From the NCBI RefSeq assembly GCF_028736115.1, contig NZ_CP117877.1, positions 1,674,001 through 1,738,000 of the forward strand: a DNA stretch of 64,000 nucleotides. Direction: 5' to 3'. The notes beneath the pieces were generated by a model that worked only from the letters and a program-made list of their open reading frames with translations, was not told the origin of the DNA and searched no databases. The stretch is from Mucilaginibacter sp. KACC 22063. Its GTDB lineage: Bacteria; Bacteroidota; Bacteroidia; Sphingobacteriales; Sphingobacteriaceae. Position 1 is the first letter of the stretch, and each line of letters begins with the position of its first letter. The position numbers and the translations under genes were made by a program. This document shows positions 1-64,000 of the stretch, in pieces.

Positions 1-178
1 TAACACGGTATTTTTTATTTTTCATGTGGATGTACAAAGACTCCACATCAAAATGGTCATTACGTGAATAAATTTCTTCGAGTATGGCAAAACGCTCGGG
101 GGTTTTCCTGAGACTTTTATTTTCGAGATACGCCTCGAAAATTTTTTTAACCATATCTATGGTTTCTTGCTGAGGCAT
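1..178 (-). CDS. Fur-family transcriptional regulator, N-terminal part (cut by window edge)
   Basis: The reading frame starts at ATG (178) and runs off the left edge after 59 codons without a stop. The visible protein has a helical opening, then the stretch [14 protein letters not shown] followed by [11 protein letters not shown]. That is the typical start of the Fur/PerR winged-helix DNA-binding domain (helix 1-2, 'TPqR..IL..l'). The metal-binding C-terminal domain lies outside the window, so the metal sensed (Fe, Zn or peroxide sensing) cannot be told. It lies 116 bp downstream of rel on the same strand and may be read from the same transcript, although an inverted repeat sits between them. 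Family call is solid, subtype unknown. Confidence 0.85.
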
Positions 179-223
179 AGTAAGTATTTAACAGGCCAAA
201 GGTAAAAATAATTTAGGGAAATT

Positions 224-295
224 GTCATTGGTCATCGGTCAATAGTCATTGTTAGAAATATAAGTATTAATGAATATTGCCTAATGACCAATGAC
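224..295. repeat. Inverted repeat of GTCATTG-type units after rel
   Basis: GTCATTGGTCAT (224-235) pairs perfectly with ATGACCAATGAC (284-295) across a 48-base spacer. More GTCATT-like units lie beside it (for example GTCATTG at 245-251). The right arm abuts the rel stop codon. Two related inverted repeats occur at 10146-10184 and 11789-11857, also directly after genes. It may act as an mRNA 3' end or be an interspersed repeat. Confidence 0.6.
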
Positions 296-2517
296 TAACT
301 CACCTCCACCGGCGCCGAATCAAATCGGGTAACTCCGGTTATGCCTTTAACCATTTTTAAACGTTTAATTAAATTATCAAGGTGGTCGCGGTCATTTACA
401 TACACCATAATGCTGCCTTCAAAAATGCCATTGTCACTATCAACGGTAATAGAACGGATGTTCACTTTAAAATCGTTTGATATAACAGTGGTCAGTTTGT
501 TGATCAGGCCCACATCATCAATACCTGTAATGCGTAAACCAGTCAGGAATGCCAGCTCGTGCTGATTGGTCCAGCGAGCTTTCACCACACGGTAACCGTA
601 GTTTGACATCAGCTTGGTTGCATTAGGGCAATTGGTACGGTGTATCTTAATACCTTCGTTAACGGTAATAAAGCCAAAAACATCATCGCCCGGAATAGGG
701 TTACAGCAGCTGGCAAGCTTGTAATCAATCTTCTGCATATCCTCGCCGATCAGCAGTATATCGCTGTCTTTGGTCTTGATGCTGCGCAGCATGCTTTGCA
801 CCTGTTCCTGCTCGATCTTTTCCTGCGGCTTATTTTCAACGCTCTTTTCAGAGGCCAGATAATCTTTCAGGTCCTTCATGTCAATCAGGCCTTTTGCTAC
901 ATTGTAGAAAAGATCCTGTGTGGAAGGCAGTTTAAAGTAATAGCTAAGCTTATGGATATTTTCAGAGTTATAAGTGATCTTTAGCGATTTTAGTTTACGC
1001 TCCAGAATCTCTTTACCATCTTCTGCAATTTTCCGTTTCTCTTCCTTTAGCGCCGATTTAATTTTGGCTTTAGCCTTTGCAGTAACCACAAAGTTTAGCC
1101 AGTCTTCTTTAGGGGTTTGCTTGCTGGAGGTGATGATTTCTACCTGGTCGCCGTTTTGTAGCTTATGACTTAACGGTACCAACTTATGATTAACCTTCGC
1201 GCCGATACACGTAGCACCTACATCAGAGTGGATTTCAAAAGCAAAGTCCAATGCGGTTGCGTTAACAGGCAACTGCAATAATGCTCCTTTAGGTGTAAAA
1301 ATGAAAATCTCGTCAGAGAAAAGGTTCATTTTAAAATCATCCAGGAAATCCAATGCATTGGATTCCGGGTTACGCAACATTTCACGCACCTTTTGTATCC
1401 ATTGGTCAAGCCCGGTATCTGATGACGATTCTTTGTATTTCCAGTGCGCCGCGAAACCCTTTTCTGCAATTTCGTTCATGCGCTTGGTGCGTATCTGTAT
1501 CTCTACCCATTGTCCACGCGGCCCCATTACGGTAGTGTGCAAAGACTCGTAGCCATTTACTTTAGGTGACGATATCCAGTCGCGCAGGCGGTCGGGGTTA
1601 GGGCGGTACAAATCGGTAACTATCGAATAGGCCTTCCAGCAATCTGATTTTTCATTTTCTGGGGTGCTGTCTAAAACAACACGGATGGCAAAAAGATCAT
1701 ATACCTCTTCAAAAGGGATCGCCTTTTTTTTCATCTTATTCCAGATGGAGTGGATGGATTTAGGCCGGCCAAAAACTTCGGCATGTAAACCCTGGCTTTC
1801 CAATACCTTTTTTAAAGGGTCAATAAAGTCGCGAATAAAACGCTCGCGTTCGGCCTTTTTCTCGTTAAGCTTATTTTTAATAAACTGGTAAGTTTCGCTT
1901 TCCATATATTTCATAGAAAGGTCTTCCAGTTCAGATTTTATAGCATATAAGCCCAGGCGGTGGGCAAGGGGAGCGTACAGGTAAACCGTTTCTGATGATA
2001 ATTTAAGCTGCTTATCGCGCGGCATAAACTCCATCGTACGCATGTTATGCAGGCGGTCGGCCAGTTTAATCAAAATTACCCTTACATCGTCGGCAAGGGT
2101 AAGCAGCATCTTACGGAAGTTCTCGGCCTGTAATGAGCTGTTGGTATCAAATACCCCCGATATTTTAGTAAGCCCGTCAATGATCTTGGCTACCTTTTTG
2201 CCGAATTCACGTTCAATATCTTCAAGGGTAACGTCGGTATCTTCAACAACATCATGCAAAAGTGCACATACAATTGAGGTAGTGCCCAATCCAATTTCTT
2301 CCGCTGCAATTTGTGCAACCGCTATAGGATGGTATATATAAGGCTCGCCAGATTTACGGCGCATGTCTTTATGGCTCTCAAGCGCCATGTCAAACGCATG
2401 CCTGATCAGCTTTTTATCACCCTTTTGCAAAGTAGGTTTACAGGCACGCAGCAAAGCCCTGTATCTTTTCAATATCTCGTTCTTCTCGGCCTCCAGATCT
2501 ATCACTAATTCTTTCAT
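295..2517 (-). CDS. Bifunctional (p)ppGpp synthetase/hydrolase, RelA/SpoT family
   Basis: Makes (p)ppGpp from ATP and GTP/GDP and hydrolyses it, setting the stringent response in the cytoplasm. The domain order is complete for a 740-residue long Rel. An HD hydrolase occupies about 45-190, with LLHDVVEDTD (H88-D89, E92-D93) intact. The synthetase occupies about 245-365, with GRPKSIHSIW, YDLFAIRVV, NGYESLHTTV and VEIQIRTKRM. A TGS domain lies at about 400-465 and an ACT domain in the last 80 residues. The motif RLRD at 310-313 is the basic RxKD-like type of bifunctional Rel/SpoT rather than the acidic ExDD of synthetase-only RelA. Together with the intact HD site this predicts both activities. 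It is divergent from the DUF4294 gene and upstream of the Fur gene. Start is ATG; no clear TAnnTTTG box was seen. Confidence 0.95.
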   Translation of the reverse strand: MKELVIDLEAEKNEILKRYRALLRACKPTLQKGDKKLIRHAFDMALESHKDMRRKSGEPYIYHPIAVAQIAAEEIGLGTTSIVCALLHDVVEDTDVTLEDIEREFGKKVAKIIDGLTKISGVFDTNSSLQAENFRKMLLTLADDVRVILIKLADRLHNMRTMEFMPRDKQLKLSSETVYLYAPLAHRLGLYAIKSELEDLSMKYMESETYQFIKNKLNEKKAERERFIRDFIDPLKKVLESQGLHAEVFGRPKSIHSIWNKMKKKAIPFEEVYDLFAIRVVLDSTPENEKSDCWKAYSIVTDLYRPNPDRLRDWISSPKVNGYESLHTTVMGPRGQWVEIQIRTKRMNEIAEKGFAAHWKYKESSSDTGLDQWIQKVREMLRNPESNALDFLDDFKMNLFSDEIFIFTPKGALLQLPVNATALDFAFEIHSDVGATCIGAKVNHKLVPLSHKLQNGDQVEIITSSKQTPKEDWLNFVVTAKAKAKIKSALKEEKRKIAEDGKEILERKLKSLKITYNSENIHKLSYYFKLPSTQDLFYNVAKGLIDMKDLKDYLASEKSVENKPQEKIEQEQVQSMLRSIKTKDSDILLIGEDMQKIDYKLASCCNPIPGDDVFGFITVNEGIKIHRTNCPNATKLMSNYGYRVVKARWTNQHELAFLTGLRITGIDDVGLINKLTTVISNDFKVNIRSITVDSDNGIFEGSIMVYVNDRDHLDNLIKRLKMVKGITGVTRFDSAPVEVS

Positions 2518-2606
2518 AGTATATCTACTGCGTATCTCTTTAATAACTAAGTGCTAACACAAAAATTAATTATTAGTTGCTGCATAATGCAACGGAAAAA
2601 ATTAAT

Positions 2607-2614
2607 TATTTTTG
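2607..2614 (+). promoter_or_regulatory. Candidate -7 box TATTTTTG for the DUF4294 gene
   Basis: TATTTTTG fits the Bacteroidota TAnnTTTG -7 element and lies 14 bases before the ATG at 2629, inside the divergent rel/DUF4294 spacer. No TTG lies at the usual 19-20 base distance, so the -33 half is not supported. Confidence 0.4.
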
Positions 2615-2628
2615 TTAATAGTAAATAT

Positions 2629-3240
2629 ATGAAATTTTTGCCGCTTTTAATAGGTTTTTGCTTGCTTGCTTGTGCTGTTTCGGCGCAAAATCCCTTGCCG
2701 CATCCTAAGGTTGGTAAAAATGATACTGTAAAGACATACCTCACCGAATACGAGGGCGAGCTTATTCCATGGATTGTAACGCCGGAAGTGGAGATAAGAG
2801 ACGTCCGCATATTTAAAAGCGAAGCTGACCGCCAGGCTTATTACCGCCTGAAGTATAACGTAATGAAGGTGTTGCCTTATGCCCGTTTTGCAAGTCAGCG
2901 TTATCAGAAACTACAACGTGATCTGGCTTTAACAGGCGATAAGAAAAAGCAGAAAGAGCTGGTAAAGGCTTGCGAGACAGAAATTAAAGATCTATTTAAC
3001 CGCGAAATAAAGAACCTTACCATTAACCAGGGCGAGGTACTGATCAAACTCATCAGCCGGGAAACGGGCACCACTACCTTTGATCTGGCCAAAGATTTAA
3101 AAGGCGGTTTGCATGCCTTTATGTACCAGTCTGTAGCACGTATTTTTGGGCACAACCTGAAGGAAGAGTACGATATTACTACAGAACGCGACATCGAAAC
3201 CATTTTACACCAGGCTGGTTATACCTCATATTTGTACTAA
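2629..3240 (+). CDS. DUF4294 domain-containing exported protein
   Basis: A 203-residue protein of a Bacteroidota-restricted family without known function. The ATG at 2629 is chosen over an in-frame start 78 bases upstream because it begins a clean signal peptide (MKFLPLLIGFCLLACAVSAQ, cut after Ala-Gln or just before). The longer version would bury that peptide, and a -7 box lies between the two starts. The mature part carries family landmarks: the EIRDVRIFKS stretch, the basic helical YRLKYNVMKVLPYA segment, and GEVLIKLISRETG followed by TTFDLAKDL. A Cys inside the signal region (LLACAVS) is not a good lipobox. Followed 9 bp later by glutathione peroxidase. Confidence 0.85.
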   Translation: MKFLPLLIGFCLLACAVSAQNPLPHPKVGKNDTVKTYLTEYEGELIPWIVTPEVEIRDVRIFKSEADRQAYYRLKYNVMKVLPYARFASQRYQKLQRDLALTGDKKKQKELVKACETEIKDLFNREIKNLTINQGEVLIKLISRETGTTTFDLAKDLKGGLHAFMYQSVARIFGHNLKEEYDITTERDIETILHQAGYTSYLY

Positions 3241-3249
3241 TTATATCCA

Positions 3250-3762
3250 ATGGACGCAGGTAATATTTACCGCTTTAATGTAGAAACATTAAACGGTGCC
3301 CAACTTAACCTTGCACACTACAAAAACAAAGTTTTACTGATAGTGAATACCGCTTCGCAATGTGGTTTTACCCCGCAAATGAGCGAACTTGTTGAGTTGA
3401 AAAAACAATTTGAAGGCCAAGACTTTGAGATACTGGCTTTTCCGTCAAATGATTTTGGAAACCAGGAACCTTTGGAAGGGGAGGCGCTGGGGCAATTTTG
3501 CGAACGATTTGATACTAATTTCCCGATGCTTGATAAGATACACGTGAGGGGGCCTTATGCGCATCCTTTATACCAGTTTTTATCTGATAAAAAGCAGAAT
3601 GGCCGGGTAAATGCATCGCCAAGATGGAATTTTCATAAATACCTGATTGACCGTAATGGCCGCGTGGTTGACTTCTTTTACCCGTTTACCAAGCCTGTAT
3701 CTTCCAGGATCAGAAAAAAGATAGCACATTTGCTTACAGAAAAGCAATTAACAGCACAATGA
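3250..3762 (+). CDS. Glutathione peroxidase family thiol peroxidase
   Basis: Thioredoxin-fold peroxidase of 170 residues that reduces hydroperoxides using thiols. The peroxidatic residue is Cys38 in NTASQCGFTP, where animal enzymes have selenocysteine. The rest of the tetrad is present as Gln72 (FGNQEP) and Trp126-Asn127 (RWNFHKY). Many bacterial thioredoxin-dependent members have a resolving Cys in an FPCNQFG motif; here that segment reads FPSNDFG. Resolution must therefore use another Cys (Cys84) or an external low-molecular-weight thiol. The stop overlaps the bshB1 start by 4 bases (ATGA), so the two are translated together, which points to bacillithiol as a possible partner. That last step is inference. 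Confidence 0.92.
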   Translation: MDAGNIYRFNVETLNGAQLNLAHYKNKVLLIVNTASQCGFTPQMSELVELKKQFEGQDFEILAFPSNDFGNQEPLEGEALGQFCERFDTNFPMLDKIHVRGPYAHPLYQFLSDKKQNGRVNASPRWNFHKYLIDRNGRVVDFFYPFTKPVSSRIRKKIAHLLTEKQLTAQ

Positions 3763-4481
3763 AATTAGATATACTGGTTGTTGCAGTACATCCTGACGAT
3801 GCCGAACTGGGCTGCTCGGGCACAATACTGAAGCATGTTAAAATGGGTTATACCGTAGGCATTGTAGACCTTACCCGTGGCGAGCTGGGTACAAGAGGCT
3901 CCGCTGAATTACGTGATAAAGAAGCCGCTAAAGCTGCAAAAATTTTAGGCCTTAGTGTACGTGAAAACCTGGGTTTTCCGGATGGCTTTTTTGAGAATAA
4001 TAAAGAATATCAGTTAAAGGTGATTGCTGCCATACGTAAGTACCAGCCAGATATTTTGATCACCAACGCTTATCATGACCGCCATCCCGATCATGGCCGT
4101 GCAAGCCAATTGGTTCAGGATGCTGCATTTTTGTCGGGTTTAAGGAAAATAGAGACCACGCTTAACGGAGAATTACAAAAAGAGTGGCGTCCGCGCCAGC
4201 TTTTGCATTTTATACAGGACCGTTACATAAAACCCGATTTTGTAGTAGATGTAACCGAATACTGGGATGCAAAAATTGCAAGCGTGCTTGCCTATACTTC
4301 ACAATTTCATCACCCCGATTACCGGGAAAACGAACCACAAACCTATATCTCGTCACCCGAATTTATACAGGTTGTTGAAGCACGCGCACGTGAATACGGT
4401 AAAGCAATAGGGGTTAAGTTTGCCGAAGGTTTTACGTCGCGCAGTTTGCTGGGTGTTAATAGTCTTTTTGATTTAGCTTAA
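3759..4481 (+). CDS. bshB1: Bacillithiol biosynthesis deacetylase BshB1
   Basis: PIG-L/LmbE-type zinc deacetylase that removes the acetyl group from GlcNAc-malate, the second step of bacillithiol synthesis. The zinc-binding AVHPDDAELG motif is at residues 9-18, and the second metal/active-site block is YHDRHPDHGRAS near 106-117. The length of 240 residues is the norm for BshB1. The segment TRGELGTRGS after the first motif is typical of the BshB1 branch rather than mycothiol MshB. bshA and bshC are not in the window. Translationally coupled to the peroxidase upstream (4-base overlap). Confidence 0.92.
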   Translation: MKLDILVVAVHPDDAELGCSGTILKHVKMGYTVGIVDLTRGELGTRGSAELRDKEAAKAAKILGLSVRENLGFPDGFFENNKEYQLKVIAAIRKYQPDILITNAYHDRHPDHGRASQLVQDAAFLSGLRKIETTLNGELQKEWRPRQLLHFIQDRYIKPDFVVDVTEYWDAKIASVLAYTSQFHHPDYRENEPQTYISSPEFIQVVEARAREYGKAIGVKFAEGFTSRSLLGVNSLFDLA

Positions 4482-4533
4482 TCTTAGTAACGCTGCAAAA
4501 TTAATTTTGGTTGTGATGTATCACTTTGCTTTG

Positions 4534-4547
4534 CATGTACGTACATG
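4534..4547. promoter_or_regulatory. 14-bp perfect palindrome upstream of the ECF sigma operon
   Basis: CATGTACGTACATG is a perfect dyad 42 bases before the sigma factor ATG. It is bracketed by CTTTG (4529-4533) and CAAAG (4552-4556), which extends the symmetry loosely. It may be an operator, a sigma-specific promoter part or a small hairpin in the leader. Nothing in the window tells which. Confidence 0.45.
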
Positions 4548-4588
4548 GCAACAAAGAATAAATCGTCAGCCGGGCCAAGTATAAATTA

Positions 4589-5146
4589 ATGCAGAAAAAC
4601 CATGGCATTGCTGATGATATACTGATCAGTCAATGTAAAAAAGGCAGCCTGAAGCACCAGGAATTGCTATATAAGCAGTTCTATGGCTACGCTATGGGTA
4701 TAAGTCTGCGTTACAGCTTTAGCCGCGACGATGCATTGGAAGTGGTGAACGATGCCTTTATTAAAGTATTTAATGCCATTGGTAACTATGATAGCAGCAA
4801 GGCATTTAAAGGCTGGTTGCGCACAATAGTTGTGAACACAGCTATTGACCGCCGCCGCAAGGACATGAAACATCAGTTTACCACAGAGATAGATGATTCG
4901 TTACCCTTGCCAAGTTCGCAAACTACGGTTGACAGGTTAAACGTAAATGATATTTTAAAAATAATGGATGCTCTGCCTGCTGTACAACGTGCCATTTTTA
5001 ACTTGTACGAGATTGATGGTTACAACCACGAAGAGATTGCCGTAATGCTGGATATACCGGCAAGTTCGTCGAGGGTGTACCTGAGCAGGGCAAAAGAAAA
5101 ACTTAGAAATTTAATAAATACCGAAGCGCAGCAACATGAACGATAA
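4589..5146 (+). CDS. ECF (group IV) RNA polymerase sigma factor
   Basis: A 185-residue sigma factor with the two ECF domains. Region 2 has DALEVVNDAFIKVFN and FKGWLRTIVVNTAIDRRRK. Region 4 has LPAVQRAIFNLYEIDGYNHE followed by a helix-turn-helix and AKEKLRNLI. No N-terminal region 1 and no extra C-terminal domain are present. It overlaps the next gene by 11 bases, the usual arrangement for a sigma factor and its membrane-bound regulator. A 14-bp palindrome lies just upstream. The target regulon is unknown; autoregulation would be usual. Confidence 0.93.
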   Translation: MQKNHGIADDILISQCKKGSLKHQELLYKQFYGYAMGISLRYSFSRDDALEVVNDAFIKVFNAIGNYDSSKAFKGWLRTIVVNTAIDRRRKDMKHQFTTEIDDSLPLPSSQTTVDRLNVNDILKIMDALPAVQRAIFNLYEIDGYNHEEIAVMLDIPASSSRVYLSRAKEKLRNLINTEAQQHER

Positions 5147-6635
5147 TCTGGATAACGATTTTAAAAACCGCATCCGGGAAGTATTCGACAATTACGAGGA
5201 TACTTCGGCTGAGGAAGGCTGGCAGCTATTGCGCCAGCGTTTTCCTGAACAGCCGGAAAAAGTACGCCCTATTGCCAGGTGGTGGTACACGGCCGCTGCC
5301 ATTGTATTGCTGTGTCTTGGCGTTTGGTTATTGCGCCCTCAGCAAGTAATCAACAATCATCAGAACATTTCTAAAAACCAGCCTCAAAATAGTTCAGAAA
5401 ACAAGAAGGGAAATTCACAAGGCGACAGCCAATCAGCAAATGATGGTACTAATGAAGATCACAATGATCTTTCAAAAAATCAACGTATTGCTGATGGTAG
5501 CGCAGGCCAGCATCAACCTGTAATAAAAAACAAAAACAATGATCATCAGCCTGAACGGGTGACCTTTAACACTGAATCATCAGCTACAAACAATAGTGTA
5601 ACGGAACAAATTGCTGCAGATGTAAACCCTACTCAAAAATCTAATACAGGCAATAATTCAATCGTTCCTACAGTTGGCAATTACTTATCTCAGTCGAAAA
5701 CTACAGATCAGCAGGCTTCGGTTAAAGAAGACGCTTTAGGAAATGATAAAGCCAAGCTTAATAAAGAGCCTGAAAATAAAATCGCATCGGCCGATGTAAA
5801 AGAAAACGACAGCCAGAAACAGTCGGTTGTTCTACAGCCACAAGGTGATGCCGTTTTAAGGATGATGGCCAGTGATAAAGCAAAAGAGAAGGCATCCGGT
5901 AAGGATAAGAACACCAGCGAAGTTATTAAACAAAAATCTGTAGTACTGGGCGTATATGCGGCTACCTATGTGAATTATGCAAAAGGAAGTGATAATGCAG
6001 TAAATGTAGGTGCAGGGTTTAGCTCTGATTTTAAACTTACAAACAGGCTGAAATTTTCTACGGGTGTAGCTATTGCACAAAACTCGTTAAATTATAACAG
6101 CTCAGAAAACATCCCTCAACAAGCTAATGCACGTACCATGAGTTCGGCGGTAGCATCAAACGCCCCGCAGATGTTTTTCTCTTCTAAAGTTGCTACTCCT
6201 GTCCCCGTTGTTAAAAACTATAATGCCAGCTTAATAGGTATAGATGTACCACTGAACTTAAAATATCAGTTCGGCAAAAACGGCGATACATTTGTATCTG
6301 CCGGTATCAGTTCGGGTACTTTTATAGACGAGAAATATAGCTCTGCTTACAGCTACACTAACAACTATAATCCTTACAGTTTTACAAACTCGGCTACTGC
6401 CAACAATGTATCTGAGGTGGAGCAGCAAACAACCACAAGACAGCATTTCAGTACGTTTGACTTTGCTAAAACCTTAAACTTTTCGTTTGGTATGGGCTAT
6501 CCGCTGGGCAAACGAAACAGGTTGGTGATTGAACCGTTTGTTAAATACCCGCTTGGTGGTGTAGGCCAGCAGGATTTGCGCTTCGGAGCAGGCGGCGTTA
6601 ACCTGAAATTGAATTTCCAGTCGTCTAAGAAATAA
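5136..6635 (+). CDS. Membrane-anchored protein with anti-sigma-like N terminus and beta-barrel C-terminal domain
   Basis: 499 residues in three visible parts. Residues 1-48 are short, charged and predicted cytoplasmic (FKNRIREVFDNYED...GWQLLRQRFP). Residues 50-66 form one strong membrane helix (WYTAAAIVLLCLGVWLL). Residues 70-255 are a low-complexity Asn/Ser/Gln/Lys-rich linker. From about 265 to the end the sequence alternates in the way of an outer-membrane beta-barrel domain, ending in LRFGAGGVNLKLNF. The 11-base overlap with the ECF sigma gene suggests the N-terminal part binds the sigma factor. The barrel-like part would sit in the periplasm or reach the outer membrane. No zinc-finger anti-sigma motif is seen, so the anti-sigma role is inference from position. 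Confidence 0.75.
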   Translation: MNDNLDNDFKNRIREVFDNYEDTSAEEGWQLLRQRFPEQPEKVRPIARWWYTAAAIVLLCLGVWLLRPQQVINNHQNISKNQPQNSSENKKGNSQGDSQSANDGTNEDHNDLSKNQRIADGSAGQHQPVIKNKNNDHQPERVTFNTESSATNNSVTEQIAADVNPTQKSNTGNNSIVPTVGNYLSQSKTTDQQASVKEDALGNDKAKLNKEPENKIASADVKENDSQKQSVVLQPQGDAVLRMMASDKAKEKASGKDKNTSEVIKQKSVVLGVYAATYVNYAKGSDNAVNVGAGFSSDFKLTNRLKFSTGVAIAQNSLNYNSSENIPQQANARTMSSAVASNAPQMFFSSKVATPVPVVKNYNASLIGIDVPLNLKYQFGKNGDTFVSAGISSGTFIDEKYSSAYSYTNNYNPYSFTNSATANNVSEVEQQTTTRQHFSTFDFAKTLNFSFGMGYPLGKRNRLVIEPFVKYPLGGVGQQDLRFGAGGVNLKLNFQSSKK

Positions 6636-6645
6636 TTATTTTTTG

Positions 6646-7866
6646 CTACTTAAACCTGATCGCACGTACCGGTGTAATGCGGCTTACCAGCATTGACGGA
6701 ATAATCAGCACGAGCATACAGATTACCAGCGTACCTGCATTCAGAATTAATATATCGGGTAAGGTAAACTTTATCGGCACAAACTTCATATAGTAAGACG
6801 CTTGGTCAAGCTTAAAAAAGTGCGTGCTGTATTGAAACCAGCCCAAACCAAGGCTAAACAGATTTCCTAAAACCAAGCCTATGCCAACCAGGTAAGTGGC
6901 GTTATAGAGAAAAACTTTCTGTATGGCCCAGTTAGTTGCACCAAATGCTTTGAACATGCCGATCATCGTAGTACGTTCCAGGATCATAATCAGCAATGCC
7001 GATATCATATTTATTACAGCTACCAGCAACATCAGTACCAGCATTACCTGTGCATTAACGTCTAATAGACTAAGCCATTCAAAAATGGTGGGATAAGTTT
7101 CGTTAACGGTGTATGACCGTAAATTAATGGGCAGTATCTGGGTAACAGACTGCGCATATATGGCAAGTTTATCAAAGTTGTTTACGCGTATTTCGTATCC
7201 GCCAATATCGTCTGGTTTCCAGTTGTTTAAACGTTTAATAATGGCTAAGTCTGCAACCACAAATGTTTTATCAACCTCGTCAACGCCACTGTCAAATATG
7301 CCGGCAATAGTAAACTTACGCTTGCGTAAAGGCTCCTGTACAAAGTACATGATGAAATCGTCACCTGTTTTAAGCTTTAGGCGGTTAGCGGTATATTTTG
7401 ATATTAGTATCTGCTTAGATGCAGCAACAGAATCGGCAAAATTGATAACAGTACCGCTTTCCATCACTGATTTAAAAAACGACCAGTCGTAGGTTTTATC
7501 AACGCCCTTCATCACTACGCCCTCTATCTCATCATTAGCCCTAATAATCCCAGGCTTTGTGGCAAAAGGCATTACTTTACTAATGTATCCAGCCTTGTCA
7601 GCGCGTGCTAAAAATTCCGGGTCATTTTTAAAAGGTGAGTTTTCGTAAGAGTTGTTGTTATCATATTTGATCACCTGCATATCGCCAGAAAATCCCCTGA
7701 TCTTTGTCTGTATCTCCTGCTTGAACCCATTAACTACAGCTACAGAAAGTATCATCACCCCAAGGCCCAGCATAATACCGATAATCGCTATACGCACAAT
7801 CAGCTTAGAGAATGTACGTTTAGTTTTAAACGTAATGCGGCCTGCTATGAATGAAGAAAAACTCAA
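6646..7866 (-). CDS. FtsX-family ABC transporter permease (LolC/LolE-like)
   Basis: 406-residue inner-membrane permease with the MacB/LolCE topology. There is one helix near 24-46 (IVRIAIIGIMLGLGVMILSVA), then a large periplasmic domain. Three helices follow in the last 140 residues (VNAQVMLVLMLLVAVINMIS, FLYNATYLVGIGLVLG, LNAGTLVICMLVLIIPSML). Family members move lipoproteins to the outer membrane or act in export with a separate ATPase, which is not adjacent here. The only start giving a normal N terminus is TTG at 7866; the next Met is inside the first helix. Convergent with the upstream beta-barrel gene (10 bp apart) and divergent from namZ. Confidence 0.85.
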   Translation of the reverse strand: MSFSSFIAGRITFKTKRTFSKLIVRIAIIGIMLGLGVMILSVAVVNGFKQEIQTKIRGFSGDMQVIKYDNNNSYENSPFKNDPEFLARADKAGYISKVMPFATKPGIIRANDEIEGVVMKGVDKTYDWSFFKSVMESGTVINFADSVAASKQILISKYTANRLKLKTGDDFIMYFVQEPLRKRKFTIAGIFDSGVDEVDKTFVVADLAIIKRLNNWKPDDIGGYEIRVNNFDKLAIYAQSVTQILPINLRSYTVNETYPTIFEWLSLLDVNAQVMLVLMLLVAVINMISALLIMILERTTMIGMFKAFGATNWAIQKVFLYNATYLVGIGLVLGNLFSLGLGWFQYSTHFFKLDQASYYMKFVPIKFTLPDILILNAGTLVICMLVLIIPSMLVSRITPVRAIRFK

Positions 7867-7949
7867 CTGCTTATGTTTATTTTGTACTTTCGCAAATATG
7901 CGGTTTTGCAGTTAAATACAGCACTGCAACAAATTGTTTGTACTTACCT

Positions 7950-9182
7950 ATGAAAATACCCGTTAAATTTTTGCTTGCGCTTGGTATTATTACCAATGTT
8001 GCCTGCGCTCAAAAAATCAATCCAAAAACAAGGACGACTTTAAAATATGATTCGCCGGAGTTTAAGTCTGTACCTGTAACCGGCGCCGATCAAACTAACC
8101 TGTACGTGCCCTACCTAAAAGGTAAAAAGGTGGGCATGGTAGTTAACCAAACATCGGTTATCGGTAAAAAGCTTACACCAAGCCCGGATAGCCTTTTAAA
8201 GCTGGGTATTACCATCAAGAAGATTTTCGGGCCCGAGCATGGTTTTAGGGGCAATGCCAGCAATGGCGCTACCGTAGGGAATGAAATTGATGCAAAAACA
8301 GGTGTGCCCGTGGTTTCGCTTTATGGCAGTAAACACTATAAACCAACCGACGAAGATTTACAGGGCATTGATGAAATGGTATTTGACATGCAGGATGTAG
8401 GCGTACGTTTTTACACCTATATATCAACCTTACATTACGTAATGGAAGCCTGTGCCGAGCATAACATTGAACTGTTAATACTCGACCGACCTAACCCTAA
8501 CGGCTTTTATGTTGACGGACCGGTTTTAGATACCGGCATACATGCTTTTGTAGCGATGCACCCTGTACCCATCGTACACGGCATGACACTGGGCGAATAT
8601 GCGCAAATGATAAACGGACAAGGCTGGCTGAAAAATCATGTAAAATGTAAACTTAAAATTATTAAGGTAGCTAACTATACACATGATACGCCATATGAGC
8701 TACCTGTACATCCGTCGCCTAACTTAAACACTCAGCAATCTATCTTGTTATATCCCGGTATTTGTTTGTTTGAAGGTACAACGCTTAGCCTTGGTCGTGG
8801 CACAAGTTTTCCGTTCACGGTTGTTGGCAGCCCTGCTTTAAAAGGCATTTATCCGTTTTCGTTTAAACCGGTAAGCATACCGGGTGTAAGCGATAACCCT
8901 CCTTTGAAAGACCAGGTTTGCTACGGCATTGATTATTGCAATTTCGATACTAATGAGATCAGAAAAAACGGCAAACTTAACATAGACTGGTTGATAAGCA
9001 TGTATAAGGCATACCCGGATAAAGCGCATTTCTTTAATGGCTACTTTACCAGGCTTGCCGGTACAGAGAATTTGCGTAAACAACTTGAAGCCGGTAAGTC
9101 TGAACAGGAAATACGCCAGAGCTGGGAACCGGCACTAAGCAATTACAAGCAAATGCGCCAAAAATATTTATTGTATAAATAG
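7950..9182 (+). CDS. DUF1343 / NamZ-like exo-beta-N-acetylmuramidase
   Basis: 410-residue exported protein of the DUF1343 family, whose characterised member NamZ removes non-reducing-end N-acetylmuramic acid from peptidoglycan fragments. The start at 7950 is preferred over an in-frame ATG 99 bases upstream because it opens a signal peptide (MKIPVKFLLALGIITNVACA). The upstream start also overlaps the divergent permease. Family landmarks are GPEHGFRGNASNGA, MQDVGVRFYTYISTL, LILDRPNPNGFYVDGP and HGMTLGEYA. Likely periplasmic, in cell-wall recycling. Confidence 0.88.
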   Translation: MKIPVKFLLALGIITNVACAQKINPKTRTTLKYDSPEFKSVPVTGADQTNLYVPYLKGKKVGMVVNQTSVIGKKLTPSPDSLLKLGITIKKIFGPEHGFRGNASNGATVGNEIDAKTGVPVVSLYGSKHYKPTDEDLQGIDEMVFDMQDVGVRFYTYISTLHYVMEACAEHNIELLILDRPNPNGFYVDGPVLDTGIHAFVAMHPVPIVHGMTLGEYAQMINGQGWLKNHVKCKLKIIKVANYTHDTPYELPVHPSPNLNTQQSILLYPGICLFEGTTLSLGRGTSFPFTVVGSPALKGIYPFSFKPVSIPGVSDNPPLKDQVCYGIDYCNFDTNEIRKNGKLNIDWLISMYKAYPDKAHFFNGYFTRLAGTENLRKQLEAGKSEQEIRQSWEPALSNYKQMRQKYLLYK

Positions 9183-9217
9183 TTAACGCTTATCCGTTAG
9201 CATAGCTAAGATATTAA

Positions 9218-10138
9218 ATGAGGATAGTTTTTATGGGCACGCCCGAGTTTGCGGTTGCCTCTTTAGAAGCACTGATTGATGCAGGTTGCGAAGTTGTTGG
9301 CGTTGTAACCGCGCCCGATAAACCGGCAGGCCGAGGCCAGGTACTGTCAGAGTCTGCTGTTAAAAAGTTTGCCGTTGCCAATCACATCAAAGTTTTGCAG
9401 CCCGAAAAGCTGAAAGATCCTGCATTTATAGAAAGCTTACGTGCGCTACGTGCAGATTTACAGGTAGTGGTTGCATTCAGGATGCTGCCCGAAGTTGTTT
9501 GGAACATGCCGCCGCTGGGTACCATTAACCTGCATGCTTCTTTACTGCCGCAGTACCGCGGTGCGGCACCTATTAACTGGGCTGTAATTAATGGCGAGAA
9601 AGAAAGCGGTGTTACCACCTTTTTGCTAAAGCACGAAATTGATACAGGCAATGTTTTGTTTACTGAGAAAGTAACCATTCCTGAAGATTTTACTGCTGGC
9701 GACCTGCACGATAAACTAATGAACAAAGGTGCAGGCCTATTGGTAAAAACGGTAAAAGCAGTGGAAAGCGGTAAATACACAGAGCAGCCACAGGCACAGT
9801 TGGCAGAAGGTGTGTCGCTGAAACATGCCCCTAAAATATTTAAAGACGATTGCCGTATAGACTGGAACAATCAGGTTGAACAAATTTATAACCGCATCCG
9901 CGGATTAAGTCCATACCCCACTGCATTTACAACGCTTAACGGTAAAACACTTAAAATCTTCAAGGCCGAAAAAGAATCGGGTGAGGTCAATGATGCGCCC
10001 GGTAGCTACAGTACCGACGGTAAAACTTACCTGAAATTTGCAGGGACAGATGGCTATGTCAGCTTAACCGACTTGCAGCTGGAAGGCAAAAAGCGGATGG
10101 GAGTAGAGGAGTTTTTAAGAGGATATAAAGTTCAATAA
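9218..10138 (+). CDS. fmt: Methionyl-tRNA formyltransferase
   Basis: Transfers a formyl group from 10-formyl-THF to initiator Met-tRNA. 306 residues, close to the family norm of about 310. The Rossmann start MRIVFMGTPEFAV is typical. The catalytic block HASLLPQYRGAAPINWAV carries the conserved SLLPxYRGxxP loop, and DTGNVLF follows. The C-terminal OB-like tRNA-binding domain (about 205-306) is present, including the RIRGLSPYPTAFT segment. It follows namZ by 35 bp on the same strand and is closed by an inverted repeat after its stop. Confidence 0.97.
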   Translation: MRIVFMGTPEFAVASLEALIDAGCEVVGVVTAPDKPAGRGQVLSESAVKKFAVANHIKVLQPEKLKDPAFIESLRALRADLQVVVAFRMLPEVVWNMPPLGTINLHASLLPQYRGAAPINWAVINGEKESGVTTFLLKHEIDTGNVLFTEKVTIPEDFTAGDLHDKLMNKGAGLLVKTVKAVESGKYTEQPQAQLAEGVSLKHAPKIFKDDCRIDWNNQVEQIYNRIRGLSPYPTAFTTLNGKTLKIFKAEKESGEVNDAPGSYSTDGKTYLKFAGTDGYVSLTDLQLEGKKRMGVEEFLRGYKVQ

Positions 10139-10145
10139 TTCATTG

Positions 10146-10184
10146 GTCATTAGTTATCGGTGTTCAGCATCAATGACTAATGAC
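10146..10184. repeat. GTCATTAGT inverted repeat between convergent genes
   Basis: GTCATTAGT (10146-10154) pairs with ACTAATGAC (10176-10184) around a 21-base loop, with further CATTGG and TCAATG units at the edges. It fills the 52-bp gap between the convergent fmt and ceramidase-like genes and belongs to the same sequence family as 224-295 and 11789-11857. It has no T-run, so it is not a classical terminator. Confidence 0.55.
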
Positions 10185-10190
10185 AGCTGA

Positions 10191-10850
10191 CTATTTCACA
10201 CTATACAATCTGTAAATAAACACAAACATCAGCGATGTAGCTATTGAACCGAAGGTATGCCACAGAAAATGGGTACCCATCGGTAATATAGCCCATCTAT
10301 CCGCTACCCTGAAAAATAATGCAGCACCAAATGCTAACAGCGCAGTAATTACCAGCCAGGCGTTATGCCCTTTCAGTTTAACAAGCAGTAAGATCAAAGG
10401 CAACAGAATCATTAACACCATCATGCCGTAATTAAGGCTGATCATCAGTTGCACATCATAGCCTGTAAATAATTTGCGTACGGCAAATTCCATCCCAATA
10501 AAAATGAGCAACGCAAGGAAGCCATAAACCCATTTGCCCAAAACCTTCATCCAGAAATACACACTTGCCATAAGGCACAATAAAGCTATAGGCACCCAAT
10601 CCATAAAAATAAAAATGTGCCAGCGCCTTAAGCCATGATAAACTGTACTACCGATACAGCCAATAAGTAACAACCAAGTAGCCAAACTAAGGAACACATA
10701 CTCCCGGCTAAAGCCCTTTAATTTAATTAGCCAGTAAAAAGCCGGTATCAGGAAGAATGCCGAAGTAACCATGTTCCATGGTTCCGGGAAGAAATGATTT
10801 AAGTTGGTCTCTGTATATATCAGTCCGTGATCGAGCGGGATCTGGTTCAT
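10191..10850 (-). CDS. CREST-superfamily (alkaline ceramidase-like) membrane hydrolase
   Basis: 219 residues with about seven hydrophobic helices. The motif pattern of the CREST superfamily (ceramidases, PAQR, hemolysin III) can be read in order: E23-P-x-N26-x-x-x-S30 in the first helix, GCIGSTVYHG with Ser68 and His72, Asp84 in FMDWVP, and H194-x-x-x-H198 in THFLWHTFGS. These residues would coordinate zinc and polarise water in an amide hydrolase. Sphingobacteriaceae make sphingolipids, so a ceramide or related lipid amide is a reasonable substrate, though this is inference. No sphingolipid synthesis gene lies nearby. Start ATG at 10850 gives a short soluble lead before helix 1. Confidence 0.7.
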   Translation of the reverse strand: MNQIPLDHGLIYTETNLNHFFPEPWNMVTSAFFLIPAFYWLIKLKGFSREYVFLSLATWLLLIGCIGSTVYHGLRRWHIFIFMDWVPIALLCLMASVYFWMKVLGKWVYGFLALLIFIGMEFAVRKLFTGYDVQLMISLNYGMMVLMILLPLILLLVKLKGHNAWLVITALLAFGAALFFRVADRWAILPMGTHFLWHTFGSIATSLMFVFIYRLYSVK

Positions 10851-10973
10851 AGCAGCAATTATTTATTACCGAAAATAGAATGCTGCTTTTAAGAAAAAGT
10901 TTGGGGTGCATTAAATCAGCATCAGCAAATCGTCATAAGATACATTTGTATGACAGAGATAGAAAATCCGAAG

Positions 10974-10981
10974 TACCTTTG
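10974..10981 (+). promoter_or_regulatory. Candidate -7 box TACCTTTG for the DUF3050 gene
   Basis: TACCTTTG matches TAnnTTTG and lies 19 bases before the ATG at 11001. A second match, TACATTTG at 10941-10948, is further upstream. The nearer box supports the later start for DUF3050. No -33 TTG at the right spacing was found. Confidence 0.4.
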
Positions 10982-11000
10982 CCGCCGTAATTTTATTGTT

Positions 11001-11786
11001 ATGACACAGATCCACCCACGCATTTTAGCCCTTAAAAACGCAATTACACCTTTACGCGAACAGTTAATAGCACACCCGCTTTATGCTCAGATTACATCGC
11101 TCGAAGATTTACACGTTTTTATGCAGCATCACGTATTTGCCGTGTGGGATTTTATGTCGTTGCTTAAAGCCTTACAGCGCGCGCTTACTTGCGTTGAAGT
11201 ACCCTGGATGCCTATAGGTAGTGCCAACACACGCTACCTGATCAATGAAATAGTAACCGGGGAAGAAAGCGATGTTGACGAGCAAGGCAATCGCAGCAGC
11301 CATTTTGAGCTTTATCTTAAAACAATGGAACAAGCCGGTGCTGACCATACCGCCATGCATGACTTGCTGGCTGCTTTACAAAATAAACAGACAATAAATG
11401 AGGTTTTGCTAACTATTGACATGCCACAGGCAGCAAAAAGCTTTGTGCAGCATACTTTTAATGTTATAGCTACCAACAAACCACATATAGAAGCGGCTGT
11501 ATTTACTTTCGGGCGCGAAGATCTGATCCCCGGCATGTTTATTAGCATGGTAAAGGAAATCAACAAACAGTTTCCGGGCAAGGTGGACCAGTTTTTATAT
11601 TACCTGGAAAGGCACATTGAGGTTGACGGCGACCACCACTCGCAGTTAGCTTACCAAATGACAGCCGAACTTTGCGGTGATGATGAAAATAAATGGGCAG
11701 AAGCCGAGCAGGCCGTTAAAGAAGCATTACAGCAACGCATTAACCTTTGGAACGGCATCTCAGAAGCTATTGGCACGTTAGTATAA
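11001..11786 (+). CDS. DUF3050 domain-containing protein (heme-oxygenase-like fold)
   Basis: 261 residues, wholly alpha-helical in appearance and with no signal peptide. The opening [19 protein letters not shown] followed by [20 protein letters not shown] is the DUF3050 pattern. The family is classed with heme-oxygenase/TenA-like helical bundles, and its reaction is unknown. Conserved acidic and His residues ([22 protein letters not shown]) could bind a metal. The ATG at 11001 is used rather than an in-frame ATG at 10950 because a -7 box lies between them and homologues begin near the IHP motif (from memory). Confidence 0.82.
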
Positions 11787-11788
11787 TA

Positions 11789-11857
11789 GTTCATTAGTTC
11801 ACTTGTCATTAGTCATTGTATCCATTAACATATTAATGAACCATTGAACAAATGAAC
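11789..11857. repeat. GTTCATTAGTTCA inverted repeat between convergent genes
   Basis: GTTCATTAGTTCA (11789-11801) pairs at 12 of 13 positions with TGAACAAATGAAC (11845-11857). Between them lie GTCATTAGTCATTG and ATTAATGAAC units of the same repeat family seen at 224-295 and 10146-10184. The repeat fills the space between the convergent DUF3050 and aminotransferase genes and touches the stop codon of the latter. Confidence 0.55.
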
Positions 11858-12693
11858 TACAATTTGTTCAACTCATCAATAAGGGATTTGCTCAACCGGT
11901 TGAAGTAACGTTTAACGCCGTAGCCCATTACCCATTGTATACCACGAGTCGCATTGGTTAAAAACACCTCGTCAGCTTCGTACAATATGTTAGGGTTAAT
12001 TTGTGCTTCGGTAACGGGTAAATCCATTTTAAGCGCAAGATCAATCACTACTTTACGCATTACACCGCTCACACAACCTTCGCTTAATGCGGGTGTATAA
12101 AGGTGATTTTTGTACCAGACAAATATGTTTGAGCTAATGGCTTCGCACAAAAAACCATTTTGGTTTAGCAGGAAAGCATCATCAAGTTTATTTTGAGATT
12201 TATAGATACCTGCCATTACATACGGCAGCGAATTGCAGGTTTTTAAGTTCGACAGGTAATTTAAAGGCTTAGGCACTTCGGTAAAAATATCCATGATCAG
12301 GCCTTTGGTATTTAACTCATAATGCCAGTTATCATAGGGTTCTATTTCCATGCAGTACCCCATTTTATTTTGAACCGGGGTATATAAACCATCCGAATCG
12401 CGGTAAACGGTAAGCCTTACCCGTCCGTTTTTAATTTTGTTGCGTACTGCAAGATCAGCGGCTTTTTCTTTCAAAAACCAATCATCAAGCTGCGAGTAGC
12501 CTTCTATTTTAAGGCCTTTCATGCCATTCTGTAGGCGGTCGGCGTGCAGGTCGGCAAACATCAGCTGGCCTTTAACCACACGCATACTTTCAAAAATACC
12601 ATCGCCATATTTAAAAGCGCGGTTAGCCGATGTTAATACAGGGCTGTCTGCTGCTATAAACTCGCCATTGTAATTGATAAACAGAGGTTGCAT
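11857..12693 (-). CDS. Class IV PLP aminotransferase (BCAT / aminodeoxychorismate lyase type)
   Basis: 278-residue fold-IV PLP enzyme. The Schiff-base lysine is Lys151 in LSNLKTCN. NRAFKYGDGIFESMRV near the N terminus is the usual substrate-loop motif, EAISSNIFVW holds the conserved Glu/Ser-Asn PLP contacts, and GVMRKVV sits in the phosphate-binding stretch. The length suits either 4-amino-4-deoxychorismate lyase (PabC, folate) or a D-amino-acid/branched-chain aminotransferase. Sequence alone here does not decide, and no folate gene is adjacent. The RluA-type gene lies 21 bp upstream on the same strand, so the two may share a transcript. Confidence 0.85.
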   Translation of the reverse strand: MQPLFINYNGEFIAADSPVLTSANRAFKYGDGIFESMRVVKGQLMFADLHADRLQNGMKGLKIEGYSQLDDWFLKEKAADLAVRNKIKNGRVRLTVYRDSDGLYTPVQNKMGYCMEIEPYDNWHYELNTKGLIMDIFTEVPKPLNYLSNLKTCNSLPYVMAGIYKSQNKLDDAFLLNQNGFLCEAISSNIFVWYKNHLYTPALSEGCVSGVMRKVVIDLALKMDLPVTEAQINPNILYEADEVFLTNATRGIQWVMGYGVKRYFNRLSKSLIDELNKL

Positions 12694-12714
12694 AGATAAA
12701 GGCTAAACGTTTAA

Positions 12715-13758
12715 CTAAGCGTTTTGATCTGATGTAGCGGCAATATATTTTCGCCATTTGTTTAAAACAGACTCAAAGTCCTGTGGTATAGGCGCTTCAA
12801 AATGCATATATTTTTTGGTAGCCGGATGCACAAAGCCCAGTGTTTGCGCATGCAGTGCCTGGCGGGGCATCATTTCAAAACAGTTTTCTACAAACTGCTT
12901 GTACTTGCCAAAAACGGTGCCTTTCAAAATTTTATCGCCACCATAGGTTGCATCACTAAATAGAGGATGACCTATGTGTTTCATGTGGGCGCGTATCTGG
13001 TGCGTGCGGCCGGTTTCCAGCTGGCATTCTATCAGCGTTATATAACCTAAACGCTCCAGTACTTTATAGTGCGTTACAGACCATTTGCCTTTCTCCTCAC
13101 TATCGTAAATAGCCATTACACGGCGGTCGTTTAAACTCCGGCCAATATAGCCGGTTACGGTTCCGTCTTCTGTTAAATCGCCCCAAACCAAGGCCAGATA
13201 TTTGCGGGTAATGGTATGGTCAAAAAATTGTTTGGCCAGATAGGTCATCGAACGCTCATTCTTACTGATCAGCAATAAGCCTGACGTATCCTTATCAATA
13301 CGATGCACTAAGCCCGGGCGGCCATCATTACCCGGCAGTTGCGGCAATTGCTGAAAATGATATACCAATCCGTTTACAAGGGTGCCCGTGTAATTGTTAT
13401 AACCTGGGTGGACCACCATGCCTGCCGGCTTATTAATTACCAGTACATCATCATCTTCATAAACAATGTTGAGCGGAATGTTTTCAGGATAAACCTCGGT
13501 ATCGCGCGGCGGATGCGGTAAAACCACCGAGATAATATCATTAGGCTTTACCTTATAGCTGGACTTAACAGTTTTTTGATTAACCAGTACGTTACCCAGC
13601 TCAATGGCATTCTGTATACGGTTACGGGTAGCGTTCTCAATGCGGTGCATTAAAAACTTGTCAATCCGCAATAGCGACTGCCCCTTATCTACTACAATCC
13701 GAAAGTGCTCATACAAATCCTGCTCTTCATTATCGTATGAGTCTGTTTCCTGTATCAT
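12715..13758 (-). CDS. RluA-family RNA pseudouridine synthase (RluD-like)
   Basis: Converts uridines in 23S rRNA (RluD) or related RNA to pseudouridine. 347 residues. An S4 RNA-binding domain covers about 25-90 (LLRIDKFLMHRIENATRNRIQ). It is followed by the RluA catalytic domain with the signature GLVHRIDKDTSGLLLI, whose Asp is the nucleophile, and then RTHQIRAHMKHIGHPLFSD. S4 plus this length favours the RluD/RluC branch. The start ATG at 13758 is supported by TATTTTTG 4 bases before it, which would make the mRNA leaderless. Confidence 0.93.
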   Translation of the reverse strand: MIQETDSYDNEEQDLYEHFRIVVDKGQSLLRIDKFLMHRIENATRNRIQNAIELGNVLVNQKTVKSSYKVKPNDIISVVLPHPPRDTEVYPENIPLNIVYEDDDVLVINKPAGMVVHPGYNNYTGTLVNGLVYHFQQLPQLPGNDGRPGLVHRIDKDTSGLLLISKNERSMTYLAKQFFDHTITRKYLALVWGDLTEDGTVTGYIGRSLNDRRVMAIYDSEEKGKWSVTHYKVLERLGYITLIECQLETGRTHQIRAHMKHIGHPLFSDATYGGDKILKGTVFGKYKQFVENCFEMMPRQALHAQTLGFVHPATKKYMHFEAPIPQDFESVLNKWRKYIAATSDQNA

Positions 13759-13762
13759 CAGG

Positions 13763-13770
13763 CAAAAATA
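13763..13770 (-). promoter_or_regulatory. -7 box TATTTTTG 4 nt before the RluA-family start
   Basis: Read on the minus strand, TATTTTTG is followed by CCTG and then the ATG. With transcription starting about 5 bases after the box, the message would begin at or next to the start codon (leaderless). The -33 position has no clear TTG. Confidence 0.55.
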
Positions 13771-13877
13771 CTGGTTTTTTAATACTTATAAACTTTCCTG
13801 AACATACTTACAAGCATCAGTAACATTTCTCACATTTAGTATGCTTATATTTAAGCCGTAACCTGTTTGCAATAACT

Positions 13878-14726
13878 ATGAAAGCGCTTGTTAAAACGGT
13901 AATTGCTTTATTACTACTCTTCCATTGTAACTTAAATGCAAAAGACCTCCCTTATAAGGTTTATGCTGTAAAGTTTGCAACTTCAGGATATCCGTTTACG
14001 GCAGCCGATTGGGCTAAAGGTGGTTCAAAATCAGAAAAAGTCAACATCACTTTCTCCTTCTGGCTTATTAAGAGTAATAATAAAAAAATATTAGTTGATG
14101 CCGGGTTTGAGTATGATATTGAAGATGCCAAAGAGTTTAAATTAACATCTTATACAAGGCCGGATTCTGCTTTGTTACCGCTGAATATTCATCCCGAAGA
14201 TATAACAGACGTAATCATCAGCCACCCGCACTGGGATCATATTGACGGTGTGAATTTATTTCCTAAAGCACACTTTTGGATACAAAAAGACGACTACAAT
14301 TATTTTGTAGGCAAGGCATGGCAAAAGCCGCTTGATATTGGTGGTTTCGCCAAGCGCGATGTGGTAAAGCTTGTAGAATTGAATGTATCAGGGCGTTTAA
14401 CGCTGGTAAATGGTGACAATAAAGAAATATTTCCGGGCATTCATGTTTACACCGGGTCAAAACATACTTATGGATCCCAGTATGTTCTGGTCAATTCTGC
14501 AAACAGAAAAATCATACTGGCATCAGACAATGTATGGATCTATTCAAATTTGGAGTACATGCTACCTGCCGCTCCGGGCGGCACGCTTGATCCGGTTGCC
14601 TATGTAAACCAGATGAAAAGAATGAAAAAGATGGTTCCAAGCGATCAATATATCATACCTGGGCATGATGAGCAGGTTTACAAACGATTTCCTCTTATTA
14701 AAGATAAAATCGCTGAATTATTGTAA
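13878..14726 (+). CDS. Exported metallo-beta-lactamase-fold hydrolase, N-acyl homoserine lactonase family
   Basis: 282 residues with a signal peptide (MKALVKTVIALLLLFHCNLNA). The zinc motif HxHxDH is present as H116-P-H118-W-D120-H121. Further ligands are the His in TGSKHTYGS, the Asp in LASDNVW and the His in IPGHDEQV. The pattern and length match the AiiA-type lactonase group, which opens lactone rings of quorum-sensing signals. The substrate cannot be proven from sequence, and other lactones or esters are possible. The signal peptide puts it in the periplasm or outside, where it could meet foreign signals. Monocistronic between a divergent RluA gene and DUF6588. Confidence 0.8.
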   Translation: MKALVKTVIALLLLFHCNLNAKDLPYKVYAVKFATSGYPFTAADWAKGGSKSEKVNITFSFWLIKSNNKKILVDAGFEYDIEDAKEFKLTSYTRPDSALLPLNIHPEDITDVIISHPHWDHIDGVNLFPKAHFWIQKDDYNYFVGKAWQKPLDIGGFAKRDVVKLVELNVSGRLTLVNGDNKEIFPGIHVYTGSKHTYGSQYVLVNSANRKIILASDNVWIYSNLEYMLPAAPGGTLDPVAYVNQMKRMKKMVPSDQYIIPGHDEQVYKRFPLIKDKIAELL

Positions 14727-14781
14727 ATTAGTAAACAATAAGGAATGAATTTTGCTAATAGTTTGCAGCTAAACTCTTACT

Positions 14782-15855
14782 ATGAAAAAAATCTTCTACT
14801 TATCCCTGTTGGGCATTTCGTTCTTTACTGCAAAAAGCGTAAAGGCACAAAGCGGTTTCGATCAGTTAATTAAATCGGGCCCTGCAGATGCTACCAAACT
14901 AACCGATGCCTATGCAAAGCCTCTTTTTAAAGGATTAGGTTTAGGCACAAACAGCGGATGGACCAATACCGCACAAACACTTGGGCTTTTACACTTTGAT
15001 GTACGCTTTACTGCTACTGCGGCTTTTGCGCCATCGTCAGATCAATCTTTTAACGTTACACAGATCGGTTTATCAAACAGTGTAAGGCCAAACAACCCGA
15101 ATGATGTTATTGCGCCCACCTTTAGCGGTAACACTAAAGCCAACGGCCCGTTAATGAATATTTACGATGATAACGGCAACAAAGTAAGCTCGTTCACCAT
15201 GCCAAGCGGACAGTTGAAATCGGTAATACCCACACCGCAATTACAGGTAACTGTTGGATTGATCCATAATACCGATGTTACTTTAAGAGCATTGCCTAAA
15301 GTAAATGTAAGCGATGATATTGGTTCAGTATCCATGATCGGTTTTGGTATTAAGCACAATATTATGGGAGATATCTTCGGCTCGCGTACTGAGAAGCTGA
15401 TTCCGTTTGATTTGGCACTGGCATTTAACTACAACAGGCTTAACTATAACAAAAACTTAAATGTACAGCCCGAAAGCGGTGCCTTGCCTGCGGATGCACA
15501 ACAATCAAATGATTTTAGCAACCAGCACATAACCGGGCATTTAAATAGCTTTTTATTTGAAGCCATCATTTCTAAACAAATCTTATTTTTTACCCCTTAC
15601 CTTGCAGTTGGTTACAATACTTCTAAAACTAATGTAGCGCTTGAGGGTAATTACCCGATAACAAGTGGCAGCATTTTAAACCAGAAATTTTATACTACTT
15701 ACAGTAATCCTGTAAACATTGACGAACGCAGTATCAATGGTGTTCGCGCTGATATCGGCTTCCAGATCAAGCTGCCGGTGGTTCGTTTTTATGCTTCTTA
15801 TGGCCTTGCCGAAAGTTACAGCATGGTAAACGCCGGCATAGGTTTAGGCTTTTAA
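14782..15855 (+). CDS. DUF6588 family outer-membrane beta-barrel-like protein
   Basis: 357 residues with signal peptide MKKIFYLSLLGISFFTAKSVKAQ. The mature sequence alternates hydrophobic and polar residues, is rich in Gly/Asn/Thr, and ends in an aromatic strand (SMVNAGIGLGF). That is the usual C terminus of a Bacteroidota outer-membrane barrel. Landmarks such as QSGFDQLIKSGPADATKLTDAY and TPQLQVTVGLI agree with DUF6588, known only as a conserved Bacteroidota family. No function is proposed. It is followed after 8 bp by a PLP enzyme, probably by chance of packing. Confidence 0.8.
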   Translation: MKKIFYLSLLGISFFTAKSVKAQSGFDQLIKSGPADATKLTDAYAKPLFKGLGLGTNSGWTNTAQTLGLLHFDVRFTATAAFAPSSDQSFNVTQIGLSNSVRPNNPNDVIAPTFSGNTKANGPLMNIYDDNGNKVSSFTMPSGQLKSVIPTPQLQVTVGLIHNTDVTLRALPKVNVSDDIGSVSMIGFGIKHNIMGDIFGSRTEKLIPFDLALAFNYNRLNYNKNLNVQPESGALPADAQQSNDFSNQHITGHLNSFLFEAIISKQILFFTPYLAVGYNTSKTNVALEGNYPITSGSILNQKFYTTYSNPVNIDERSINGVRADIGFQIKLPVVRFYASYGLAESYSMVNAGIGLGF

Positions 15856-15863
15856 ATAGCTTT

Positions 15864-16760
15864 ATGGTATTTGATTTAGAAATTTTCAGCCCAGTTCAAC
15901 AGATCAGGCACCCGCTATTTGATGAGAAGGGGCTGAAAGTTTTTGTAAAGCGCGATGATATGATTCACCCGGTGATATCGGGTAATAAATGGCGCAAACT
16001 TAAATACTTGCTTGCCGAAGCCAATAAAGGCGGCGAAAATCACCTGGTCACATTCGGCGGCGCCTATTCTAATCATCTGCTGGCCACTTCGGCTGCGGCA
16101 GCTACCTTTGGTTTTAAATCTACAGGCTTTGTACGAGGCGAAGATATCCACAACGATTCGTTAATGCTGTGCCGCATGCATGGCATGGAATTGATATTTG
16201 TTGACCGTGAAAGCTACCGCAATAAGCCAGCCCTGTTTGACAAGCATTTCGGTAATGATGATAATGCCTTTTATATTGACGAAGGTGGCGCATCTGAAGC
16301 CGCAGCCAGAGGTTGCAGCGAACTTATGGATGAGTTGCCCCAAATTTTTGATCATATTTTTTGCGCCTGCGGAACCGGCACTACAGCAGCTGGCATCCTG
16401 AATGGAATAATTACACATCAGTTGACCACCATTTTACACGCTGTGCCCGTTTTAAAAAATGGAGGCTTTATTGGCGATGAAATACGGAATTATGCCATTG
16501 ACCCTAATGCAAATTTTGAACTGCACCTCGATTACCACTTTGGCGGCTACGCCAAAACTACTCCCCAACTGATCAGCTTTGTTAAAGATTTTGTTGCACA
16601 AACAGGTATTTTAATAGAGCCTGTTTACACCGGTAAAATGTTTTATGCCCTGTTTGATCAGGTCAGAAAAAATATGTTTAAACCCGGTAGCAGCCTTTTA
16701 GCTATTCACACCGGCGGTATAATGGGTTTATTTGGCATGCGCGACAAATTCAACAAATAA
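15864..16760 (+). CDS. PLP-dependent ACC deaminase / D-cysteine desulfhydrase family enzyme
   Basis: 298 residues of the tryptophan-synthase-beta-like (fold II) PLP group. The Schiff-base Lys lies in ISGNKWRKLKY near residue 45. TFGGAYSNHLLATSAAA supplies the Ser/Asn substrate contacts, and CGTGTTAAGI is the Gly-rich phosphate loop. Members act either on 1-aminocyclopropane-1-carboxylate or on D-cysteine, and the residues deciding this cannot be told with certainty here. The length is shorter than plant-associated AcdS (about 338), which slightly favours D-cysteine desulfhydrase or an unassigned activity. Starts 8 bp after DUF6588. Confidence 0.85.
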   Translation: MVFDLEIFSPVQQIRHPLFDEKGLKVFVKRDDMIHPVISGNKWRKLKYLLAEANKGGENHLVTFGGAYSNHLLATSAAAATFGFKSTGFVRGEDIHNDSLMLCRMHGMELIFVDRESYRNKPALFDKHFGNDDNAFYIDEGGASEAAARGCSELMDELPQIFDHIFCACGTGTTAAGILNGIITHQLTTILHAVPVLKNGGFIGDEIRNYAIDPNANFELHLDYHFGGYAKTTPQLISFVKDFVAQTGILIEPVYTGKMFYALFDQVRKNMFKPGSSLLAIHTGGIMGLFGMRDKFNK

Positions 16761-16763
16761 TTA

Positions 16764-16794
16764 TTGAATTTATATAAGTACTTATATAAATTTG
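16764..16794 (+). promoter_or_regulatory. Complete -33/-7 promoter with a 26-bp palindromic operator, marR-hutH
   Basis: TTG at 16764-16766, a 20-base spacer, and TAAATTTG at 16787-16794 make a full Bacteroidota promoter. Positions 16767-16792 are a perfect 26-bp palindrome with half-site AATTTATATAAGT, so it occupies the whole spacer and runs into the -7 box. The box ends 4 bases before the GTG start, so the mRNA is probably leaderless. A palindrome here, in front of a MarR gene, is the expected shape of an autorepressor operator. Confidence 0.8.
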
Positions 16795-16798
16795 CTTT

Positions 16799-17281
16799 GT
16801 GAATTATTATCAAAGTGCCGGTGTGTTGATCTTAGGCAGCCGTTTCAGGCGGCTTAGCGAGGATTTTCTGTTAGCAGTAAATAATGTTTATCAGCAACTC
16901 AATATCGGTTTTGAAGCTGGATGGTTCCCTGCATTTTACCTGCTCGATCATTACAAAGCCATTTCCATTAAACAATTAAGCGAGGCAATGGGCAGCAGTC
17001 ATCCCGCAGCAAGTCAGTTAGTTACTGCCCTGAAAAAACATGGTTTGGTGGCATCTGTACAACACCCTGATGATGCCAGATCCCAGCAAATAAGTCTTAC
17101 AGATAAAGGCAAACACTTATTGAAGAAAGTAAAACCAGTATGGCAAGCAATACAATCAGTAGTTGAAAGGCAAACATTCTCTCTTGAAATGGCGGTATTG
17201 CCAATGTTATCCTCTTTAGAGGAGAACCTTACCCCCAAAGCACTTACGCAACAAATTATTAATCAGTTAAAACATGGATAA
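16799..17281 (+). CDS. MarR-family winged-helix transcriptional regulator
   Basis: 160-residue dimeric repressor type. The winged helix is visible as ISIKQLSEAMGSSHPAASQLVTAL (helix-turn-helix), then GLVASVQHPDDARSQQISLTDKG, the MarR wing with its DxRxxxxxLT pattern. The start is GTG at 16799, placed by the promoter 4 bases upstream and by the normal length before the first helix. It overlaps hutH by 8 bases, so both are one operon. The 26-bp palindrome in the promoter predicts self-repression and control of hutH. The ligand is unknown; histidine or urocanate would be natural guesses. Confidence 0.92.
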   Translation: MNYYQSAGVLILGSRFRRLSEDFLLAVNNVYQQLNIGFEAGWFPAFYLLDHYKAISIKQLSEAMGSSHPAASQLVTALKKHGLVASVQHPDDARSQQISLTDKGKHLLKKVKPVWQAIQSVVERQTFSLEMAVLPMLSSLEENLTPKALTQQIINQLKHG

Positions 17282-18767
17282 GCTATTTGCATACGGTACA
17301 GGCCGCATGAATGTTGACACCTGCCTTGCTATTGCACGCAACCAGATTAAAGGTGTATTAAGTGCGCAGGCAGTTGAAAATATAAAACGCTCAGAAAGCT
17401 ATGTGGCAGAGATTCTTAATTCAAATACATCTGTTTACGGCATTAATACGGGTTTCGGGCCTTTATGTAATACGAAGATATCTGCTACGGATGCCCGTAA
17501 ACTGCAAACCAATATTTTAAAAAGCCATAGCGTAGGGGTAGGGGAAGCTGTACCAGTTGAGATTGCCAAGATCATGCTGATTACAAAAGTGCACGCTCTT
17601 GCTCAAGGTTATTCAGGTATTGCACTTACTACGCTTGAACGTATCTTATGGCATATCGAACAGGACATTATCCCTGTGGTGCCCGAAAAGGGATCAGTAG
17701 GTGCCTCCGGCGACCTTGCGCCTTTGTCGCATTTGTTCCTGCCGCTTATTGGCTTGGGAGAAGTGTTTGAGGATGGCAACCGTGTACCGGCACAGGAGTT
17801 ATTAGAAAAACACGGGTTATTGCCGCTTGAACTTGGCCCCAAAGAAGGCCTTGCACTTATCAATGGCACACAGTTTATACTGGCATTTGCCGTGCAAGCT
17901 GTTGAACGGTTAGATCAACTGCTGCTTACTGCTGATGTGGTAGGCGCCATGTCGCTCGAAGGTTTAATGGGATCAGCAAGCCCCTTTGATGCCCGCCTGC
18001 ATGAGTTAAGGCCGTTTGAGGGTTGCAAGCAAGTAGCCGCTAATCTTCGCCGCTTGCTGCAAGGTTCACAAATCATGGTGGCCCATGCCGATTGCGACCG
18101 TGTGCAGGACCCATACTCGCTGCGTTGTATGCCGCAGGTACATGGTGCATCGCGCAATGCTTGGAAACATCTGAATGACCTGGTTGAAATTGAGCTGAAT
18201 TCTGTCACCGATAACCCGATCATTTTTAATGCTGATGATACCATAAGCGGAGGCAACTTTCATGGCCAGCCATTGGCTATGGCGCTTGACTATGCCACCA
18301 TTGCAGCTGCAGAATTAGGCAACATTGCCGACCGCCGCTGTTATCTAATGAATGAAGGTCGTTATGGCTTGCCCAAATTGCTGATACCTGATGCCGGGCT
18401 TAATTCGGGTTTAATGATACCGCAATACACCACTGCAGCCTTAGTTACCGAGAATAAAACTCTTTGTTTCCCGGCCAGCGCCGATAGTGTACCAACATCG
18501 CTTGGTCAGGAAGACCATGTATCAATGGGCAGTATCAGCGGACGTAAACTGCACAAGGTGCTTGATAATGTGGAGTACATTATGGCCATTGAATTATTAT
18601 ATGCCACACAGGCAATGGAATTCAGGCGGCCGCTAAGGTCATCATCAATACTTGAACGCTGCCATAAAATGGTAAGGGAGCAAGTACCCTTTATTAGCGA
18701 CGACCGTATTTTTGCCGATGATATTAAACGTTTACATCAACTTATTTTAAGCGGAGATTTGCTGTAA
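17274..18767 (+). CDS. hutH: Histidine ammonia-lyase
   Basis: Removes ammonia from L-histidine to give urocanate, first step of histidine breakdown. 497 residues, full length. The MIO-forming Ala-Ser-Gly is at 144-146 in GSVGASGDLAPLSH. The selectivity pair is Ser84-His85 (NILKSHSVGVGE), typical of histidine enzymes rather than tyrosine or phenylalanine lyases. YGINTGFG (Tyr55) and the LGQEDHVSMG block are also present. No other hut gene (hutU, hutI, hutG) lies in the window, so the downstream pathway must be elsewhere. Translationally coupled to the MarR gene. Confidence 0.93.
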   Translation: MDKLFAYGTGRMNVDTCLAIARNQIKGVLSAQAVENIKRSESYVAEILNSNTSVYGINTGFGPLCNTKISATDARKLQTNILKSHSVGVGEAVPVEIAKIMLITKVHALAQGYSGIALTTLERILWHIEQDIIPVVPEKGSVGASGDLAPLSHLFLPLIGLGEVFEDGNRVPAQELLEKHGLLPLELGPKEGLALINGTQFILAFAVQAVERLDQLLLTADVVGAMSLEGLMGSASPFDARLHELRPFEGCKQVAANLRRLLQGSQIMVAHADCDRVQDPYSLRCMPQVHGASRNAWKHLNDLVEIELNSVTDNPIIFNADDTISGGNFHGQPLAMALDYATIAAAELGNIADRRCYLMNEGRYGLPKLLIPDAGLNSGLMIPQYTTAALVTENKTLCFPASADSVPTSLGQEDHVSMGSISGRKLHKVLDNVEYIMAIELLYATQAMEFRRPLRSSSILERCHKMVREQVPFISDDRIFADDIKRLHQLILSGDLL

Positions 18768-18777
18768 CAGCAAAGAG

Positions 18778-18799
18778 TTTTTACAACAATCTGTAAAAA
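18778..18799 (+). terminator. Short AT-rich hairpin after hutH
   Basis: TTTTTACA (18778-18785) pairs with TGTAAAAA (18792-18799) around a 6-base loop, just after the hutH stop. It is low in GC and has no T-run afterwards, so terminator activity is uncertain. Confidence 0.3.
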
Positions 18800-18913
18800 A
18801 TTATGCGAACCAATTTGCGCTTTGGTATAAAAGCAAGGTTTAAACAGTTTAAACATATTTTATATCACTTGAGTACAAAAACGGCTTAAATAGCTTATTT
18901 TAAGGCATTTTCG

Positions 18914-18921
18914 TACATTTG
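18914..18921 (+). promoter_or_regulatory. Candidate -7 box TACATTTG for lysine 6-transaminase
   Basis: TACATTTG fits TAnnTTTG and lies 16 bases before the ATG at 18938. It implies a short leader and a transcript separate from hutH. No TTG at the -33 spacing was found. Confidence 0.45.
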
Positions 18922-18937
18922 AGAAAATCGCTTCCTT

Positions 18938-20269
18938 ATGAATATGATGCCAGTAACTGCCCAGAATGTACACGAAGTTTTAAAGAGACACGTACTTGCC
19001 GATGGCTTTGACCTAACCTTTGATATGGAGAAAAGCCAGGGCGTTTATATCTACGATTCTAAATATAACCGTACCCTGCTCGACTTTTTTACCTGCTTTG
19101 CATCTGTACCTTTAGGATACAACCATCCTAAAATGCTGAATGATGAAGCCTTTAAAAAGGACCTTTTACTGGCCGCATTAACCAACCCGTCAAACAGCGA
19201 TATCTACACTGAACAATATGCCCGTTTTGTGCAAACTTTTGAGCGTGTAGGCATACCAGATTACCTTCCACATGCCTTCTTCATTTCAGGTGGCTCACTG
19301 GCTATTGAAAATGCACTAAAAACGGCAATGGATTGGAAAGTACAGAAAAACTTCGCCAAAGGCTACAGATCAGAAAAAGGGTTTAAAGTAATCCATTTTG
19401 AACATGCTTTTCATGGCCGTTCGGGTTATACCTTAAGCTTAACCAACACTAAGCCGGTTAAAACCAAATGGTTTGCCAAGTTCGATTGGCCGCGTGTAAG
19501 CATCCCTTACATTGATTTTGATGAATTTAAAAACGATCCGGAATCGCTTTACCTGCGCGAAGAACAATCATTAGCAGAAATTGAAAAAGCCTTTGCTGAT
19601 AACAAAGACGATATATGCGCCATTATTATAGAACCTGTACAATCTGAAGGTGGCGATAATCATGTGCGAAAGGAATTTTTAGAGCAGCTGCGTATTATGG
19701 CTGATGAGCATGAAGCCATGTTGATTTATGATGAAGTGCAAACCGGGGTAGGACTTACAGGCAAATTTTGGTGCCATGAACACTTTGGAGACAAGGCACG
19801 CCCGGACATTATTGCTTTTGGTAAAAAAATGCAGGTTTGCGGTATACTGGCCAGCAGGCGTGTGGAAGAAAATCCTGAAAACGTATTCAGTGTACCATCG
19901 CGCATTAACTCAACCTGGGGCGGCAACCTGACAGATATGGTGCGCTCAGCCAAAATATTAGAAATTATTGAAGAAGACGGATTGTGTGCCAATGCAGCCC
20001 AAACAGGAACTTATCTTCAGCATTGCCTTAACGAATTGAGCAGAAGCTATAACCAAATCAGTAATATACGCGGCAAGGGCTTGCTAACAGCATTTGACTT
20101 TCCTGATGCTGCAACAAGAGATGCTTTTGTAAGAAAAGGACTGGACCACAATACCATGTTTTTAGGATGTGGTGAAAAGACCATTCGTTTCCGCCCGGCA
20201 TTAATAATGGACAAAGCCCATATAGATGAAGGTGTAAATATTATGAAGGCTGTTTTAACAGAACTTTAA
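18938..20269 (+). CDS. lat: L-lysine 6-transaminase
   Basis: Class III PLP aminotransferase moving the epsilon-amino group of lysine to 2-oxoglutarate, giving the semialdehyde that cyclises to piperideine-6-carboxylate. 443 residues, the usual length. The sequence follows the Lat subfamily: DLTFDMEKSQGVYIYD, FFTCFASVPLGYNHPKM, FISGGSLAIENALKTAMDWK and HAFHGRSGYTLSLTN. LIYDEVQTGVG comes before the Schiff-base Lys in IIAFGKKMQV. Lysine breakdown would need a following dehydrogenase, which is not in the window. Own promoter (-7 box at 18914). Confidence 0.92.
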   Translation: MNMMPVTAQNVHEVLKRHVLADGFDLTFDMEKSQGVYIYDSKYNRTLLDFFTCFASVPLGYNHPKMLNDEAFKKDLLLAALTNPSNSDIYTEQYARFVQTFERVGIPDYLPHAFFISGGSLAIENALKTAMDWKVQKNFAKGYRSEKGFKVIHFEHAFHGRSGYTLSLTNTKPVKTKWFAKFDWPRVSIPYIDFDEFKNDPESLYLREEQSLAEIEKAFADNKDDICAIIIEPVQSEGGDNHVRKEFLEQLRIMADEHEAMLIYDEVQTGVGLTGKFWCHEHFGDKARPDIIAFGKKMQVCGILASRRVEENPENVFSVPSRINSTWGGNLTDMVRSAKILEIIEEDGLCANAAQTGTYLQHCLNELSRSYNQISNIRGKGLLTAFDFPDAATRDAFVRKGLDHNTMFLGCGEKTIRFRPALIMDKAHIDEGVNIMKAVLTEL

Positions 20270-20443
20270 ATATGTAATAATCTTGCTACACGTGTAAGTT
20301 AAACACTATATGTACCCCTGTTTTTGCAATTAAGATATTATACTTGTGTGATATCGTTTAATAACTAAACAAAATAGTATTTTATAATTAACGGCCGGCT
20401 ATATCAACGGTCCGGTTTGTTATTTTTCATTTTAGGGGTAATA

Positions 20444-20869
20444 ATGAGCAAACACACCGAGAAACTAAAAAAACAACTGCTGGAAATTTCAGAAGTTGTC
20501 AACGCATTCCAATCAGAGGCGGTACAGCTGAGGATTGTGGATAAATTGCTTGACACGATGCTCGAAGCCGAGCGTGGCGAAGCAGATGTGGATAATTTAG
20601 GTAAGCGCACACCAAGAAACGGGGATGAAGAGAGGCTGATAGGTAAAAAGAAACCAGGCGCCACTAAAATTTTATACCAGTTACTCGCAAGTGACTTTTT
20701 TAATATACCGCAATCCATTTCATCAATAGCTGAGCATTGCAGAGATCAATTCGAAGCTGACTTTAAAACATCAGAGCTTTCTGGGATACTGCTTAAACTA
20801 TCTAACGAAGGCAAGCTTATACGTCAACGCAATAACGATAATAACAGGTTCGAGTACGTAAAATCCTGA
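20444..20869 (+). CDS. Hypothetical protein with winged-helix-like C terminus
   Basis: 141 residues, soluble, charged. The start at ATG 20444 has AGGGG five bases upstream, one of the few Shine-Dalgarno-like sites in the window; an in-frame start 27 bases earlier would add a hydrophobic tail and is less likely. The N-terminal half looks coiled-coil-like (KLKKQLLEISEVVNAFQSEA). The C-terminal half has helices and a turn resembling a winged helix (SSIAEHCRDQF, GILLKLSNEGKLIRQ), so DNA binding is possible. No family recognised. It is closed by a strong terminator. Confidence 0.7.
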   Translation: MSKHTEKLKKQLLEISEVVNAFQSEAVQLRIVDKLLDTMLEAERGEADVDNLGKRTPRNGDEERLIGKKKPGATKILYQLLASDFFNIPQSISSIAEHCRDQFEADFKTSELSGILLKLSNEGKLIRQRNNDNNRFEYVKS

Positions 20870-20873
20870 TAAA

Positions 20874-20910
20874 AATAAAGGCCTGTGCATTTATTGCACA
20901 GGCCTTTATT
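20874..20910. terminator. Strong bidirectional terminator, 16-bp perfect stem
   Basis: Positions 20874-20889 pair perfectly with 20895-20910 around a 5-base loop. The core is GGCCTGTGCA, flanked by AATAAA and TTTATT, so either strand has a GC stem followed by U-rich sequence. It sits between convergent genes (hypothetical at 20444 and lipoprotein at 20925) and should end both. Confidence 0.88.
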
Positions 20911-20924
20911 TAAATAAGTTATGC

Positions 20925-21371
20925 TTATTTTATTTTCTTCAGATCGTATTGATAGATGATCGTATCTGATGCAGTTGTATAAAACTTAAACACGCTTGAC
21001 CCATCAAACTGGTAAACGTAAACACCAGCTAAATGTACTTTAGCAGGAGGCACACCAGTGGTACTTGCCGTTTTATCAACAAATAAGATATACTGAGGGT
21101 TAATGCTGAAATCACCATAGCTGCCAGCATGCGTAGTTGTGGTATCACTTGTAACCTTATACCCTGCAACCGCAGTGGTATTCATATCCATGGTAAAATT
21201 TGATTTAGTAGTATCAATTTTACCCGTAGCTTTACTTTTGTGATAGATAATAAATTGCCCGCTGAAAGTTCCCGAAGGTACCGGTAGCGGTGTAGTGTCG
21301 GTGTTATCTTTTAAACAGCTGCTTAAAGCCATTATCAGAAAGGGTAGTAGGTAGAGAATTTTACGATGCAT
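20925..21371 (-). CDS. Hypothetical lipoprotein
   Basis: 148 residues. The N terminus is a lipoprotein signal (MHRKILYLLPFLIMALSSC) with lipobox LSSC, so Cys19 would be lipidated. The mature part starts with KDNTDTTPLP, acidic and Thr-rich as often in Bacteroidota surface lipoproteins. It then shows beta-type alternation (GTFSGQFIIYHKS, YVYQFDGSSVFKFY). It resembles small lipocalin-like or jelly-roll domains in general look, but no family is recognised. Shares the terminator at 20874-20910 with the convergent gene. Confidence 0.75.
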   Translation of the reverse strand: MHRKILYLLPFLIMALSSCLKDNTDTTPLPVPSGTFSGQFIIYHKSKATGKIDTTKSNFTMDMNTTAVAGYKVTSDTTTTHAGSYGDFSINPQYILFVDKTASTTGVPPAKVHLAGVYVYQFDGSSVFKFYTTASDTIIYQYDLKKIK

Positions 21372-21443
21372 ACTAACTTCTTATCAGGTTCTTTAAGACT
21401 TATACGTAGGTTAGAGTGTAAACGCTACGTTTAGTTTAATATT

Positions 21444-22247
21444 TTATAATTTTTTTGCTTCATTCCAGAAAATATCCATTTCTGCAAGGGTCATATCTTG
21501 TAACTGGCGGTTGTTTTCTTTAGCTTTTGATTCGAGATACTGGAAACGTTTAATAAACTTACGGTTAGTTTTCTCCAGCGCATCTTCAGGATTGATATTA
21601 ATGAACCTTGCATAGTTGATCAATGAAAACAGCAGGTCGCCGAATTCGCCTTCTGCTTTTTCATGGTCAATAGCGGCTTCATTTTCCACATTAAATTCAT
21701 CTCTGAATTCTTTGATCTCTTCTTCAACCTTTTCCCAAACCTGGCCTTTATCCTCCCAGTCGAAGCCCACGCCGCGTGCTTTTTCCTGTATGCGCGATGC
21801 TTTAACCAATGCAGGTAATGATGCCGGCACGCCGCCCAAAACAGATTTATTACCTTCTTTAAGCTTTATCTTTTCCCAGTTGCGTTTTACGTCGTCTTCG
21901 TTGTTCACCTCCTCATCACTGTAAATATGCGGATGGCGGTTGATCAGTTTATCGCAAATGCCGTTAAGTACATCAGTAATATTAAAGGCATTGGTTTCAG
22001 AGCCTATTTTAGCATAGAAAACCATGTGCAGCATAATATCCCCAAGCTCTTTACGGATCTCATCCATATCGCCGCTCAAAATAGCGTCAGAAAGCTCATA
22101 AGTTTCTTCTATGGTAAGGTGGCGCAGGCTTTCCATGGTTTGTTTCATGTCCCACGGGCAGTTTGCACGAAGATCATTCATAATGGTAAGCAAGCGATTG
22201 AACGCTCCGCCGGGAGTATCTGATTGTACTGGAGGTGTTAATGCCAT
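21444..22247 (-). CDS. mazG: Nucleoside triphosphate pyrophosphohydrolase MazG
   Basis: 267 residues with two MazG all-alpha domains, the length of E. coli-type MazG. It cleaves NTPs and dNTPs to monophosphate and pyrophosphate, clearing damaged nucleotides and lowering (p)ppGpp indirectly. The first domain has CPWDMKQTMESLRHL then EETYEL and GDIMLHMVFYAKI (EExxE-type metal site). The second has EEIKEF and GEFGDLLFSLINYAR. The start ATG at 22247 lies 4 bases after TACATTTG, suggesting a leaderless transcript independent of mnmD upstream. Confidence 0.93.
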   Translation of the reverse strand: MALTPPVQSDTPGGAFNRLLTIMNDLRANCPWDMKQTMESLRHLTIEETYELSDAILSGDMDEIRKELGDIMLHMVFYAKIGSETNAFNITDVLNGICDKLINRHPHIYSDEEVNNEDDVKRNWEKIKLKEGNKSVLGGVPASLPALVKASRIQEKARGVGFDWEDKGQVWEKVEEEIKEFRDEFNVENEAAIDHEKAEGEFGDLLFSLINYARFININPEDALEKTNRKFIKRFQYLESKAKENNRQLQDMTLAEMDIFWNEAKKL

Positions 22248-22251
22248 ACAG

Positions 22252-22259
22252 CAAATGTA
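22252..22259 (-). promoter_or_regulatory. -7 box TACATTTG 4 nt before the mazG start
   Basis: On the minus strand TACATTTG is followed by CTGT and the mazG ATG, the leaderless layout repeated at several genes here. No TTG at the -33 spacing is visible. Confidence 0.55.
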
Positions 22260-22292
22260 TGGAGTTTACCATTGCGAAGGAGTGAATTTTAA

Positions 22293-22318
22293 ATTAATGA
22301 ATCATGTAATTCATTAAT
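22293..22318. repeat. 10-bp inverted repeat between mnmD and mazG
   Basis: ATTAATGAAT (22293-22302) pairs perfectly with ATTCATTAAT (22309-22318) around a 6-base loop. It lies just after the mnmD stop and upstream of the mazG promoter. It could be a weak AT-rich mRNA end for mnmD or an upstream control site for mazG. Confidence 0.45.
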
Positions 22319-22327
22319 CAACGTAAA

Positions 22328-23002
22328 CTACCTTATTGCCCTAAGCATTTCGCGCTTACCTGGTGCGCCGGGTGCTTTCTCAACTTTTAGCCCTAATGCT
22401 TTAAGCATGCGTTTTAAATTACCTGTAATGGCATAGGTGACAAATACCCCGCCCGGTTTTAAAAATTTTACAGTATGGCTTATGGCTTCTTCATTCCACA
22501 TTTCGGGTTGATGAATAGCCGCGAATGCATCAAAATAAACAACATCAAAAAGCTGACCGGTATTGAATGAAATAAGCTGACGGGTATCGGTAGTGAGGGT
22601 AACAAAAGGATTAAGCGGGACAGGCTGTTTTAAAGATGCCTGGTACTGCTGCATAAAAGCCTGCCATGTTGCGGGTGACAGATATTGGTCATACCCTGTT
22701 TGCGAGATCATTTCCTGCGACAATGGATATGCCTCTATGCCGGTATAATTCAGGTTGATCTCTTTTGCTGTGCAAAATTCGGCAGTGAGTAAGAAGTTTA
22801 AACCTGTACCCAAGCCCACCTCAAGCACGCTGACTTCATTTACATCCTTACCTGCAAGAAAGTACCTTAAACCTGAATTTAAAAAAACATGCTGGCTCTC
22901 TTGCAAGGCGCCATGTTTAGAATGGTAGTTTTCGCTAACCTGCGGGTTGAAAATAGTTTTCGACCCATCAGCAGTGGTAACAAGTTGCAATTGATTATCC
23001 AT
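22328..23002 (-). CDS. mnmD: tRNA 5-(aminomethyl)-2-thiouridine methyltransferase MnmD
   Basis: SAM-dependent methyltransferase that completes the mnm5s2U modification at tRNA wobble position 34. The SAM loop is VLEVGLGTGLNFLL. The family motif is YFDAFAAIHQPEMWNEEAI, and GGVFVTYAITGNLKR is near the end. The length of 224 residues matches stand-alone MnmD without the MnmC oxidase domain found in E. coli. The ATG at 23002 is used rather than an in-frame alternative 30 bases upstream, which would only add residues encoded within the neighbouring gene. It overlaps the upstream MBL-rhodanese gene by 8 bases, so the two are coupled. Confidence 0.92.
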   Translation of the reverse strand: MDNQLQLVTTADGSKTIFNPQVSENYHSKHGALQESQHVFLNSGLRYFLAGKDVNEVSVLEVGLGTGLNFLLTAEFCTAKEINLNYTGIEAYPLSQEMISQTGYDQYLSPATWQAFMQQYQASLKQPVPLNPFVTLTTDTRQLISFNTGQLFDVVYFDAFAAIHQPEMWNEEAISHTVKFLKPGGVFVTYAITGNLKRMLKALGLKVEKAPGAPGKREMLRAIR

Positions 23003-24344
23003 TCTTACGGCTTGCAAAACCAGCAATGGCATCGCCTAAATCATAAACGGGTACATTATTTACCTGTGTGGCAATAATACTGCTTGCGGCAGCCGAGCGG
23101 TAGCCCGCTGCACAGTGTACAACTATTGGTTTATTGGTAGGGATATTATTCAATTGCTCACGCAGTTCAGGAAGGGGTATGGTCAATGCCTCATCAAATA
23201 TCTTCGACTGGTTGATCTCATTCCAGTTACGCACGTCAACTATTGTGTAGTTTTCAGGATGTGATTTGAAATCTTCCTGATTCAATACTGGCGACGTGGT
23301 ATCAGTATGAGCCGGAGCAGTTATAGCACCTTTAATATTTTGTTCGTAACCTATTTTAGCTGCTCTTGCAATAGCCTGGTCTAAATGTTCATTATCGGCT
23401 GCGATAATGTAGAAAGGTTCATCACCATTTAGCAAAGCACCCAGCCATGTTTCAAACTTGCCGTTAAGCTGAATGTTTACAGCACCTTTAATGTGGCCTT
23501 TCTTAAAATCCTGTTCCGGGCGGACATCTACAATGAATATTCCGGCTTCAAGTTCTGCATCTGCTGCTAATCTTGGTACTGCATTAACAGAAGCTGTAAA
23601 AGCAGGTGCGCCTTGTTTATTCAGTTCAACATCGTAACCAAAGTAACGTGGCATAAATGGCTGATCGCCGGTCATTAGTTCAACGAATTGTAGTTCGTTC
23701 ATCAATTGCAGGGCGTAATTCTCACGCAATTCTTTGCCAATAGTGCTTTGCAGATCAGGGCTCATGCTTTTGCCGCATAAAGAGCCGGGGCCGTGTGCAG
23801 GGTAAACAATTACATCCTGCGGCAAGGTCATCAGCTTTTCGCGGGTAGAGTGATATAGGTCTCGTGCCAGTTCTTCTTTTTTAGCTGTGATGTTGCCTGC
23901 ATTCTCACGTAGGTCAGGCCGGCCTACATCACCGGCAAACAGCGTATCGCCAGTAAAAATGGCTGTGCTTTTTCCAGTTTCATCTTCTACCAAAATGCAG
24001 ATAGAATCGGGGGAATGGCCTGGTGTGTTAATTGCTTTAAGTTTAATGTCGTTCAGTTCTATAACATCACCTTCGTCAAATGTTTGGTGCGGATAGCCTG
24101 CGCCAACCAGTTTGCTCACGTAAATGGTAGCACCGGTTTGCTCATGTATTTCTAAATGCGAGCTTACAAAGTCGGCATGCGGGTGTGTTTCAATCACGCC
24201 AACAATATCTGCCTCGTGCAGTGTAGCAAAGTCATAGTAAGGCTGTGGGTCGCGTGCCGGATCAATTACGATCATTTTACCGGCTCTGAGCACTGCGTAT
24301 GAAGCATGTGCAAGGCCCTTATCATAAAACTGATGTATAAACAT
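22995..24344 (-). CDS. Metallo-beta-lactamase fold protein fused to two rhodanese domains (persulfide dioxygenase-like)
   Basis: 449 residues. The N-terminal MBL domain (1 to about 245) has ETHPHADFVSSH, HSPDSICIL and FTGDTLFAGDVGRPDLR. This is the ETHE1/BlH pattern of iron-dependent persulfide dioxygenases that turn glutathione or other low-molecular-weight persulfides into sulfite. The first rhodanese domain (about 260-345) has AADNEHLDQ where the active Cys loop should be, so it is inactive. The second (about 360-449) keeps VHCAAGYRSAAA with its Cys. In a bacillithiol organism the persulfide carrier would probably be bacillithiol, which is inference. TATCTTTG lies 5 bases before the ATG. 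Confidence 0.88.
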   Translation of the reverse strand: MFIHQFYDKGLAHASYAVLRAGKMIVIDPARDPQPYYDFATLHEADIVGVIETHPHADFVSSHLEIHEQTGATIYVSKLVGAGYPHQTFDEGDVIELNDIKLKAINTPGHSPDSICILVEDETGKSTAIFTGDTLFAGDVGRPDLRENAGNITAKKEELARDLYHSTREKLMTLPQDVIVYPAHGPGSLCGKSMSPDLQSTIGKELRENYALQLMNELQFVELMTGDQPFMPRYFGYDVELNKQGAPAFTASVNAVPRLAADAELEAGIFIVDVRPEQDFKKGHIKGAVNIQLNGKFETWLGALLNGDEPFYIIAADNEHLDQAIARAAKIGYEQNIKGAITAPAHTDTTSPVLNQEDFKSHPENYTIVDVRNWNEINQSKIFDEALTIPLPELREQLNNIPTNKPIVVHCAAGYRSAAASSIIATQVNNVPVYDLGDAIAGFASRKNG

Positions 24345-24349
24345 TGGCG

Positions 24350-24357
24350 CAAAGATA
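24350..24357 (-). promoter_or_regulatory. -7 box TATCTTTG 5 nt before the MBL-rhodanese start
   Basis: On the minus strand TATCTTTG is followed by CGCCA and the ATG, consistent with a leaderless or near-leaderless mRNA covering the MBL-rhodanese gene and mnmD. Confidence 0.55.
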
Positions 24358-24405
24358 AGGGTATTGTTTATTTACTGAAATGGCTTGTGTAGCGGGTATG
24401 TAAAT

Positions 24406-24433
24406 AAAAAAAGCCACCGGATTTTCCGGTGGC
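24406..24433 (-). terminator. Intrinsic terminator of the M13 peptidase gene
   Basis: GCCACCGGA (24413-24421) pairs perfectly with TCCGGTGGC (24425-24433) with a 3-base loop. On the minus strand the stem is followed by seven T (24406-24412). It lies 24 bp after the M13 stop, a textbook rho-independent terminator. Confidence 0.9.
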
Positions 24434-24456
24434 CTGGATTTAAAAATTAAGGCTGT

Positions 24457-26517
24457 TTACCATACCTTAATGCGGTCTTCAGGCTTTTTATACATTTTAT
24501 CGCCTGGTTTTACGTCAAATGCCTGGTACCATGCATCAATATTTGTTAATGGTGCATTGGTGCGGTATTGTTCAGGAGAGTGCGGATCTGTCAGGATGCG
24601 TGATGCAGCTGATTCCGGGCGCTGTAAGCTTCTCCAAACTTGTGCCCAAGATAAAAAGAATCTTTGATCTGGAGTAAATCCATCAATTTTTGCGCCAGAC
24701 TGGCCTTCTTTTGTTTTTTTGAATGCTTCGTAAGCAATGTTTAAACCGCCAAGATCGGCAAGGTTTTCACCTAAAGTTAAGCGGCCGTTAACGTGCATGG
24801 TATCAAGAACGGTGTAGTGGTTGTATTGGTCAACTACCATATCGGCACGCACTTTAAATTTGTCAGCATCTTCTTTTTTCCACCAGTCGCGCAGTGTGCC
24901 ATCGGCATCATACTGGCGGCCCTGGTCGTCAAAGCCGTGGGTCATTTCGTGACCGATCACAGCACCGATACCACCATAGTTAATGGCATCATCAGCTTTA
25001 AAATCAAAGAATGGGAATTGTAAGATACCTGCAGGGAATACGATCTCGTTATTAACCGGATTGTAATATGCGTTAACGGTTGGAGGTGTCATGCCCCAAC
25101 GGGTTTTATCAACAGGTTTGCCTAAGTGGCCAATCATTTCGTTGTAACTCCAAACTGAAATGCGTTTAAGGTTGCCGTAATAGTCATCGCGATTAATGGT
25201 TACACCATTATAAGTTTCCCATTTATCAGGATAACCGATTTTAACAGTAAATGCATTCAGTTTTTTTAGCGCACGTTCCTTAGTTTCAGGGGTCATCCAC
25301 TCTAAGCGTTTAATACGGTCGCCTAAAACCCCTTTAAGGTTGTTCACCAGGCCTACCATATATTGCTTAGCAGCAGGTGTGAAGTATTTTTCAACGTAGA
25401 TCTGGCCTAACAGTTCGCCTAATGCGCCGTTAACCAAACCCGCCATACGCTCTTCGCGCGGAGCCTGTACTTTCTGTCCGCTTAACACGCTGCTGAATGC
25501 AAAGCTTGCATTAGCAAACGGTGAGCTTAGCTGGCTGGCAGAACCACGCAAAATGTAACCTTTCAGGTAAACTTTCCAGTCTTCAACCGGTACAGAGGCT
25601 AACATCGCATCAGCGCTCTTTAAAAAGTCGGGTTGTGCAACCAATATGCTGTCCTGTCCGTTCACTTTCATTTTAGGCAATAAAACTGCCCAGTTTAAGT
25701 GAGGTGTAGTTTTGCTTAAATCAGCAACGGCAAACTTGTTATAAGTTTTTTGAGGGTCGCGCATGGCAACACGGCTCATTTGTACTTTAGCCAGTTCAGT
25801 TTCTATACGGATAATGGTTGCCGCATTTTTTTCTGCCACAGCTTGGTCTGTTCCTGTTAAAGTGAACAGGGTAGTAAGATAAGTTTTGTAAGCGTCTAAA
25901 ATCTTTTTGTTACGTGCATTATCAACCAGGTAATAATCACGGTCTGGCAGGCTGGTGCCGCCCTGGCCTAAGCTGGTAATATATTTTGTAACGTTCTTAG
26001 AATCCTGGCCTACGCCAAAACGGAACAGCGGACTGCCTTCGCCAACGGTACGCTGGTAAGCAATCTCGTCAATTACACCGTTAAGGCTGCTGATTTTGTC
26101 GATACGTTGCAAATCTGGCTTAATCGGTTCGTAGCCACGTTTTTCGATGGTTAAGCTATCCATGCCACTGGTATACAGGTCGCCTACGCGTTGTTTAACG
26201 CTGCCTTTAGGCTGAGTCGGGCCTTTGCTTACTTCGTTCAAAATGGTGCGCATTTTTTTGTTGTTCGATTCAGCAAGGATACCAAAGCTTCCCCAACGGG
26301 TTTCTTTAGCCGGGATGGTGTTCTTTTTTAACCAGCCACCGTTAGCATATTCAAAGAAGTTATCGCCAGGCTTAACTTCAGGATCCATGTTGGTCGGATC
26401 TATAAATTTCTGAGGCGGATCAGATTTCTTTGCATCGTTACCGCTGCCTGTAGCAAAAGCGTTTGCTGATAAGCACAACGCACTTGCAAGCACTAAGTGA
26501 GTAAATTTTGAGTTCAT
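24457..26517 (-). CDS. M13-family (neprilysin/PepO-type) zinc metallopeptidase
   Basis: 686 residues with a signal peptide (MNSKFTHLVLASALCLSANAFA). It cleaves short peptides in the periplasm or outside. The zinc motif HExxH is in VIGHEMTHGFDDQG, the third ligand Glu is in GENLADLGG, and the substrate-binding NAYYNPVNNEIVFPAG motif lies upstream, all M13 hallmarks. The N-terminal mature region DPEVKPGDNFFEYANGGWLK is the family start. Length is normal (about 670-690). Monocistronic, with its own strong terminator and a 260-bp upstream region in which no clear promoter box was seen. Confidence 0.94.
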   Translation of the reverse strand: MNSKFTHLVLASALCLSANAFATGSGNDAKKSDPPQKFIDPTNMDPEVKPGDNFFEYANGGWLKKNTIPAKETRWGSFGILAESNNKKMRTILNEVSKGPTQPKGSVKQRVGDLYTSGMDSLTIEKRGYEPIKPDLQRIDKISSLNGVIDEIAYQRTVGEGSPLFRFGVGQDSKNVTKYITSLGQGGTSLPDRDYYLVDNARNKKILDAYKTYLTTLFTLTGTDQAVAEKNAATIIRIETELAKVQMSRVAMRDPQKTYNKFAVADLSKTTPHLNWAVLLPKMKVNGQDSILVAQPDFLKSADAMLASVPVEDWKVYLKGYILRGSASQLSSPFANASFAFSSVLSGQKVQAPREERMAGLVNGALGELLGQIYVEKYFTPAAKQYMVGLVNNLKGVLGDRIKRLEWMTPETKERALKKLNAFTVKIGYPDKWETYNGVTINRDDYYGNLKRISVWSYNEMIGHLGKPVDKTRWGMTPPTVNAYYNPVNNEIVFPAGILQFPFFDFKADDAINYGGIGAVIGHEMTHGFDDQGRQYDADGTLRDWWKKEDADKFKVRADMVVDQYNHYTVLDTMHVNGRLTLGENLADLGGLNIAYEAFKKTKEGQSGAKIDGFTPDQRFFLSWAQVWRSLQRPESAASRILTDPHSPEQYRTNAPLTNIDAWYQAFDVKPGDKMYKKPEDRIKVW

Positions 26518-26763
26518 GCAATTAATTAAGAAAAGTTGAATTTACTTAATTATACTTTACCCTTACAATAGCTTGCCTTATTAAACCTAAGGCGGGTTAA
26601 ATAAATTTCGTGCTTTAATAGGTTATTGTGCTTCTACACTGATAATTTTAAATAAAACCCACATAAAACTTAACTGTAACATTTATGATGTACTGCAAAA
26701 ACAGGGTTATTTAAGCAGCTACAGTAAAGGTTTTTCATGCTTCATAACATCCAACAAAAAGCT

Positions 26764-26771
26764 TATTTTTG
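26764..26771 (+). promoter_or_regulatory. -7 box TATTTTTG 6 nt before the valS start
   Basis: TATTTTTG is followed by CGGCTT and then ATG at 26778. The box overlaps an in-frame TTG (26769), which is therefore unlikely to be the start codon. The -33 position reads TTC rather than TTG. Confidence 0.55.
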
Positions 26772-26777
26772 CGGCTT

Positions 26778-29453
26778 ATGAGTATTTCTAAGACCTATCA
26801 GCCAAAAGAAGCAGAAGCCAAGTGGTATAATTACTGGTTAGCTAACGGTTTTTTCCGTTCGGTGCCCGATGAGCGCGAGCCATATACAATTGTAATCCCT
26901 CCGCCAAACGTCACCGGTGTGCTGCACATGGGCCACATGCTTAACAACACTATTCAGGATGTGCTGATACGCCGTGCGCGTATGCAGGGTAAAAATGCCT
27001 GCTGGGTACCCGGTACCGACCATGCAAGTATTGCTACCGAAGCTAAGGTTGTTGCTATGCTGAAAGAGCAGGGCATTGAGAAGAAAGACTTAACACGCGA
27101 AAAGTTCCTGGAACATGCCTGGGAGTGGAAAGAAAAATACGGCGGTATCATCCTTGAACAATTAAAGAAGCTTGGTGCATCATGCGATTGGGACCGTACC
27201 CGTTTTACGATGGAAGAGGATCTGAGCGAAGCCGTTATTGATACCTTTATTCATTTATATAAAAAGGGTTGGATTTACCGTGGCGTGCGCATGGTAAACT
27301 GGGACCCGAAAGGTAAAACTGCCGTATCTGACGAGGAAGTTATCCGTAAGGAAGTGAATCAGAAGCTGTATTATATTAAATATAAAATAAGTCCGCAAGA
27401 CAGTAAGTCCGCAAGTCAGGAAGACGCGCTTTCGGACTCTCAGACTTCCGGACTTCCGGACTATGTTGTGATTGCCACTACCCGCCCGGAAACTATTATG
27501 GCGGATGCTGCGGTTTTTGTTAACCCTAATGATGAGCGTTATAAACACCTGCATGGCAAAAGCGTATCTATTCCGTTGGTGAATCGTGTAATTCCGATCA
27601 TGACGGATGAATACGTAACCATGGACTTTGGTACCGGCTGTTTAAAGGTTACCCCGGCGCACGACTTAAATGACTATGAGCTTGGGCAGAAACACCATTT
27701 ACAGGTTATCGACATCCTGAATGATGATGGTTCGTTAAATAATCTTGCAGAAATATTAGTTGGCGAAGACCGCTTTGCTGCCCGTAAAAAAATTGCTGCC
27801 ATGCTTGAAGAAGCAGGTGCTTTGGAGAAGGTAGAAGAATATAAATCGCAGGTAGGTTTTTCTGAACGTACCGATGCCGTTATTGAGCCACGCCTTTCTA
27901 TGCAGTGGTTCTGCAAAATGGACGAAATGGCTAAACCCGCCCTTGCCGATGTGTTAAATGGTGATGTTAAGCTAATACCCGACAAGTTTGTAAATACTTA
28001 TCGTCACTGGATGGAAAACGTTCAGGATTGGTGTATCAGCCGCCAGTTATGGTGGGGACAACGCATCCCGGCGTGGTACAATGAAAAAGGGCAGTGGGTA
28101 GTTGCCAAAACCGAAGCAGAAGCAAGAGCAGAATTTGCGGCACAAGGTATAGAAGTGACCAGCATTCGCCAGGAAGAGGATGTGGTTGATACCTGGTTCT
28201 CGTCATGGTTATGGCCTATTTCCGTATTCGACGGGTTTAAAAATCCGGATGGAGCAGATATCAATTATTATTATCCAACTAATGATCTGGTAACTGCACC
28301 GGAGATCTTATTCTTCTGGGTGGCGCGTATGATTATGGCAGGCCACGAGTTCCGCGGAAAAAAGCCTTTTACCAATGTTTACCTTACTGGTATCGTTCGT
28401 GATAAGCTTGGCCGTAAAATGTCAAAATCATTGGGCAACTCGCCCGATCCGCTTGGCCTTATTGAACAGTACGGCGCAGACGGTGTGAGGGTAGGCATCC
28501 TGTTATCTTCACCGGCAGGTAATGACCTGATGTTCGACGAAAGCTATTGCGAACAGGGGCGTAACTTTGCTAACAAGGTTTGGAATGCTTTCCGTTTGGT
28601 TAAAGGATGGGAAGTTGACGAAAGCCTTGAAAATAAAAATCAGATTGCGATCGACTGGTTTGCAAGCCGCTTTAATGAAGCCTTAAAAGAGATTGAAGAA
28701 AACTTTAGCCAGTATCGCTTATCAGAAGCATTAATGGCTACTTATAAGCTGGTTTGGGACGACTTCTGCGCATGGTATCTGGAAATGATAAAACCTGCGT
28801 ATCAGCAGCCGGCAGATGCAGCAACTTACAGAGCAACAGTAGCTTTCTTTGAACAGATATTGAAGATTTTACATCCTTTTATGCCGTTCTTAACAGAGGA
28901 ATTATGGCATGATGAGATATTTGGTGAACGTACTGAAAAGGATTGTATCATCGTGGCAAAAATGCCCGAAGTTGGGGATATAAATCTACAGCTTAACAAT
29001 GAATTAAATTCAGTTAAACTAATTGTTAGTGGAATAAGGAATATTCGTAATGCTAAGCAGATTTCTCCTAAAGAAATGCTTGATTTAGTGATAAAGCAAA
29101 ATTCAAATATCAATTATCATTCCTATTTGCCGGTAATTACTCATTTAAGTAATCTGGGCACAGTTGAGTTTGCTGATGAAAAGGTAACAGGTGCTGCCAG
29201 TTTTATGGTACTTACCGACGAGTTTTTTATACCACTTGCAGAAAATATTGACCCTGCTGCAGAGGCCGAAAGACTACAAAAAGAAATAGAATATCTTAAC
29301 GGTTTCCTGAAGTCGGTTAACGCAAAGCTTGGAAACGAACGTTTTATGCAAAATGCCAAGCCGGAAATAGTAGAAAACGAGTTAAAGAAAAAAGCGGATA
29401 CTGAAGCTAAGATCAAGGTGATACAAGAGAGCCTTGCATCTTTGGCAGGTTAA
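26778..29453 (+). CDS. valS: Valyl-tRNA synthetase with a repeat-derived insert
   Basis: Class I synthetase charging tRNA-Val, 891 residues. The HIGH-type motif is HMGHM at 50-54 after PPPNVTGVL, and KMSKS is near residue 547 (LGRKMSKSLGN). The CP1 editing domain carries VIATTRPETIMADAAV. A C-terminal coiled coil of the ValRS type occupies about 825-891 (AEAERLQKEIEYLNGF). Odd feature: residues 205-228, just before the editing-domain ATTRPET motif, are a low-complexity Ser/Gln/Asp stretch. It is encoded by a degenerate inverted repeat (27390-27461) with no counterpart in usual ValRS, where a short loop joins KYKI to the next strand. The frame is kept, so the enzyme should be functional. ATG at 26778 chosen over an in-frame TTG at 26769. 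Confidence 0.95.
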   Translation: MSISKTYQPKEAEAKWYNYWLANGFFRSVPDEREPYTIVIPPPNVTGVLHMGHMLNNTIQDVLIRRARMQGKNACWVPGTDHASIATEAKVVAMLKEQGIEKKDLTREKFLEHAWEWKEKYGGIILEQLKKLGASCDWDRTRFTMEEDLSEAVIDTFIHLYKKGWIYRGVRMVNWDPKGKTAVSDEEVIRKEVNQKLYYIKYKISPQDSKSASQEDALSDSQTSGLPDYVVIATTRPETIMADAAVFVNPNDERYKHLHGKSVSIPLVNRVIPIMTDEYVTMDFGTGCLKVTPAHDLNDYELGQKHHLQVIDILNDDGSLNNLAEILVGEDRFAARKKIAAMLEEAGALEKVEEYKSQVGFSERTDAVIEPRLSMQWFCKMDEMAKPALADVLNGDVKLIPDKFVNTYRHWMENVQDWCISRQLWWGQRIPAWYNEKGQWVVAKTEAEARAEFAAQGIEVTSIRQEEDVVDTWFSSWLWPISVFDGFKNPDGADINYYYPTNDLVTAPEILFFWVARMIMAGHEFRGKKPFTNVYLTGIVRDKLGRKMSKSLGNSPDPLGLIEQYGADGVRVGILLSSPAGNDLMFDESYCEQGRNFANKVWNAFRLVKGWEVDESLENKNQIAIDWFASRFNEALKEIEENFSQYRLSEALMATYKLVWDDFCAWYLEMIKPAYQQPADAATYRATVAFFEQILKILHPFMPFLTEELWHDEIFGERTEKDCIIVAKMPEVGDINLQLNNELNSVKLIVSGIRNIRNAKQISPKEMLDLVIKQNSNINYHSYLPVITHLSNLGTVEFADEKVTGAASFMVLTDEFFIPLAENIDPAAEAERLQKEIEYLNGFLKSVNAKLGNERFMQNAKPEIVENELKKKADTEAKIKVIQESLASLAG
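27390..27461. repeat. 72-bp degenerate inverted repeat inside valS (in frame, 24 codons)
   Basis: The left half carries AGTCCGCAAG twice in related form (27390-27399 and 27406-27415). The right half, read as reverse complement, gives AGTCCGGAAGTCCGGAAGTC. The outer arms AGTCCGCAAG and CTTCCGGACT pair at 9 of 10 positions. This AGTCCGnAAG composition is unlike the flanking coding sequence and looks like an intergenic palindromic repeat that entered the gene as an exact multiple of three. Confidence 0.7.
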
Positions 29454-29472
29454 TTGCCTTATATATAAGTCT

Positions 29473-29505
29473 GATAGCATGATGGTTATTACACATCGTG
29501 CTATC
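29473..29505 (+). terminator. Likely terminator hairpin after valS
   Basis: GATAGCATGATG (29473-29484) pairs with CATCGTGCTATC (29494-29505) at 11 of 12 positions around a 9-base loop, 20 bases after the valS stop. It is followed by TTGATTTAT, a weak T-rich tail. Confidence 0.5.
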
Positions 29506-29533
29506 TTGATTTATACAGGGGCTTTAACCAATT

Positions 29534-31354
29534 ATGCATCAGGCAAGTTTTTTTAACATTTCTTTAAATAACATACTCACCGCTGAACATTCAATACTTG
29601 ATAAGGCGCGTATCAGGTTGTTGTATTTTGGTTTATGGCTTGCCTTTATTGCCGATTTAGCTTTAATATTTACAAGCTTTGCGCAGGCAAGTACAGTGAA
29701 TACTATTATTTCGGGTTTTACAGCCGTACTGCTGCTGGGTTTATTTAAATACCTGACCTGGCGTCCCGACTGGCGCAGAATATCGCACGTGCTGCTGACA
29801 ATGGTTACGCTGCTGAACCTTAGCAATGTTTATGTACTGGTTCAAAGTGTTAGCCTGGTTACCATTCAATTAATACTGATCACCGTTTTGTTCAGCTTTT
29901 ATATGCTTGGACAAAGCTTTGGTTTGTTTTATTCGTTGGTTAACATTATACCGGTATTGGCATTTATGGTGCTGGAGTACTATAGTAGCTATATCATTAA
30001 TTTTAAGCCCGAAAAAGTAGATCAATCGCTTACCATAGTATCCGTACTTAGCAATTTCATACTTATCATTTTCATACATAGCCACTTTTATGGTGCTTTT
30101 CTAAAAAACATTAAACAGCTGAAACAAACCAGCGAAAAGCAGAAGCAGCTAAATGTGCAGATGGAAGTTGCCATACAAAAGGCTGAAAAATCGTCTCAGG
30201 CGAAGTCTGAATTTTTGTCGACCATGTCGCATGAGATCCGTACGCCGTTAAATGCGGTTATTGGTATGTCTAACCTACTGATGATGAGCAATCCGCGCCT
30301 TGACCAAAAGGAAAACCTGGAGATACTTAAATTTTCTGCCAATAATCTGCTTGCCATTGTGAATGACGTGCTTGATTTTAACAAGATCGAGTCGGGTAAG
30401 CTTATCTTTGAAAACGTGCGCTTTAACATGGGCGAACTGATGCATAATATCTGCGGGGCACAAATTATTAAAGCAATTGAAAAGGGACTTAATTTTAGTC
30501 TTAATGTAGATAGTTCGTTAAAGTACCGTACCATCATAGGCGATCCAACACGCCTTACGCAGGTGATCTTCAACCTGGTGAGCAATGCCATTAAATTTAC
30601 AGAAAAAGGCAATGTATGGGTTAATGTAAATTGTATTCAGGATCGTCACAATGTATTAGCTATACACTTTTCTGTTAAAGATACCGGTATAGGGATAGAT
30701 AAGGACAATCTGAGTACTATTTTTGAACCCTTTGCGCAGGAGTCTATGAGTACCACGCGCCAATATGGAGGTACGGGTTTAGGGTTATCCATAGTGAAAC
30801 GCTTGTTAGAATTGCAGGGGGTAAGTATGTATGTTGATACCAAGCCGGGCGTTGGATCAGAGTTTTCATTCAATATGGAATTTACGGTGCCTACTGATGT
30901 TGAAGTGAAAAAGCCAGCGGAGCAGCTAATCCCTGTATTAGAACATCCCAAGCAAGAACAACTTAGTGGTAATTTTAGTGATGTGCGTGTACTTATTGCT
31001 GAGGATAACCCGGTGAACGTAATGTTGATGAAAAAACTGCTCTCTAAGTGGGATATTACACCAAAATTTGCCGAAAATGGCGCATTAGCGGTTGAGATGG
31101 TTCAATATGGTAATTTTGATATTATCCTGATGGACTTGCAAATGCCGGTAATGAACGGTTTTGAAGCTGCTACAGAGATCAGAAACCTGGCTGATAACAG
31201 AAAATCCAATTTGCCGATTATTGCTTTAACAGCTTCGGCATTAGTTGACATTCGAGAACAGGTGTTTAGTTCAGGTATGAATGATTATGTTTCTAAGCCT
31301 TTTAAACCCGACGAGCTGAAAGAAAAAATGCTGGGTTTACTTGCTATGGCTTAA
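29534..31354 (+). CDS. Hybrid sensor histidine kinase / response regulator
   Basis: 606 residues. About six hydrophobic helices fill residues 28-190 and form an unassigned membrane sensor without a large periplasmic loop. A coiled linker follows. The HisKA domain has phospho-acceptor His233 in STMSHEIRTPLNAVIG. The HATPase domain has NLVSNAIKFTEKG (N box), VKDTGIGIDKDN (G1) and GGTGLGLSIVKRL (G2). A C-terminal receiver domain has acidic AEDNP and phospho-Asp534 in IILMDLQMP, with SKPF Lys near the end. No HPt or output domain is attached, so a separate partner is needed. Its last 18 bases overlap the convergent HsdR-N gene. Confidence 0.93.
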   Translation: MHQASFFNISLNNILTAEHSILDKARIRLLYFGLWLAFIADLALIFTSFAQASTVNTIISGFTAVLLLGLFKYLTWRPDWRRISHVLLTMVTLLNLSNVYVLVQSVSLVTIQLILITVLFSFYMLGQSFGLFYSLVNIIPVLAFMVLEYYSSYIINFKPEKVDQSLTIVSVLSNFILIIFIHSHFYGAFLKNIKQLKQTSEKQKQLNVQMEVAIQKAEKSSQAKSEFLSTMSHEIRTPLNAVIGMSNLLMMSNPRLDQKENLEILKFSANNLLAIVNDVLDFNKIESGKLIFENVRFNMGELMHNICGAQIIKAIEKGLNFSLNVDSSLKYRTIIGDPTRLTQVIFNLVSNAIKFTEKGNVWVNVNCIQDRHNVLAIHFSVKDTGIGIDKDNLSTIFEPFAQESMSTTRQYGGTGLGLSIVKRLLELQGVSMYVDTKPGVGSEFSFNMEFTVPTDVEVKKPAEQLIPVLEHPKQEQLSGNFSDVRVLIAEDNPVNVMLMKKLLSKWDITPKFAENGALAVEMVQYGNFDIILMDLQMPVMNGFEAATEIRNLADNRKSNLPIIALTASALVDIREQVFSSGMNDYVSKPFKPDELKEKMLGLLAMA

Positions 31355-31807
31355 ATCTGTATAATCGGGCAATTCTTTTAAAAAAGAATAGCTGTTATTT
31401 TCATAATCAATATTACAGCAGTGATTTACCAGGCCGTTGGTAACAGCCAGTAACCGCACTTTGTGTACCATATTATAACGGGCTGCCTGGTCAAACACCT
31501 TTTGGTCTATATTAACAGTTGGCGCTTTACATTCTATAAGCAATATCTTTTTACCCGTTACATCATGCACCACAATGTCTGATCTTTTAAGAAGACCATG
31601 CAGCTTTAAGCCTCCTTCCAGTTTTATAAGTCCCTTGGGATATTTTTTATGGTGAATTAAGTACTGAACAAAGTGCTGCCTAACCCATTCTTCGGGCGTA
31701 AGTACGATTTGTTTTTTACGTATTTCATCTAATATGAAAAGTTGTCCGTTGTTGTCGGTGATCTTGAAAGGATAGGGTGGTAAATTTAAAGGCTGCAACA
31801 AACTCAC
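31337..31807 (-). CDS. HsdR N-terminal-domain nuclease-like protein
   Basis: 156 residues of the type I restriction enzyme R-subunit N-terminal family (PD-(D/E)xK fold). The metal-site pattern is readable as SDIVVHDVTGKKILLIECKAP, with the Asp and the E-x-K spaced as expected. No helicase or specificity subunit follows, so this is the short stand-alone form common in Bacteroidota, typically next to holA as here. Its role is unknown; restriction is unlikely without partners. The start is GTG at 31807, and TAATTTCG just upstream is one base off the TAnnTTTG box. Confidence 0.82.
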   Translation of the reverse strand: MSLLQPLNLPPYPFKITDNNGQLFILDEIRKKQIVLTPEEWVRQHFVQYLIHHKKYPKGLIKLEGGLKLHGLLKRSDIVVHDVTGKKILLIECKAPTVNIDQKVFDQAARYNMVHKVRLLAVTNGLVNHCCNIDYENNSYSFLKELPDYTDLSHSK

Positions 31808-31857
31808 AATGCGAAATTACCAAAACTTGATGGATAATTATAAATGTGCGGAATGTT

Positions 31858-32218
31858 GACCCCTTATTAATGCAAGTGCGGTGTTGTACTAACAGTAGTC
31901 TTCCCCTTTAAAGGGGAAAGCAGAGGCATTGCACCTGCAGTAACCCTGATAAGGGTATATTACATTATAAGACTTTTAACGGCATAAGATCTAATAAGAG
32001 GTATATATTAAAAATTGTGACCCCTTATTTACGCTTCTAAAGGTTGCACCGGCGGTAGTCTTCCCCTTTAAAGGGGAAAGCAAAGGCATTGCTACGGCAC
32101 AAATTCTGATAAGGGGTATATTACATTAGAGACTTTGCTACGGCACAAACTCTGATAAGGGGTATATTACATTAAAGACTTTGTACCGGCAGTAACTTTA
32201 ATAAGGGGTATATTAAAG
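31858..32218. repeat. Complex direct/inverted repeat array upstream of holA
   Basis: The 493-bp gene-free stretch 31808-32300 is dominated by repeats. GACCCCTTATT occurs at 31858 and 32019, and a 38-bp block (31895-31932 and 32055-32092, one mismatch) centres on the palindrome TTCCCCTTTAAAGGGGAA. Copies of GATAAGGGGTATATTACATTA, some degenerate, lie near 31948, 31993, 32107, 32153 and 32200. The large period is about 160 bp; the 3' copies repeat every 46 bp. GACCCCTTATT is the complement of the AATAAGGGGT core, so units can fold on each other. No ORF or IS remnant is seen in it. Confidence 0.85.
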
Positions 32219-32300
32219 CAAAGGCACTGCTACGCACAAACTTTAATCCCTGGCCATTCCTTATTCCTGCCGCATAATTTGTAATTTGCACCGTATTGGT

Positions 32301-33323
32301 ATGACGGCTCCTGAAATTCTTAAAGATCTAAAAAACCGCAAGTTTAAACCTGTTTATCTGCTGCATGGCGATGAGCCTTACTTTATTGATGTAGTAAGCA
32401 ATTATATCGAACATCATGTATTGCCAGATGCAGAAAAAGGCTTTAATCAAACCATATTATACGGCAAGGATACCGACATGATCAGTGTTTTAAATGCCGC
32501 GAAGCGCTATCCTATGATGGCCGATTACCAGGTGGTAATGGTTAAGGAGGCACAGGATTTAAAGTGGGGGAAGGAAGATGATGATAAAAAAACGCTAAAC
32601 CCCCTGCAAAGCTACCTCGACAAGCCGCTGGCCAGTACCATTTTAGTTTTTTGTTATAAGTACGGCAAGTTTGATAAGCGGAAGAAAGCTTATAAAGCCA
32701 TCGAAAAAAACGGGTTGATATTTGAATCAGCATCGCTATATGATAATAAAATTCCTGGCTGGATTGAAGGTTATGTAAGCGATAAGAAATATCGCATCAA
32801 CTCGCAGGCGTCAAACATGCTGGCCGAGTACCTGGGAAACGACCTGTCTAAAATAGCGAATGAGCTGGATAAGCTGATGTTAAATATTCAGGAAGGCGGC
32901 GAAATTACCTTAAAGGAGATACATGACAATATCGGTATCAGTAAAGAATATAATGTATTTGAACTGCAGGCAGCCTTGGCCAAGCGCGACGTAGTAAAAG
33001 CCAACCAGATCATTAATTACTTTGATGCCAACCCAAAGGCCAATCCTATTGTGGTTTTAATGGCCAACTTGTATAGTTTTTTCAGCAAAATATTGCAGGT
33101 GCATTACCTCAAGGACAAATCGTCAGCAAGTATTGCCAAAGAATTAGGGATAAGCCCATATTTTACTAAAGATTATGAGCAGGCTTCCCGTAGTTATGAT
33201 CAATACAGAACCATGTATATCATCGGTTTGCTGCGCGAGTACGACCTTAAAAGCAAGGGTGTTGATTCAGCAGCTGAACATGGCGAGCTGCTGAAAGAAC
33301 TGGTTTTTAAGATCATGCATTAA
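32301..33323 (+). CDS. holA: DNA polymerase III subunit delta
   Basis: 340 residues. Opens the sliding clamp as part of the clamp loader. Family features are the N-terminal KPVYLLHGDEPYFIDVVSNYIE, the middle LAEYLGNDLSKIANELDKLML, and YNVFELQAALAKRDVVKANQIINYF of the collar region. Domain order and length match bacterial delta. The ATG at 32301 is used instead of an in-frame TTG 15 bases upstream. Preceded by a large repeat array, so its promoter lies in or just after the repeats. Convergent with a small acidic protein gene 2 bp after the stop. Confidence 0.93.
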   Translation: MTAPEILKDLKNRKFKPVYLLHGDEPYFIDVVSNYIEHHVLPDAEKGFNQTILYGKDTDMISVLNAAKRYPMMADYQVVMVKEAQDLKWGKEDDDKKTLNPLQSYLDKPLASTILVFCYKYGKFDKRKKAYKAIEKNGLIFESASLYDNKIPGWIEGYVSDKKYRINSQASNMLAEYLGNDLSKIANELDKLMLNIQEGGEITLKEIHDNIGISKEYNVFELQAALAKRDVVKANQIINYFDANPKANPIVVLMANLYSFFSKILQVHYLKDKSSASIAKELGISPYFTKDYEQASRSYDQYRTMYIIGLLREYDLKSKGVDSAAEHGELLKELVFKIMH

Positions 33324-33325
33324 GA

Positions 33326-33517
33326 TCACTCGCCAGTATCCGGCTGAAAGTCGAGATCAAATTCCAGATCGTCAGCGTCGTACTGTTTAATTTCTCCCGA
33401 ATTTAATTTTACTTCTACAGCATCCTCTTCATTAAGTTGCTGTGTATTTACAATGCCCTTTTCATCCGTAGCAGAAATGGTAACCTGGTCGCCGTATTCA
33501 AATAGTCCGTTCTTCAT
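33326..33517 (-). CDS. Small acidic hypothetical protein
   Basis: 63 residues, strongly acidic, ending LEFDLDFQPDTGE. The sequence MKNGLFEYGDQVTISATDEKG and VEVKLNSGEIKQYDADDLEF reads like a small SH3/KOW-type beta barrel (strand-turn-strand with Gly at turns). No catalytic motif. It overlaps no other gene and its codon use is like its neighbours, so it is probably real. Function unknown. Confidence 0.6.
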   Translation of the reverse strand: MKNGLFEYGDQVTISATDEKGIVNTQQLNEEDAVEVKLNSGEIKQYDADDLEFDLDFQPDTGE

Positions 33518-33579
33518 ATCAAATATATTATGAAGACTAACAGTTGCTATTGATAAAATGTTTATGAACCGATGTAAGC

Positions 33580-34557
33580 TTACATATGGCGAACTACAGA
33601 TTTATCTTCGGCGCGGGCGTTGATCACCTTAATCACATCATCTAACTCCTCGGCGCTTTGTTTTAGCATTTCCAAACAGCGATGATAGTGAGGCTCGTCT
33701 TTCAGGTCATCTTCAAGTGTATGCACAATTCCAATTACATTGGCGATAGGTTTGCGGATAATGTGCGAATTAAGATAGGCGATCTCATCAAGCCGCTTAT
33801 CCTTATTTTCGATTTGTTGTTCTACGTTTTTGTTAGCTGTAATATCCTGAAAGTAAACAGTTAAGCCATTTTTGCCGGGATAGATATTGATACACAGCCA
33901 TTTGTTATAGTAAGTGAGGTATATCTCAAACTTTTTTGCTTCCCTGGTTTTTTGTGCATGCGTAAATTCCTCGTATAAAGTTTCATTTTTCCCATAATGA
34001 CACACTTTCCAGAAGCTTTTACCTATAGCTTCTTCCTTCGTAATGTTAAAAGTCTTTTCGGCTTCTTTGTTCCAGTAAGTAATCCGCCAGTTATTGCTTA
34101 TCGTAATAAAGCCATCGGTAATGCTTTCGAGCGTAAGGTAGATACGGTTCCAGGCATCCGTGATTTTTTGGTCTTTAATGATCTGATCGGTAATGTCATT
34201 AATCAATACCATACGGCATTCCCGGTTATGGAATAATACCGTGTATGAAGTAATATGAACATAAATCAGCGAGCGGTCTTTTTTGATATGGGTAAGTTTC
34301 TTTTTAACGGTCTGGTTATGCTTAATGCGCTTTATCAATGTGCGCATATCCTTTTGTTCTTCCTTCGGCCGTATGTCAGCTAAGGTGATGGAGTGCATAA
34401 ATTCTTTATAGCTGTAGCCATAATGCTTTATGGCAGCATCATTCACCAGCAGAAAGCGCAAAGTTGCTACTTCAACAATCCACATCGGGTGCGGATTTTG
34501 ATGAAACAAGATCTCAAAACTAATATCGGATTCGTTAACAGCTAAAAGCGTATCCAT
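33580..34557 (-). CDS. Tandem PAS-domain protein with kinase-like dimerisation helix but no ATPase domain
   Basis: 325 residues, soluble. The first PAS domain (about 15-130) has NPHPMWIVEVATLRFLLVND and the second (about 145-255) has ITDGFITISNNWRITYWNKEAE. The tail from about 265 (KRLDEIAYLNSHIIRKPIANVIG) resembles the histidine-kinase dimerisation helix with an H-x-x-R-x-P-like phospho-His site (SHIIRKP). The protein stops about 60 residues later with no HATPase domain. It could be a phosphoacceptor, an inhibitor or a sensor scaffold. It is not a frameshifted kinase as far as the flanking sequence shows: no HATPase motif was seen downstream. Confidence 0.75.
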   Translation of the reverse strand: MDTLLAVNESDISFEILFHQNPHPMWIVEVATLRFLLVNDAAIKHYGYSYKEFMHSITLADIRPKEEQKDMRTLIKRIKHNQTVKKKLTHIKKDRSLIYVHITSYTVLFHNRECRMVLINDITDQIIKDQKITDAWNRIYLTLESITDGFITISNNWRITYWNKEAEKTFNITKEEAIGKSFWKVCHYGKNETLYEEFTHAQKTREAKKFEIYLTYYNKWLCINIYPGKNGLTVYFQDITANKNVEQQIENKDKRLDEIAYLNSHIIRKPIANVIGIVHTLEDDLKDEPHYHRCLEMLKQSAEELDDVIKVINARAEDKSVVRHM

Positions 34558-34758
34558 GGCACATACTTCAAAAATGTTATTATTGTGATTACAACGCTTA
34601 AGCCGGGTTTACATAAGGTCAACTAAAGTTAACAACCCTAAGTTAAAAAGCAAACTTTTACTGTTGTGTAAATAAGCTAACAAAGAAGACGTAGTATATT
34701 GTTTTTTAAATGATTACGATTTTTTTATATACTTTGACCTGCATTTAAATACCGCCCT

Positions 34759-35145
34759 ATGCTGCGATCAAGAATAACATATCTGCTGCTAACTACACTT
34801 ACAGTAATTGCAGGACTGCTATCCCGGCATTTTTCATTTATTCCATTGTTTATTGGCGATATACTTTGGGCAACAATGGTCTATTTTATTGCACGGTTCT
34901 TATTTATCGTCAAACCTTTAAGTTATTCTATTATAGCTTCCCTAATATTCAGTTATGCAATAGAGTTCAGCCAGCTTTACCAGGCATCGTGGATTAACAA
35001 CTTAAGGCATACCTTATTGGGCAAGCTTATTTTAGGCCAGGGCTTTTTATGGAGCGATCTTCTGTGCTATACGATAGGGGTGGTTATTGGGGTGATGGTG
35101 GATAGAGCTTTTTTTAGGAGGGGGGCACAAAGTAGTACTTTATGA
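34759..35145 (+). CDS. DUF2809 family small membrane protein
   Basis: 128 residues with four hydrophobic helices (about 7-24, 31-50, 56-72, 99-118), and a loop ending in YQASWINNLRHTLLG. The motif YAIEFSQLYQASW (Glu in a helix followed by QLYQ) and GFLWSDLLCYTIGV are typical of DUF2809, formerly YjgA-like small inner-membrane proteins. Function unknown. Single gene, flanked by AT-rich spacers; it marks the left border of the AT-rich patch. Confidence 0.78.
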   Translation: MLRSRITYLLLTTLTVIAGLLSRHFSFIPLFIGDILWATMVYFIARFLFIVKPLSYSIIASLIFSYAIEFSQLYQASWINNLRHTLLGKLILGQGFLWSDLLCYTIGVVIGVMVDRAFFRRGAQSSTL

Positions 35146-35242
35146 GTACTTAGCATTCTGAGAAGTTGGCTTGAACTGGTATCTTAGAATAATGTTCAAT
35201 TTTTAACAAGTTAAAATACTTCAATTATTAATGAAGTTCTAA

Positions 35243-35836
35243 TCATTTTTTTAAATACAAAGTATCAATATAGATGGTTGCTGTATCATCATTTAATATC
35301 GATTTCCTTATTACTTTATATGCATTTTTCGATTTAGTCTCCAATTTTATATGTAGAGACTTGTAGCCAAATACTCCAGTCATTATAATTGCTAAACAAA
35401 ATAATAGTGCTTGAGAAATTGAAAAGAATCGAATGTTGCGATGATTTATATGTATATCATCTGTATTATCAACTAGAGTTTCTGCTGTATTAGAAGATGT
35501 TATAGAATTGGCATTTGGTATTGCCTCTTGATTAGTTATAGTAGCGGCTACATTGTCTGGTTGATTAGATTCAGAAGGTGGTGTTTGATCAACTAAGTTT
35601 TTATTCATTGGTAATAAGCGACCAGTTAAAGCCATAAGTGTGCCTATCCCCATAATAATGGAGACAATGAAAACACCCCAAGTCCAAATCAAAAACGTTT
35701 TTGTTGACTCTTGAGCACCACCCAATATATCTTTTGAAAAAGTGACAGTAAGAGTTATTATTGCAGTCGCTATAGTAATTAATTGCTTGGTCGTCTCTGC
35801 TGCAAAATCAAATGCCTTCTTTTGATTTTCTTTCAT
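35243..35836 (-). CDS. Hypothetical membrane protein, distal gene of an AT-rich pair
   Basis: 197 residues. Three hydrophobic helices (about 18-36, 48-70, 138-158). A 65-residue low-complexity Asn/Thr/Ser linker between helices 2 and 3 includes SNQPDNVAAT and SITSSNTAET. A short C-terminal domain (160-197) lies beyond the last helix. The N-terminal stretch FAAETTKQLITIATAIITL is a pattern seen in small bacterial membrane proteins of unknown role. It starts 6 bp after the upstream 96-residue gene, so they are one transcript. The DNA is clearly more AT-rich than the surroundings, suggesting acquisition. No family assigned. Confidence 0.6.
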   Translation of the reverse strand: MKENQKKAFDFAAETTKQLITIATAIITLTVTFSKDILGGAQESTKTFLIWTWGVFIVSIIMGIGTLMALTGRLLPMNKNLVDQTPPSESNQPDNVAATITNQEAIPNANSITSSNTAETLVDNTDDIHINHRNIRFFSISQALLFCLAIIMTGVFGYKSLHIKLETKSKNAYKVIRKSILNDDTATIYIDTLYLKK

Positions 35837-35842
35837 GAGAAA

Positions 35843-36133
35843 CTAGCAAAATGGCCATAAAGGACAAATGCTTTTTCTAGCATTTGAGAATGTTCTTGTT
35901 TGCAGCCCTTCATATAAGCTTCTTTGAATCATACTATCAACCAAAAACAATAGATTTTTCTCAGCCAATTGTCTCTTGCTTGTGTCGTTTAATTCAGATT
36001 CACTCATGTTAGTAACACCGGTATTTATGGTCTCTCTAAGCAACTCAGAAATCATTAGAGGAACTGGCATCCCTCTTTGTCTAATTCTTGTCGCTGCAAC
36101 ATCAAAAAGATGCTTTTTAAATTGTTCGTTCAT
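35843..36133 (-). CDS. Hypothetical soluble protein, first gene of an AT-rich pair
   Basis: 96 residues, mostly helical (FKKHLFDVAATRIRQRG, ESELNDTSKRQLAEKNLLFLV), ending in an unusual CPLWPFC with two cysteines. No recognisable domain. Promoter: TAAATTTG on the minus strand at 36158-36165, 24 bases before the ATG. It is coupled to the downstream membrane protein (6-bp gap), so a soluble/membrane pair is likely. AT-rich like its partner. Function unknown; a defence or contact-related pair is possible but unsupported by any motif. Confidence 0.55.
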   Translation of the reverse strand: MNEQFKKHLFDVAATRIRQRGMPVPLMISELLRETINTGVTNMSESELNDTSKRQLAEKNLLFLVDSMIQRSLYEGLQTRTFSNARKSICPLWPFC

Positions 36134-36419
36134 TAATATTTAAGTAATTAGGTTATTCAAATTTAATTAAATTAATAGAAATTTAATTGCAACGTTGAAT
36201 TGCTAATCTCAATTCATAAAAAAACAATTTATATATAACGCCATTAGGGGTTTAGGCCCCAATAAGGAAACTTAACAGTTCTCCAAAAGCGAATTGTTAA
36301 ATACTGCTTTTGCTTTTTCACCTAAGCTACTTTATATTTTAAATTTTCACCACATTTTGTCACCTTTGAGGTGTTGGCGGTAGAAAATGCCTCTACAATA
36401 CTTTAAATAAATATTTGAA
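36134..36419. other. 286-bp AT-rich non-coding spacer with two hairpins
   Basis: No ORF seen. It contains the -7 box for the 96-residue gene (36158-36165, minus). A GGGG/CCCC mini-hairpin (36247-36260) and the inverted repeat TTAACAGTTC (36272-36281) with GAATTGTTAA (36291-36300; 9 of 10 plus one G-T) follow. The rest is AT-rich up to the EVE gene start. Confidence 0.5.
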
Positions 36420-36824
36420 ATGCAATACTGGCTCGTTAAATCAGAACCTTTTAAATACAGTTGGGAAAAATTCAATCAGGATGGGCGCACCTTTTGGGAT
36501 GGTGTCCGCAATTTTCAGGCGCGTAATAACCTGCGTGCCATGCAAGAGGGAGACCTGGTGCTGTTTTACCATAGTAATGAAGGGAAGGAGATTGTTGGTA
36601 TTGCTAAAGTTGTTAAAGAGGCTTACCAGGATCCTACTACTGATGACACCAATTGGGTAGTGGTTGATCTTTCGCCGGTTGAGGCTTTGAAAAAGCATGT
36701 TACTTTAGAACAGATCAAAACCGATGAGCAGCTGAAAGATATTGGCTTGGTGCGCCAGGGCCGCCTGTCGGTAATGGGCTTAAAGGCCGAAGAGTTTGAC
36801 CGTATCATCGAATTGGGAAGCTAA
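36420..36824 (+). CDS. EVE domain-containing protein
   Basis: 134 residues, a single EVE (PUA-like) domain that in related proteins reads modified bases in DNA or RNA. Landmarks are MQYWLVKSEPFKYSWEKF, WDGVRNFQARNNLRAMQEGD with VLFYHS, VVKEAYQDPT and RQGRLSVMGL. The aromatic cage residues (Trp4, Trp15, Trp26) are present. Stand-alone and soluble. In Bacteroidota such single-domain forms are common housekeeping proteins rather than parts of restriction systems. Followed by the CBM9 gene after 7 bp. Confidence 0.9.
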   Translation: MQYWLVKSEPFKYSWEKFNQDGRTFWDGVRNFQARNNLRAMQEGDLVLFYHSNEGKEIVGIAKVVKEAYQDPTTDDTNWVVVDLSPVEALKKHVTLEQIKTDEQLKDIGLVRQGRLSVMGLKAEEFDRIIELGS

Positions 36825-36831
36825 CATAGTA

Positions 36832-37920
36832 ATGAAAAAACTTTCTATCTCCATAGCCTGCCTTTTAGGCCTTGCTGTTCCGGCTGATTTATTCGCTCAG
36901 GATATTTTTAAAGACTTTAAGCCGTTTTTTGAAACACCGCTTGATTATGTGGTTAAGTATGCACCTGCTGCTCCGAAGATCGACGGTAATATCAACGATG
37001 CTGCATGGCAGCAAGCCACCTGGACAAGCGAGTTTAAAGATATAGAAGGCGACATCCGCCCGAAGCCTATTTATCCAACCAAAGTAAAAATGCTTTGGGA
37101 CGATCAATACCTGTACATCGCTGCCGAACTGCATGACCCCCATGTGTGGGGAACACTGAAAAAGCGTGATGAAGTGATTTATCATGATAATGACTTCGAG
37201 GTATTTATTGACCCATTGAATACTACACACGAGTATTTTGAGATAGAGGTAAATGCCTTAAATACCATATTCGATCTGTTCCTTAATAAGTCGTACCGCA
37301 ATGGCGGCAACCCACTTGTTGCCTGGGATGCGCCGGGATTGATCTCTGCTGTAAAAGTTCAGGGTACATTAAACAATCCGGCTGACAAGGACAAAGGCTG
37401 GACGGTGGAAATGGCCATTCCCTTTAAGGCTTTTACGTTCGACAGATATATAGCACCTAAAGAGGGAACCTTATGGCGGATCAATTTTTCGCGCGTAGAG
37501 TGGGATACCAAGGTGGAGAATGGCAAGTATGTAAAATTGAAGGATAGCCTTGGCCATCCGCTCCCCGAACATAACTGGGTATGGTCGCCGCAAAACATCA
37601 TCAACATGCATTACCCCGAGCGTTGGGGATACCTGCAATTTACAAAGCAGTTAACAGCGCCTCAGTTTGTACTACCTTACAGCGAAGATCAGAAAAAGCT
37701 ATTATGGCTGGTTTACTACAAGCAGAAAAAATATTACGAACAGCATAAACAGTATGCTGCAAGTTTAAGTGAGCTGTCGGTCCCTGAAAAGGCTACAGTT
37801 GCCGGTAAAGACAATCAGCTACAATTGGAAGCCACCAGCCACCAGTTTATGGCATTTGTAAATGATGGTACCCAGTACTGGTCAATCAACCAGGACGGAC
37901 TAATAGAACAAACGAAATAA
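36832..37920 (+). CDS. Secreted carbohydrate-binding family 9-like protein
   Basis: 362 residues with signal peptide (MKKLSISIACLLGLAVPADLFAQ). The CBM9 domain covers about 40-250: APAAPKIDGNINDAAWQQA is the family entry, LWDDQYLYIAAELHD and NDFEVFIDP hold the calcium and sugar site acidic/aromatic residues, and FEIEVNALNTIFDLF follows. The remaining 110 residues are helical with no known domain. The start at 36832 is chosen over an in-frame start 36 bases earlier inside the EVE gene because it opens the signal peptide. Probably binds polysaccharide in the periplasm; no glycosidase is adjacent. Confidence 0.85.
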   Translation: MKKLSISIACLLGLAVPADLFAQDIFKDFKPFFETPLDYVVKYAPAAPKIDGNINDAAWQQATWTSEFKDIEGDIRPKPIYPTKVKMLWDDQYLYIAAELHDPHVWGTLKKRDEVIYHDNDFEVFIDPLNTTHEYFEIEVNALNTIFDLFLNKSYRNGGNPLVAWDAPGLISAVKVQGTLNNPADKDKGWTVEMAIPFKAFTFDRYIAPKEGTLWRINFSRVEWDTKVENGKYVKLKDSLGHPLPEHNWVWSPQNIINMHYPERWGYLQFTKQLTAPQFVLPYSEDQKKLLWLVYYKQKKYYEQHKQYAASLSELSVPEKATVAGKDNQLQLEATSHQFMAFVNDGTQYWSINQDGLIEQTK

Positions 37921-37927
37921 AAAGCTG

Positions 37928-38449
37928 TTATTTCTTAGCTGCAGTGAACAATGCTTTCAATTCGGTAGCATCGTCTGGTTGCATACGCCCGCTTAAAATA
38001 AGGCGTAGCTGGCGGCGGCGTAAAGCACCATCGTATAATTCCAACTCGCGGTCGGTTTCTGGTGTAAGTTCGGGCACGGCTACGGTGTGGCCGTCTTTTT
38101 CAAGCGCTACAAAGGTGTAATAAGCTTCGTTGCTTTTTATTTTAGTTCCCGATGGCAGGTTCTGCGACCAAACATCCAGCCGCACTTCAAGCGAAGTATT
38201 AAATGCCCTGGTAACCACTGCCTCAATCATCACGGCATCGCCCAGTTTAATTGGGTTCTTAAAAGAAACATTATCTACCGATGCAGTTACCGCAATGCGG
38301 TTACTGTGCTTTTGTGCAGCCATACCGGCAGCAATATCCATCCAATACAATAAACGGCCACCCATTAAGTTACCAAGCATGTTGGTATCATTGGGTAAAA
38401 CCAACTCATTCATAACGGTATAGCTATCGGTAGGTGTCTTTTTGATCAT
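37928..38449 (-). CDS. Acyl-CoA thioesterase, hotdog fold
   Basis: 173 residues. Hydrolyses acyl-CoA to free acid and CoA. The hotdog signature is NMLGNLMGGRLLYWMDIAAG, with Asn/Gly and the helix Asp typical of the YciA/BFIT type, then SVDNVSFKNPIKLGD. ATG at 38449 chosen: an in-frame TTG at 38458 lies inside the TATCTTTG box. Convergent with the CBM9 gene (7-bp gap). Confidence 0.9.
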   Translation of the reverse strand: MIKKTPTDSYTVMNELVLPNDTNMLGNLMGGRLLYWMDIAAGMAAQKHSNRIAVTASVDNVSFKNPIKLGDAVMIEAVVTRAFNTSLEVRLDVWSQNLPSGTKIKSNEAYYTFVALEKDGHTVAVPELTPETDRELELYDGALRRRQLRLILSGRMQPDDATELKALFTAAKK

Positions 38450-38455
38450 AGTGGG

Positions 38456-38463
38456 CAAAGATA
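38456..38463 (-). promoter_or_regulatory. -7 box TATCTTTG 6 nt before the thioesterase start
   Basis: On the minus strand TATCTTTG is followed by CCCACT and the ATG at 38449. Its last three bases form the alternative in-frame TTG, which argues against that start. Confidence 0.55.
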
Positions 38464-38580
38464 ACTTTTTAACACAATTTTATTGCTTAAGCCATATACG
38501 CTTTAATTGCAGTTGTAAAATATATTCTTTCTTTTTGGTGATAATTGTTATTCATCAGGTACATCGTAATAAATGCAGAT

Positions 38581-39117
38581 ATGAAACAGCAGCCAGATCT
38601 ATCAACCATAGCTCAACGCGAATCATTTTTTATTGCTTTGTACCAGATGGTTTTTCCCGCTGTAGCAAAGTACATCAGTAAAAGGGGCGGCAGCCTTGAA
38701 GATGCTAACGACATTTTTCAGGATGGTATTATTGCCTATTATGAAAAGCTTGTATCCGGTTTGAATATCGAAAATGAGCAAGCCTATATTATGGGAGCCT
38801 GCAAAAACCTCTGGATAAAGAAACTGAACGCAGCAGGTAATTTGTCTTTAGATAGCGTAGATGAAATACTGATTGCCGAATCAGCCTATACGGAACCGGC
38901 AACTGACAGGTTGATGTATTACCTGCAAACCACAGGGCAAAAATGCATGAACCTTTTAAAGGCATTTTACTACGATAAAATTTCGTTGAGGCAAATAGCA
39001 GAAGTATTTGGTTATGCAGGCGAACGCTCAGCGACGGTACAAAAATACAAGTGCCTTGAAAAAGTAAGAGACACCGTTAAACAACAAGCATTGCAATATG
39101 AGGACTTTATTGATTGA
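38581..39117 (+). CDS. Sigma-70 family (ECF-like) RNA polymerase sigma factor
   Basis: 178 residues. Region 2 is visible as FFIALYQMVFPAVAKYISKRGGSLEDANDIFQDGIIAYYE. Region 4 is divergent, with CMNLLKAFYYDKISLRQIAEVFGYAGERSATVQKYKCLEKVR ending in the HTH. The ATG at 38581 is preferred over one 36 bases upstream because the longer N terminus is a hydrophobic string unlike sigma factors. It overlaps the next small gene by 20 bases and heads a three-gene operon ending with a ClpP-like protease. Divergent from the thioesterase. Confidence 0.88.
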   Translation: MKQQPDLSTIAQRESFFIALYQMVFPAVAKYISKRGGSLEDANDIFQDGIIAYYEKLVSGLNIENEQAYIMGACKNLWIKKLNAAGNLSLDSVDEILIAESAYTEPATDRLMYYLQTTGQKCMNLLKAFYYDKISLRQIAEVFGYAGERSATVQKYKCLEKVRDTVKQQALQYEDFID

Positions 39118-39373
39118 AGTGAAGGACATTGAGCAGTACTTGTTTATAACCGGAACTGCCGAAGACCGATTGCTATTTGATGCCAAACAAATTATTAATC
39201 CTGAATTGAAAGGTAAAGTTGCCGATCAGCAAAAGGTTTATGAATTGGTAAACAATTATGGGCGTAAACAGCTTAAGGCTGAACTTCAAACTGTGTTTCA
39301 AAACCTGGTGTCAACACCTGAACATCGTTCCTTCGCACAGCGGATCAGAAGCATCTTCGGGCCAAAAAACTAA
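39098..39373 (+). CDS. Small soluble protein, candidate anti-sigma factor
   Basis: 91 residues, no membrane segment, no zinc-binding His/Cys cluster. The start DIEQYLFITGTAEDRLLFDA resembles the first helix region of anti-sigma factors (x-I-E-x-Y-L-x-G...-E-x-x-x-x-F-E). The rest is helical and basic at the end (HRSFAQRIRSIF). It overlaps the sigma gene by 20 bases and is followed 15 bp later by the ClpP-like gene. Position suggests it holds the sigma factor and may be a substrate of the protease. This is inference; the family itself has no assigned function known to me. Confidence 0.65.
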   Translation: MRTLLIEVKDIEQYLFITGTAEDRLLFDAKQIINPELKGKVADQQKVYELVNNYGRKQLKAELQTVFQNLVSTPEHRSFAQRIRSIFGPKN

Positions 39374-39388
39374 TCAAAATTTAAGGGA

Positions 39389-40075
39389 ATGAATAAACAT
39401 GAATTTCGCAGCTATGCTGTGAAGCACCTCCGTATTGCCGGTACTTTCGCAGACGATTATATTAAGGCGACCTCGGAAATGGCTGCCCCGCTTGCCATGA
39501 CGCCCTATATCACCGAAGAGCGCCAGTTGAATGTTGCACAAATGGATGTATTTTCTAGGTTAATGATGGACCGCATTATTTTTATGGGCACAGCAGTTGA
39601 CGATAACGTGGCCAACATCATTCAGGCACAACTACTCTTTTTGCAGTCTGCCGATAGTAAGAAGGATATACAGATGTATGTAAACTCACCCGGCGGCTCT
39701 GTTTATGCAGGCTTGGGGATATATGATACCATGCAGTTTGTTACGCCTGATGTGGCTACCATTTGTACGGGTGTGGCATTGTCTTTCGGGGCGGTGTTGC
39801 TTTGCGCAGGGGCTAAGGGAAAGCGTGCAGCATTACCACATTCACGCATAATGATGCACCAGCCACATGGCGGCGCACAGGGGCAGGCTTCGGATATGGA
39901 AATTGCCATACGCGAATACCTTAAACTAAAACGCGAACTATACGAAATATTTGAAAGGCACACAGGTCAAGACTACCAGCATATCAACGACCTTGCTGAC
40001 CGCGACTACTGGATGACAGCCACAGAAGCGCGCGAATTTGGTATGATTGATGAAGTTTTAAGCAGGGGAAACTAA
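39389..40075 (+). CDS. ClpP-like protease with altered catalytic triad, in a sigma-factor operon
   Basis: 228 residues of the ClpP S14 family. The nucleophile Ser132 sits in CTGVALSFGAVLL and the base His157 in RIMMHQPHGG; NSPGGSVYAG is also typical. The third triad residue is not in place. In canonical ClpP an Asp lies four residues before the conserved R-D-x-F/W motif's Asp (I-x-x-D-x-x-R-D). Here that position is Leu202 (HINDLADRDYW), with an Asp one residue earlier (Asp201). The N terminus is about 25 residues longer than usual mature ClpP and may be processed. No clpX or tig is adjacent, unlike the housekeeping locus, so it is probably a second, specialised copy working with the sigma/small-protein pair. 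Confidence 0.88.
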   Translation: MNKHEFRSYAVKHLRIAGTFADDYIKATSEMAAPLAMTPYITEERQLNVAQMDVFSRLMMDRIIFMGTAVDDNVANIIQAQLLFLQSADSKKDIQMYVNSPGGSVYAGLGIYDTMQFVTPDVATICTGVALSFGAVLLCAGAKGKRAALPHSRIMMHQPHGGAQGQASDMEIAIREYLKLKRELYEIFERHTGQDYQHINDLADRDYWMTATEAREFGMIDEVLSRGN

Positions 40076-40086
40076 TAAGCTAAAGT

Positions 40087-40233
40087 CTATTTATCCTTTG
40101 TGAGCATAGCATGTGTGGCTTTGCCATCTTTAACACCCATCAGATAAACATCCTTACAGATTTTATAAGTAAGTGGCGCAAGCGCTATTACAACAGTGGC
40201 AATAAGTTTTTTTGAGTTGGTTTTATTTTGCAT
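40087..40233 (-). CDS. Small single-helix protein (48 residues)
   Basis: A short frame not usually called: start ATG at 40233, stop TAG. The protein starts MQNKTNSKKLIATVVIALA, with one hydrophobic segment (10-22), then KICKDVYLMGVKDGKATHAM. The positive N terminus followed by a short membrane helix suggests an inner-membrane small protein. It lies 51 bp after the T9SS plug gene on the same strand, and TATCTTTA, one base off the -7 box, lies upstream. Could be real or chance; moderate support. Confidence 0.4.
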   Translation of the reverse strand: MQNKTNSKKLIATVVIALAPLTYKICKDVYLMGVKDGKATHAMLTKDK

Positions 40234-40284
40234 TGTAATAAGTGATATTTCTAAAGATAATCACTTTTAATTAATCGGCAAAAC

Positions 40285-41538
40285 TTATCGGTTTGTGGAA
40301 TTTAATTGTCTGTAGCCGATAAGTTCTTCCCAACGCGATCCGGGCGGGCGAAAATAGATAAGTACCTGGTAGGTGTTTTCCGTTTCGAAGTGATTACCCT
40401 CAAACTGGGTTAAGTCCATGTGCCCATCTTTACCCGGAGTAACAAATTCGTAATCGCAAACACCTTGCTTTAGCATGGTATTAAAGTAATAGGCGCCGCG
40501 TGTAGCATCAAAATTCATTTTGCTTGCAGCATCCATTACGTAGTTATTAAACTTACCTACTATATAAACATCATTGGTTGATGTGCCGGGTGCAATCAGG
40601 TTAAAGTACACCTGTGCATAGTCGCCGTCTGTTCGGGGATCGCGTCCTTCCTGGTTTCGGATAAAGAAATTACCGTCGTTATCGTAAGTGAACAGGTAAT
40701 TTTCCTGGCTGCGGCTGCGATCGGGTAAAAGCAAAACTGCGTTGGCTGTATCCCTAAAAATGCGTTGTGTCCGTTCAGAATTTAATCTTAATGAGCGTGT
40801 GTCAAAATGCCTGAACTCGTTTCCTCCCGGAAAGTCATTTATGTTGATATCGTTATAAGCCAATGATGTGCCACGAATAAAAGTAGGCCTGGTGTTGATC
40901 TGCGTAGTTTCGTAAATGCCGTTTTGCATTACAAACGCCCTTATATCGCTATAAGGATTATTGATTTGCAAGCCTTGAAAATCAACTTCAAAATTTACCT
41001 TTTGGTTGGTGGTGCGGCTGGCTACATTATTTGAAGGTACAACTTGAGCCAAAATATTTGCACGTTGATTTACCACATAAAAGCGGCGGGTTAGAACAGG
41101 ATTATTAGTGTCGCCATTCTCATAAACCTTCAGCAGATAGTTGCCGGAAATTTTGGGTGCGATGGTCTGATTAGGAAACCTTAACTCATAGTGTACATAC
41201 TTTTTTAAAGTATTCACCGAGTAACGATAGTCCATTATCCGATCTTCATTGAACGACTGCAAATATTCATTAGGCGATATGCGTGATGGATTCCAATCAG
41301 CATCGCAATGCTCAATGGTGTAGTTGTAAGTTGCACTGTTGTTGGTCAGGTCGTCAAATGCTAAAAGCAGCTGTTCGTTTGAGCCAAGTGATATAATTGG
41401 GAAAGAACCCTCTTTTTCACTGTTATAAAATTCAACAGTTTTTATATTGGGGCGGTAAACACGGTCAGTGTAAGTAATTTGGGCTTGTGACTGAAAAGCA
41501 AAACATGCAACAAACAATATAGCCCATAGCTGCTTCAT
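40285..41538 (-). CDS. Type IX secretion system plug protein (DUF5103 family)
   Basis: 417 residues with signal peptide (MKQLWAILFVACFAFQSQA). The family opening YTDRVYRPNIKTVEFYNSEKEGSFPIISLGSNEQLLLAFDDL is clear, followed by the YTIEHCDADWNPS motif and a C-terminal immunoglobulin-like part with VYIVGKFNNYVM. In Flavobacterium the homologue closes the periplasmic side of the SprA channel in the T9SS. Its presence implies the organism has this secretion system, though no other T9SS gene is in the window. It shares one base with the stop of the upstream gene, so it is part of the ABC-F operon. Confidence 0.9.
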   Translation of the reverse strand: MKQLWAILFVACFAFQSQAQITYTDRVYRPNIKTVEFYNSEKEGSFPIISLGSNEQLLLAFDDLTNNSATYNYTIEHCDADWNPSRISPNEYLQSFNEDRIMDYRYSVNTLKKYVHYELRFPNQTIAPKISGNYLLKVYENGDTNNPVLTRRFYVVNQRANILAQVVPSNNVASRTTNQKVNFEVDFQGLQINNPYSDIRAFVMQNGIYETTQINTRPTFIRGTSLAYNDININDFPGGNEFRHFDTRSLRLNSERTQRIFRDTANAVLLLPDRSRSQENYLFTYDNDGNFFIRNQEGRDPRTDGDYAQVYFNLIAPGTSTNDVYIVGKFNNYVMDAASKMNFDATRGAYYFNTMLKQGVCDYEFVTPGKDGHMDLTQFEGNHFETENTYQVLIYFRPPGSRWEELIGYRQLNSTNR

Positions 41539-42017
41539 TACTTAGTTTTTCTTACAAAGCAGTTTTTACAAACAGCAGGAGCTTTCTCATTTAACTGTGG
41601 TTTTAAGGCTGCCCAGTGTGTTGTAATTTTACCATTAATATTACTTAAAGAAAACAGCAGCTGGCCTTTTTTATAAGCTTCCTCGTCATAAACAGGGCCG
41701 TCTGTTTGCTTGTTATAGTACACATTAATCGTATTGCCAGAAAGCTTTAAATCAGTTTTATAAGTAAAGTTGGTTGTTTGTCCTGCAACTTCTAATGATC
41801 CTTGAAATTGACCATTTACTTTTTTAACAGTAAAATCCCATTCCATAACCATTCCAGGTGAATTTGAGGAACCAGACGTAGCCTCTTCAAATTCATACTT
41901 GCCAGCCCAATTTGGTTGCTGTGCAGCAGATTTCGGAATGAAGGAGAAAATACAAAGAATAACTGTAACAATAAACAGTAACCCTTTAATCAATTGTCTT
42001 TTCTCCATCATCATCAT
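41538..42017 (-). CDS. Exported hypothetical protein, DUF5991-like
   Basis: 159 residues. Signal sequence (KRQLIKGLLFIVTVILCIFS...SAAQ) preceded by four Met codons, so the exact start is open between 42008 and 42017. The mature part opens PNWAGKYEFEEATSG, which resembles DUF5991, then beta-type repeats (GQFQGSLEVAGQTTNF, NTINVYYNKQ) and a Cys pair near the end (VCKNCFV). Function unknown. It is 4 bp after the ABC-F gene and shares one base with the plug gene, so it lies in the middle of a three-gene operon. Confidence 0.65.
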   Translation of the reverse strand: MMMMEKRQLIKGLLFIVTVILCIFSFIPKSAAQQPNWAGKYEFEEATSGSSNSPGMVMEWDFTVKKVNGQFQGSLEVAGQTTNFTYKTDLKLSGNTINVYYNKQTDGPVYDEEAYKKGQLLFSLSNINGKITTHWAALKPQLNEKAPAVCKNCFVRKTK

Positions 42018-42021
42018 TCTA

Positions 42022-43947
42022 TTAAGCTTCCAGTTCTAAAATTTGTTCGGCAAGGGTTTCCCATTGCTGTTGTACTTGTTTCAGCTGGTTTTGCTTTTGT
42101 TTGTATTGTGTATTGGTATCGTTAAGCTTAGTTTTATCGTTATAAACTTGTGGATCAGCCAGTTTGTTTTCCAGTTGTTTTACTTCTTTTTCAAGTAAGG
42201 TAACCTGCTCTTCCATTTTTTGCAGATCGCTGTTCAGCTTTTTGATCTGTTTAGACTTATCGTCGGATGTGGATTGTTGCTTAACAGGGGCTGTTTCTTT
42301 TTTCTCTTCCTTCTTGGGCTGAGCTGCTGCTGTAGCTTTAGGCTCCAGTTTACGTTTAGACTGCCATTCTTCATATTCCTGGTATGTGCCCGGATATTCC
42401 TTGATTTGCTGATCTTCGATAAACCAGATCTTATTGGCGATATTATCAAGGAAATAACGATCGTGAGATACGGCAATAAAAGTACCTTCGTACTGTTGTA
42501 ATGCCTGTATCAGGATATTTACTGAAGCCATGTCCAGGTGATTGGTAGGCTCATCCAGTATCAGGAAGTTAGCATCGGCAGTAAGCGCCTTGGCTAATGC
42601 CACACGCGATTTTTCACCACCCGATAATACTTTGATCTTTTTAAATACATCATCGCCAGTGAACAGGAAGCTACCTAAAATAGATCGCAGCTCGGTGTCG
42701 GTATGTTTTGGGGCAAATGATTGCAGCTCAGAAAGTATTTCGTTCTCCAGGTGCAGTGATTCTAACTGGTGTTGCGCGAAGAACGTTTTGGTTACATTGT
42801 AGCCAGTTTCTGCTTTGCCTTCAAAATCATGGTCGGCACCTGCAACTATTCGTAACAGGGTAGATTTACCACGTCCGTTAGCACCAATCAGCGCAATCTT
42901 GTCGCCTTTTTCAATAATGGCATTAGTATGCGTCAAAATCTGCAGGCCCGGATAGCTTTTGCTCAGGTCTTCAATAGTTACAACATTACGTCCAGATTGC
43001 TTGCTGAATTTAAAGTTGAAGTTTACTGATGGGTTATCATCATCCACATCATCAACACGCTCCATCTTATCCAGCATTTTGATACGCGATTGCGCCATTT
43101 TTGCTTTGGATGCTTTGGCACGGAAACGCTCGATCAGGCGTTCTTCCTGGCGTATTTTAGCCTGCTGGTTTTTAAACTCGCCGCGTTGTATCTCTTCACG
43201 CAAAGCTTTTTCTTCCAGATAAAAGGTGTAGTTACCTGCATAAACAGTCAGCTTTCCTTTGCGCGATTCAACCGTACGGTTAATTACACGGTCAAGGAAC
43301 CAACGGTCGTGAGATACGATTACAATAGCGCCTTCAAAATTGCGCAGGTATTCTTCCAGCCATTGGATAGAAGGTAAGTCCAGGTGGTTGGTAGGCTCAT
43401 CCAGTAGTAAAATATCCGGAGCCTGTAACAGTATTTTGGCAAGCATTACACGCATGCGCCATCCACCCGAAAATTCGGCTAACTTGCGGTGCGTTTGCTC
43501 TTCTGTAAAACCTAAACCTGCTAAAATCTCATGTGCTTTATACTCAATGTTATAGCCGTCAAGTGTTTCAAACTCGTGCTGCTTATCGCTCAGCTTATTT
43601 AGTAAATCTTCGCTGTAATCAGTTTCCAGTTTCTTTAACAGGTTTTCAATCTCGGTATGCAGTTGGTTCTGGCGTTCAAAAGCCTCCATTGCTACATGCA
43701 GGATTGATTTATCAGAAGCATAAGAAAGCAAATCCTGATTTAAATAACCTATGGTAAGCTCTTTAGATTTTGATATCGTGCCGGATGTAGGTGAGTAGTC
43801 GCCCACAATTAGCTTTAGCAATGTTGTTTTACCGGTACCGTTGGCCCCAATTAGGCCAATCTTTTCTCCGGGTTTAATATGCCAGTTAGCTTCATCATAA
43901 AGGGCCCTCGCACCAATCTCAAACGTAAGGTTATTTATAGCAATCAT
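42022..43947 (-). CDS. ABC-F family ribosome-associated ATPase (Uup/EttA-like)
   Basis: 641 residues with two ABC ATPase domains and no membrane part. Walker A motifs are GANGTGKTTLLKL (first) and GANGRGKSTLLRI (second). Signatures are FSGGWRMRVMLAKIL and LSGGEKSRVALAKAL, with DEPTNHLDL and DEPTNHLDM. The linker is basic (ERFRAKASKAKMAQSRIKML). The last 80 residues form a charged coiled coil (KKLNSDLQKMEEQVTLLEKEVK), a Uup-type C-terminal domain. ABC-F proteins relieve stalled ribosomes. First gene of an operon with the DUF5991-like and plug genes. Confidence 0.95.
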   Translation of the reverse strand: MIAINNLTFEIGARALYDEANWHIKPGEKIGLIGANGTGKTTLLKLIVGDYSPTSGTISKSKELTIGYLNQDLLSYASDKSILHVAMEAFERQNQLHTEIENLLKKLETDYSEDLLNKLSDKQHEFETLDGYNIEYKAHEILAGLGFTEEQTHRKLAEFSGGWRMRVMLAKILLQAPDILLLDEPTNHLDLPSIQWLEEYLRNFEGAIVIVSHDRWFLDRVINRTVESRKGKLTVYAGNYTFYLEEKALREEIQRGEFKNQQAKIRQEERLIERFRAKASKAKMAQSRIKMLDKMERVDDVDDDNPSVNFNFKFSKQSGRNVVTIEDLSKSYPGLQILTHTNAIIEKGDKIALIGANGRGKSTLLRIVAGADHDFEGKAETGYNVTKTFFAQHQLESLHLENEILSELQSFAPKHTDTELRSILGSFLFTGDDVFKKIKVLSGGEKSRVALAKALTADANFLILDEPTNHLDMASVNILIQALQQYEGTFIAVSHDRYFLDNIANKIWFIEDQQIKEYPGTYQEYEEWQSKRKLEPKATAAAQPKKEEKKETAPVKQQSTSDDKSKQIKKLNSDLQKMEEQVTLLEKEVKQLENKLADPQVYNDKTKLNDTNTQYKQKQNQLKQVQQQWETLAEQILELEA

Positions 43948-43954
43948 TTACCCG

Positions 43955-43985
43955 CAAAGATACCGTTTAGAGAACCAAGAGACAA
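43955..43985 (-). promoter_or_regulatory. -33/-7 promoter of the ABC-F operon
   Basis: On the minus strand TTG (43985-43983), 20 bases, and TATCTTTG (43962-43955) form a full promoter. The ATG at 43947 follows after 7 bases, giving a leaderless or nearly leaderless mRNA. The TTG lies in one copy of the 14-bp tandem repeat at 43973-44000. Confidence 0.65.
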
Positions 43986-44000
43986 GAACCAAGAGACAAG
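43973..44000. repeat. Perfect 14-bp tandem duplication
   Basis: AACCAAGAGACAAG occurs twice in direct tandem (43973-43986, 43987-44000) in the divergent spacer between the ABC-F and MutS-like genes. It overlaps the -33 region of the ABC-F promoter. Confidence 0.85.
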
Positions 44001-44079
44001 ACATTGTAATAAATTATATTCAGGATAATAAATAATCGTTAATGTCTTAATTAACCGGTTGAGTATTTATTTTGGCTAT

Positions 44080-45405
44080 ATGGCAGACTTATCCTTCAAA
44101 ACTGATGAACAAACTCAGCGCGACCTTGCCCTGTTTGGGGCAACCATTGATAGAAGCATCATCAGTTTGTTTACCCCGGTCACCTATGGTGGTGTGGAAC
44201 TGTTAACACACCTCTTTAAAAATCCATTGGCCGATATAAATCTGATTAAACAGCGAATTGAGGCCATACGTTATACTGGTGAGCATTTTGACGAATTAAA
44301 ATTCGACAGGGATGATATTGATTTTGTAGAACATTACCTGCGTGCTAATCGCACAAAAAAGGCATCGAAATTAAAAGCATACAAGGATAAACTAAAATAT
44401 AGGCTGATGCCAGAACATGATTATTATGTTATTGAACGTGGTGTAATGTTAGCTGTTGAAATATTTAAACAACTGCATGATTTGCTACAGCAAAAGTATC
44501 ATCAGGAACTTACCAAATTATTAAAAACGGCTGTTATTAAAACGGCAAGCCTGTTTGAGGGTGCGCCATCCAATTACAAAACGCAAAGTTTTACCGCATG
44601 GGATACCGAGGTTTGGGACGAATGGTTAAGGAAAACAGCATACAAACAGGTAAGAGAAGTATTGGATGTAATTTACCAGTTAGATGTTTACATAGCAGTA
44701 GCTAAGAAAGTGCAAAATGATAATTATTGCTATCCTGAATTGTTGGAGTATAACAGTCCGGTATTAGAATTAGGCGGATTATATCACCCAATGCTAACCC
44801 ATCCGGTAGATAACAGTATTTCATTTGGCGAGAACAGCAATATGTGTTTTGTTACCGGTGCAAACATGGCAGGCAAGTCTACCTTACTTAAGGCTGTGGG
44901 TATTGCTGTTTACCTGGCGCATTTGGGTTTTGCAGTACCAGCCAAAAGCATGCGCACTACTGTTTTCAAAGGTTTGTTTACTACAATTAATTTATCCGAT
45001 AATATCAATGTAGGGCATAGCCATTTCTATGCAGAAGTGTTAAGGATAAAGCAAGTAGCTACCCTTATTGGCGAATTGCAGAGCATAGTTGTAATATTCG
45101 ACGAGTTGTTCAGAGGCACTAATGTTAAAGATGCCTATGAGGGATCGGTTGCTATTATCAGGGCATTGGCTAAAGTTAAAGGTTCTGTATTTATAGTTTC
45201 AACCCATATAACCGAAGTGGCTCCTCAATTACAAGACCTTCCTAATGTGCATTTCAAATGCCTGCGTTCTACTATTGAAGAGAATGAAGCCGTTTATGAT
45301 TATAAGTTAAAGGATGGAATTTCCGATGAACATTTAGGAATGCGAATTATAGAACAGGAAGGCATTGTAAATATTATTAACAGCCACACTGAAGCAAATA
45401 AATAG
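44080..45405 (+). CDS. MutS-related ATPase (domains III-V only)
   Basis: 441 residues. The C-terminal ABC-type MutS ATPase is complete: Walker A TGANMAGKSTLLK, then the N-2 segment FTTINLSDNINVGHSHF, Walker B IVVIFDELFRGTN and the His switch STHITE. The N-terminal half looks like lever helices. The mismatch-binding domain I (Phe-x-Glu) is absent, as is any Smr nuclease tail, so it is neither MutS1 nor MutS2. Bacteroidota carry such short MutS-like proteins of unknown role. The ATG at 44080 is preferred over an in-frame TTG at 44059. Confidence 0.85.
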   Translation: MADLSFKTDEQTQRDLALFGATIDRSIISLFTPVTYGGVELLTHLFKNPLADINLIKQRIEAIRYTGEHFDELKFDRDDIDFVEHYLRANRTKKASKLKAYKDKLKYRLMPEHDYYVIERGVMLAVEIFKQLHDLLQQKYHQELTKLLKTAVIKTASLFEGAPSNYKTQSFTAWDTEVWDEWLRKTAYKQVREVLDVIYQLDVYIAVAKKVQNDNYCYPELLEYNSPVLELGGLYHPMLTHPVDNSISFGENSNMCFVTGANMAGKSTLLKAVGIAVYLAHLGFAVPAKSMRTTVFKGLFTTINLSDNINVGHSHFYAEVLRIKQVATLIGELQSIVVIFDELFRGTNVKDAYEGSVAIIRALAKVKGSVFIVSTHITEVAPQLQDLPNVHFKCLRSTIEENEAVYDYKLKDGISDEHLGMRIIEQEGIVNIINSHTEANK

Positions 45406-45409
45406 GGGA

Positions 45410-45438
45410 GGTAGAATAGGCAACAATGTTATTCTACC
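45410..45438 (+). terminator. Hairpin after the MutS-like gene
   Basis: GGTAGAATA (45410-45418) pairs perfectly with TATTCTACC (45430-45438) around an 11-base loop, 4 bases after the stop codon. No strong T-run follows, so it is a probable 3'-end structure rather than a sure intrinsic terminator. Confidence 0.45.
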
Positions 45439-45568
45439 CTGCCTTAAATATCAATTATAACAGATTCTTTATTAACGTTCTTCGAAGGAGTCCTTTGTAC
45501 AAATGACAATAGGAAAAGGATAAATATTACTCGGTAACTGGCATTAGACAACCGGCAACAAACATCAA

Positions 45569-46324
45569 CTATCCTTTCACCACTTCCAGCCATGCCTGGG
45601 CCATCATATGGGCTCCTGCAACATTAGGGTGTACGCCATCGGTTGTCCAGTAGCTTCCCGGAGCAACTTCAAGGGCTTTATCAAAAATTGATTGGTAGGG
45701 GATAAATACGGCATCGTATTGAGTGGCAATCTCGCGGGCTGCTGTGCGGTATTCGTCAAACGCAGGGTACCACTTATCGTCTACTGCTTTTACGCCTTTA
45801 AGTGCAAACGGCTCACCGATGATCAGTTTTACATTTGGCAGTGCCTTCATGGTGCGGTCAAGCAGGGCTTTGTAATCGGTCCGGTATTTATCAACGGTGC
45901 CGGTGTAGCCACCACTTAGGGTGTGCCAAAAATCATTAACGCCAATGAGTATGCTTAAAACGTTTGGTTTAATATTTAAACAGTCGTTGTCCCAGCGTTC
46001 GGCTAATTGATAAACTTTATTCCCGCTGATGCCGCGGTTCCAAACCTGCAAACCTTTGTTTGCATACTTATCTAATAACCCGGCACCTGTAAAATATGCA
46101 TAACCAGTACCTAACATGCCAAAGGTATTAGGCGTATTCTCTTTTTTATCACGTCCCCAGTCGGTTATCGAGTCACCCTGAAGCAATACAATGCTGTTGT
46201 TATCAAGCGTGATTTTTTTCTTACCACGTTCCGCAGCAAAGGCAGAAGAAATGATATTAGGTATAGCTGTTGAAGCAATAACTGCAGCAGCGGTTTTGGT
46301 GATGAAATTACGGCGGTTAGTCAT
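45569..46324 (-). CDS. SGNH/GDSL-family hydrolase with Tat signal
   Basis: 251 residues. The N terminus NRRNFITKTAAAVIASTA is a twin-arginine signal, so it is exported folded. SGNH blocks in order: LLQGDSITDWG (catalytic Ser in GDS), the Gly in RGISGNKVYQ, LIGVNDFWHTL (Asn), and DGVHPNVAGAH (Asp and His). These enzymes deacetylate or deacylate sugars and lipids; bacterial members close to this pattern are often carbohydrate esterases. Monocistronic, divergent from pyrD. Confidence 0.9.
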   Translation of the reverse strand: MTNRRNFITKTAAAVIASTAIPNIISSAFAAERGKKKITLDNNSIVLLQGDSITDWGRDKKENTPNTFGMLGTGYAYFTGAGLLDKYANKGLQVWNRGISGNKVYQLAERWDNDCLNIKPNVLSILIGVNDFWHTLSGGYTGTVDKYRTDYKALLDRTMKALPNVKLIIGEPFALKGVKAVDDKWYPAFDEYRTAAREIATQYDAVFIPYQSIFDKALEVAPGSYWTTDGVHPNVAGAHMMAQAWLEVVKG

Positions 46325-46439
46325 GGGGTTATGGTTAGTAGTTCATAGGTTTTGGTTCAGATTACGCTAATCATAAACCGGCAACAGCAACGAATATAAA
46401 TATTGTTTTGTAAGATAAAAGCCTGAAACTAAAAATGGA

Positions 46440-46447
46440 TAACTTTG
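46440..46447 (+). promoter_or_regulatory. -7 box TAACTTTG 4 nt before the pyrD start
   Basis: TAACTTTG is followed by CGCC and then ATG at 46452, the leaderless layout. No TTG at the -33 spacing was found. Confidence 0.55.
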
Positions 46448-46451
46448 CGCC

Positions 46452-47495
46452 ATGTATCAGTTGATAAAGCCACTCCTTTTTAAGTTCGATCCTGAAAACG
46501 TACATCACTTTGTTGTAAAAAATCTTCGTCGCTTCAATAAGTTCCCTGGCGGTAGTGCAATAAGCCGTTCCCTTTGGCAGGTGGACGATCGGCGTTTAGA
46601 ACGCGAAGTGTTTGGACTGAAATTTAAAAACCCTGTTGGGCTGGCTGCCGGTTTCGATAAAAATGCCGAATACATCAGTGAAATGGCTAACCTTGGTTTT
46701 GGCTTTGTTGAAGTTGGAACGGTAACACCGCTGCCACAACCAGGTAATGATAAGCCAAGGATGTTTCGCCTGCCTGCTGATGGAGCGCTGATCAACCGCA
46801 TGGGCTTTAACAATAAAGGCGTGGATATGGCTGCTGCGCGCATAGCAGAATGGCGTAAAAACCGCCCGGCTGTACAGCAAGGCGTAATGATTGGTGGTAA
46901 CATTGGCAAAAATAAAAATACAGCTAACGAAGATGCTGTAAATGATTATATCATCTGTTTTGACAGGCTGTTTGATGTGGTCGATTATTTTGTGGTGAAT
47001 GTTAGCTCACCCAATACGCCGGGCTTACGCGCATTGCAGGATAAAAAGCCTTTGACTGAAATTTTAATGGCACTGCAGCAACGGAATAAAAAAAACGGTA
47101 TCCGTCGACCATTGCTTTTAAAAATAGCCCCGGATCTTACTAATGAGCAGTTAGACGATATTATTGAAATAGTTGCCGAAACAAGGATTGATGGCATTAT
47201 TGCAACCAATACTACCATAAGCAGGGAAGGGTTGCATTCGCCGGAGAAGATAACTAAAGAAACTGGCGGATTAAGCGGAAAGCCATTGACTAAAAGATCA
47301 ACCGAGGTGATACGCTATCTTTCAGAAAAATCAAACCGTGCATTTCCAATAATAGGCGCGGGGGGCATCCACTCAGCCGAAGATGCGATAGAGAAATTAA
47401 ACGCTGGTGCCTCATTAATACAATTATACACCGGCTTTATATATGAAGGCCCCGGTTTGATAGGGCGGATCAACAAAAAAATCCTGTCGGTATAA
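46452..47495 (+). CDS. pyrD: Quinone-dependent dihydroorotate dehydrogenase (class 2)
   Basis: Oxidises dihydroorotate to orotate in pyrimidine synthesis, passing electrons to quinone at the inner membrane. 347 residues, the class 2 length. The N-terminal helical extension ([20 protein letters not shown]) for membrane binding is present. Key motifs are [24 protein letters not shown], the catalytic Ser block [24 protein letters not shown] and [14 protein letters not shown]. The start is fixed by a -7 box 4 bases upstream. A strong terminator overlaps its stop codon. Confidence 0.96.
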
Positions 47496-47513
47496 ACCAA
47501 CAGGATTTTTTTA
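47474..47513 (+). terminator. Intrinsic terminator overlapping the pyrD stop
   Basis: AATCCTGTCGGT (47480-47491) pairs with ACCAACAGGATT (47496-47507) with a single mismatch and a 4-base loop, flanked by A-run and T-run. On the + strand the stem is followed by TTTTTT. The pyrD stop codon lies in the loop. It may also serve the convergent small gene at 47540. Confidence 0.9.
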
Positions 47514-47539
47514 TGAAACAAAGATCTTAAAAGGTAAAA

Positions 47540-47713
47540 TTATTTACCAGCCAGTTTAGCTAAAACTTCGTTGTTTTTCTCGATCTGGCTCTTTTTTGGC
47601 TCTGCTGAACGGCTGCCTAACTCTAAGTTAGTAGCAAGTTTCAAGAATTGTACCTCTAAACGAGATACGGTTTTATTTCTTCTGTCTTTTCTTTTTAAAC
47701 GTGTAACACCCAT
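47540..47713 (-). CDS. Small basic protein downstream of tRNA-Cys
   Basis: 57 residues, Lys/Arg-rich at the start (MGVTRLKRKDRRNKTVSRLE), then a helical, more neutral part ending NNEVLAKLAGK. The composition is like a ribosome- or RNA-associated small protein, but no family is recognised. The frame stays open upstream into the tRNA-Cys sequence. The ATG at 47713 is chosen because a longer version would translate the tRNA. It begins 31 bases after the tRNA on the same strand, so both probably come from one transcript. Confidence 0.65.
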   Translation of the reverse strand: MGVTRLKRKDRRNKTVSRLEVQFLKLATNLELGSRSAEPKKSQIEKNNEVLAKLAGK

Positions 47714-47743
47714 GGTATTAAATTTTTTAATTATCCCCTGATG

Positions 47744-47814
47744 AGGTCGGAAGCGGATTCGAACCGCTGTAAAAGGTTTTGCAGACCTCTGCCTAGCCAC
47801 TCGGCCATCCGACC
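47744..47814 (-). tRNA. tRNA-Cys (anticodon GCA)
   Basis: 71 bases on the minus strand, beginning GGTCGGATGGCCGAGTGGC. The acceptor stem GGTCGGA pairs with TCCGACC, and the next base is U, the usual Cys discriminator. The anticodon loop is C-T-G-C-A-A-A, giving GCA. The T loop GGTTCGAATCC is standard. CCA is not encoded. Confidence 0.95.
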
Positions 47815-47861
47815 ATTTTTTAAGGAATGCAAAAATAGTAATTATTTGTTGACAGGCAATT

Positions 47862-48611
47862 TTATTTCAATGTATTTCTGGATATTTCTGAACAAAAAAT
47901 GGCAGTAGCCATAGCAACGTTCAAAGATTCTGCTTTGCCAGCCTGCGGAATAGTGACCGGAGTATTTATAATGTGCTCTGTTTCAGGTCGTATACCATTG
48001 CCTTCATTTCCCATCACTAATATCGCTTCATGGCCAAAATTGGTATTATAAATATTTTGCCCATTGAGCAAAGCGCCGAAAATAGGCAGGTTTAAGTGCG
48101 GTAGAACGTCCGGCAAATTAGTATAATGAATATTTACCCTTGATAAAGAACCCATGGTTGCCTGCACAACTTTAGGGTTATAAGCATCAACCGTATCTTC
48201 AGAGCAGATGATATTACCGATTCCGAACCAGTCTGCGGTACGGATAATAGTACCCAGATTGCCCGGATCCTGCACGCCATCAAGCGCCAGAGAAAACTTT
48301 TTGTGCAATAAATTGTAATTTAGCTCGGATTGTAAAGGGATTTTTACAAGAGCAAGTACCCCGGGCGGTGTTTTAAGACAACTGATTTTTAACATTTCAG
48401 CCGCAGAAATTTCCTGAAAATTTATTTTTTTAGATAAATTCAGCAATTTTGGGGCAAACTCGGGCAAGTGGTATATGATGTCGGTTTCGTAATGCGATTG
48501 TGCAAATTCTGTAACCGATTTATATCCCTCAACTATAAATAATTGATGTTGCCAGCGGTATTTTTTATGTTGTAAGGAAGTTATTAAACTGATTTGAGAT
48601 TTTGAAAGCAT
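47862..48611 (-). CDS. TrmH/SpoU-family RNA 2'-O-methyltransferase
   Basis: 249 residues of the SPOUT class. An N-terminal substrate-binding domain (HQLFIVEGYKSVTEF) precedes the knotted catalytic domain with DGVQDPGNLGTIIRTADWFG (motif 1, Asn/Arg), VMGNEGNGI (motif 2) and IPQAGKAESLNVAMATAIF (motif 3). It methylates a ribose in rRNA or tRNA; the exact site cannot be told. Its start overlaps the divergent TamL-like start by 10 bases. It is upstream of tRNA-Cys on the same strand, 47 bp away. Confidence 0.92.
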   Translation of the reverse strand: MLSKSQISLITSLQHKKYRWQHQLFIVEGYKSVTEFAQSHYETDIIYHLPEFAPKLLNLSKKINFQEISAAEMLKISCLKTPPGVLALVKIPLQSELNYNLLHKKFSLALDGVQDPGNLGTIIRTADWFGIGNIICSEDTVDAYNPKVVQATMGSLSRVNIHYTNLPDVLPHLNLPIFGALLNGQNIYNTNFGHEAILVMGNEGNGIRPETEHIINTPVTIPQAGKAESLNVAMATAIFCSEISRNTLK

Positions 48612-50968
48612 ATATCAAGCCCGCGGGTTTACGATTTACAATATTAACTATTTTAACGCTGCTTTTGCTTTCGGCATGTAGTTTAACACGCAAGCTTAAA
48701 GATAACCAGGCGTTGGTTAGGCATGTAAAAATAAAGGGTGTTGATAAGGAATTCGACGAAGCCGCTTACCTGTACATAGATAAGGCACAGCAGCCCAATA
48801 ACTGGCTCAACCTGCAATTTTACCTCACTTTTAGTAAAAACGGGAAAAGAAATATCGGCGAGGCTCCATCAGTTTTGGATAGCAACCTGGTAGAGTATTC
48901 GCGACTGCAAATACAGAAATTTTTACGCAATAAGGGCTACCTTAAAGCAAAGGTTACCGATTCTGTAGCGATTAAAAATAAAAGGGCATCGCTTACTTTT
49001 ACTGCAGAAGAAGGGCCGCTTTTTCACATCAGGAAATTTCAAGACAGTATAGCCGACCCTAATGTGCGTAAATTGTATCGTACCAACAGGTCGGTGTTTT
49101 CACACATACAGCCGGGTGGCAGGTTTGATACAGACAGCCTGGCTTATGACCGCGATGAGTTCTACCTGGTAATGCGCCGTAACGGTTATTTTGATTTTGT
49201 AAGGCCTTACATCACGTTTAACTATGATTCTACCTTTAACGCAAGTGTGGTAGATTTAAAGGTAATTATAAGTAATCCCATAGGTAAGGCATCGCACCCG
49301 GTATACACCATTAACAATACATTCATCTCAGTTACCAACAGCAATGGCAGAACAACTGGCAAGGCGGATACTGTGCAGGTTGATTCGCAATTGAGGTTTG
49401 TTGACTATTCGCATAAATTCAAACCAAAAATCGTTAAAACCTACACGTTTCAGAAAAAAGGTGAGTTGTATGATGTTGATAAACAAACGCTTACTACATC
49501 AAGGCTGTCAGAGCTGAATGTGTTCAGGAACGTACCTAACCCAACATATACCAAACTGCCGGATAGCACGCACCGGCTGGACGTAAGGCTTGATATGATT
49601 CCGTTAAAACAGATGACTGACAGGGTAGAGGGAGAGGTGCTTTTTAGCGGCGGCAGGTACGGGTATAATATTGGTAATACCTTTACCAACAGAAACCTGT
49701 TTAAAGGTGCTGAAATATTGCAAATAAAAACAAACTGGAGTATCCTCTTTGATAATAACCGCAACTCGGCCAATTCAGGCGGTATAGAAAATCAGGATTT
49801 TAAAATTGGAGGTAGTTTAAGTTTTCCGGGTATTATATCTCCTTTTAAACTGCCTGTTCTGGGTAAATACGGTGTGCCTCATACTACGTTTTCATCAAAC
49901 TATGAGTTATTTTATCAAAAGGACCTGGTAACTCGCCAAAGCTGGATCAACTCGCTTACCTATGACTGGGCGGAGACTTCTCGCAAGCTGCATAGTTTTA
50001 CGCCAATCAGCATTGAGTTTTCAAGGGGTACTATTGTAGATTCAGCCAGAGCGGCTTTAGAGCGTTATAACAGGTATTCATACATTTACTTAATCGGCCG
50101 TACAGTATTTACTTTAGGTAGCCAGTACACCTACCAGCTAAATGCCAATAAGCTCAATTCGCTTGATGACTTTACCTATTTCCGTGGCTTTATTGATCTG
50201 GGTGGCAATACACTTAGCCTGGCAAGTAAATTGCTGAATTTCCCGAAAGATACACTCGGGCAGCGTAAGTTTTTAGGATATACGTTTTCACAATACACCA
50301 AACTGGAGGGAGATATAAGGTGGTACAGGCATTTGGGCGGCGAACAGCAGCTGATACTGCGTGTTAACCCCGGTATTGGTATACCTTATGGCAACAGCAG
50401 GCAACTGGTTTTTGAAAAGAACTTTTATGCAGGCGGTGCAAGCGATATGCGTGCCTGGCTGCCACGTACCCTTGGGCCGGGGCAATTTAACAGGGCTTCT
50501 TTTTACAATAATTCCAGCGATTTGAACAGGTTTAAATACCTGGACCAGTTTGGGGAAATCAAATTTATTTCCAATGCCGAGTACAGGTATAAGATTGCTA
50601 ACGACTTTTTTGGCTCGAAGCTAAAGGGCGCGTTTTTTGCTGATTTTGGTAACGTTTGGCGATTAAATGATTCTACCGCAAGATCAGAAAACGGATCGGC
50701 TGCTATATTCAAATTCAATAACTTTTTCAAATCATCAGCTATGGATATAGGTGCAGGGTTCCGTTTAGACCTTACCTTCTTTGTGTTCAGGCTTGATGCC
50801 GCATTCAAATTTAAAGACCCACAATTCAGCGGTTCAGATCAGTGGGTGATGCTTAATCACTTTGGTGAACTGTTTAGCCACGGCACATTTAAAGACAATT
50901 ACTACCGTGATAACCAGGAACGCTATCATTACATGCAGCTCAATTTTGGTATTGGCTTGCCGTTTTAA
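48602..50968 (+). CDS. Lipoprotein BamA/TamA-family outer-membrane assembly factor (TamL-like)
   Basis: 788 residues. The N terminus is a lipoprotein signal (LTILTLLLLSAC, lipidation at Cys26), which distinguishes the Bacteroidota TamL group from ordinary TamA/BamA. POTRA-like segments fill about 30-370 (ALVRHVKIKGVDKEFDEA, IQKFLRNKGYLKAKVTDS). A 16-strand type barrel follows to the end, with the typical GGRYGYNIGNTFTNRNLF entry and YAGGASDMRAWLPRTLGPGQF (VRGF/Y-like loop region). It inserts or exports proteins or lipids at the outer membrane. The start is TTG at 48602; no ATG is in a sensible place. That start overlaps trmH head-to-head. Confidence 0.88.
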   Translation: MKAYIKPAGLRFTILTILTLLLLSACSLTRKLKDNQALVRHVKIKGVDKEFDEAAYLYIDKAQQPNNWLNLQFYLTFSKNGKRNIGEAPSVLDSNLVEYSRLQIQKFLRNKGYLKAKVTDSVAIKNKRASLTFTAEEGPLFHIRKFQDSIADPNVRKLYRTNRSVFSHIQPGGRFDTDSLAYDRDEFYLVMRRNGYFDFVRPYITFNYDSTFNASVVDLKVIISNPIGKASHPVYTINNTFISVTNSNGRTTGKADTVQVDSQLRFVDYSHKFKPKIVKTYTFQKKGELYDVDKQTLTTSRLSELNVFRNVPNPTYTKLPDSTHRLDVRLDMIPLKQMTDRVEGEVLFSGGRYGYNIGNTFTNRNLFKGAEILQIKTNWSILFDNNRNSANSGGIENQDFKIGGSLSFPGIISPFKLPVLGKYGVPHTTFSSNYELFYQKDLVTRQSWINSLTYDWAETSRKLHSFTPISIEFSRGTIVDSARAALERYNRYSYIYLIGRTVFTLGSQYTYQLNANKLNSLDDFTYFRGFIDLGGNTLSLASKLLNFPKDTLGQRKFLGYTFSQYTKLEGDIRWYRHLGGEQQLILRVNPGIGIPYGNSRQLVFEKNFYAGGASDMRAWLPRTLGPGQFNRASFYNNSSDLNRFKYLDQFGEIKFISNAEYRYKIANDFFGSKLKGAFFADFGNVWRLNDSTARSENGSAAIFKFNNFFKSSAMDIGAGFRLDLTFFVFRLDAAFKFKDPQFSGSDQWVMLNHFGELFSHGTFKDNYYRDNQERYHYMQLNFGIGLPF

Positions 50969-50989
50969 ATAAGATCATAAAGCCTGCTG

Positions 50990-51523
50990 CTAAAACAGAT
51001 GCCTTAAACCATCAAAAATGCTTTCGAAAAAGGTTGGAATGCTTAATCCGTTGTGGTAGTTGAAGTATAAGAAAATGCAGAAAATGATTACTGCAAAGAT
51101 GATAAAGCGCTTAAACACGTAAGCGATAATCACTAATCCAACAGGTATAATCAATAACAACATCCAGCTAATGTGTAGCAAGGTAAGGTCATGTCCATGC
51201 TTATAAACATAATATAGCATGCCATAGGTGCCTTCGTCATTACGATGCTTGGCATATATGAAGCTTGATTTCTGGATCTTATGATGATAAAAGGCGGTAC
51301 CCTTATCAAACTTTAACGTATCCTCAAATCCGTTGATGGTAAAAATGAAACTCCCGCTTACTCTTTCATCAATGTTTTTAGCAGTATCGGTGGCAACAAT
51401 GGCAATCTCATCAACAGCAAATGGATTTGACTTAGCCATAAAATTGGTGATTGCTACGTTTTCGGCGTAACTGAAGCGTACCGCTAAAAGCAGTAGCGCA
51501 GTAAACAGAAGTTTAATTTTCAT
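50990..51523 (-). CDS. Hypothetical membrane protein with signal peptide
   Basis: 177 residues. Signal peptide (MKIKLLFTALLLLAVRFSYA), then a periplasmic part of about 95 residues (NFMAKSNPFAVDEIAIVATD, FIFTINGFEDTLKFD). Two adjacent hydrophobic helices follow (about 118-137 and 138-155, ISWMLLLIIPVGLVIIAYVF, FIIFAVIIFCIFLYF) and a short tail. No family recognised. Convergent with the TamL-like gene (21-bp gap). Confidence 0.65.
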   Translation of the reverse strand: MKIKLLFTALLLLAVRFSYAENVAITNFMAKSNPFAVDEIAIVATDTAKNIDERVSGSFIFTINGFEDTLKFDKGTAFYHHKIQKSSFIYAKHRNDEGTYGMLYYVYKHGHDLTLLHISWMLLLIIPVGLVIIAYVFKRFIIFAVIIFCIFLYFNYHNGLSIPTFFESIFDGLRHLF

Positions 51524-51586
51524 TGATTTTTGTGATCAGAAATTACTGTTAAAAGTAAATAAAAATTAATTATTGCAACCAGGGGG

Positions 51587-52105
51587 TTACAAAACTGGAG
51601 GGTTAGGATTAAAGGTCAAAATGGCAAGATTGAGTATGGTAGCATAACTCACCCAAATTAAATAAGGCACCAGTAGCCATGCTGCTGTTTTACTGTATTT
51701 GCTAAATGCAATGATGTTCAGGATGATAAATATCCATAATATAATGATATTGATGAGTCCGCCCAATATCTGATGCATACCGAAAAATACAATAGACCAG
51801 GAGAAATTAAGCATTAATTGTATGGCATAAATAACCGATGTTTTTTTAAAATCGGTACGCGTAAAACGACGCTTCCAGACAAGATAGGCACTTGTGGCAA
51901 TGAGGATGTATAACGTTGTCCATGCAACCGGGAATACCCAGTTAGGCGGGGTAAATGAAGGTTTAAGCAACAAACGATACCATACAGGTATTTGTGTACG
52001 TGTAAAGTAAGAAGCAACCATACCTATAAAAAGCGTTATCCCAAGGCTTATAAAAAAAGCCCCGGGTTGAAAACGCTTTACATTTTTAGCATCAGTGATC
52101 TGCAT
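51587..52105 (-). CDS. TspO/MBR family membrane protein
   Basis: 172 residues with five membrane helices, the TspO topology. Motifs are WYRLLLKPSFTPPNWVFPVAWTTLY (loop Trp/Pro-rich region before helix 2) and LNFSWSIVFFGMHQILGGL in helix 3. Family members bind porphyrins and cholesterol-like ligands and act in stress or tetrapyrrole handling. Starts 2 bp after the DUF2383-type gene, so they are one operon, which fits a stress role. Confidence 0.92.
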   Translation of the reverse strand: MQITDAKNVKRFQPGAFFISLGITLFIGMVASYFTRTQIPVWYRLLLKPSFTPPNWVFPVAWTTLYILIATSAYLVWKRRFTRTDFKKTSVIYAIQLMLNFSWSIVFFGMHQILGGLINIIILWIFIILNIIAFSKYSKTAAWLLVPYLIWVSYATILNLAILTFNPNPPVL

Positions 52106-52107
52106 TT

Positions 52108-52560
52108 TTAATTGAGTTTGCGATGTTCTCCCTCCACGTAAAATAAAGCATCTTTTATCAATTTTAAATGCCTTTCTAACACTAATCTTTGCTCGTCTGT
52201 AAGCCAGTTGTCGTTCAGTTCGGTTTGATAAGCATTAACGGCAGCCTGGTCGCCGGTAATACACTCTTGTAAAACGGCTTTATTGTCGTTACTGGTCACG
52301 GCTGTTTTAATATCAATCCATGCACGGTGCAATGCGCCCACCGGGCCACCGCCCTGGTCTGCTTCATAGCCGGTTTTATTAACCAAGGTGCGCAGGTCGT
52401 GCGCAAACTCAGCACGCTCTGCCGCATACCTGATAAACGAAGCTTTTAAAACCGGGTCTTTGGCGTGTTCGGCAGCGGTTGAATAACCGTGCTGGCCATC
52501 GGTTGCAATTGTTATTAAATGATTTAACGCTGCAATATTTCTTTCTTGTGCGGTTTCCAT
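52108..52560 (-). CDS. PA2169-family (DUF2383) four-helix-bundle protein
   Basis: 150 residues, all helical. The family signature is DGQHGYSTAAEHAKDPVLKA, then FAHDLRTLVNKTGYEADQGGGPVGALHRAWIDIK. It is ferritin-like in fold but without a proven metal centre; some members belong to stress operons. First gene of the pair with tspO. Confidence 0.9.
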   Translation of the reverse strand: METAQERNIAALNHLITIATDGQHGYSTAAEHAKDPVLKASFIRYAAERAEFAHDLRTLVNKTGYEADQGGGPVGALHRAWIDIKTAVTSNDNKAVLQECITGDQAAVNAYQTELNDNWLTDEQRLVLERHLKLIKDALFYVEGEHRKLN

Positions 52561-52670
52561 AATGGTAAATGTTTAGTTAGATTACAAAGAAAGACCCGTA
52601 TTGGTTTAATAGATTTTCTTTAAAGTACACTAATGCCTATTTTCGCCACATAACTACTGCTACTCAAAGT

Positions 52671-54188
52671 ATGAAGAAATTAATGGTAGCTGCATTTGCC
52701 AGCTTATTATCTGTAACCGCTTTTGCGCAACAGCCCACATTTATTACAAACGATTTAGATACCTATGTTAAGCAAGGCTTAAAGGACTGGAACCTGCCCG
52801 GGCTTGCCATTGCCGTTGTTAAAGATGGCAAAGTAGTGGTAATGAAAGGTTATGGCGTGAAGGATGTTAAAACCAATGAGCCGGTAACCGAAAATACTTT
52901 GTTTATGATTGCCAGTAACAGTAAACTGTTTACCGGCACGGCATTAGCACAGTTAGAAGCAGAGAAAAAACTTTCATTGGATGATAAGATCAGTAAGTAT
53001 TTCCCGGGTTATAGTTTGTATGATCCTAATACAACTGCGTTGGTAACCATTAAAGATATGCTTAGTCACCACCAGGGAACAAAAACATTTCAGGGTGATT
53101 TTACTTTCTGGAACTCGACGTTATCTCGTCAGGAGATTATGAACAGGATGAAACTGTTAAAGCCGGTTTATGAGTTCAGGCAGAACTTTGGTTACTGCAA
53201 CAGCTGTTTCTTAACCGCCGGTCAGGTGATTGAAAAGGTAAGCGGTAAACCCTGGGAGCAGTACGTTCAGGACAATATTCTTACCCCGCTGGGCATGACG
53301 ACAACCCACCCGTTGAGCAGCCAGATTGCGACCTACAAGGAAGCATCAAAACCATACACCACCAGTTTTACAGGCAAGCTTACCGAGCTGCCTTATGATA
53401 ACGTAGATAACCTTGCACCGGCAGGCAGCATTATCAGTAATGTTAAAGATATGGCTAAATGGTTAACTATGCAGCTGGATAGCGGTAAGTTTGAGGGCAA
53501 GCAAATTATTCCGTGGACGGCTGTTCGTAAAACACGCGATGAGAACACCGTACTCAGCAGCCGTTTGTCGCCACGTTACCCACAGCATTTTCAAGGGTAT
53601 GGATTAGGCGTATTCGAAGCAGATTACAATGGCAAGCAGATCTTCTGGCATACTGGTGGCGCAGACGGTTTCGTAACCAATACCTGCTTTGTACCTGAAG
53701 AACACCTGGCTATTACTATTTTAACCAATAATGATAATCAGAGCTTTTTTGAGGCTTTACGTTACCAGATATTGGATGCGTACTTAGGTGTGCCGTATGT
53801 TAACCGAAGCGAACAAGCTTTAAAAGGTTTCCGCCAGGAAATGGACGAAACGGTGAAGAAAACCGAAAGCATGCAGCAGCGTGTTAAAGGGCAGTCGCCT
53901 GAATTACCGTTAAAAGCTTATGCAGGGATTTACACCAATGAGCTTTATGGAAAAATCGAGATCGTACCCAATAAAAAAGACCTGCTGATTAAGTTTGGTT
54001 CACATAAATACCTGACAGCTACTGTGCAGTACATGGACAATAATGAGTGGCTGTTGACTTATAACAATCGTGCTTATGGTATTTTCCCTCTTAAATTTAA
54101 AACAGAGAACGGCAAGGTAGTATCAACCGAAATAAAGGTGAACGATGGATTGGAGTACGATCCTTACACTTTTACCAAAGCCAACTAA
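52671..54188 (+). CDS. Serine hydrolase of the class C beta-lactamase family with C-terminal DUF3471
   Basis: 505 residues with signal peptide (MKKLMVAAFASLLSVTAFA). Catalytic motifs are S82-N-S-K85 in IASNSKLFTG, Y-C-N in FGYCNSC and HTGG in FWHTGGADGF. These match the serine beta-lactamase/D-aminopeptidase/esterase group. DUF3471 (about 405-505, AYAGIYTNELYGKIEIVPNKK) follows the hydrolase. Substrate unknown: peptidoglycan peptides or esters. The stop overlaps the moeA stop by 4 bases (convergent). Confidence 0.9.
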   Translation: MKKLMVAAFASLLSVTAFAQQPTFITNDLDTYVKQGLKDWNLPGLAIAVVKDGKVVVMKGYGVKDVKTNEPVTENTLFMIASNSKLFTGTALAQLEAEKKLSLDDKISKYFPGYSLYDPNTTALVTIKDMLSHHQGTKTFQGDFTFWNSTLSRQEIMNRMKLLKPVYEFRQNFGYCNSCFLTAGQVIEKVSGKPWEQYVQDNILTPLGMTTTHPLSSQIATYKEASKPYTTSFTGKLTELPYDNVDNLAPAGSIISNVKDMAKWLTMQLDSGKFEGKQIIPWTAVRKTRDENTVLSSRLSPRYPQHFQGYGLGVFEADYNGKQIFWHTGGADGFVTNTCFVPEEHLAITILTNNDNQSFFEALRYQILDAYLGVPYVNRSEQALKGFRQEMDETVKKTESMQQRVKGQSPELPLKAYAGIYTNELYGKIEIVPNKKDLLIKFGSHKYLTATVQYMDNNEWLLTYNNRAYGIFPLKFKTENGKVVSTEIKVNDGLEYDPYTFTKAN

Positions 54189-55375
54189 TTTAAAAGCAAT
54201 AGGTCGAAAGGTTCATCTGTGCCAAATTCTTGCCTGTCGGCCGGGAAACTCACGATGGCTTCTGTATGAGCAAGGCTTATTAAATCGCCGGAGGTAGAAT
54301 TACTGATAGGTGAAGCCTTTAATAAGCCTGCTTCAAAACTCAGCGTTACCAGCATGTGATAGGTGAGCTGCGGTTTAAAAGATACAGGACGGCTCAAAAA
54401 TGCTTTGGCCGTCTTTTGTTTTTTGCCGATACAGGCATATAACCACTCACGGAAATAAAGCTGGTAGCATACAAACGTGGAGATAGGGTTACCGGGAAAT
54501 GCAAATACAAGTGCTTCGTTGGGCATCACGCCAAATAAAAACGGCTTGCCTGGGCGTTGTGTAATGCCATGAAAGATGGTTTGCATGCCTAACTGCTTTA
54601 ATACATTGGGCAGGTGATCAAACTTGCCTTTAGATACCGCACCCGACAGCATAATCACATCGTTAGATTGTACCAAGGTACTTAGCTGCGCCAGCATAGT
54701 TTGCGGATCATCGGCTATGTGATAGCGTTGTGCTTCAATGCCTTCTTGTTGCAGTTCAGCTAACAACATGTAACTGTTTGATTGCCTGATCTGGTGCGGA
54801 AGTGGTTGCTGATCAATCTCAACTAATTCATCGCCTGTGGCGCAAACGGCAACAGTAGGCAGCCTTTTTACTCTTACTTTTGTCAGCCCGGCTGCGGCTA
54901 AAAGCCCTGTAATTGCAGGAGTAATGGTTGTATCTGATTTGATTAAAATATCGCCTTGCTTACTGTCATTGCCTTGTGGATGAATGTTTTGAAAGACAGT
55001 TATTACATCGCTTTGAACTTTTGCAATTCCGCTGGTAATCTCACAAAGCTCATATTGAATCACAGCATCGCAACCAATGGGTAACATAGCCCCGGTCATC
55101 ACTTCAAGGCAATTTAGCGGATCTTTAAGTGTTTGTTGCTCTTGTCCAGCTGCCTGTATGCCTTCAATCTTAAACTCGCGTTTGCCGGTTTTAAATGCTT
55201 CGCTGCTAATGGCTATCCCATCCATCGTTACGCGGTTAAAAGGTGGATAGTCACGGTCGGCGCTCACATCCTGGGCAAGGATACGGCCATTAGCATTAAG
55301 CAAATCAACATCATGCGCGCCAAAATCGCGCACCTGCATGTTTATCAGTTGTAAAGCTTTGGCTACGGAAATCAT
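54185..55375 (-). CDS. moeA: Molybdopterin molybdotransferase MoeA
   Basis: 396 residues. Inserts molybdate into adenylylated molybdopterin. Conserved blocks are DRDYPPFNRVTMDGIA, CATGDELVE, the MPT-binding MLSGAVSKGKFDHLP, ITQRPGKPFLFG and FAFPGNPISTFVCY. The frame is open further upstream, but the ATG at 55375 is the family start and lies one base after the moeB stop; a longer version would overlap that gene by 140 bases. Last gene of the molybdenum operon. Confidence 0.95.
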   Translation of the reverse strand: MISVAKALQLINMQVRDFGAHDVDLLNANGRILAQDVSADRDYPPFNRVTMDGIAISSEAFKTGKREFKIEGIQAAGQEQQTLKDPLNCLEVMTGAMLPIGCDAVIQYELCEITSGIAKVQSDVITVFQNIHPQGNDSKQGDILIKSDTTITPAITGLLAAAGLTKVRVKRLPTVAVCATGDELVEIDQQPLPHQIRQSNSYMLLAELQQEGIEAQRYHIADDPQTMLAQLSTLVQSNDVIMLSGAVSKGKFDHLPNVLKQLGMQTIFHGITQRPGKPFLFGVMPNEALVFAFPGNPISTFVCYQLYFREWLYACIGKKQKTAKAFLSRPVSFKPQLTYHMLVTLSFEAGLLKASPISNSTSGDLISLAHTEAIVSFPADRQEFGTDEPFDLLLLN

Positions 55376-55376
55376 T

Positions 55377-56477
55377 TTAAGCGTTTTTAGGTTCGATGAT
55401 AAATTGATCGCCAAGTTGATCAAACCAGGTTTCAATGCCGCCAATAACATTATATACTGTTGCATCTGGCTTTGCTTTGCTGATGACCTGTACCGCTCTG
55501 CTACTACGGCCACCAATTTCGCAAATGGTAATTATTGGTAAGTTATCCGGAAGCTCATCAGCCTTGTCATTTAACATCGATAGCGGTATGGATACAGAAT
55601 CTTGTAAATGCTCTTGTGTAAACTCTTTTGCTTCTCGTACATCAACCAGCAAAAATGGCTTATCTGAGGTATACCATTCAAAAAGTTCATCAACTGTTAA
55701 ACTGCCAGTAAAACCTGCTGAAGGTGTATCGTAGTCGGCTTGCAGCGATCTTATTGCTTTTTTATTTGGATCAGCTTTCAGTTTTATTTTGAGTTGCTCG
55801 TCATTATTAAAATCAAAAATTTGCAGATAGCCAGATAATGTTTTGCCAAGGCCGATAATAACTTTAACAGCTTGTAATGCCTGCTGGCAGCCAATAATCC
55901 CCGGAACAACACCTAAAACACCGGCTTCGTTACAGTTTGGTATTTCATTGCTTTGCGGCAATTCCAGGTAAACGCAGCGATAGGTAGGCCCATTATCATA
56001 ATTAAAAACGCTTACATGCCCTTCCATTTGCTGAATAGCGCCATATACAAAAGGCTTGTTAAGTATTACGCAGGCATCGTTGATGAGGTAGCGGGTACCG
56101 AAATTGTCGCTGGCATCAATCACCAGATCGTAGCCTTTAATGGTATCAAGTGCATTGGCAACGCTAAGAAAGTAAGGATGACCCTTAAATATAATAGTAC
56201 TGTTGAGCGCCTTAAGCTTAGGCAAAATGGCATCTGTCTTTAGCTGGCCTACTTCATTCTCGTTATAGATCACCTGGCGGTGCAGGTTGCTGAGACTTAC
56301 CTTGTCGCCATCCATGATACCAATAGTGCCAACGCCCATGCCTGTAAGGTATTGCAGCGCAGGTACGCCCAAGCCACCCGCACCAATCACCAACACTTTA
56401 GCATCAGCAAGTTTTTGCTGTGCTTCATTTCCAAAGCCGTTGACTTGTAACTGCCTGCTGTAACGGTTCTCTGCCAT
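55377..56477 (-). CDS. MoeB/ThiF-type adenylyltransferase fused to a rhodanese domain
   Basis: 366 residues. The N-terminal E1-like domain adenylylates the C-terminal Gly of MoaD: IGAGGLGVPALQYL (ATP loop), DGDKVSLSNLHRQVIY and DASDNFGTRYLIND. The rhodanese domain (about 260-366) has active Cys319 in ITICEIGGRSSRA and may pass sulfur to MoaD. Oddity: the zinc site of MoeB normally uses two CxxC pairs. Here the first is reduced to YRC168VY and the second reads DPNKKAIR without Cys, so zinc is probably not bound. 3 bp after moaA, 1 bp before moeA. Confidence 0.9.
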   Translation of the reverse strand: MAENRYSRQLQVNGFGNEAQQKLADAKVLVIGAGGLGVPALQYLTGMGVGTIGIMDGDKVSLSNLHRQVIYNENEVGQLKTDAILPKLKALNSTIIFKGHPYFLSVANALDTIKGYDLVIDASDNFGTRYLINDACVILNKPFVYGAIQQMEGHVSVFNYDNGPTYRCVYLELPQSNEIPNCNEAGVLGVVPGIIGCQQALQAVKVIIGLGKTLSGYLQIFDFNNDEQLKIKLKADPNKKAIRSLQADYDTPSAGFTGSLTVDELFEWYTSDKPFLLVDVREAKEFTQEHLQDSVSIPLSMLNDKADELPDNLPIITICEIGGRSSRAVQVISKAKPDATVYNVIGGIETWFDQLGDQFIIEPKNA

Positions 56478-56480
56478 TGA

Positions 56481-57473
56481 TTACCCCCCTAAAACAGACA
56501 TGGATGTGTGAATAGATTGCCGGCTTGCTGCTTCTGCAGCAAAGCCATCGCGTTCACGTTTGGCTACGGCGTTCAGTATGATCTGTTCCAATTCTTCGCC
56601 GCTTGCACCAGAGCGTATAAGGTCTCGCAGGTTTGCAGCCGGAGCGCCGTACAAACAAGTGCGCAATTCGCCTGTAGCAGATAACCGTATACGGTTACAG
56701 GTGCCACAAAATGTACGGCTGAATGATGGTATAATGCCGAAACTACCTTTATAACTCGCTATCTGGTAATTTACAGAAGTGGAGTTAGCTTCGCTGATGA
56801 TCTTATTGATGCGATTATAATGAGCAGCAATGTGCTCGTAAATCTTAGTATGATCCCAGCCTGTATAGCCCGAAGTTTCAGTGCCATTAAAAGGCATTTC
56901 TTCCAAAAAGCGAACAGCTATTTGATGGTCTTTAGTTAGTTCTATGAAAGGAATGATATCCTCTATATTTTTATTTTCGGCTACTACACAGTTCAGCTTA
57001 ATATCGAAACCATTGTCGAGCATTTGCATAATGCCGTTATAAACTGTATCAAAGCTGTCGCGGCGGGTAATGTAATGGAAGCGTTCGGCATTTAACGAGT
57101 CAAGGCTTATATTGATCTTGCTGATACCCATATTTTTCAACGCTGCCTGGTGCTGAGTAGTAAGGGTGCCGTTGGAGGTGATAACGATCTCGTTAAGGCC
57201 ATCCAGCTTACTTAGTTTATCCAAAAACGGGATGATGCCATTGCGAACAAAAGGTTCGCCGCCCGTGATCCGGATTTTGTCAACGCCCAAGCCAACAAAC
57301 AAGGCTGATAGGCGGTACATTTCATCAAATGAAAGGAGTTGGGACCGTTTGGCAAAGTCGATCCCTTCTTCAGGCATACAGTAATAGCACCTGAAATTGC
57401 AGCGGTCGGTAACCGAAAGCCGCAGGTAATTCAGCCGCCTGCCGTATTGATCAACTAATAAACTTTCTCTCAT
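56481..57473 (-). CDS. moaA: GTP 3',8-cyclase MoaA
   Basis: 330 residues. Radical-SAM enzyme for the first step of molybdenum cofactor synthesis. The N-terminal cluster is C25xxxC29xxC32 in VTDRCNFRCYYC. The C-terminal cluster uses FCGTCNRIRL and a later Cys in GELRTCLYG. The GTP-binding region and the conserved C-terminal Gly-Gly end (SVLGG) are present. Its partner MoaC is not in the window. It sits 3 bp after moaE in the operon. Confidence 0.96.
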   Translation of the reverse strand: MRESLLVDQYGRRLNYLRLSVTDRCNFRCYYCMPEEGIDFAKRSQLLSFDEMYRLSALFVGLGVDKIRITGGEPFVRNGIIPFLDKLSKLDGLNEIVITSNGTLTTQHQAALKNMGISKINISLDSLNAERFHYITRRDSFDTVYNGIMQMLDNGFDIKLNCVVAENKNIEDIIPFIELTKDHQIAVRFLEEMPFNGTETSGYTGWDHTKIYEHIAAHYNRINKIISEANSTSVNYQIASYKGSFGIIPSFSRTFCGTCNRIRLSATGELRTCLYGAPAANLRDLIRSGASGEELEQIILNAVAKRERDGFAAEAASRQSIHTSMSVLGG

Positions 57474-57476
57474 TTG

Positions 57477-57887
57477 TTATGGATGGGCATTAACCCAAAC
57501 GCTGTTATCTTCGTAATATTCTTTTTTCCAGATCGGTACCGTCTTTTTCAGTTCATCAATCAAAAATTGACAGGCCTCAAATGATGCCTGGCGGTGTGCA
57601 GATGATACACCGGTAATCACTACAGCCTCGCCCGGTTGTTTTGCGCCAAGTGCATGTATGATTAATACCTTATAAAGCGGCCATTGTTGCTGTGCAACCA
57701 AGGCGATTTTCTCAAGTTCTTTAATGGCCATCGGTTCATACGCTTCAAACTCCAATTTTAAAACAGCTTTGCCTTTTGTATGATTTCGTACCGTGCCTAC
57801 AAACAGGTTAACAGCACCTGCTTCTTCTGTTTCCAGGTAAGCATAAGCCTCATTAATATCTATATTTTCAACCAGGCGGATCAGCAT
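57477..57887 (-). CDS. moaE: Molybdopterin synthase catalytic subunit MoaE
   Basis: 136 residues, full length. Converts precursor Z (cPMP) to molybdopterin with MoaD as sulfur donor. Landmarks are EAGAVNLFVGTVRNHTKGK, LEFEAYEPMA, the HALGAKQPGEAVVITGVSSAHR block and the catalytic Lys region PIWKKEYYED. It is 2 bp after moaD, and the two proteins form the synthase. Confidence 0.95.
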   Translation of the reverse strand: MLIRLVENIDINEAYAYLETEEAGAVNLFVGTVRNHTKGKAVLKLEFEAYEPMAIKELEKIALVAQQQWPLYKVLIIHALGAKQPGEAVVITGVSSAHRQASFEACQFLIDELKKTVPIWKKEYYEDNSVWVNAHP

Positions 57888-57889
57888 TA

Positions 57890-58129
57890 TTATCCTCCGC
57901 TTACTGGTGGTATCAAAGCAATTTCACTGTCGGCATGCAAAGCAATCTCGTCACTGGCATATTCACTGTCAACGGCTACAGCTAATGAGCTTAATTGCTG
58001 CATAGCCGGATATTGTTGGCCTAACCAAGTTTTTAGCTGGCTTACCGAACTGATATTTGCATCAGCAGGTACAGTCAATTTTTGTTTGCCTGTAATATCG
58101 CGCGTGATCCCGAAAAGCAGTATTTCCAT
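57890..58129 (-). CDS. moaD: Molybdopterin synthase sulfur carrier subunit MoaD
   Basis: 79 residues, ubiquitin-like fold. Ends in the required Gly-Gly (IPPVSGG), which MoeB adenylylates and which becomes a thiocarboxylate. LFGITRDITGKQKLTVPAD at the start and LALIPPVSGG at the end are typical. Directly followed by moaE (2 bp). Confidence 0.92.
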   Translation of the reverse strand: MEILLFGITRDITGKQKLTVPADANISSVSQLKTWLGQQYPAMQQLSSLAVAVDSEYASDEIALHADSEIALIPPVSGG

Positions 58130-58178
58130 AGATTATACCTGTTGAACAAATATAGGCAATGTAGGTTTTAATCCGGGT

Positions 58179-59018
58179 TTATGGCAGCAAAGAATTACCC
58201 GGGTATGTTAATTGAATCTTGTCGCCCGGCTTCCAATTGTTGTTGGCAGGTACAGTAATTAATTGGTTGTTAATCAGTACTTCAGCCAAGCCGCTGTTTA
58301 AACTAATTATCACTCCGGTAAAGATTAATTTATTGTCGTCATTTTTTATGGCGAAAACATCAACCGGATGGCCAGACTGGCTAATAGTGCCTGTATCAAT
58401 ACAAATTACATTTTTAGCCAGGCTGAATATTTCGTCTTTATCATGGCTCACAAGTAAACCGGTAAAGCGATATTCCTGATGCAATTGCAATAGTTCCTGC
58501 TGTATCAGCAACCTGGTTTCGTGATCCACAGCCGACAGCGGTTCATCCAGCAATAGTAACTGTGGTTTGCGCATCAGCGCTCTTACCAAAGCTGCTCTTT
58601 GCTGCTGACCACCGGATAAAGCAGAAGGCTTATGATCTTGAAAACCACTTAATTGTACAATTTTAAGCAGATGCTCAATTTGCTGATGATCCGGACTTTT
58701 ACCTGCTGCGAAGATCATGTTCTCCTTCACTGTCATATTAGGGAACAGGGCGTAATCCTGAAAAACAAAGCCAATATTTCGCTTTTGGGGTGGCAGGTTG
58801 ATGCGTTTTTCACTGTTGAACCAAACTTGCCCATTTACTTCGATGTAACCTTCATCCGGTTTTATTAAACCGGCAAGCATTTTTAGTAAGGTTGTTTTGC
58901 CAGCCCCCGATTCACCATACAAGGCGGTGATTTGCTGATCAGGAATTTCGGCATCAATTAACAGGTTAGTAGATCCGCCTGCAAGGTTCAGCTTTTTTGA
59001 AATGTTGATCCTGATCAT
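58179..59018 (-). CDS. modC: Molybdate ABC transporter ATP-binding protein ModC
   Basis: 279 residues. Walker A GESGAGKTTLLKML, signature LSGGQQQRAALVRALM, Walker B LLLLDEPLSAVD and His switch LLVSHDKDEIF. After the ATPase comes a short C-terminal part (about 215-279) in the place of the Mop/TOBE molybdate-binding domain, shorter than in E. coli ModC (352). Overlaps modB by 4 bases. It is followed 49 bp later by moaD. Confidence 0.93.
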   Translation of the reverse strand: MIRINISKKLNLAGGSTNLLIDAEIPDQQITALYGESGAGKTTLLKMLAGLIKPDEGYIEVNGQVWFNSEKRINLPPQKRNIGFVFQDYALFPNMTVKENMIFAAGKSPDHQQIEHLLKIVQLSGFQDHKPSALSGGQQQRAALVRALMRKPQLLLLDEPLSAVDHETRLLIQQELLQLHQEYRFTGLLVSHDKDEIFSLAKNVICIDTGTISQSGHPVDVFAIKNDDNKLIFTGVIISLNSGLAEVLINNQLITVPANNNWKPGDKIQLTYPGNSLLP

Positions 59019-59695
59019 AAGGCAAACCTGTTTTTTACCAACCGTTTATTGATGAGATAAACCAACAGCAAAATCAAAAAAGATGTAACCAGCAGTATGG
59101 CCGAGTAAATATGTGCCGAATGGAAATTTAAAGCCTCGGCCTCGTTATAAATGGCGATGGATGCAACTTTGGTTACGCCCGGCAGGCTTCCGCTAATCAT
59201 CAGTACCAAACCAAACTCGCCCAGCGTATGTGCAAATGCCAGTACAATACCGGTTAGCAATGCCGGGCGAATGTTGGGCAACAATACTTTAAAAAAGGTC
59301 TCTGATTTGCTTTTGCCTAATGTCCATGCGGCTTGTTGCAGGCTGGCTGGTAAGGCTTCTAATCCGCCCTGAATAGGGTGAACCATAAATGGCAGGCTAT
59401 AAATCACCGAACCGACAACCAGTCCCGGAAAAGTAAATATTAACCTGATATTGAACCAGCTTTGCAGCCAGCTACCAAACACATGTGCAGGACTAAGCGC
59501 AATGAGCAAATAAAAGCCAAGTACCGAAGGGGGTAACACCAACGGCAAACTAATAAGCGCCTCGAAAAACGGTTTTATTTTAGAACGGCTTTGGGCCAGC
59601 AATGCAGCCATAGGCAAACCGATGGTAAGCAGGCAAACAGTAGTTACAGATGCCAGTTTAAAGGTAAGCCAGAGTGGTTGCAGGTCAATATCCAT
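59015..59695 (-). CDS. modB: Molybdate ABC transporter permease ModB
   Basis: 226 residues with five to six membrane helices. The permease EAA-like loop is visible in the region ALPASLQQAAWTLGKSKSETFFKVLLP. Normal ModB length. It shares one base with the modA stop and overlaps modC by 4 bases, so expression is tightly coupled. Confidence 0.94.
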   Translation of the reverse strand: MDIDLQPLWLTFKLASVTTVCLLTIGLPMAALLAQSRSKIKPFFEALISLPLVLPPSVLGFYLLIALSPAHVFGSWLQSWFNIRLIFTFPGLVVGSVIYSLPFMVHPIQGGLEALPASLQQAAWTLGKSKSETFFKVLLPNIRPALLTGIVLAFAHTLGEFGLVLMISGSLPGVTKVASIAIYNEAEALNFHSAHIYSAILLVTSFLILLLVYLINKRLVKNRFAL

Positions 59696-60444
59696 TACTT
59701 ATATCCGTAAGCTTTTAGAATTTTACGCGCCTTTGGGCCGAAAAGAAAAGTATAAAACCTTTGAGCACTTTCCAGGTTTTTGCCTGAAGATGATTTAAGG
59801 ATAACTATGCCTTGTGCGATGGGCTTATACAGTTTATCATTCACCGGCACCCATTTTCCCTTCCCTTGCTGCTGCGGATCAAGCACGATGGATTTTGCCG
59901 TAAATGCAACTTCAGCAGCGCCACTTAAAAGGTACTGGTTTACCTGTGCAATGCTTTCGCCATATACGATTTTGCCTTTCAGCTTATCCGTCAAATTGAG
60001 TTTTCCTAATGCTTGTAAGGTAGCTTCGCCATAAGGTGCAAGCGATGGATTGGCTATAGCTATTTTATTAACGGCATTTTGTTGCAGGTCGGCAGGCTGC
60101 GACAGCTTTAAACTTTTATTCAGCATCCACATAATCAGCTGGCCGTAAGCGTAAATGCGTGGCTGCTCAAGCGTGAGGTTTTTATCAGCTAATTCCTGTG
60201 GGTATTTCATATCAGCCGACAGGAATACATCAAACGGCGCGCCTTGTTCTATTTGTGTAGTTAACTTACCCGATGAGCTTACAATCAGATCGGCATCAAC
60301 GTTGGTTTCCTTTTTAAATTCTTCTGCTAACTTTTGCGACACAAACTGGGCATTGGCTGCAACGGCTATCCGTAATTTCTGAGCATTTGCAGAGAAAGCA
60401 AAAGATAAGAAGGCGCAAAGAGTAATCAGCTTATTTAATCGCAT
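59695..60444 (-). CDS. modA: Molybdate ABC transporter substrate-binding protein ModA
   Basis: 249 residues with signal peptide (MRLNKLITLCAFLSFAFSANA). Binds molybdate or tungstate in the periplasm. Family motifs are IAVAANAQFVSQKLAEEF, SSSGKLTTQIEQGAPFDVFLSAD and the later GEATLQALGKLN, GESIAQVNQYLLSGAAEVAF. The ATG at 60444 is chosen because it starts the signal peptide. An in-frame upstream start would overlap the previous gene. Confidence 0.95.
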   Translation of the reverse strand: MRLNKLITLCAFLSFAFSANAQKLRIAVAANAQFVSQKLAEEFKKETNVDADLIVSSSGKLTTQIEQGAPFDVFLSADMKYPQELADKNLTLEQPRIYAYGQLIMWMLNKSLKLSQPADLQQNAVNKIAIANPSLAPYGEATLQALGKLNLTDKLKGKIVYGESIAQVNQYLLSGAAEVAFTAKSIVLDPQQQGKGKWVPVNDKLYKPIAQGIVILKSSSGKNLESAQRFYTFLFGPKARKILKAYGYK

Positions 60445-60448
60445 AGGT

Positions 60449-60958
60449 TTAATCTTTTGCAGTTTGTACATCAATCTCGTTTACTTCGCGTACCCAACGT
60501 CCCCATTTCTTTTCACCGGCGATAATGACCTGGTAAGGACCTGTTTTATCATCAAGCGGTTTGCCATCTACCTTATCGGCAAGTATAATTTGTTTATCGT
60601 TAAACTCATTACTGATCTCGGCCATGGCAATTACAGCGCGGTAGCCGTCTGCTGCTTTAACAAGGATGTACCTTGCCAGTGCTTTACCGCGCAGCTGATT
60701 GTTCGGGATGCCGCCCGCTTCGGTTATAATATCAGATAACAGTACGCCTGTATATTTATGTGATTTGCCATCGTGTCCGGTCGCTTTTACAGATACCTGT
60801 TTAGCTTTTTGCAGCCATGCCGAAGTGATAGTGAAAGGCTTTTCAACTTCTCCGCCAACTTTTACATTTTGTTTTGAACCAAAGTTGGTAGCTGTTTGCG
60901 CATTTGCTGAAAGTGCAAAAGTAAGTGCAGCGGCTAATAAAAAGGCGTTTTTCATCAT
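60449..60958 (-). CDS. Molybdopterin-oxidoreductase-fold (SUOX-like) periplasmic protein lacking cysteine
   Basis: 169 residues with signal peptide (MMKNAFLLAAALTFALSANA). The mature part matches the sulfite-oxidase/YedY molybdopterin-binding domain in outline: VGGEVEKPFTITSAWLQKAK, YTGVLLSDIITEAGG, ILVKAADGYRAVIAMAEI and GPYQVIIAGEKKWGRWVREV. It contains no Cys at all, while true enzymes ligate molybdenum by one conserved Cys. It is also shorter than enzymes. So it is probably not an active oxidoreductase and may bind the cofactor, sense it or assist ModA. First gene of the molybdenum operon, 4 bp before modA. Confidence 0.75.
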   Translation of the reverse strand: MMKNAFLLAAALTFALSANAQTATNFGSKQNVKVGGEVEKPFTITSAWLQKAKQVSVKATGHDGKSHKYTGVLLSDIITEAGGIPNNQLRGKALARYILVKAADGYRAVIAMAEISNEFNDKQIILADKVDGKPLDDKTGPYQVIIAGEKKWGRWVREVNEIDVQTAKD

Positions 60959-60991
60959 TTAGTTATGAATGCAAATTAAGTATAATAGGTG

Positions 60992-63046
60992 CTACTTTAT
61001 TGTAGTAATGCTAAATATCTCTTTGGCTTTCTTTACTGTTTTCTCCAGATCAATGCCTTTCCCTAAAACCCCGGCAAACAGATCGCCTTCTGATTTAACG
61101 CGCTCTATCGAATTGTGTATGTTAAACTGCCGCATGGTTAAGCCGGGCTTTACCTCGTCCCAATGTAAAGGCATGGAAACGGTTGCACCTGGTTTAGGCC
61201 GCAACGAGTAAGGACAGGCAAGTGTAGCGCCCGGGCGGTTCTGTAAAAAGTCGAGATACATTTTGCCTTTGCGGTTGGCAATCATCCGTTCAACGCTGGT
61301 ATAATCAGGTATTTGTTTGTGTACAATGTTGACGATCATACGCCCAAACATCTGCGATTGATCGTAATCATATTTAGCAGCCAGCGGGATATAAATATGC
61401 ATACCTGTTGAACCCGACGTTTTGCACCAGCAGGGTACATCAATGGCATCAAGTACTTTTTTAACTTCAAGGGCAGCTTCAATTACCTGTTCAAATGTGT
61501 TTTTATCCGGGTCGAGGTCAATTACGCAATAATCTGGGTTATCCGGCGACTGCACCCGGCTAAACCATGGATTCATTTCTATGGCGCCGAGCGATGCCAT
61601 GTATAGCAAGCTGTATTCATCTGTGCCCACCAGAAACTCTTTATGCTCACCATCGCTCGTGGTGTAAGGGAATGTCTCTAACCAGTCGGGTGCCTTGTCT
61701 TTCAAGTTCTTCTGGTAAAAGTGCATGCCGTTTATACCATTAGGAAAACGATTTAGCGATTGTGGCCGGTCTTTAAGATAGGGCAATATGTAAGGCGCAA
61801 CCTGGTAGTAATAGTTCAGCATATCACGTTTGCTGATACCATCCTCAGGCCAGTAAATTTTGTTAAGATTATTGAATTTGAGATCGTGTCCGTTAATGCT
61901 ACGCACCTGCGAAGCATCTTTAGGATTCAGCAGCGTTTTGCGGGTTTTGGCTTTAGGGGCTTCAATTACTTTTTGCTTTGAAAGCTCGTGGTCATCGGCG
62001 ATCACTTGTTTTGTAGCGTCAGGAATTTCTAAAACTACCTCGCGGGCATCTTTATCTTCACGTAAGCCTTTGAATGAGGCATGCCGCATAATGTTATCTC
62101 TGGTCATTTGCCTGAAGGCAACCTCACCAACCATTACAGGCTTAACCCAGGTTGCAGTAGCTTTAGGCGGGTTAGGCCTGAAACGTGACGGCTTGTTGAA
62201 ATCTGGTACTACAGGGAAAGGGCATTCCTCAATTTCCAGTGGCTTTAATTTCTCCACAATCTCATTTTGCAGCTTATCACTGAAACCAGTGCCCACTGAC
62301 CCGATATAAATAAATACGCCGTTATCAAATACCCCCATTAACAAGGCGCTGAATTTTTTCCGGCTGTTTTCATTATGCGTATAACCGCCTATTACAGCTT
62401 CCTGCCTACGCTCTGTTTTAATCTTTAGCCAGTCTTTTGAACGTACATCGGACAGGTACCCACTATTAGCTCGTTTCGCAATAATGCCTTCCAGGCCCAT
62501 TTTATCGGCTGCAGAAAAAAAGTCGGTGCCACTGGCGTTAAAAACCTGGCTAAGGCGTATCGTATCATCATTAGTTGGCAAAACAGATTTTAGTATTTCC
62601 CGGCGTTGTGTGTATGGCAACTCCATCAGATTTTTGCCATCGTACCAAAGCAGGTCGAAAACATAATAGGCAAGTTCGCCATCAGCTTCGCTGCGCCAGC
62701 CCTGCAAGCCGTTAAAGTCGGAAACGCCTTTCTCATTCAGTACAATGATTTCACCATCAACCACGGCATTGATCTTCCACTTTTTTAAAGCATTGTAAAT
62801 CGGATAAAATTTCTCGTTAAATGATTTGCTGTTGCGCGATGAAACCTCAACCTCGCCATTATTAACAAAGCTTAAAGCGCGGTAGCCATCCCACTTAACC
62901 TCGTAAACCCAGTCGGGGTCATCAAAAGGCTGATCTACCAGCGTGGCCAGCATAGGTTTTAAACCTATAGGAAACTCAGATTTCGGAGCTTTAGCTAACA
63001 ATTGATCTGCACCGGATGCAGTTTTGGTGGTAGTTTTTGCAGGCAT
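60992..63046 (-). CDS. ligD: Two-domain DNA ligase D (ligase-polymerase, no phosphoesterase domain)
   Basis: 684 residues. The ATP-dependent ligase domain lies at the N terminus with adenylated Lys51 in YEVKWDGYRAL, VVDGEIIVL and GLEGIIAKR, followed by the OB fold. The primase-polymerase domain (about 395-684) has YCVIDLDPDK (catalytic Asp pair) and KTSGSTGMHIYIPL. The usual N-terminal 3'-phosphoesterase domain (HxxxxH...DFRLE) is missing. The ATG at 63046 is preferred over one 72 bases upstream. LigD works with Ku in end joining of double-strand breaks; no Ku gene is in the window. The molybdenum operon begins 33 bp after it on the same strand. Confidence 0.92.
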   Translation of the reverse strand: MPAKTTTKTASGADQLLAKAPKSEFPIGLKPMLATLVDQPFDDPDWVYEVKWDGYRALSFVNNGEVEVSSRNSKSFNEKFYPIYNALKKWKINAVVDGEIIVLNEKGVSDFNGLQGWRSEADGELAYYVFDLLWYDGKNLMELPYTQRREILKSVLPTNDDTIRLSQVFNASGTDFFSAADKMGLEGIIAKRANSGYLSDVRSKDWLKIKTERRQEAVIGGYTHNENSRKKFSALLMGVFDNGVFIYIGSVGTGFSDKLQNEIVEKLKPLEIEECPFPVVPDFNKPSRFRPNPPKATATWVKPVMVGEVAFRQMTRDNIMRHASFKGLREDKDAREVVLEIPDATKQVIADDHELSKQKVIEAPKAKTRKTLLNPKDASQVRSINGHDLKFNNLNKIYWPEDGISKRDMLNYYYQVAPYILPYLKDRPQSLNRFPNGINGMHFYQKNLKDKAPDWLETFPYTTSDGEHKEFLVGTDEYSLLYMASLGAIEMNPWFSRVQSPDNPDYCVIDLDPDKNTFEQVIEAALEVKKVLDAIDVPCWCKTSGSTGMHIYIPLAAKYDYDQSQMFGRMIVNIVHKQIPDYTSVERMIANRKGKMYLDFLQNRPGATLACPYSLRPKPGATVSMPLHWDEVKPGLTMRQFNIHNSIERVKSEGDLFAGVLGKGIDLEKTVKKAKEIFSITTIK

Positions 63047-63145
63047 GCTAATGTTATTTGGTTTAACATTAACATTTGCACACGATTTAAGGTTTGCTTG
63101 GCAGTATGCAGGCAACAAATCAGAAAGGGCTAATATTAGATTAAT

Positions 63146-63526
63146 TTAAGCAGATACACTTACACTCAGCAAGTCAGATATGCTGGATTGCAGCACTTCC
63201 ATATCAAATGGCTTAGCAAGGTATCCGTCAGCTCCGGCTTCACGTGCAAGTTGTTCGCCATTGGTGCGGGCCGACATCATTAATACCGGAATATTTTGCG
63301 TCCGCCCCATACGTTTTAGCTGCTTGCAAACCGTTACGCCGCTGTGGCCTTCCATCATTATATCCAGTAAAACCAGGTCTGGTTGTGCTTTTACAGATTC
63401 CATTACCGAAGTGCCGTCATATACAAACAGAACCTCGTAACCTGCATAATTTAATATGCTGGAAATTGAATCAACAATAGCTGTGTCGTCATCAGCTACG
63501 AGTATGGTTTTGTGACGTGTTTCCAT
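63146..63526 (-). CDS. Single-domain response regulator
   Basis: 126 residues, receiver domain only. The acidic pocket is VADDD, phospho-Asp55 is in LVLLDIMMEG, the conserved Ser/Thr in VLMMSART, and the Lys in YLAKPF. No output domain, so it signals by protein contact, like CheY. No kinase is adjacent; the hybrid kinase at 29.5 kb is too far to be a partner by position. 99 bp upstream of ligD on the same strand. Confidence 0.93.
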   Translation of the reverse strand: METRHKTILVADDDTAIVDSISSILNYAGYEVLFVYDGTSVMESVKAQPDLVLLDIMMEGHSGVTVCKQLKRMGRTQNIPVLMMSARTNGEQLAREAGADGYLAKPFDMEVLQSSISDLLSVSVSA

Positions 63527-63693
63527 AAGAAATTCTGTATTAAAGTTAATAATCAGGCCCTTGAAAAAATAAAACGCTATGTCGTGTTATGATATTACGC
63601 AGATAACATTTTTTAACAAATAACGGGCGGTTAATTGAAGGAGCGTGTTACAATATACATCATTAGTTTATTAATTGCAAATTTTGTTTCCTT

Positions 63694-64000
63694 CTAATTA
63701 ATAATATATGCTAATTGCTGATGCTGATACGCCGGTTTTTGCAGCTCTTTTTTTAGCGCTTTAAACATTTGCATAGGGCCCTGGGCGGCAAACATATTGA
63801 TTAGCCATGCCGGTACATTACCACCCGGATCAAGCGATAGGGTATACTCTACTTTTAGGCGTTTGTCGCTAACAGGTTCAATAATCCATTTACCAGCCGA
63901 CCTGGGTACGCGCACTATATTTGGTTTTGCAGGTACATAATCAGGAATACAGGGGGCGTCAATAATAACCGTATGGTTTTGTTGGTTTTGCTTTACTGTA
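63694..64000 (-). CDS. START/SRPBCC-domain lipid-binding-like protein, C-terminal part (cut by window edge)
   Basis: The frame is open to the right edge with no stop (102 codons visible), so the start lies outside. The visible part carries the START-type end: RSAGKWIIEP, LKVEYTLSLDPGGNVPAWLINMF and MFKALKKELQ. GGNVPAWLINMF is the typical helix start of START-domain proteins. A shorter start at GTG 63915 is rejected because the frame and similarity continue past it. Confidence 0.8.
   Translation of the reverse strand, partial: TVKQNQQNHTVIIDAPCIPDYVPAKPNIVRVPRSAGKWIIEPVSDKRLKVEYTLSLDPGGNVPAWLINMFAAQGPMQMFKALKKELQKPAYQHQQLAYIIN

Follow-up and report, generated by a model that had tools for sequence, protein, structure and literature searches.

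The window analysed here is a stretch of 64,000 nucleotides from Mucilaginibacter sp. KACC 22063, whose genome (G000 in our numbering; L numbers denote loci) consists of a single contig of 4.81 Mb. It contains an operon in which the genes of an ECF-type sigma factor, a small soluble protein and a ClpP paralogue follow each other on the plus strand. The coordinates of the trio given in an initial annotation, the 20-nt overlap of the first two genes and the gap of 15 bp between the open reading frames of the small protein and ClpP were borne out. The features, in window positions, are:

38537..38564, + strand: predicted promoter GGTGATA-N15-GTACAT, a likely target of the sigma factor encoded in the operon
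38581..39117, + strand: gene of the ECF-type sigma factor, 178 aa, with sigma2 and sigma4 regions
39098..39117, + strand: overlap of the sigma and small protein genes, 20 nt in two frames, with precisely this length in 104 of 136 other genomes
39098..39373, + strand: gene of the small soluble protein, 91 aa, a probable anti-sigma factor (by hhalign and gene position)
39389..40075, + strand: gene of the ClpP paralogue, 228 aa, triad intact (Pfam CLP_protease, 250.3 bits)
39782..39784, + strand: codon of the catalytic Ser132 of the operon ClpP
39857..39859, + strand: codon of the catalytic His157 of the operon ClpP
40004..40006, + strand: codon of the catalytic Asp206 of the operon ClpP (initially assigned to Asp201/Leu202)

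The ATG at 38581 was preferred as start of the sigma factor gene, because an alternative TTG start (38545-38580), which would extend the open reading frame to 190 aa, would fall within the predicted promoter. As described before, neither clpX nor tig lies beside the operon ClpP; no match for either was found in the 3.5-kb locus (L002). Searches revealed no terminator, and seven sigma-70-like sites compared with 5.8 in shuffled sequences.

The first gene product has the architecture of an ECF sigma factor, with sigma2 and sigma4 regions and no other sigma region. The match to TIGR02937 spans residues 19-163 and scores 36.1 (E 4.6e-9) against a curated cut-off of 42.9, and Pfam Sigma70_r2 scores 17.2 against 24. 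As these curated limits are not reached, the name ECF-type refers here to the fold, and the protein is assigned to neither model. Using the predicted structure (pLDDT 70.8, pTM 0.43), the best Foldseek match was SigL from M. tuberculosis (6dv9_F, E 7e-4, TM-score 0.35), followed by SigH-type complexes, and 6dv9_F was also the only PDB match of the sigma profile at E <=0.01 (E 0.0059). Only some 10 residues follow the last long helix of the model (148-168), and there is no C-terminal extension.

According to the initial annotation the ClpP had a displaced catalytic Asp, with Leu202 at the canonical position and Asp201 one residue earlier. This was a counting error. Residues 1-192 of the E. coli ClpP chain align with residues 36-227 of the operon ClpP over equal lengths and, with the E. 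coli triad taken to be S97/H122/D171, the constant offset of 35 places the triad on S132/H157/D206 with canonical spacing. D206, the Asp of the sequence ADRD, is invariant in the alignment of 40 operon ClpPs and 62 other ClpPs; column 202 varies among the latter (A 38, D 21, S 2, C 1). The SHD triad and the pair P101-G102 are present in all 151 aligned rows of operon ClpPs, which include second copies of genomes and the window twice. All three catalytic residues are thus intact and conserved, against the earlier suggestion of an altered or non-proteolytic enzyme, and the combination of a displaced Asp with a non-proteolytic ring was rejected on the alignment to E. coli ClpP and the conservation of the triad. 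The exchange A131L beside the catalytic Ser, present in 19 of the 40 operon ClpPs and in none of the 62 others, and the apparently greater diversity of the operon ClpPs (mean pairwise identity 0.718, n=40, vs 0.868 for housekeeping ClpPs, n=36, the operon set spanning more genera) would fit a pseudo-protease or a subunit with a regulatory role in the ring, but with the triad and P101-G102 invariant this reading is extremely improbable.

The operon ClpP exceeds the gathering cut-off of Pfam CLP_protease (250.3 bits vs 20.2) and the cut-off of the broader subfamily NF001368 (283.3 vs 249). It scores below the cut-offs of the housekeeping equivalogs NF011091 (348.4 vs 361) and TIGR00493 (260.5 vs 308.6), and was therefore filed as a ClpP paralogue. 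That it might be the only ClpP of the genome does not hold, since a second full-length copy is located at G000:C1:3263739-3264263, adjoining clpX and tig. In the alignment of the two proteins 160 of 228 residues are identical. Both agree at 11 positions which we take to be the docking pocket of ClpP, so that sharing of one ATPase is likely. Judged from these comparisons, the operon ClpP is probably catalytically competent and probably works with the housekeeping ATPase; the odds that ClpX is this partner appear even.

Two further observations were made in passing. A weak ClpP-family match (94 bits) lies at G000:C1:3953026-3953430 (L003) within a 439-aa open frame, and partial ClpP matches resembling it occur also in other genomes of the genus. 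At the housekeeping locus an open reading frame of 121 aa (L001:2300-2665, minus strand) is located between tig and clpP; it presumably resembles the four-helix-bundle proteins that inserts in 23S rRNA often encode.

To analyze conservation, profile searches were performed in 395 genomes of the phylum, 60 of family f29, 195 of family f25, 121 of genus g30 and 251 of the family of the window; these samples overlap. A small protein was defined as soluble if it was shorter than 150 aa and without a strong hydrophobic 19-mer, and ClpP was scored as absent if the 1.6 kb further downstream contained no match in the same orientation at an HMM E value of 0.01. The listed soluble-type matches and the same-genus set comprised 146 loci from 136 genomes; second genome copies were dropped (L191, L200, L252, L253, L254, L257, L258, L263, L268, L274). 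L117 and L131, which are copies of L033 and L010, were left out of trees and promoter counts. Both of these same-genus loci encode the very small protein of the named record that they duplicate, which places the window's genome in Mucilaginibacter or its GTDB genus.

The trio noticed in the window recurs in related bacteria: among the matches listed, an ECF-type sigma factor is encoded upstream of the soluble small protein in 136/136 genomes and a ClpP downstream in 124/136. The small protein was detected in 29 of 36 same-genus genomes, with the sigma factor in all 29 and an adjoining ClpP in 25. The seven genomes in which it was not detected have one full-length ClpP each, and G005 contains in addition a ClpP fragment with a stop. 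This contrast within the genus gives a Fisher value of 4e-5 if kinship is ignored. Among the 80 loci from named genomes nearest to the operon ClpP, 16 carry sigma factor, small protein and ClpP, all with an overlap of exactly 20 nt between the first two genes; they belong to Pedobacter, Mucilaginibacter, a further Sphingobacteriaceae genome and bacterium A37T11, and at one of them (L008) the ClpP gene lies 1.1 kb further on. A clpX or tig match was found at 60 of the other 64 loci. The operon is real and conserved, and the neighbourhood of the three genes is far beyond chance. Twelve of the 136 sigma/small protein pairs are without an adjoining ClpP, eight of them in one clade (support 100); the pair therefore needs no dedicated ClpP.

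The origin of the operon ClpPs was analyzed using quick trees, the wider of which has long branches that meet and includes 51 hand-picked operon ClpPs. In this tree operon ClpPs occupy at least three places. One set is located near the housekeeping ClpP of Sphingobacteriaceae, others lie among the ClpPs of family f29 itself (a 12-row set with support 99 and a 15-row set with 94), and a distant set of type B comprises 11 rows (support 99). Separate from all these, the ClpP of L225 shares a long branch with ClpP-like tandem copies from family f25 (support 100). The Sphingobacteriaceae operon ClpPs form one group at a support of only 75 in a smaller quick tree and are not one clade in the wider tree (five changes of label A, mostly at weak forks). 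In the sigma tree the trio family is placed on one side of a branch and the membrane-type sigmas on the other (support 95; 22 of the 33 membrane-type rows were used), and the sigmas of L175, L190 and L225, whose ClpPs belong to other lineages, group with the window-type sigmas in a 28-row set (support 89). From the scattered positions of the operon ClpPs it follows that ClpP probably joined the sigma/small protein pair more than once. The simplest reading would be several independent replacements or additions of ClpP behind one and the same pair; alternatively, the housekeeping copy may have generated the pattern through gene conversion. The apparently repeated recruitment in the quick ClpP tree speaks for the dedicated ClpP partner that had been proposed initially.

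These data also bear on the possibility that the ClpP gene merely hitchhikes and is functionally unrelated to the sigma pair. Neighbouring genes can stay together through shared expression alone. However, ClpP adjoins 124 of 136 pairs, several ClpP lineages are found at the same place and a shared motif lies upstream, and we consider a hitchhiker highly improbable. The operon ClpPs of divergent lineages keep the triad (L175, L179, L190, L222-L230), with the sequence HPTGGG...GYTEDV in those of L175 and L179. At the family f25 loci L334, L336 and L337 a second, divergent ClpP-like gene is located near the other full-length ClpP.

Searches of Pfam, NCBIfam, PHROGs and PADLOC gave no match for the 91-aa small protein. 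An hhalign comparison revealed homology to an N-domain shared by long proteins, most of them membrane proteins, that are encoded behind related sigmas (probability 99.1, E 6.8e-19, 77 columns); the target consisted of the N-terminal 95 residues from 33 such relatives, and the reversed control reached a probability of 0.1. The likeness as such is expected, because the relatives were found by the profile of the small protein; their position behind ECF-type sigmas was no part of the selection. A sigma factor lies upstream at 33 of the 35 loci with long or membrane relatives and an adjoining ClpP at none, the count of 35 including L186 and L321, which we regard as chance profile matches and which have no sigma factor upstream. 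The contrast between soluble and membrane forms corresponds to one phylogenetic split in the sigma tree. After the shared domain, the protein of L184 carries Trypsin_2 and those of L185 and L187 carry TPR-like parts. A related protein is encoded outside the window in the same genome (L324, G000:C1:1793000-1796500): 366 aa long, it lies behind another ECF-type sigma factor and combines the N-domain known from the small protein with a hydrophobic segment and, by eye, a trypsin-like part, as in a putative membrane anti-sigma factor fused to a protease.

The structural model of the small protein (pLDDT 79.4, pTM 0.53) consists of helices 2-15, 21-33, 35-72 and 74-87. Four PDB fold matches were obtained at E <=10, all of them RslA chains in complex with a SigL domain, and even the best one is weak and falls short of significance (Foldseek E 1.2, Z 5.8). 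For the fold of a class I anti-sigma factor (ASDI), a bundle of three helices with a fourth, these matches are suggestive at most. The HxxxCxxC zinc motif is present in none of the 136 small proteins. Two other assignments were rejected: weak matches to Bystin were scattered over five of 43 members (E 0.0026 for the best), and a 'putative anti-sigmaE protein' matched 1 of 27 (E 0.042). The initial proposal that the small protein holds the sigma factor stood in so far as the protein has the look of a soluble anti-sigma factor, with a sigma gene upstream in 136/136 genomes, the N-domain homology and the overlap in 104/136. On these grounds the protein very probably has anti-sigma activity.

Upstream of the sigma genes of the family the sequence GGTGATA was found in 141 of 152 regions, the window being included twice, and in none of the 33 membrane-type relatives; the best 7-mer in one shuffle reached 21 of 152. 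It is located 44-49 nt before the sigma start in 101 cases, and an RCACWT-like block follows 15 nt past it in 131 aligned sites. Two family f29 sites shown (L180, L192) keep GGTGATA and are without the CACWT part, and 11 of the 152 regions have no GGTGATA. Within the window, positions 38537-38564 are the only motif match (0.22 expected); this site does not fit the strict pattern. The promoter pattern gave 13 matches in the window's genome compared with 4 for the reversed control. Eleven of them lie inside called open reading frames (one, L358, close to the beginning of a frame that looks efflux-adaptor-like by eye), and the other two are the operon (L361) and an intergenic site before an AraC-like open reading frame (L364, by eye). 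With the strict pattern, 140 matches in 82 of 100 genus genomes were obtained versus 13 for the reversed control (summed by hand), 40 of the 140 at known operons (hand count). Examination of 20 of the other 100 matches revealed 14 inside open reading frames, three before a SnoaL-like gene, one each before a TolC-like gene and an alcohol-dehydrogenase-like gene, and one at a further operon (L415).

The SnoaL-like gene encodes a SnoaL_2 protein (PF12680) of about 113-121 aa; it was found in other genomes (L403, L404, L405, L419-L434) and not in the window's own genome. Sixteen strong homologues were analyzed: nine have the motif upstream, three lie in the operon (L420, L422, L433) and four show neither. 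The motif precedes the matched part by 34-92 nt in the nine genes, three of which (in G1034, G011 and G942) are those that led to the discovery of the gene. Five of the nine genomes are without an operon ClpP, three are unclassed, and in G010 the small protein was not found. Among classed genomes, the SnoaL-like gene is present in 7 of 8 ClpP-less and in 2 of 41 ClpP-bearing ones. The motif before the SnoaL-like gene and the alternation of SnoaL-like gene and ClpP indicate that the motif is the promoter of the sigma factor and that ClpP or the SnoaL-like protein is its product. That the sigma factor recognizes its own promoter appears very likely from the sequences, and ClpP is likely to be a regulated output.

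ClpP could also be nothing else than this output: another cytosolic signal on the small protein would free the sigma factor, and ClpP would be the most useful gene to induce, a SnoaL-like protein elsewhere. The alternation just described, the SnoaL-like gene in the operon or behind the same motif, and the existence of sigma/small protein pairs without ClpP fit such a role. By itself, however, it leaves the recruitment of several ClpP lineages to the same place unexplained, and the ClpP-less genomes belong partly to one clade (8 of 12, support 100). We regard an output-only ClpP as a serious but rather unlikely alternative.

Taken together, the sequences reveal an operon, an intact catalytic triad, several ClpP lineages with one sigma clade, a shared promoter-like motif and the N-domain homology of the small protein. 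Our preferred reading, with a probability of about 0.5, is a self-activating switch of an ECF sigma factor and a soluble anti-sigma factor, with a dedicated, catalytically competent ClpP as product. Its core of sigma factor, soluble inhibitor, own promoter and competent ClpP has good backing in the sequences, inhibition itself being a prediction. The sigma factor would transcribe its own operon from GGTGATA-N15-RCACWT, and the co-translated small protein would bind it in the cytosol. A cytosolic signal would loosen or expose the small protein, which would then be destroyed by ClpP together with borrowed housekeeping ClpX. The freed sigma factor would lead to more sigma factor, inhibitor and ClpP, so that the loop would be closed and ClpP would supply the proteolytic capacity. 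Degradation of the small protein by ClpP would agree with published anti-sigma factors that are removed by ClpP or ClpXP and with the contrast between membrane-type and ClpP-linked inhibitors, but this contrast goes back to a single phylogenetic event; we see slightly less than an even chance for it.

The small protein may instead be an adaptor that hands the sigma factor to ClpP. Overload of ClpP would then allow the sigma factor to survive and to raise ClpP, in the manner of a protease-load homeostat. Both the putative adaptor and ClpP are made by the operon; among the motif matches examined, 20 of them away from the listed operons, no intergenic target besides the operon and the SnoaL-like gene turned up in more than one genome; and AntA is described in parts of PMC8999054 as a case of direct ClpXP control of an ECF sigma factor. 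The homology to proteins with mostly a membrane segment in anti-sigma position favours inhibition, however, and makes an adaptor improbable.

The preferred switch may have a wider evolutionary background: in a class of cytosolic ECF switches of Bacteroidota, membrane anchoring of the inhibitor would have been lost and a dedicated ClpP would have taken the place of a membrane-side protease route. This idea is tentative and in our view doubtful; if true, the sigma factor would both report on and set the proteolytic capacity of its own cell. A recognised class I anti-sigma factor lies beside only 6% of the ECF sigmas of Bacteroidetes, and other inhibitor classes are suspected, according to parts of PMC7406223. 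The small-protein family is a concrete, unnamed candidate for such a class with soluble and membrane forms, and the promoter motif makes the regulon of the sigma factor testable. The family also offers a repeated evolutionary link between a sigma/inhibitor pair and ClpP, and the trio points to a putative link between gene control and protein breakdown.

In the collection searched, no literature combining ECF sigma factor, Bacteroidetes, ClpP and anti-sigma was found. A search of titles and abstract starts, mostly of non-subscription literature, gave no title on the operon of the window; 10.1093/nar/gkaa1229, which may note the context, was outside its scope. The operon resembles the class I soluble anti-sigma systems SigL/RslA of M. 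tuberculosis and RpoE/ChrR of R. sphaeroides in that an ECF-type sigma gene is followed by a co-translated gene in inhibitor position; as expected for class I anti-sigma (ASDI) genes, the small protein gene adjoins its sigma gene in 136/136 genomes. Four helices are predicted, and RslA with SigL provides the best, weak structure matches. In contrast to the class I systems, there is no zinc motif and no family match, and ClpP is the third gene. Accessory ClpP paralogues are common in bacteria, and the ClpP of the window likewise is a second ClpP gene of its genome with the triad kept; it differs in that it is tied to a sigma/anti-sigma operon with its motif and was apparently recruited repeatedly.

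Parts of PMC5733041 report that ClpP is needed for removal of the anti-sigma factor FpvR20, and RseA, RsiW and FpvR are, according to parts of PMC8103513 and PMC5733041, finished off by ClpXP or ClpP. In these systems, as proposed here, ClpP removes the cytosolic anti-sigma part; in contrast to our proposal, these inhibitors sit in the membrane and undergo prior cleavage by other proteases, and the ClpP is the general one. For the ECF115 group, with its Bacillus model member, processing by Clp proteases encoded nearby is predicted (parts of PMC8999054). Clp protease genes near an ECF sigma gene are found at the window operon as well, and as such arrangements were already predicted for ECF115, the trio is not a new category. 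The ECF115 sigmas differ, as far as described in the same parts of PMC8999054, by a C-terminal extension of about 70 residues, whereas the sigma factor of the window is without this extension and the probable inhibitor is encoded by a separate gene.
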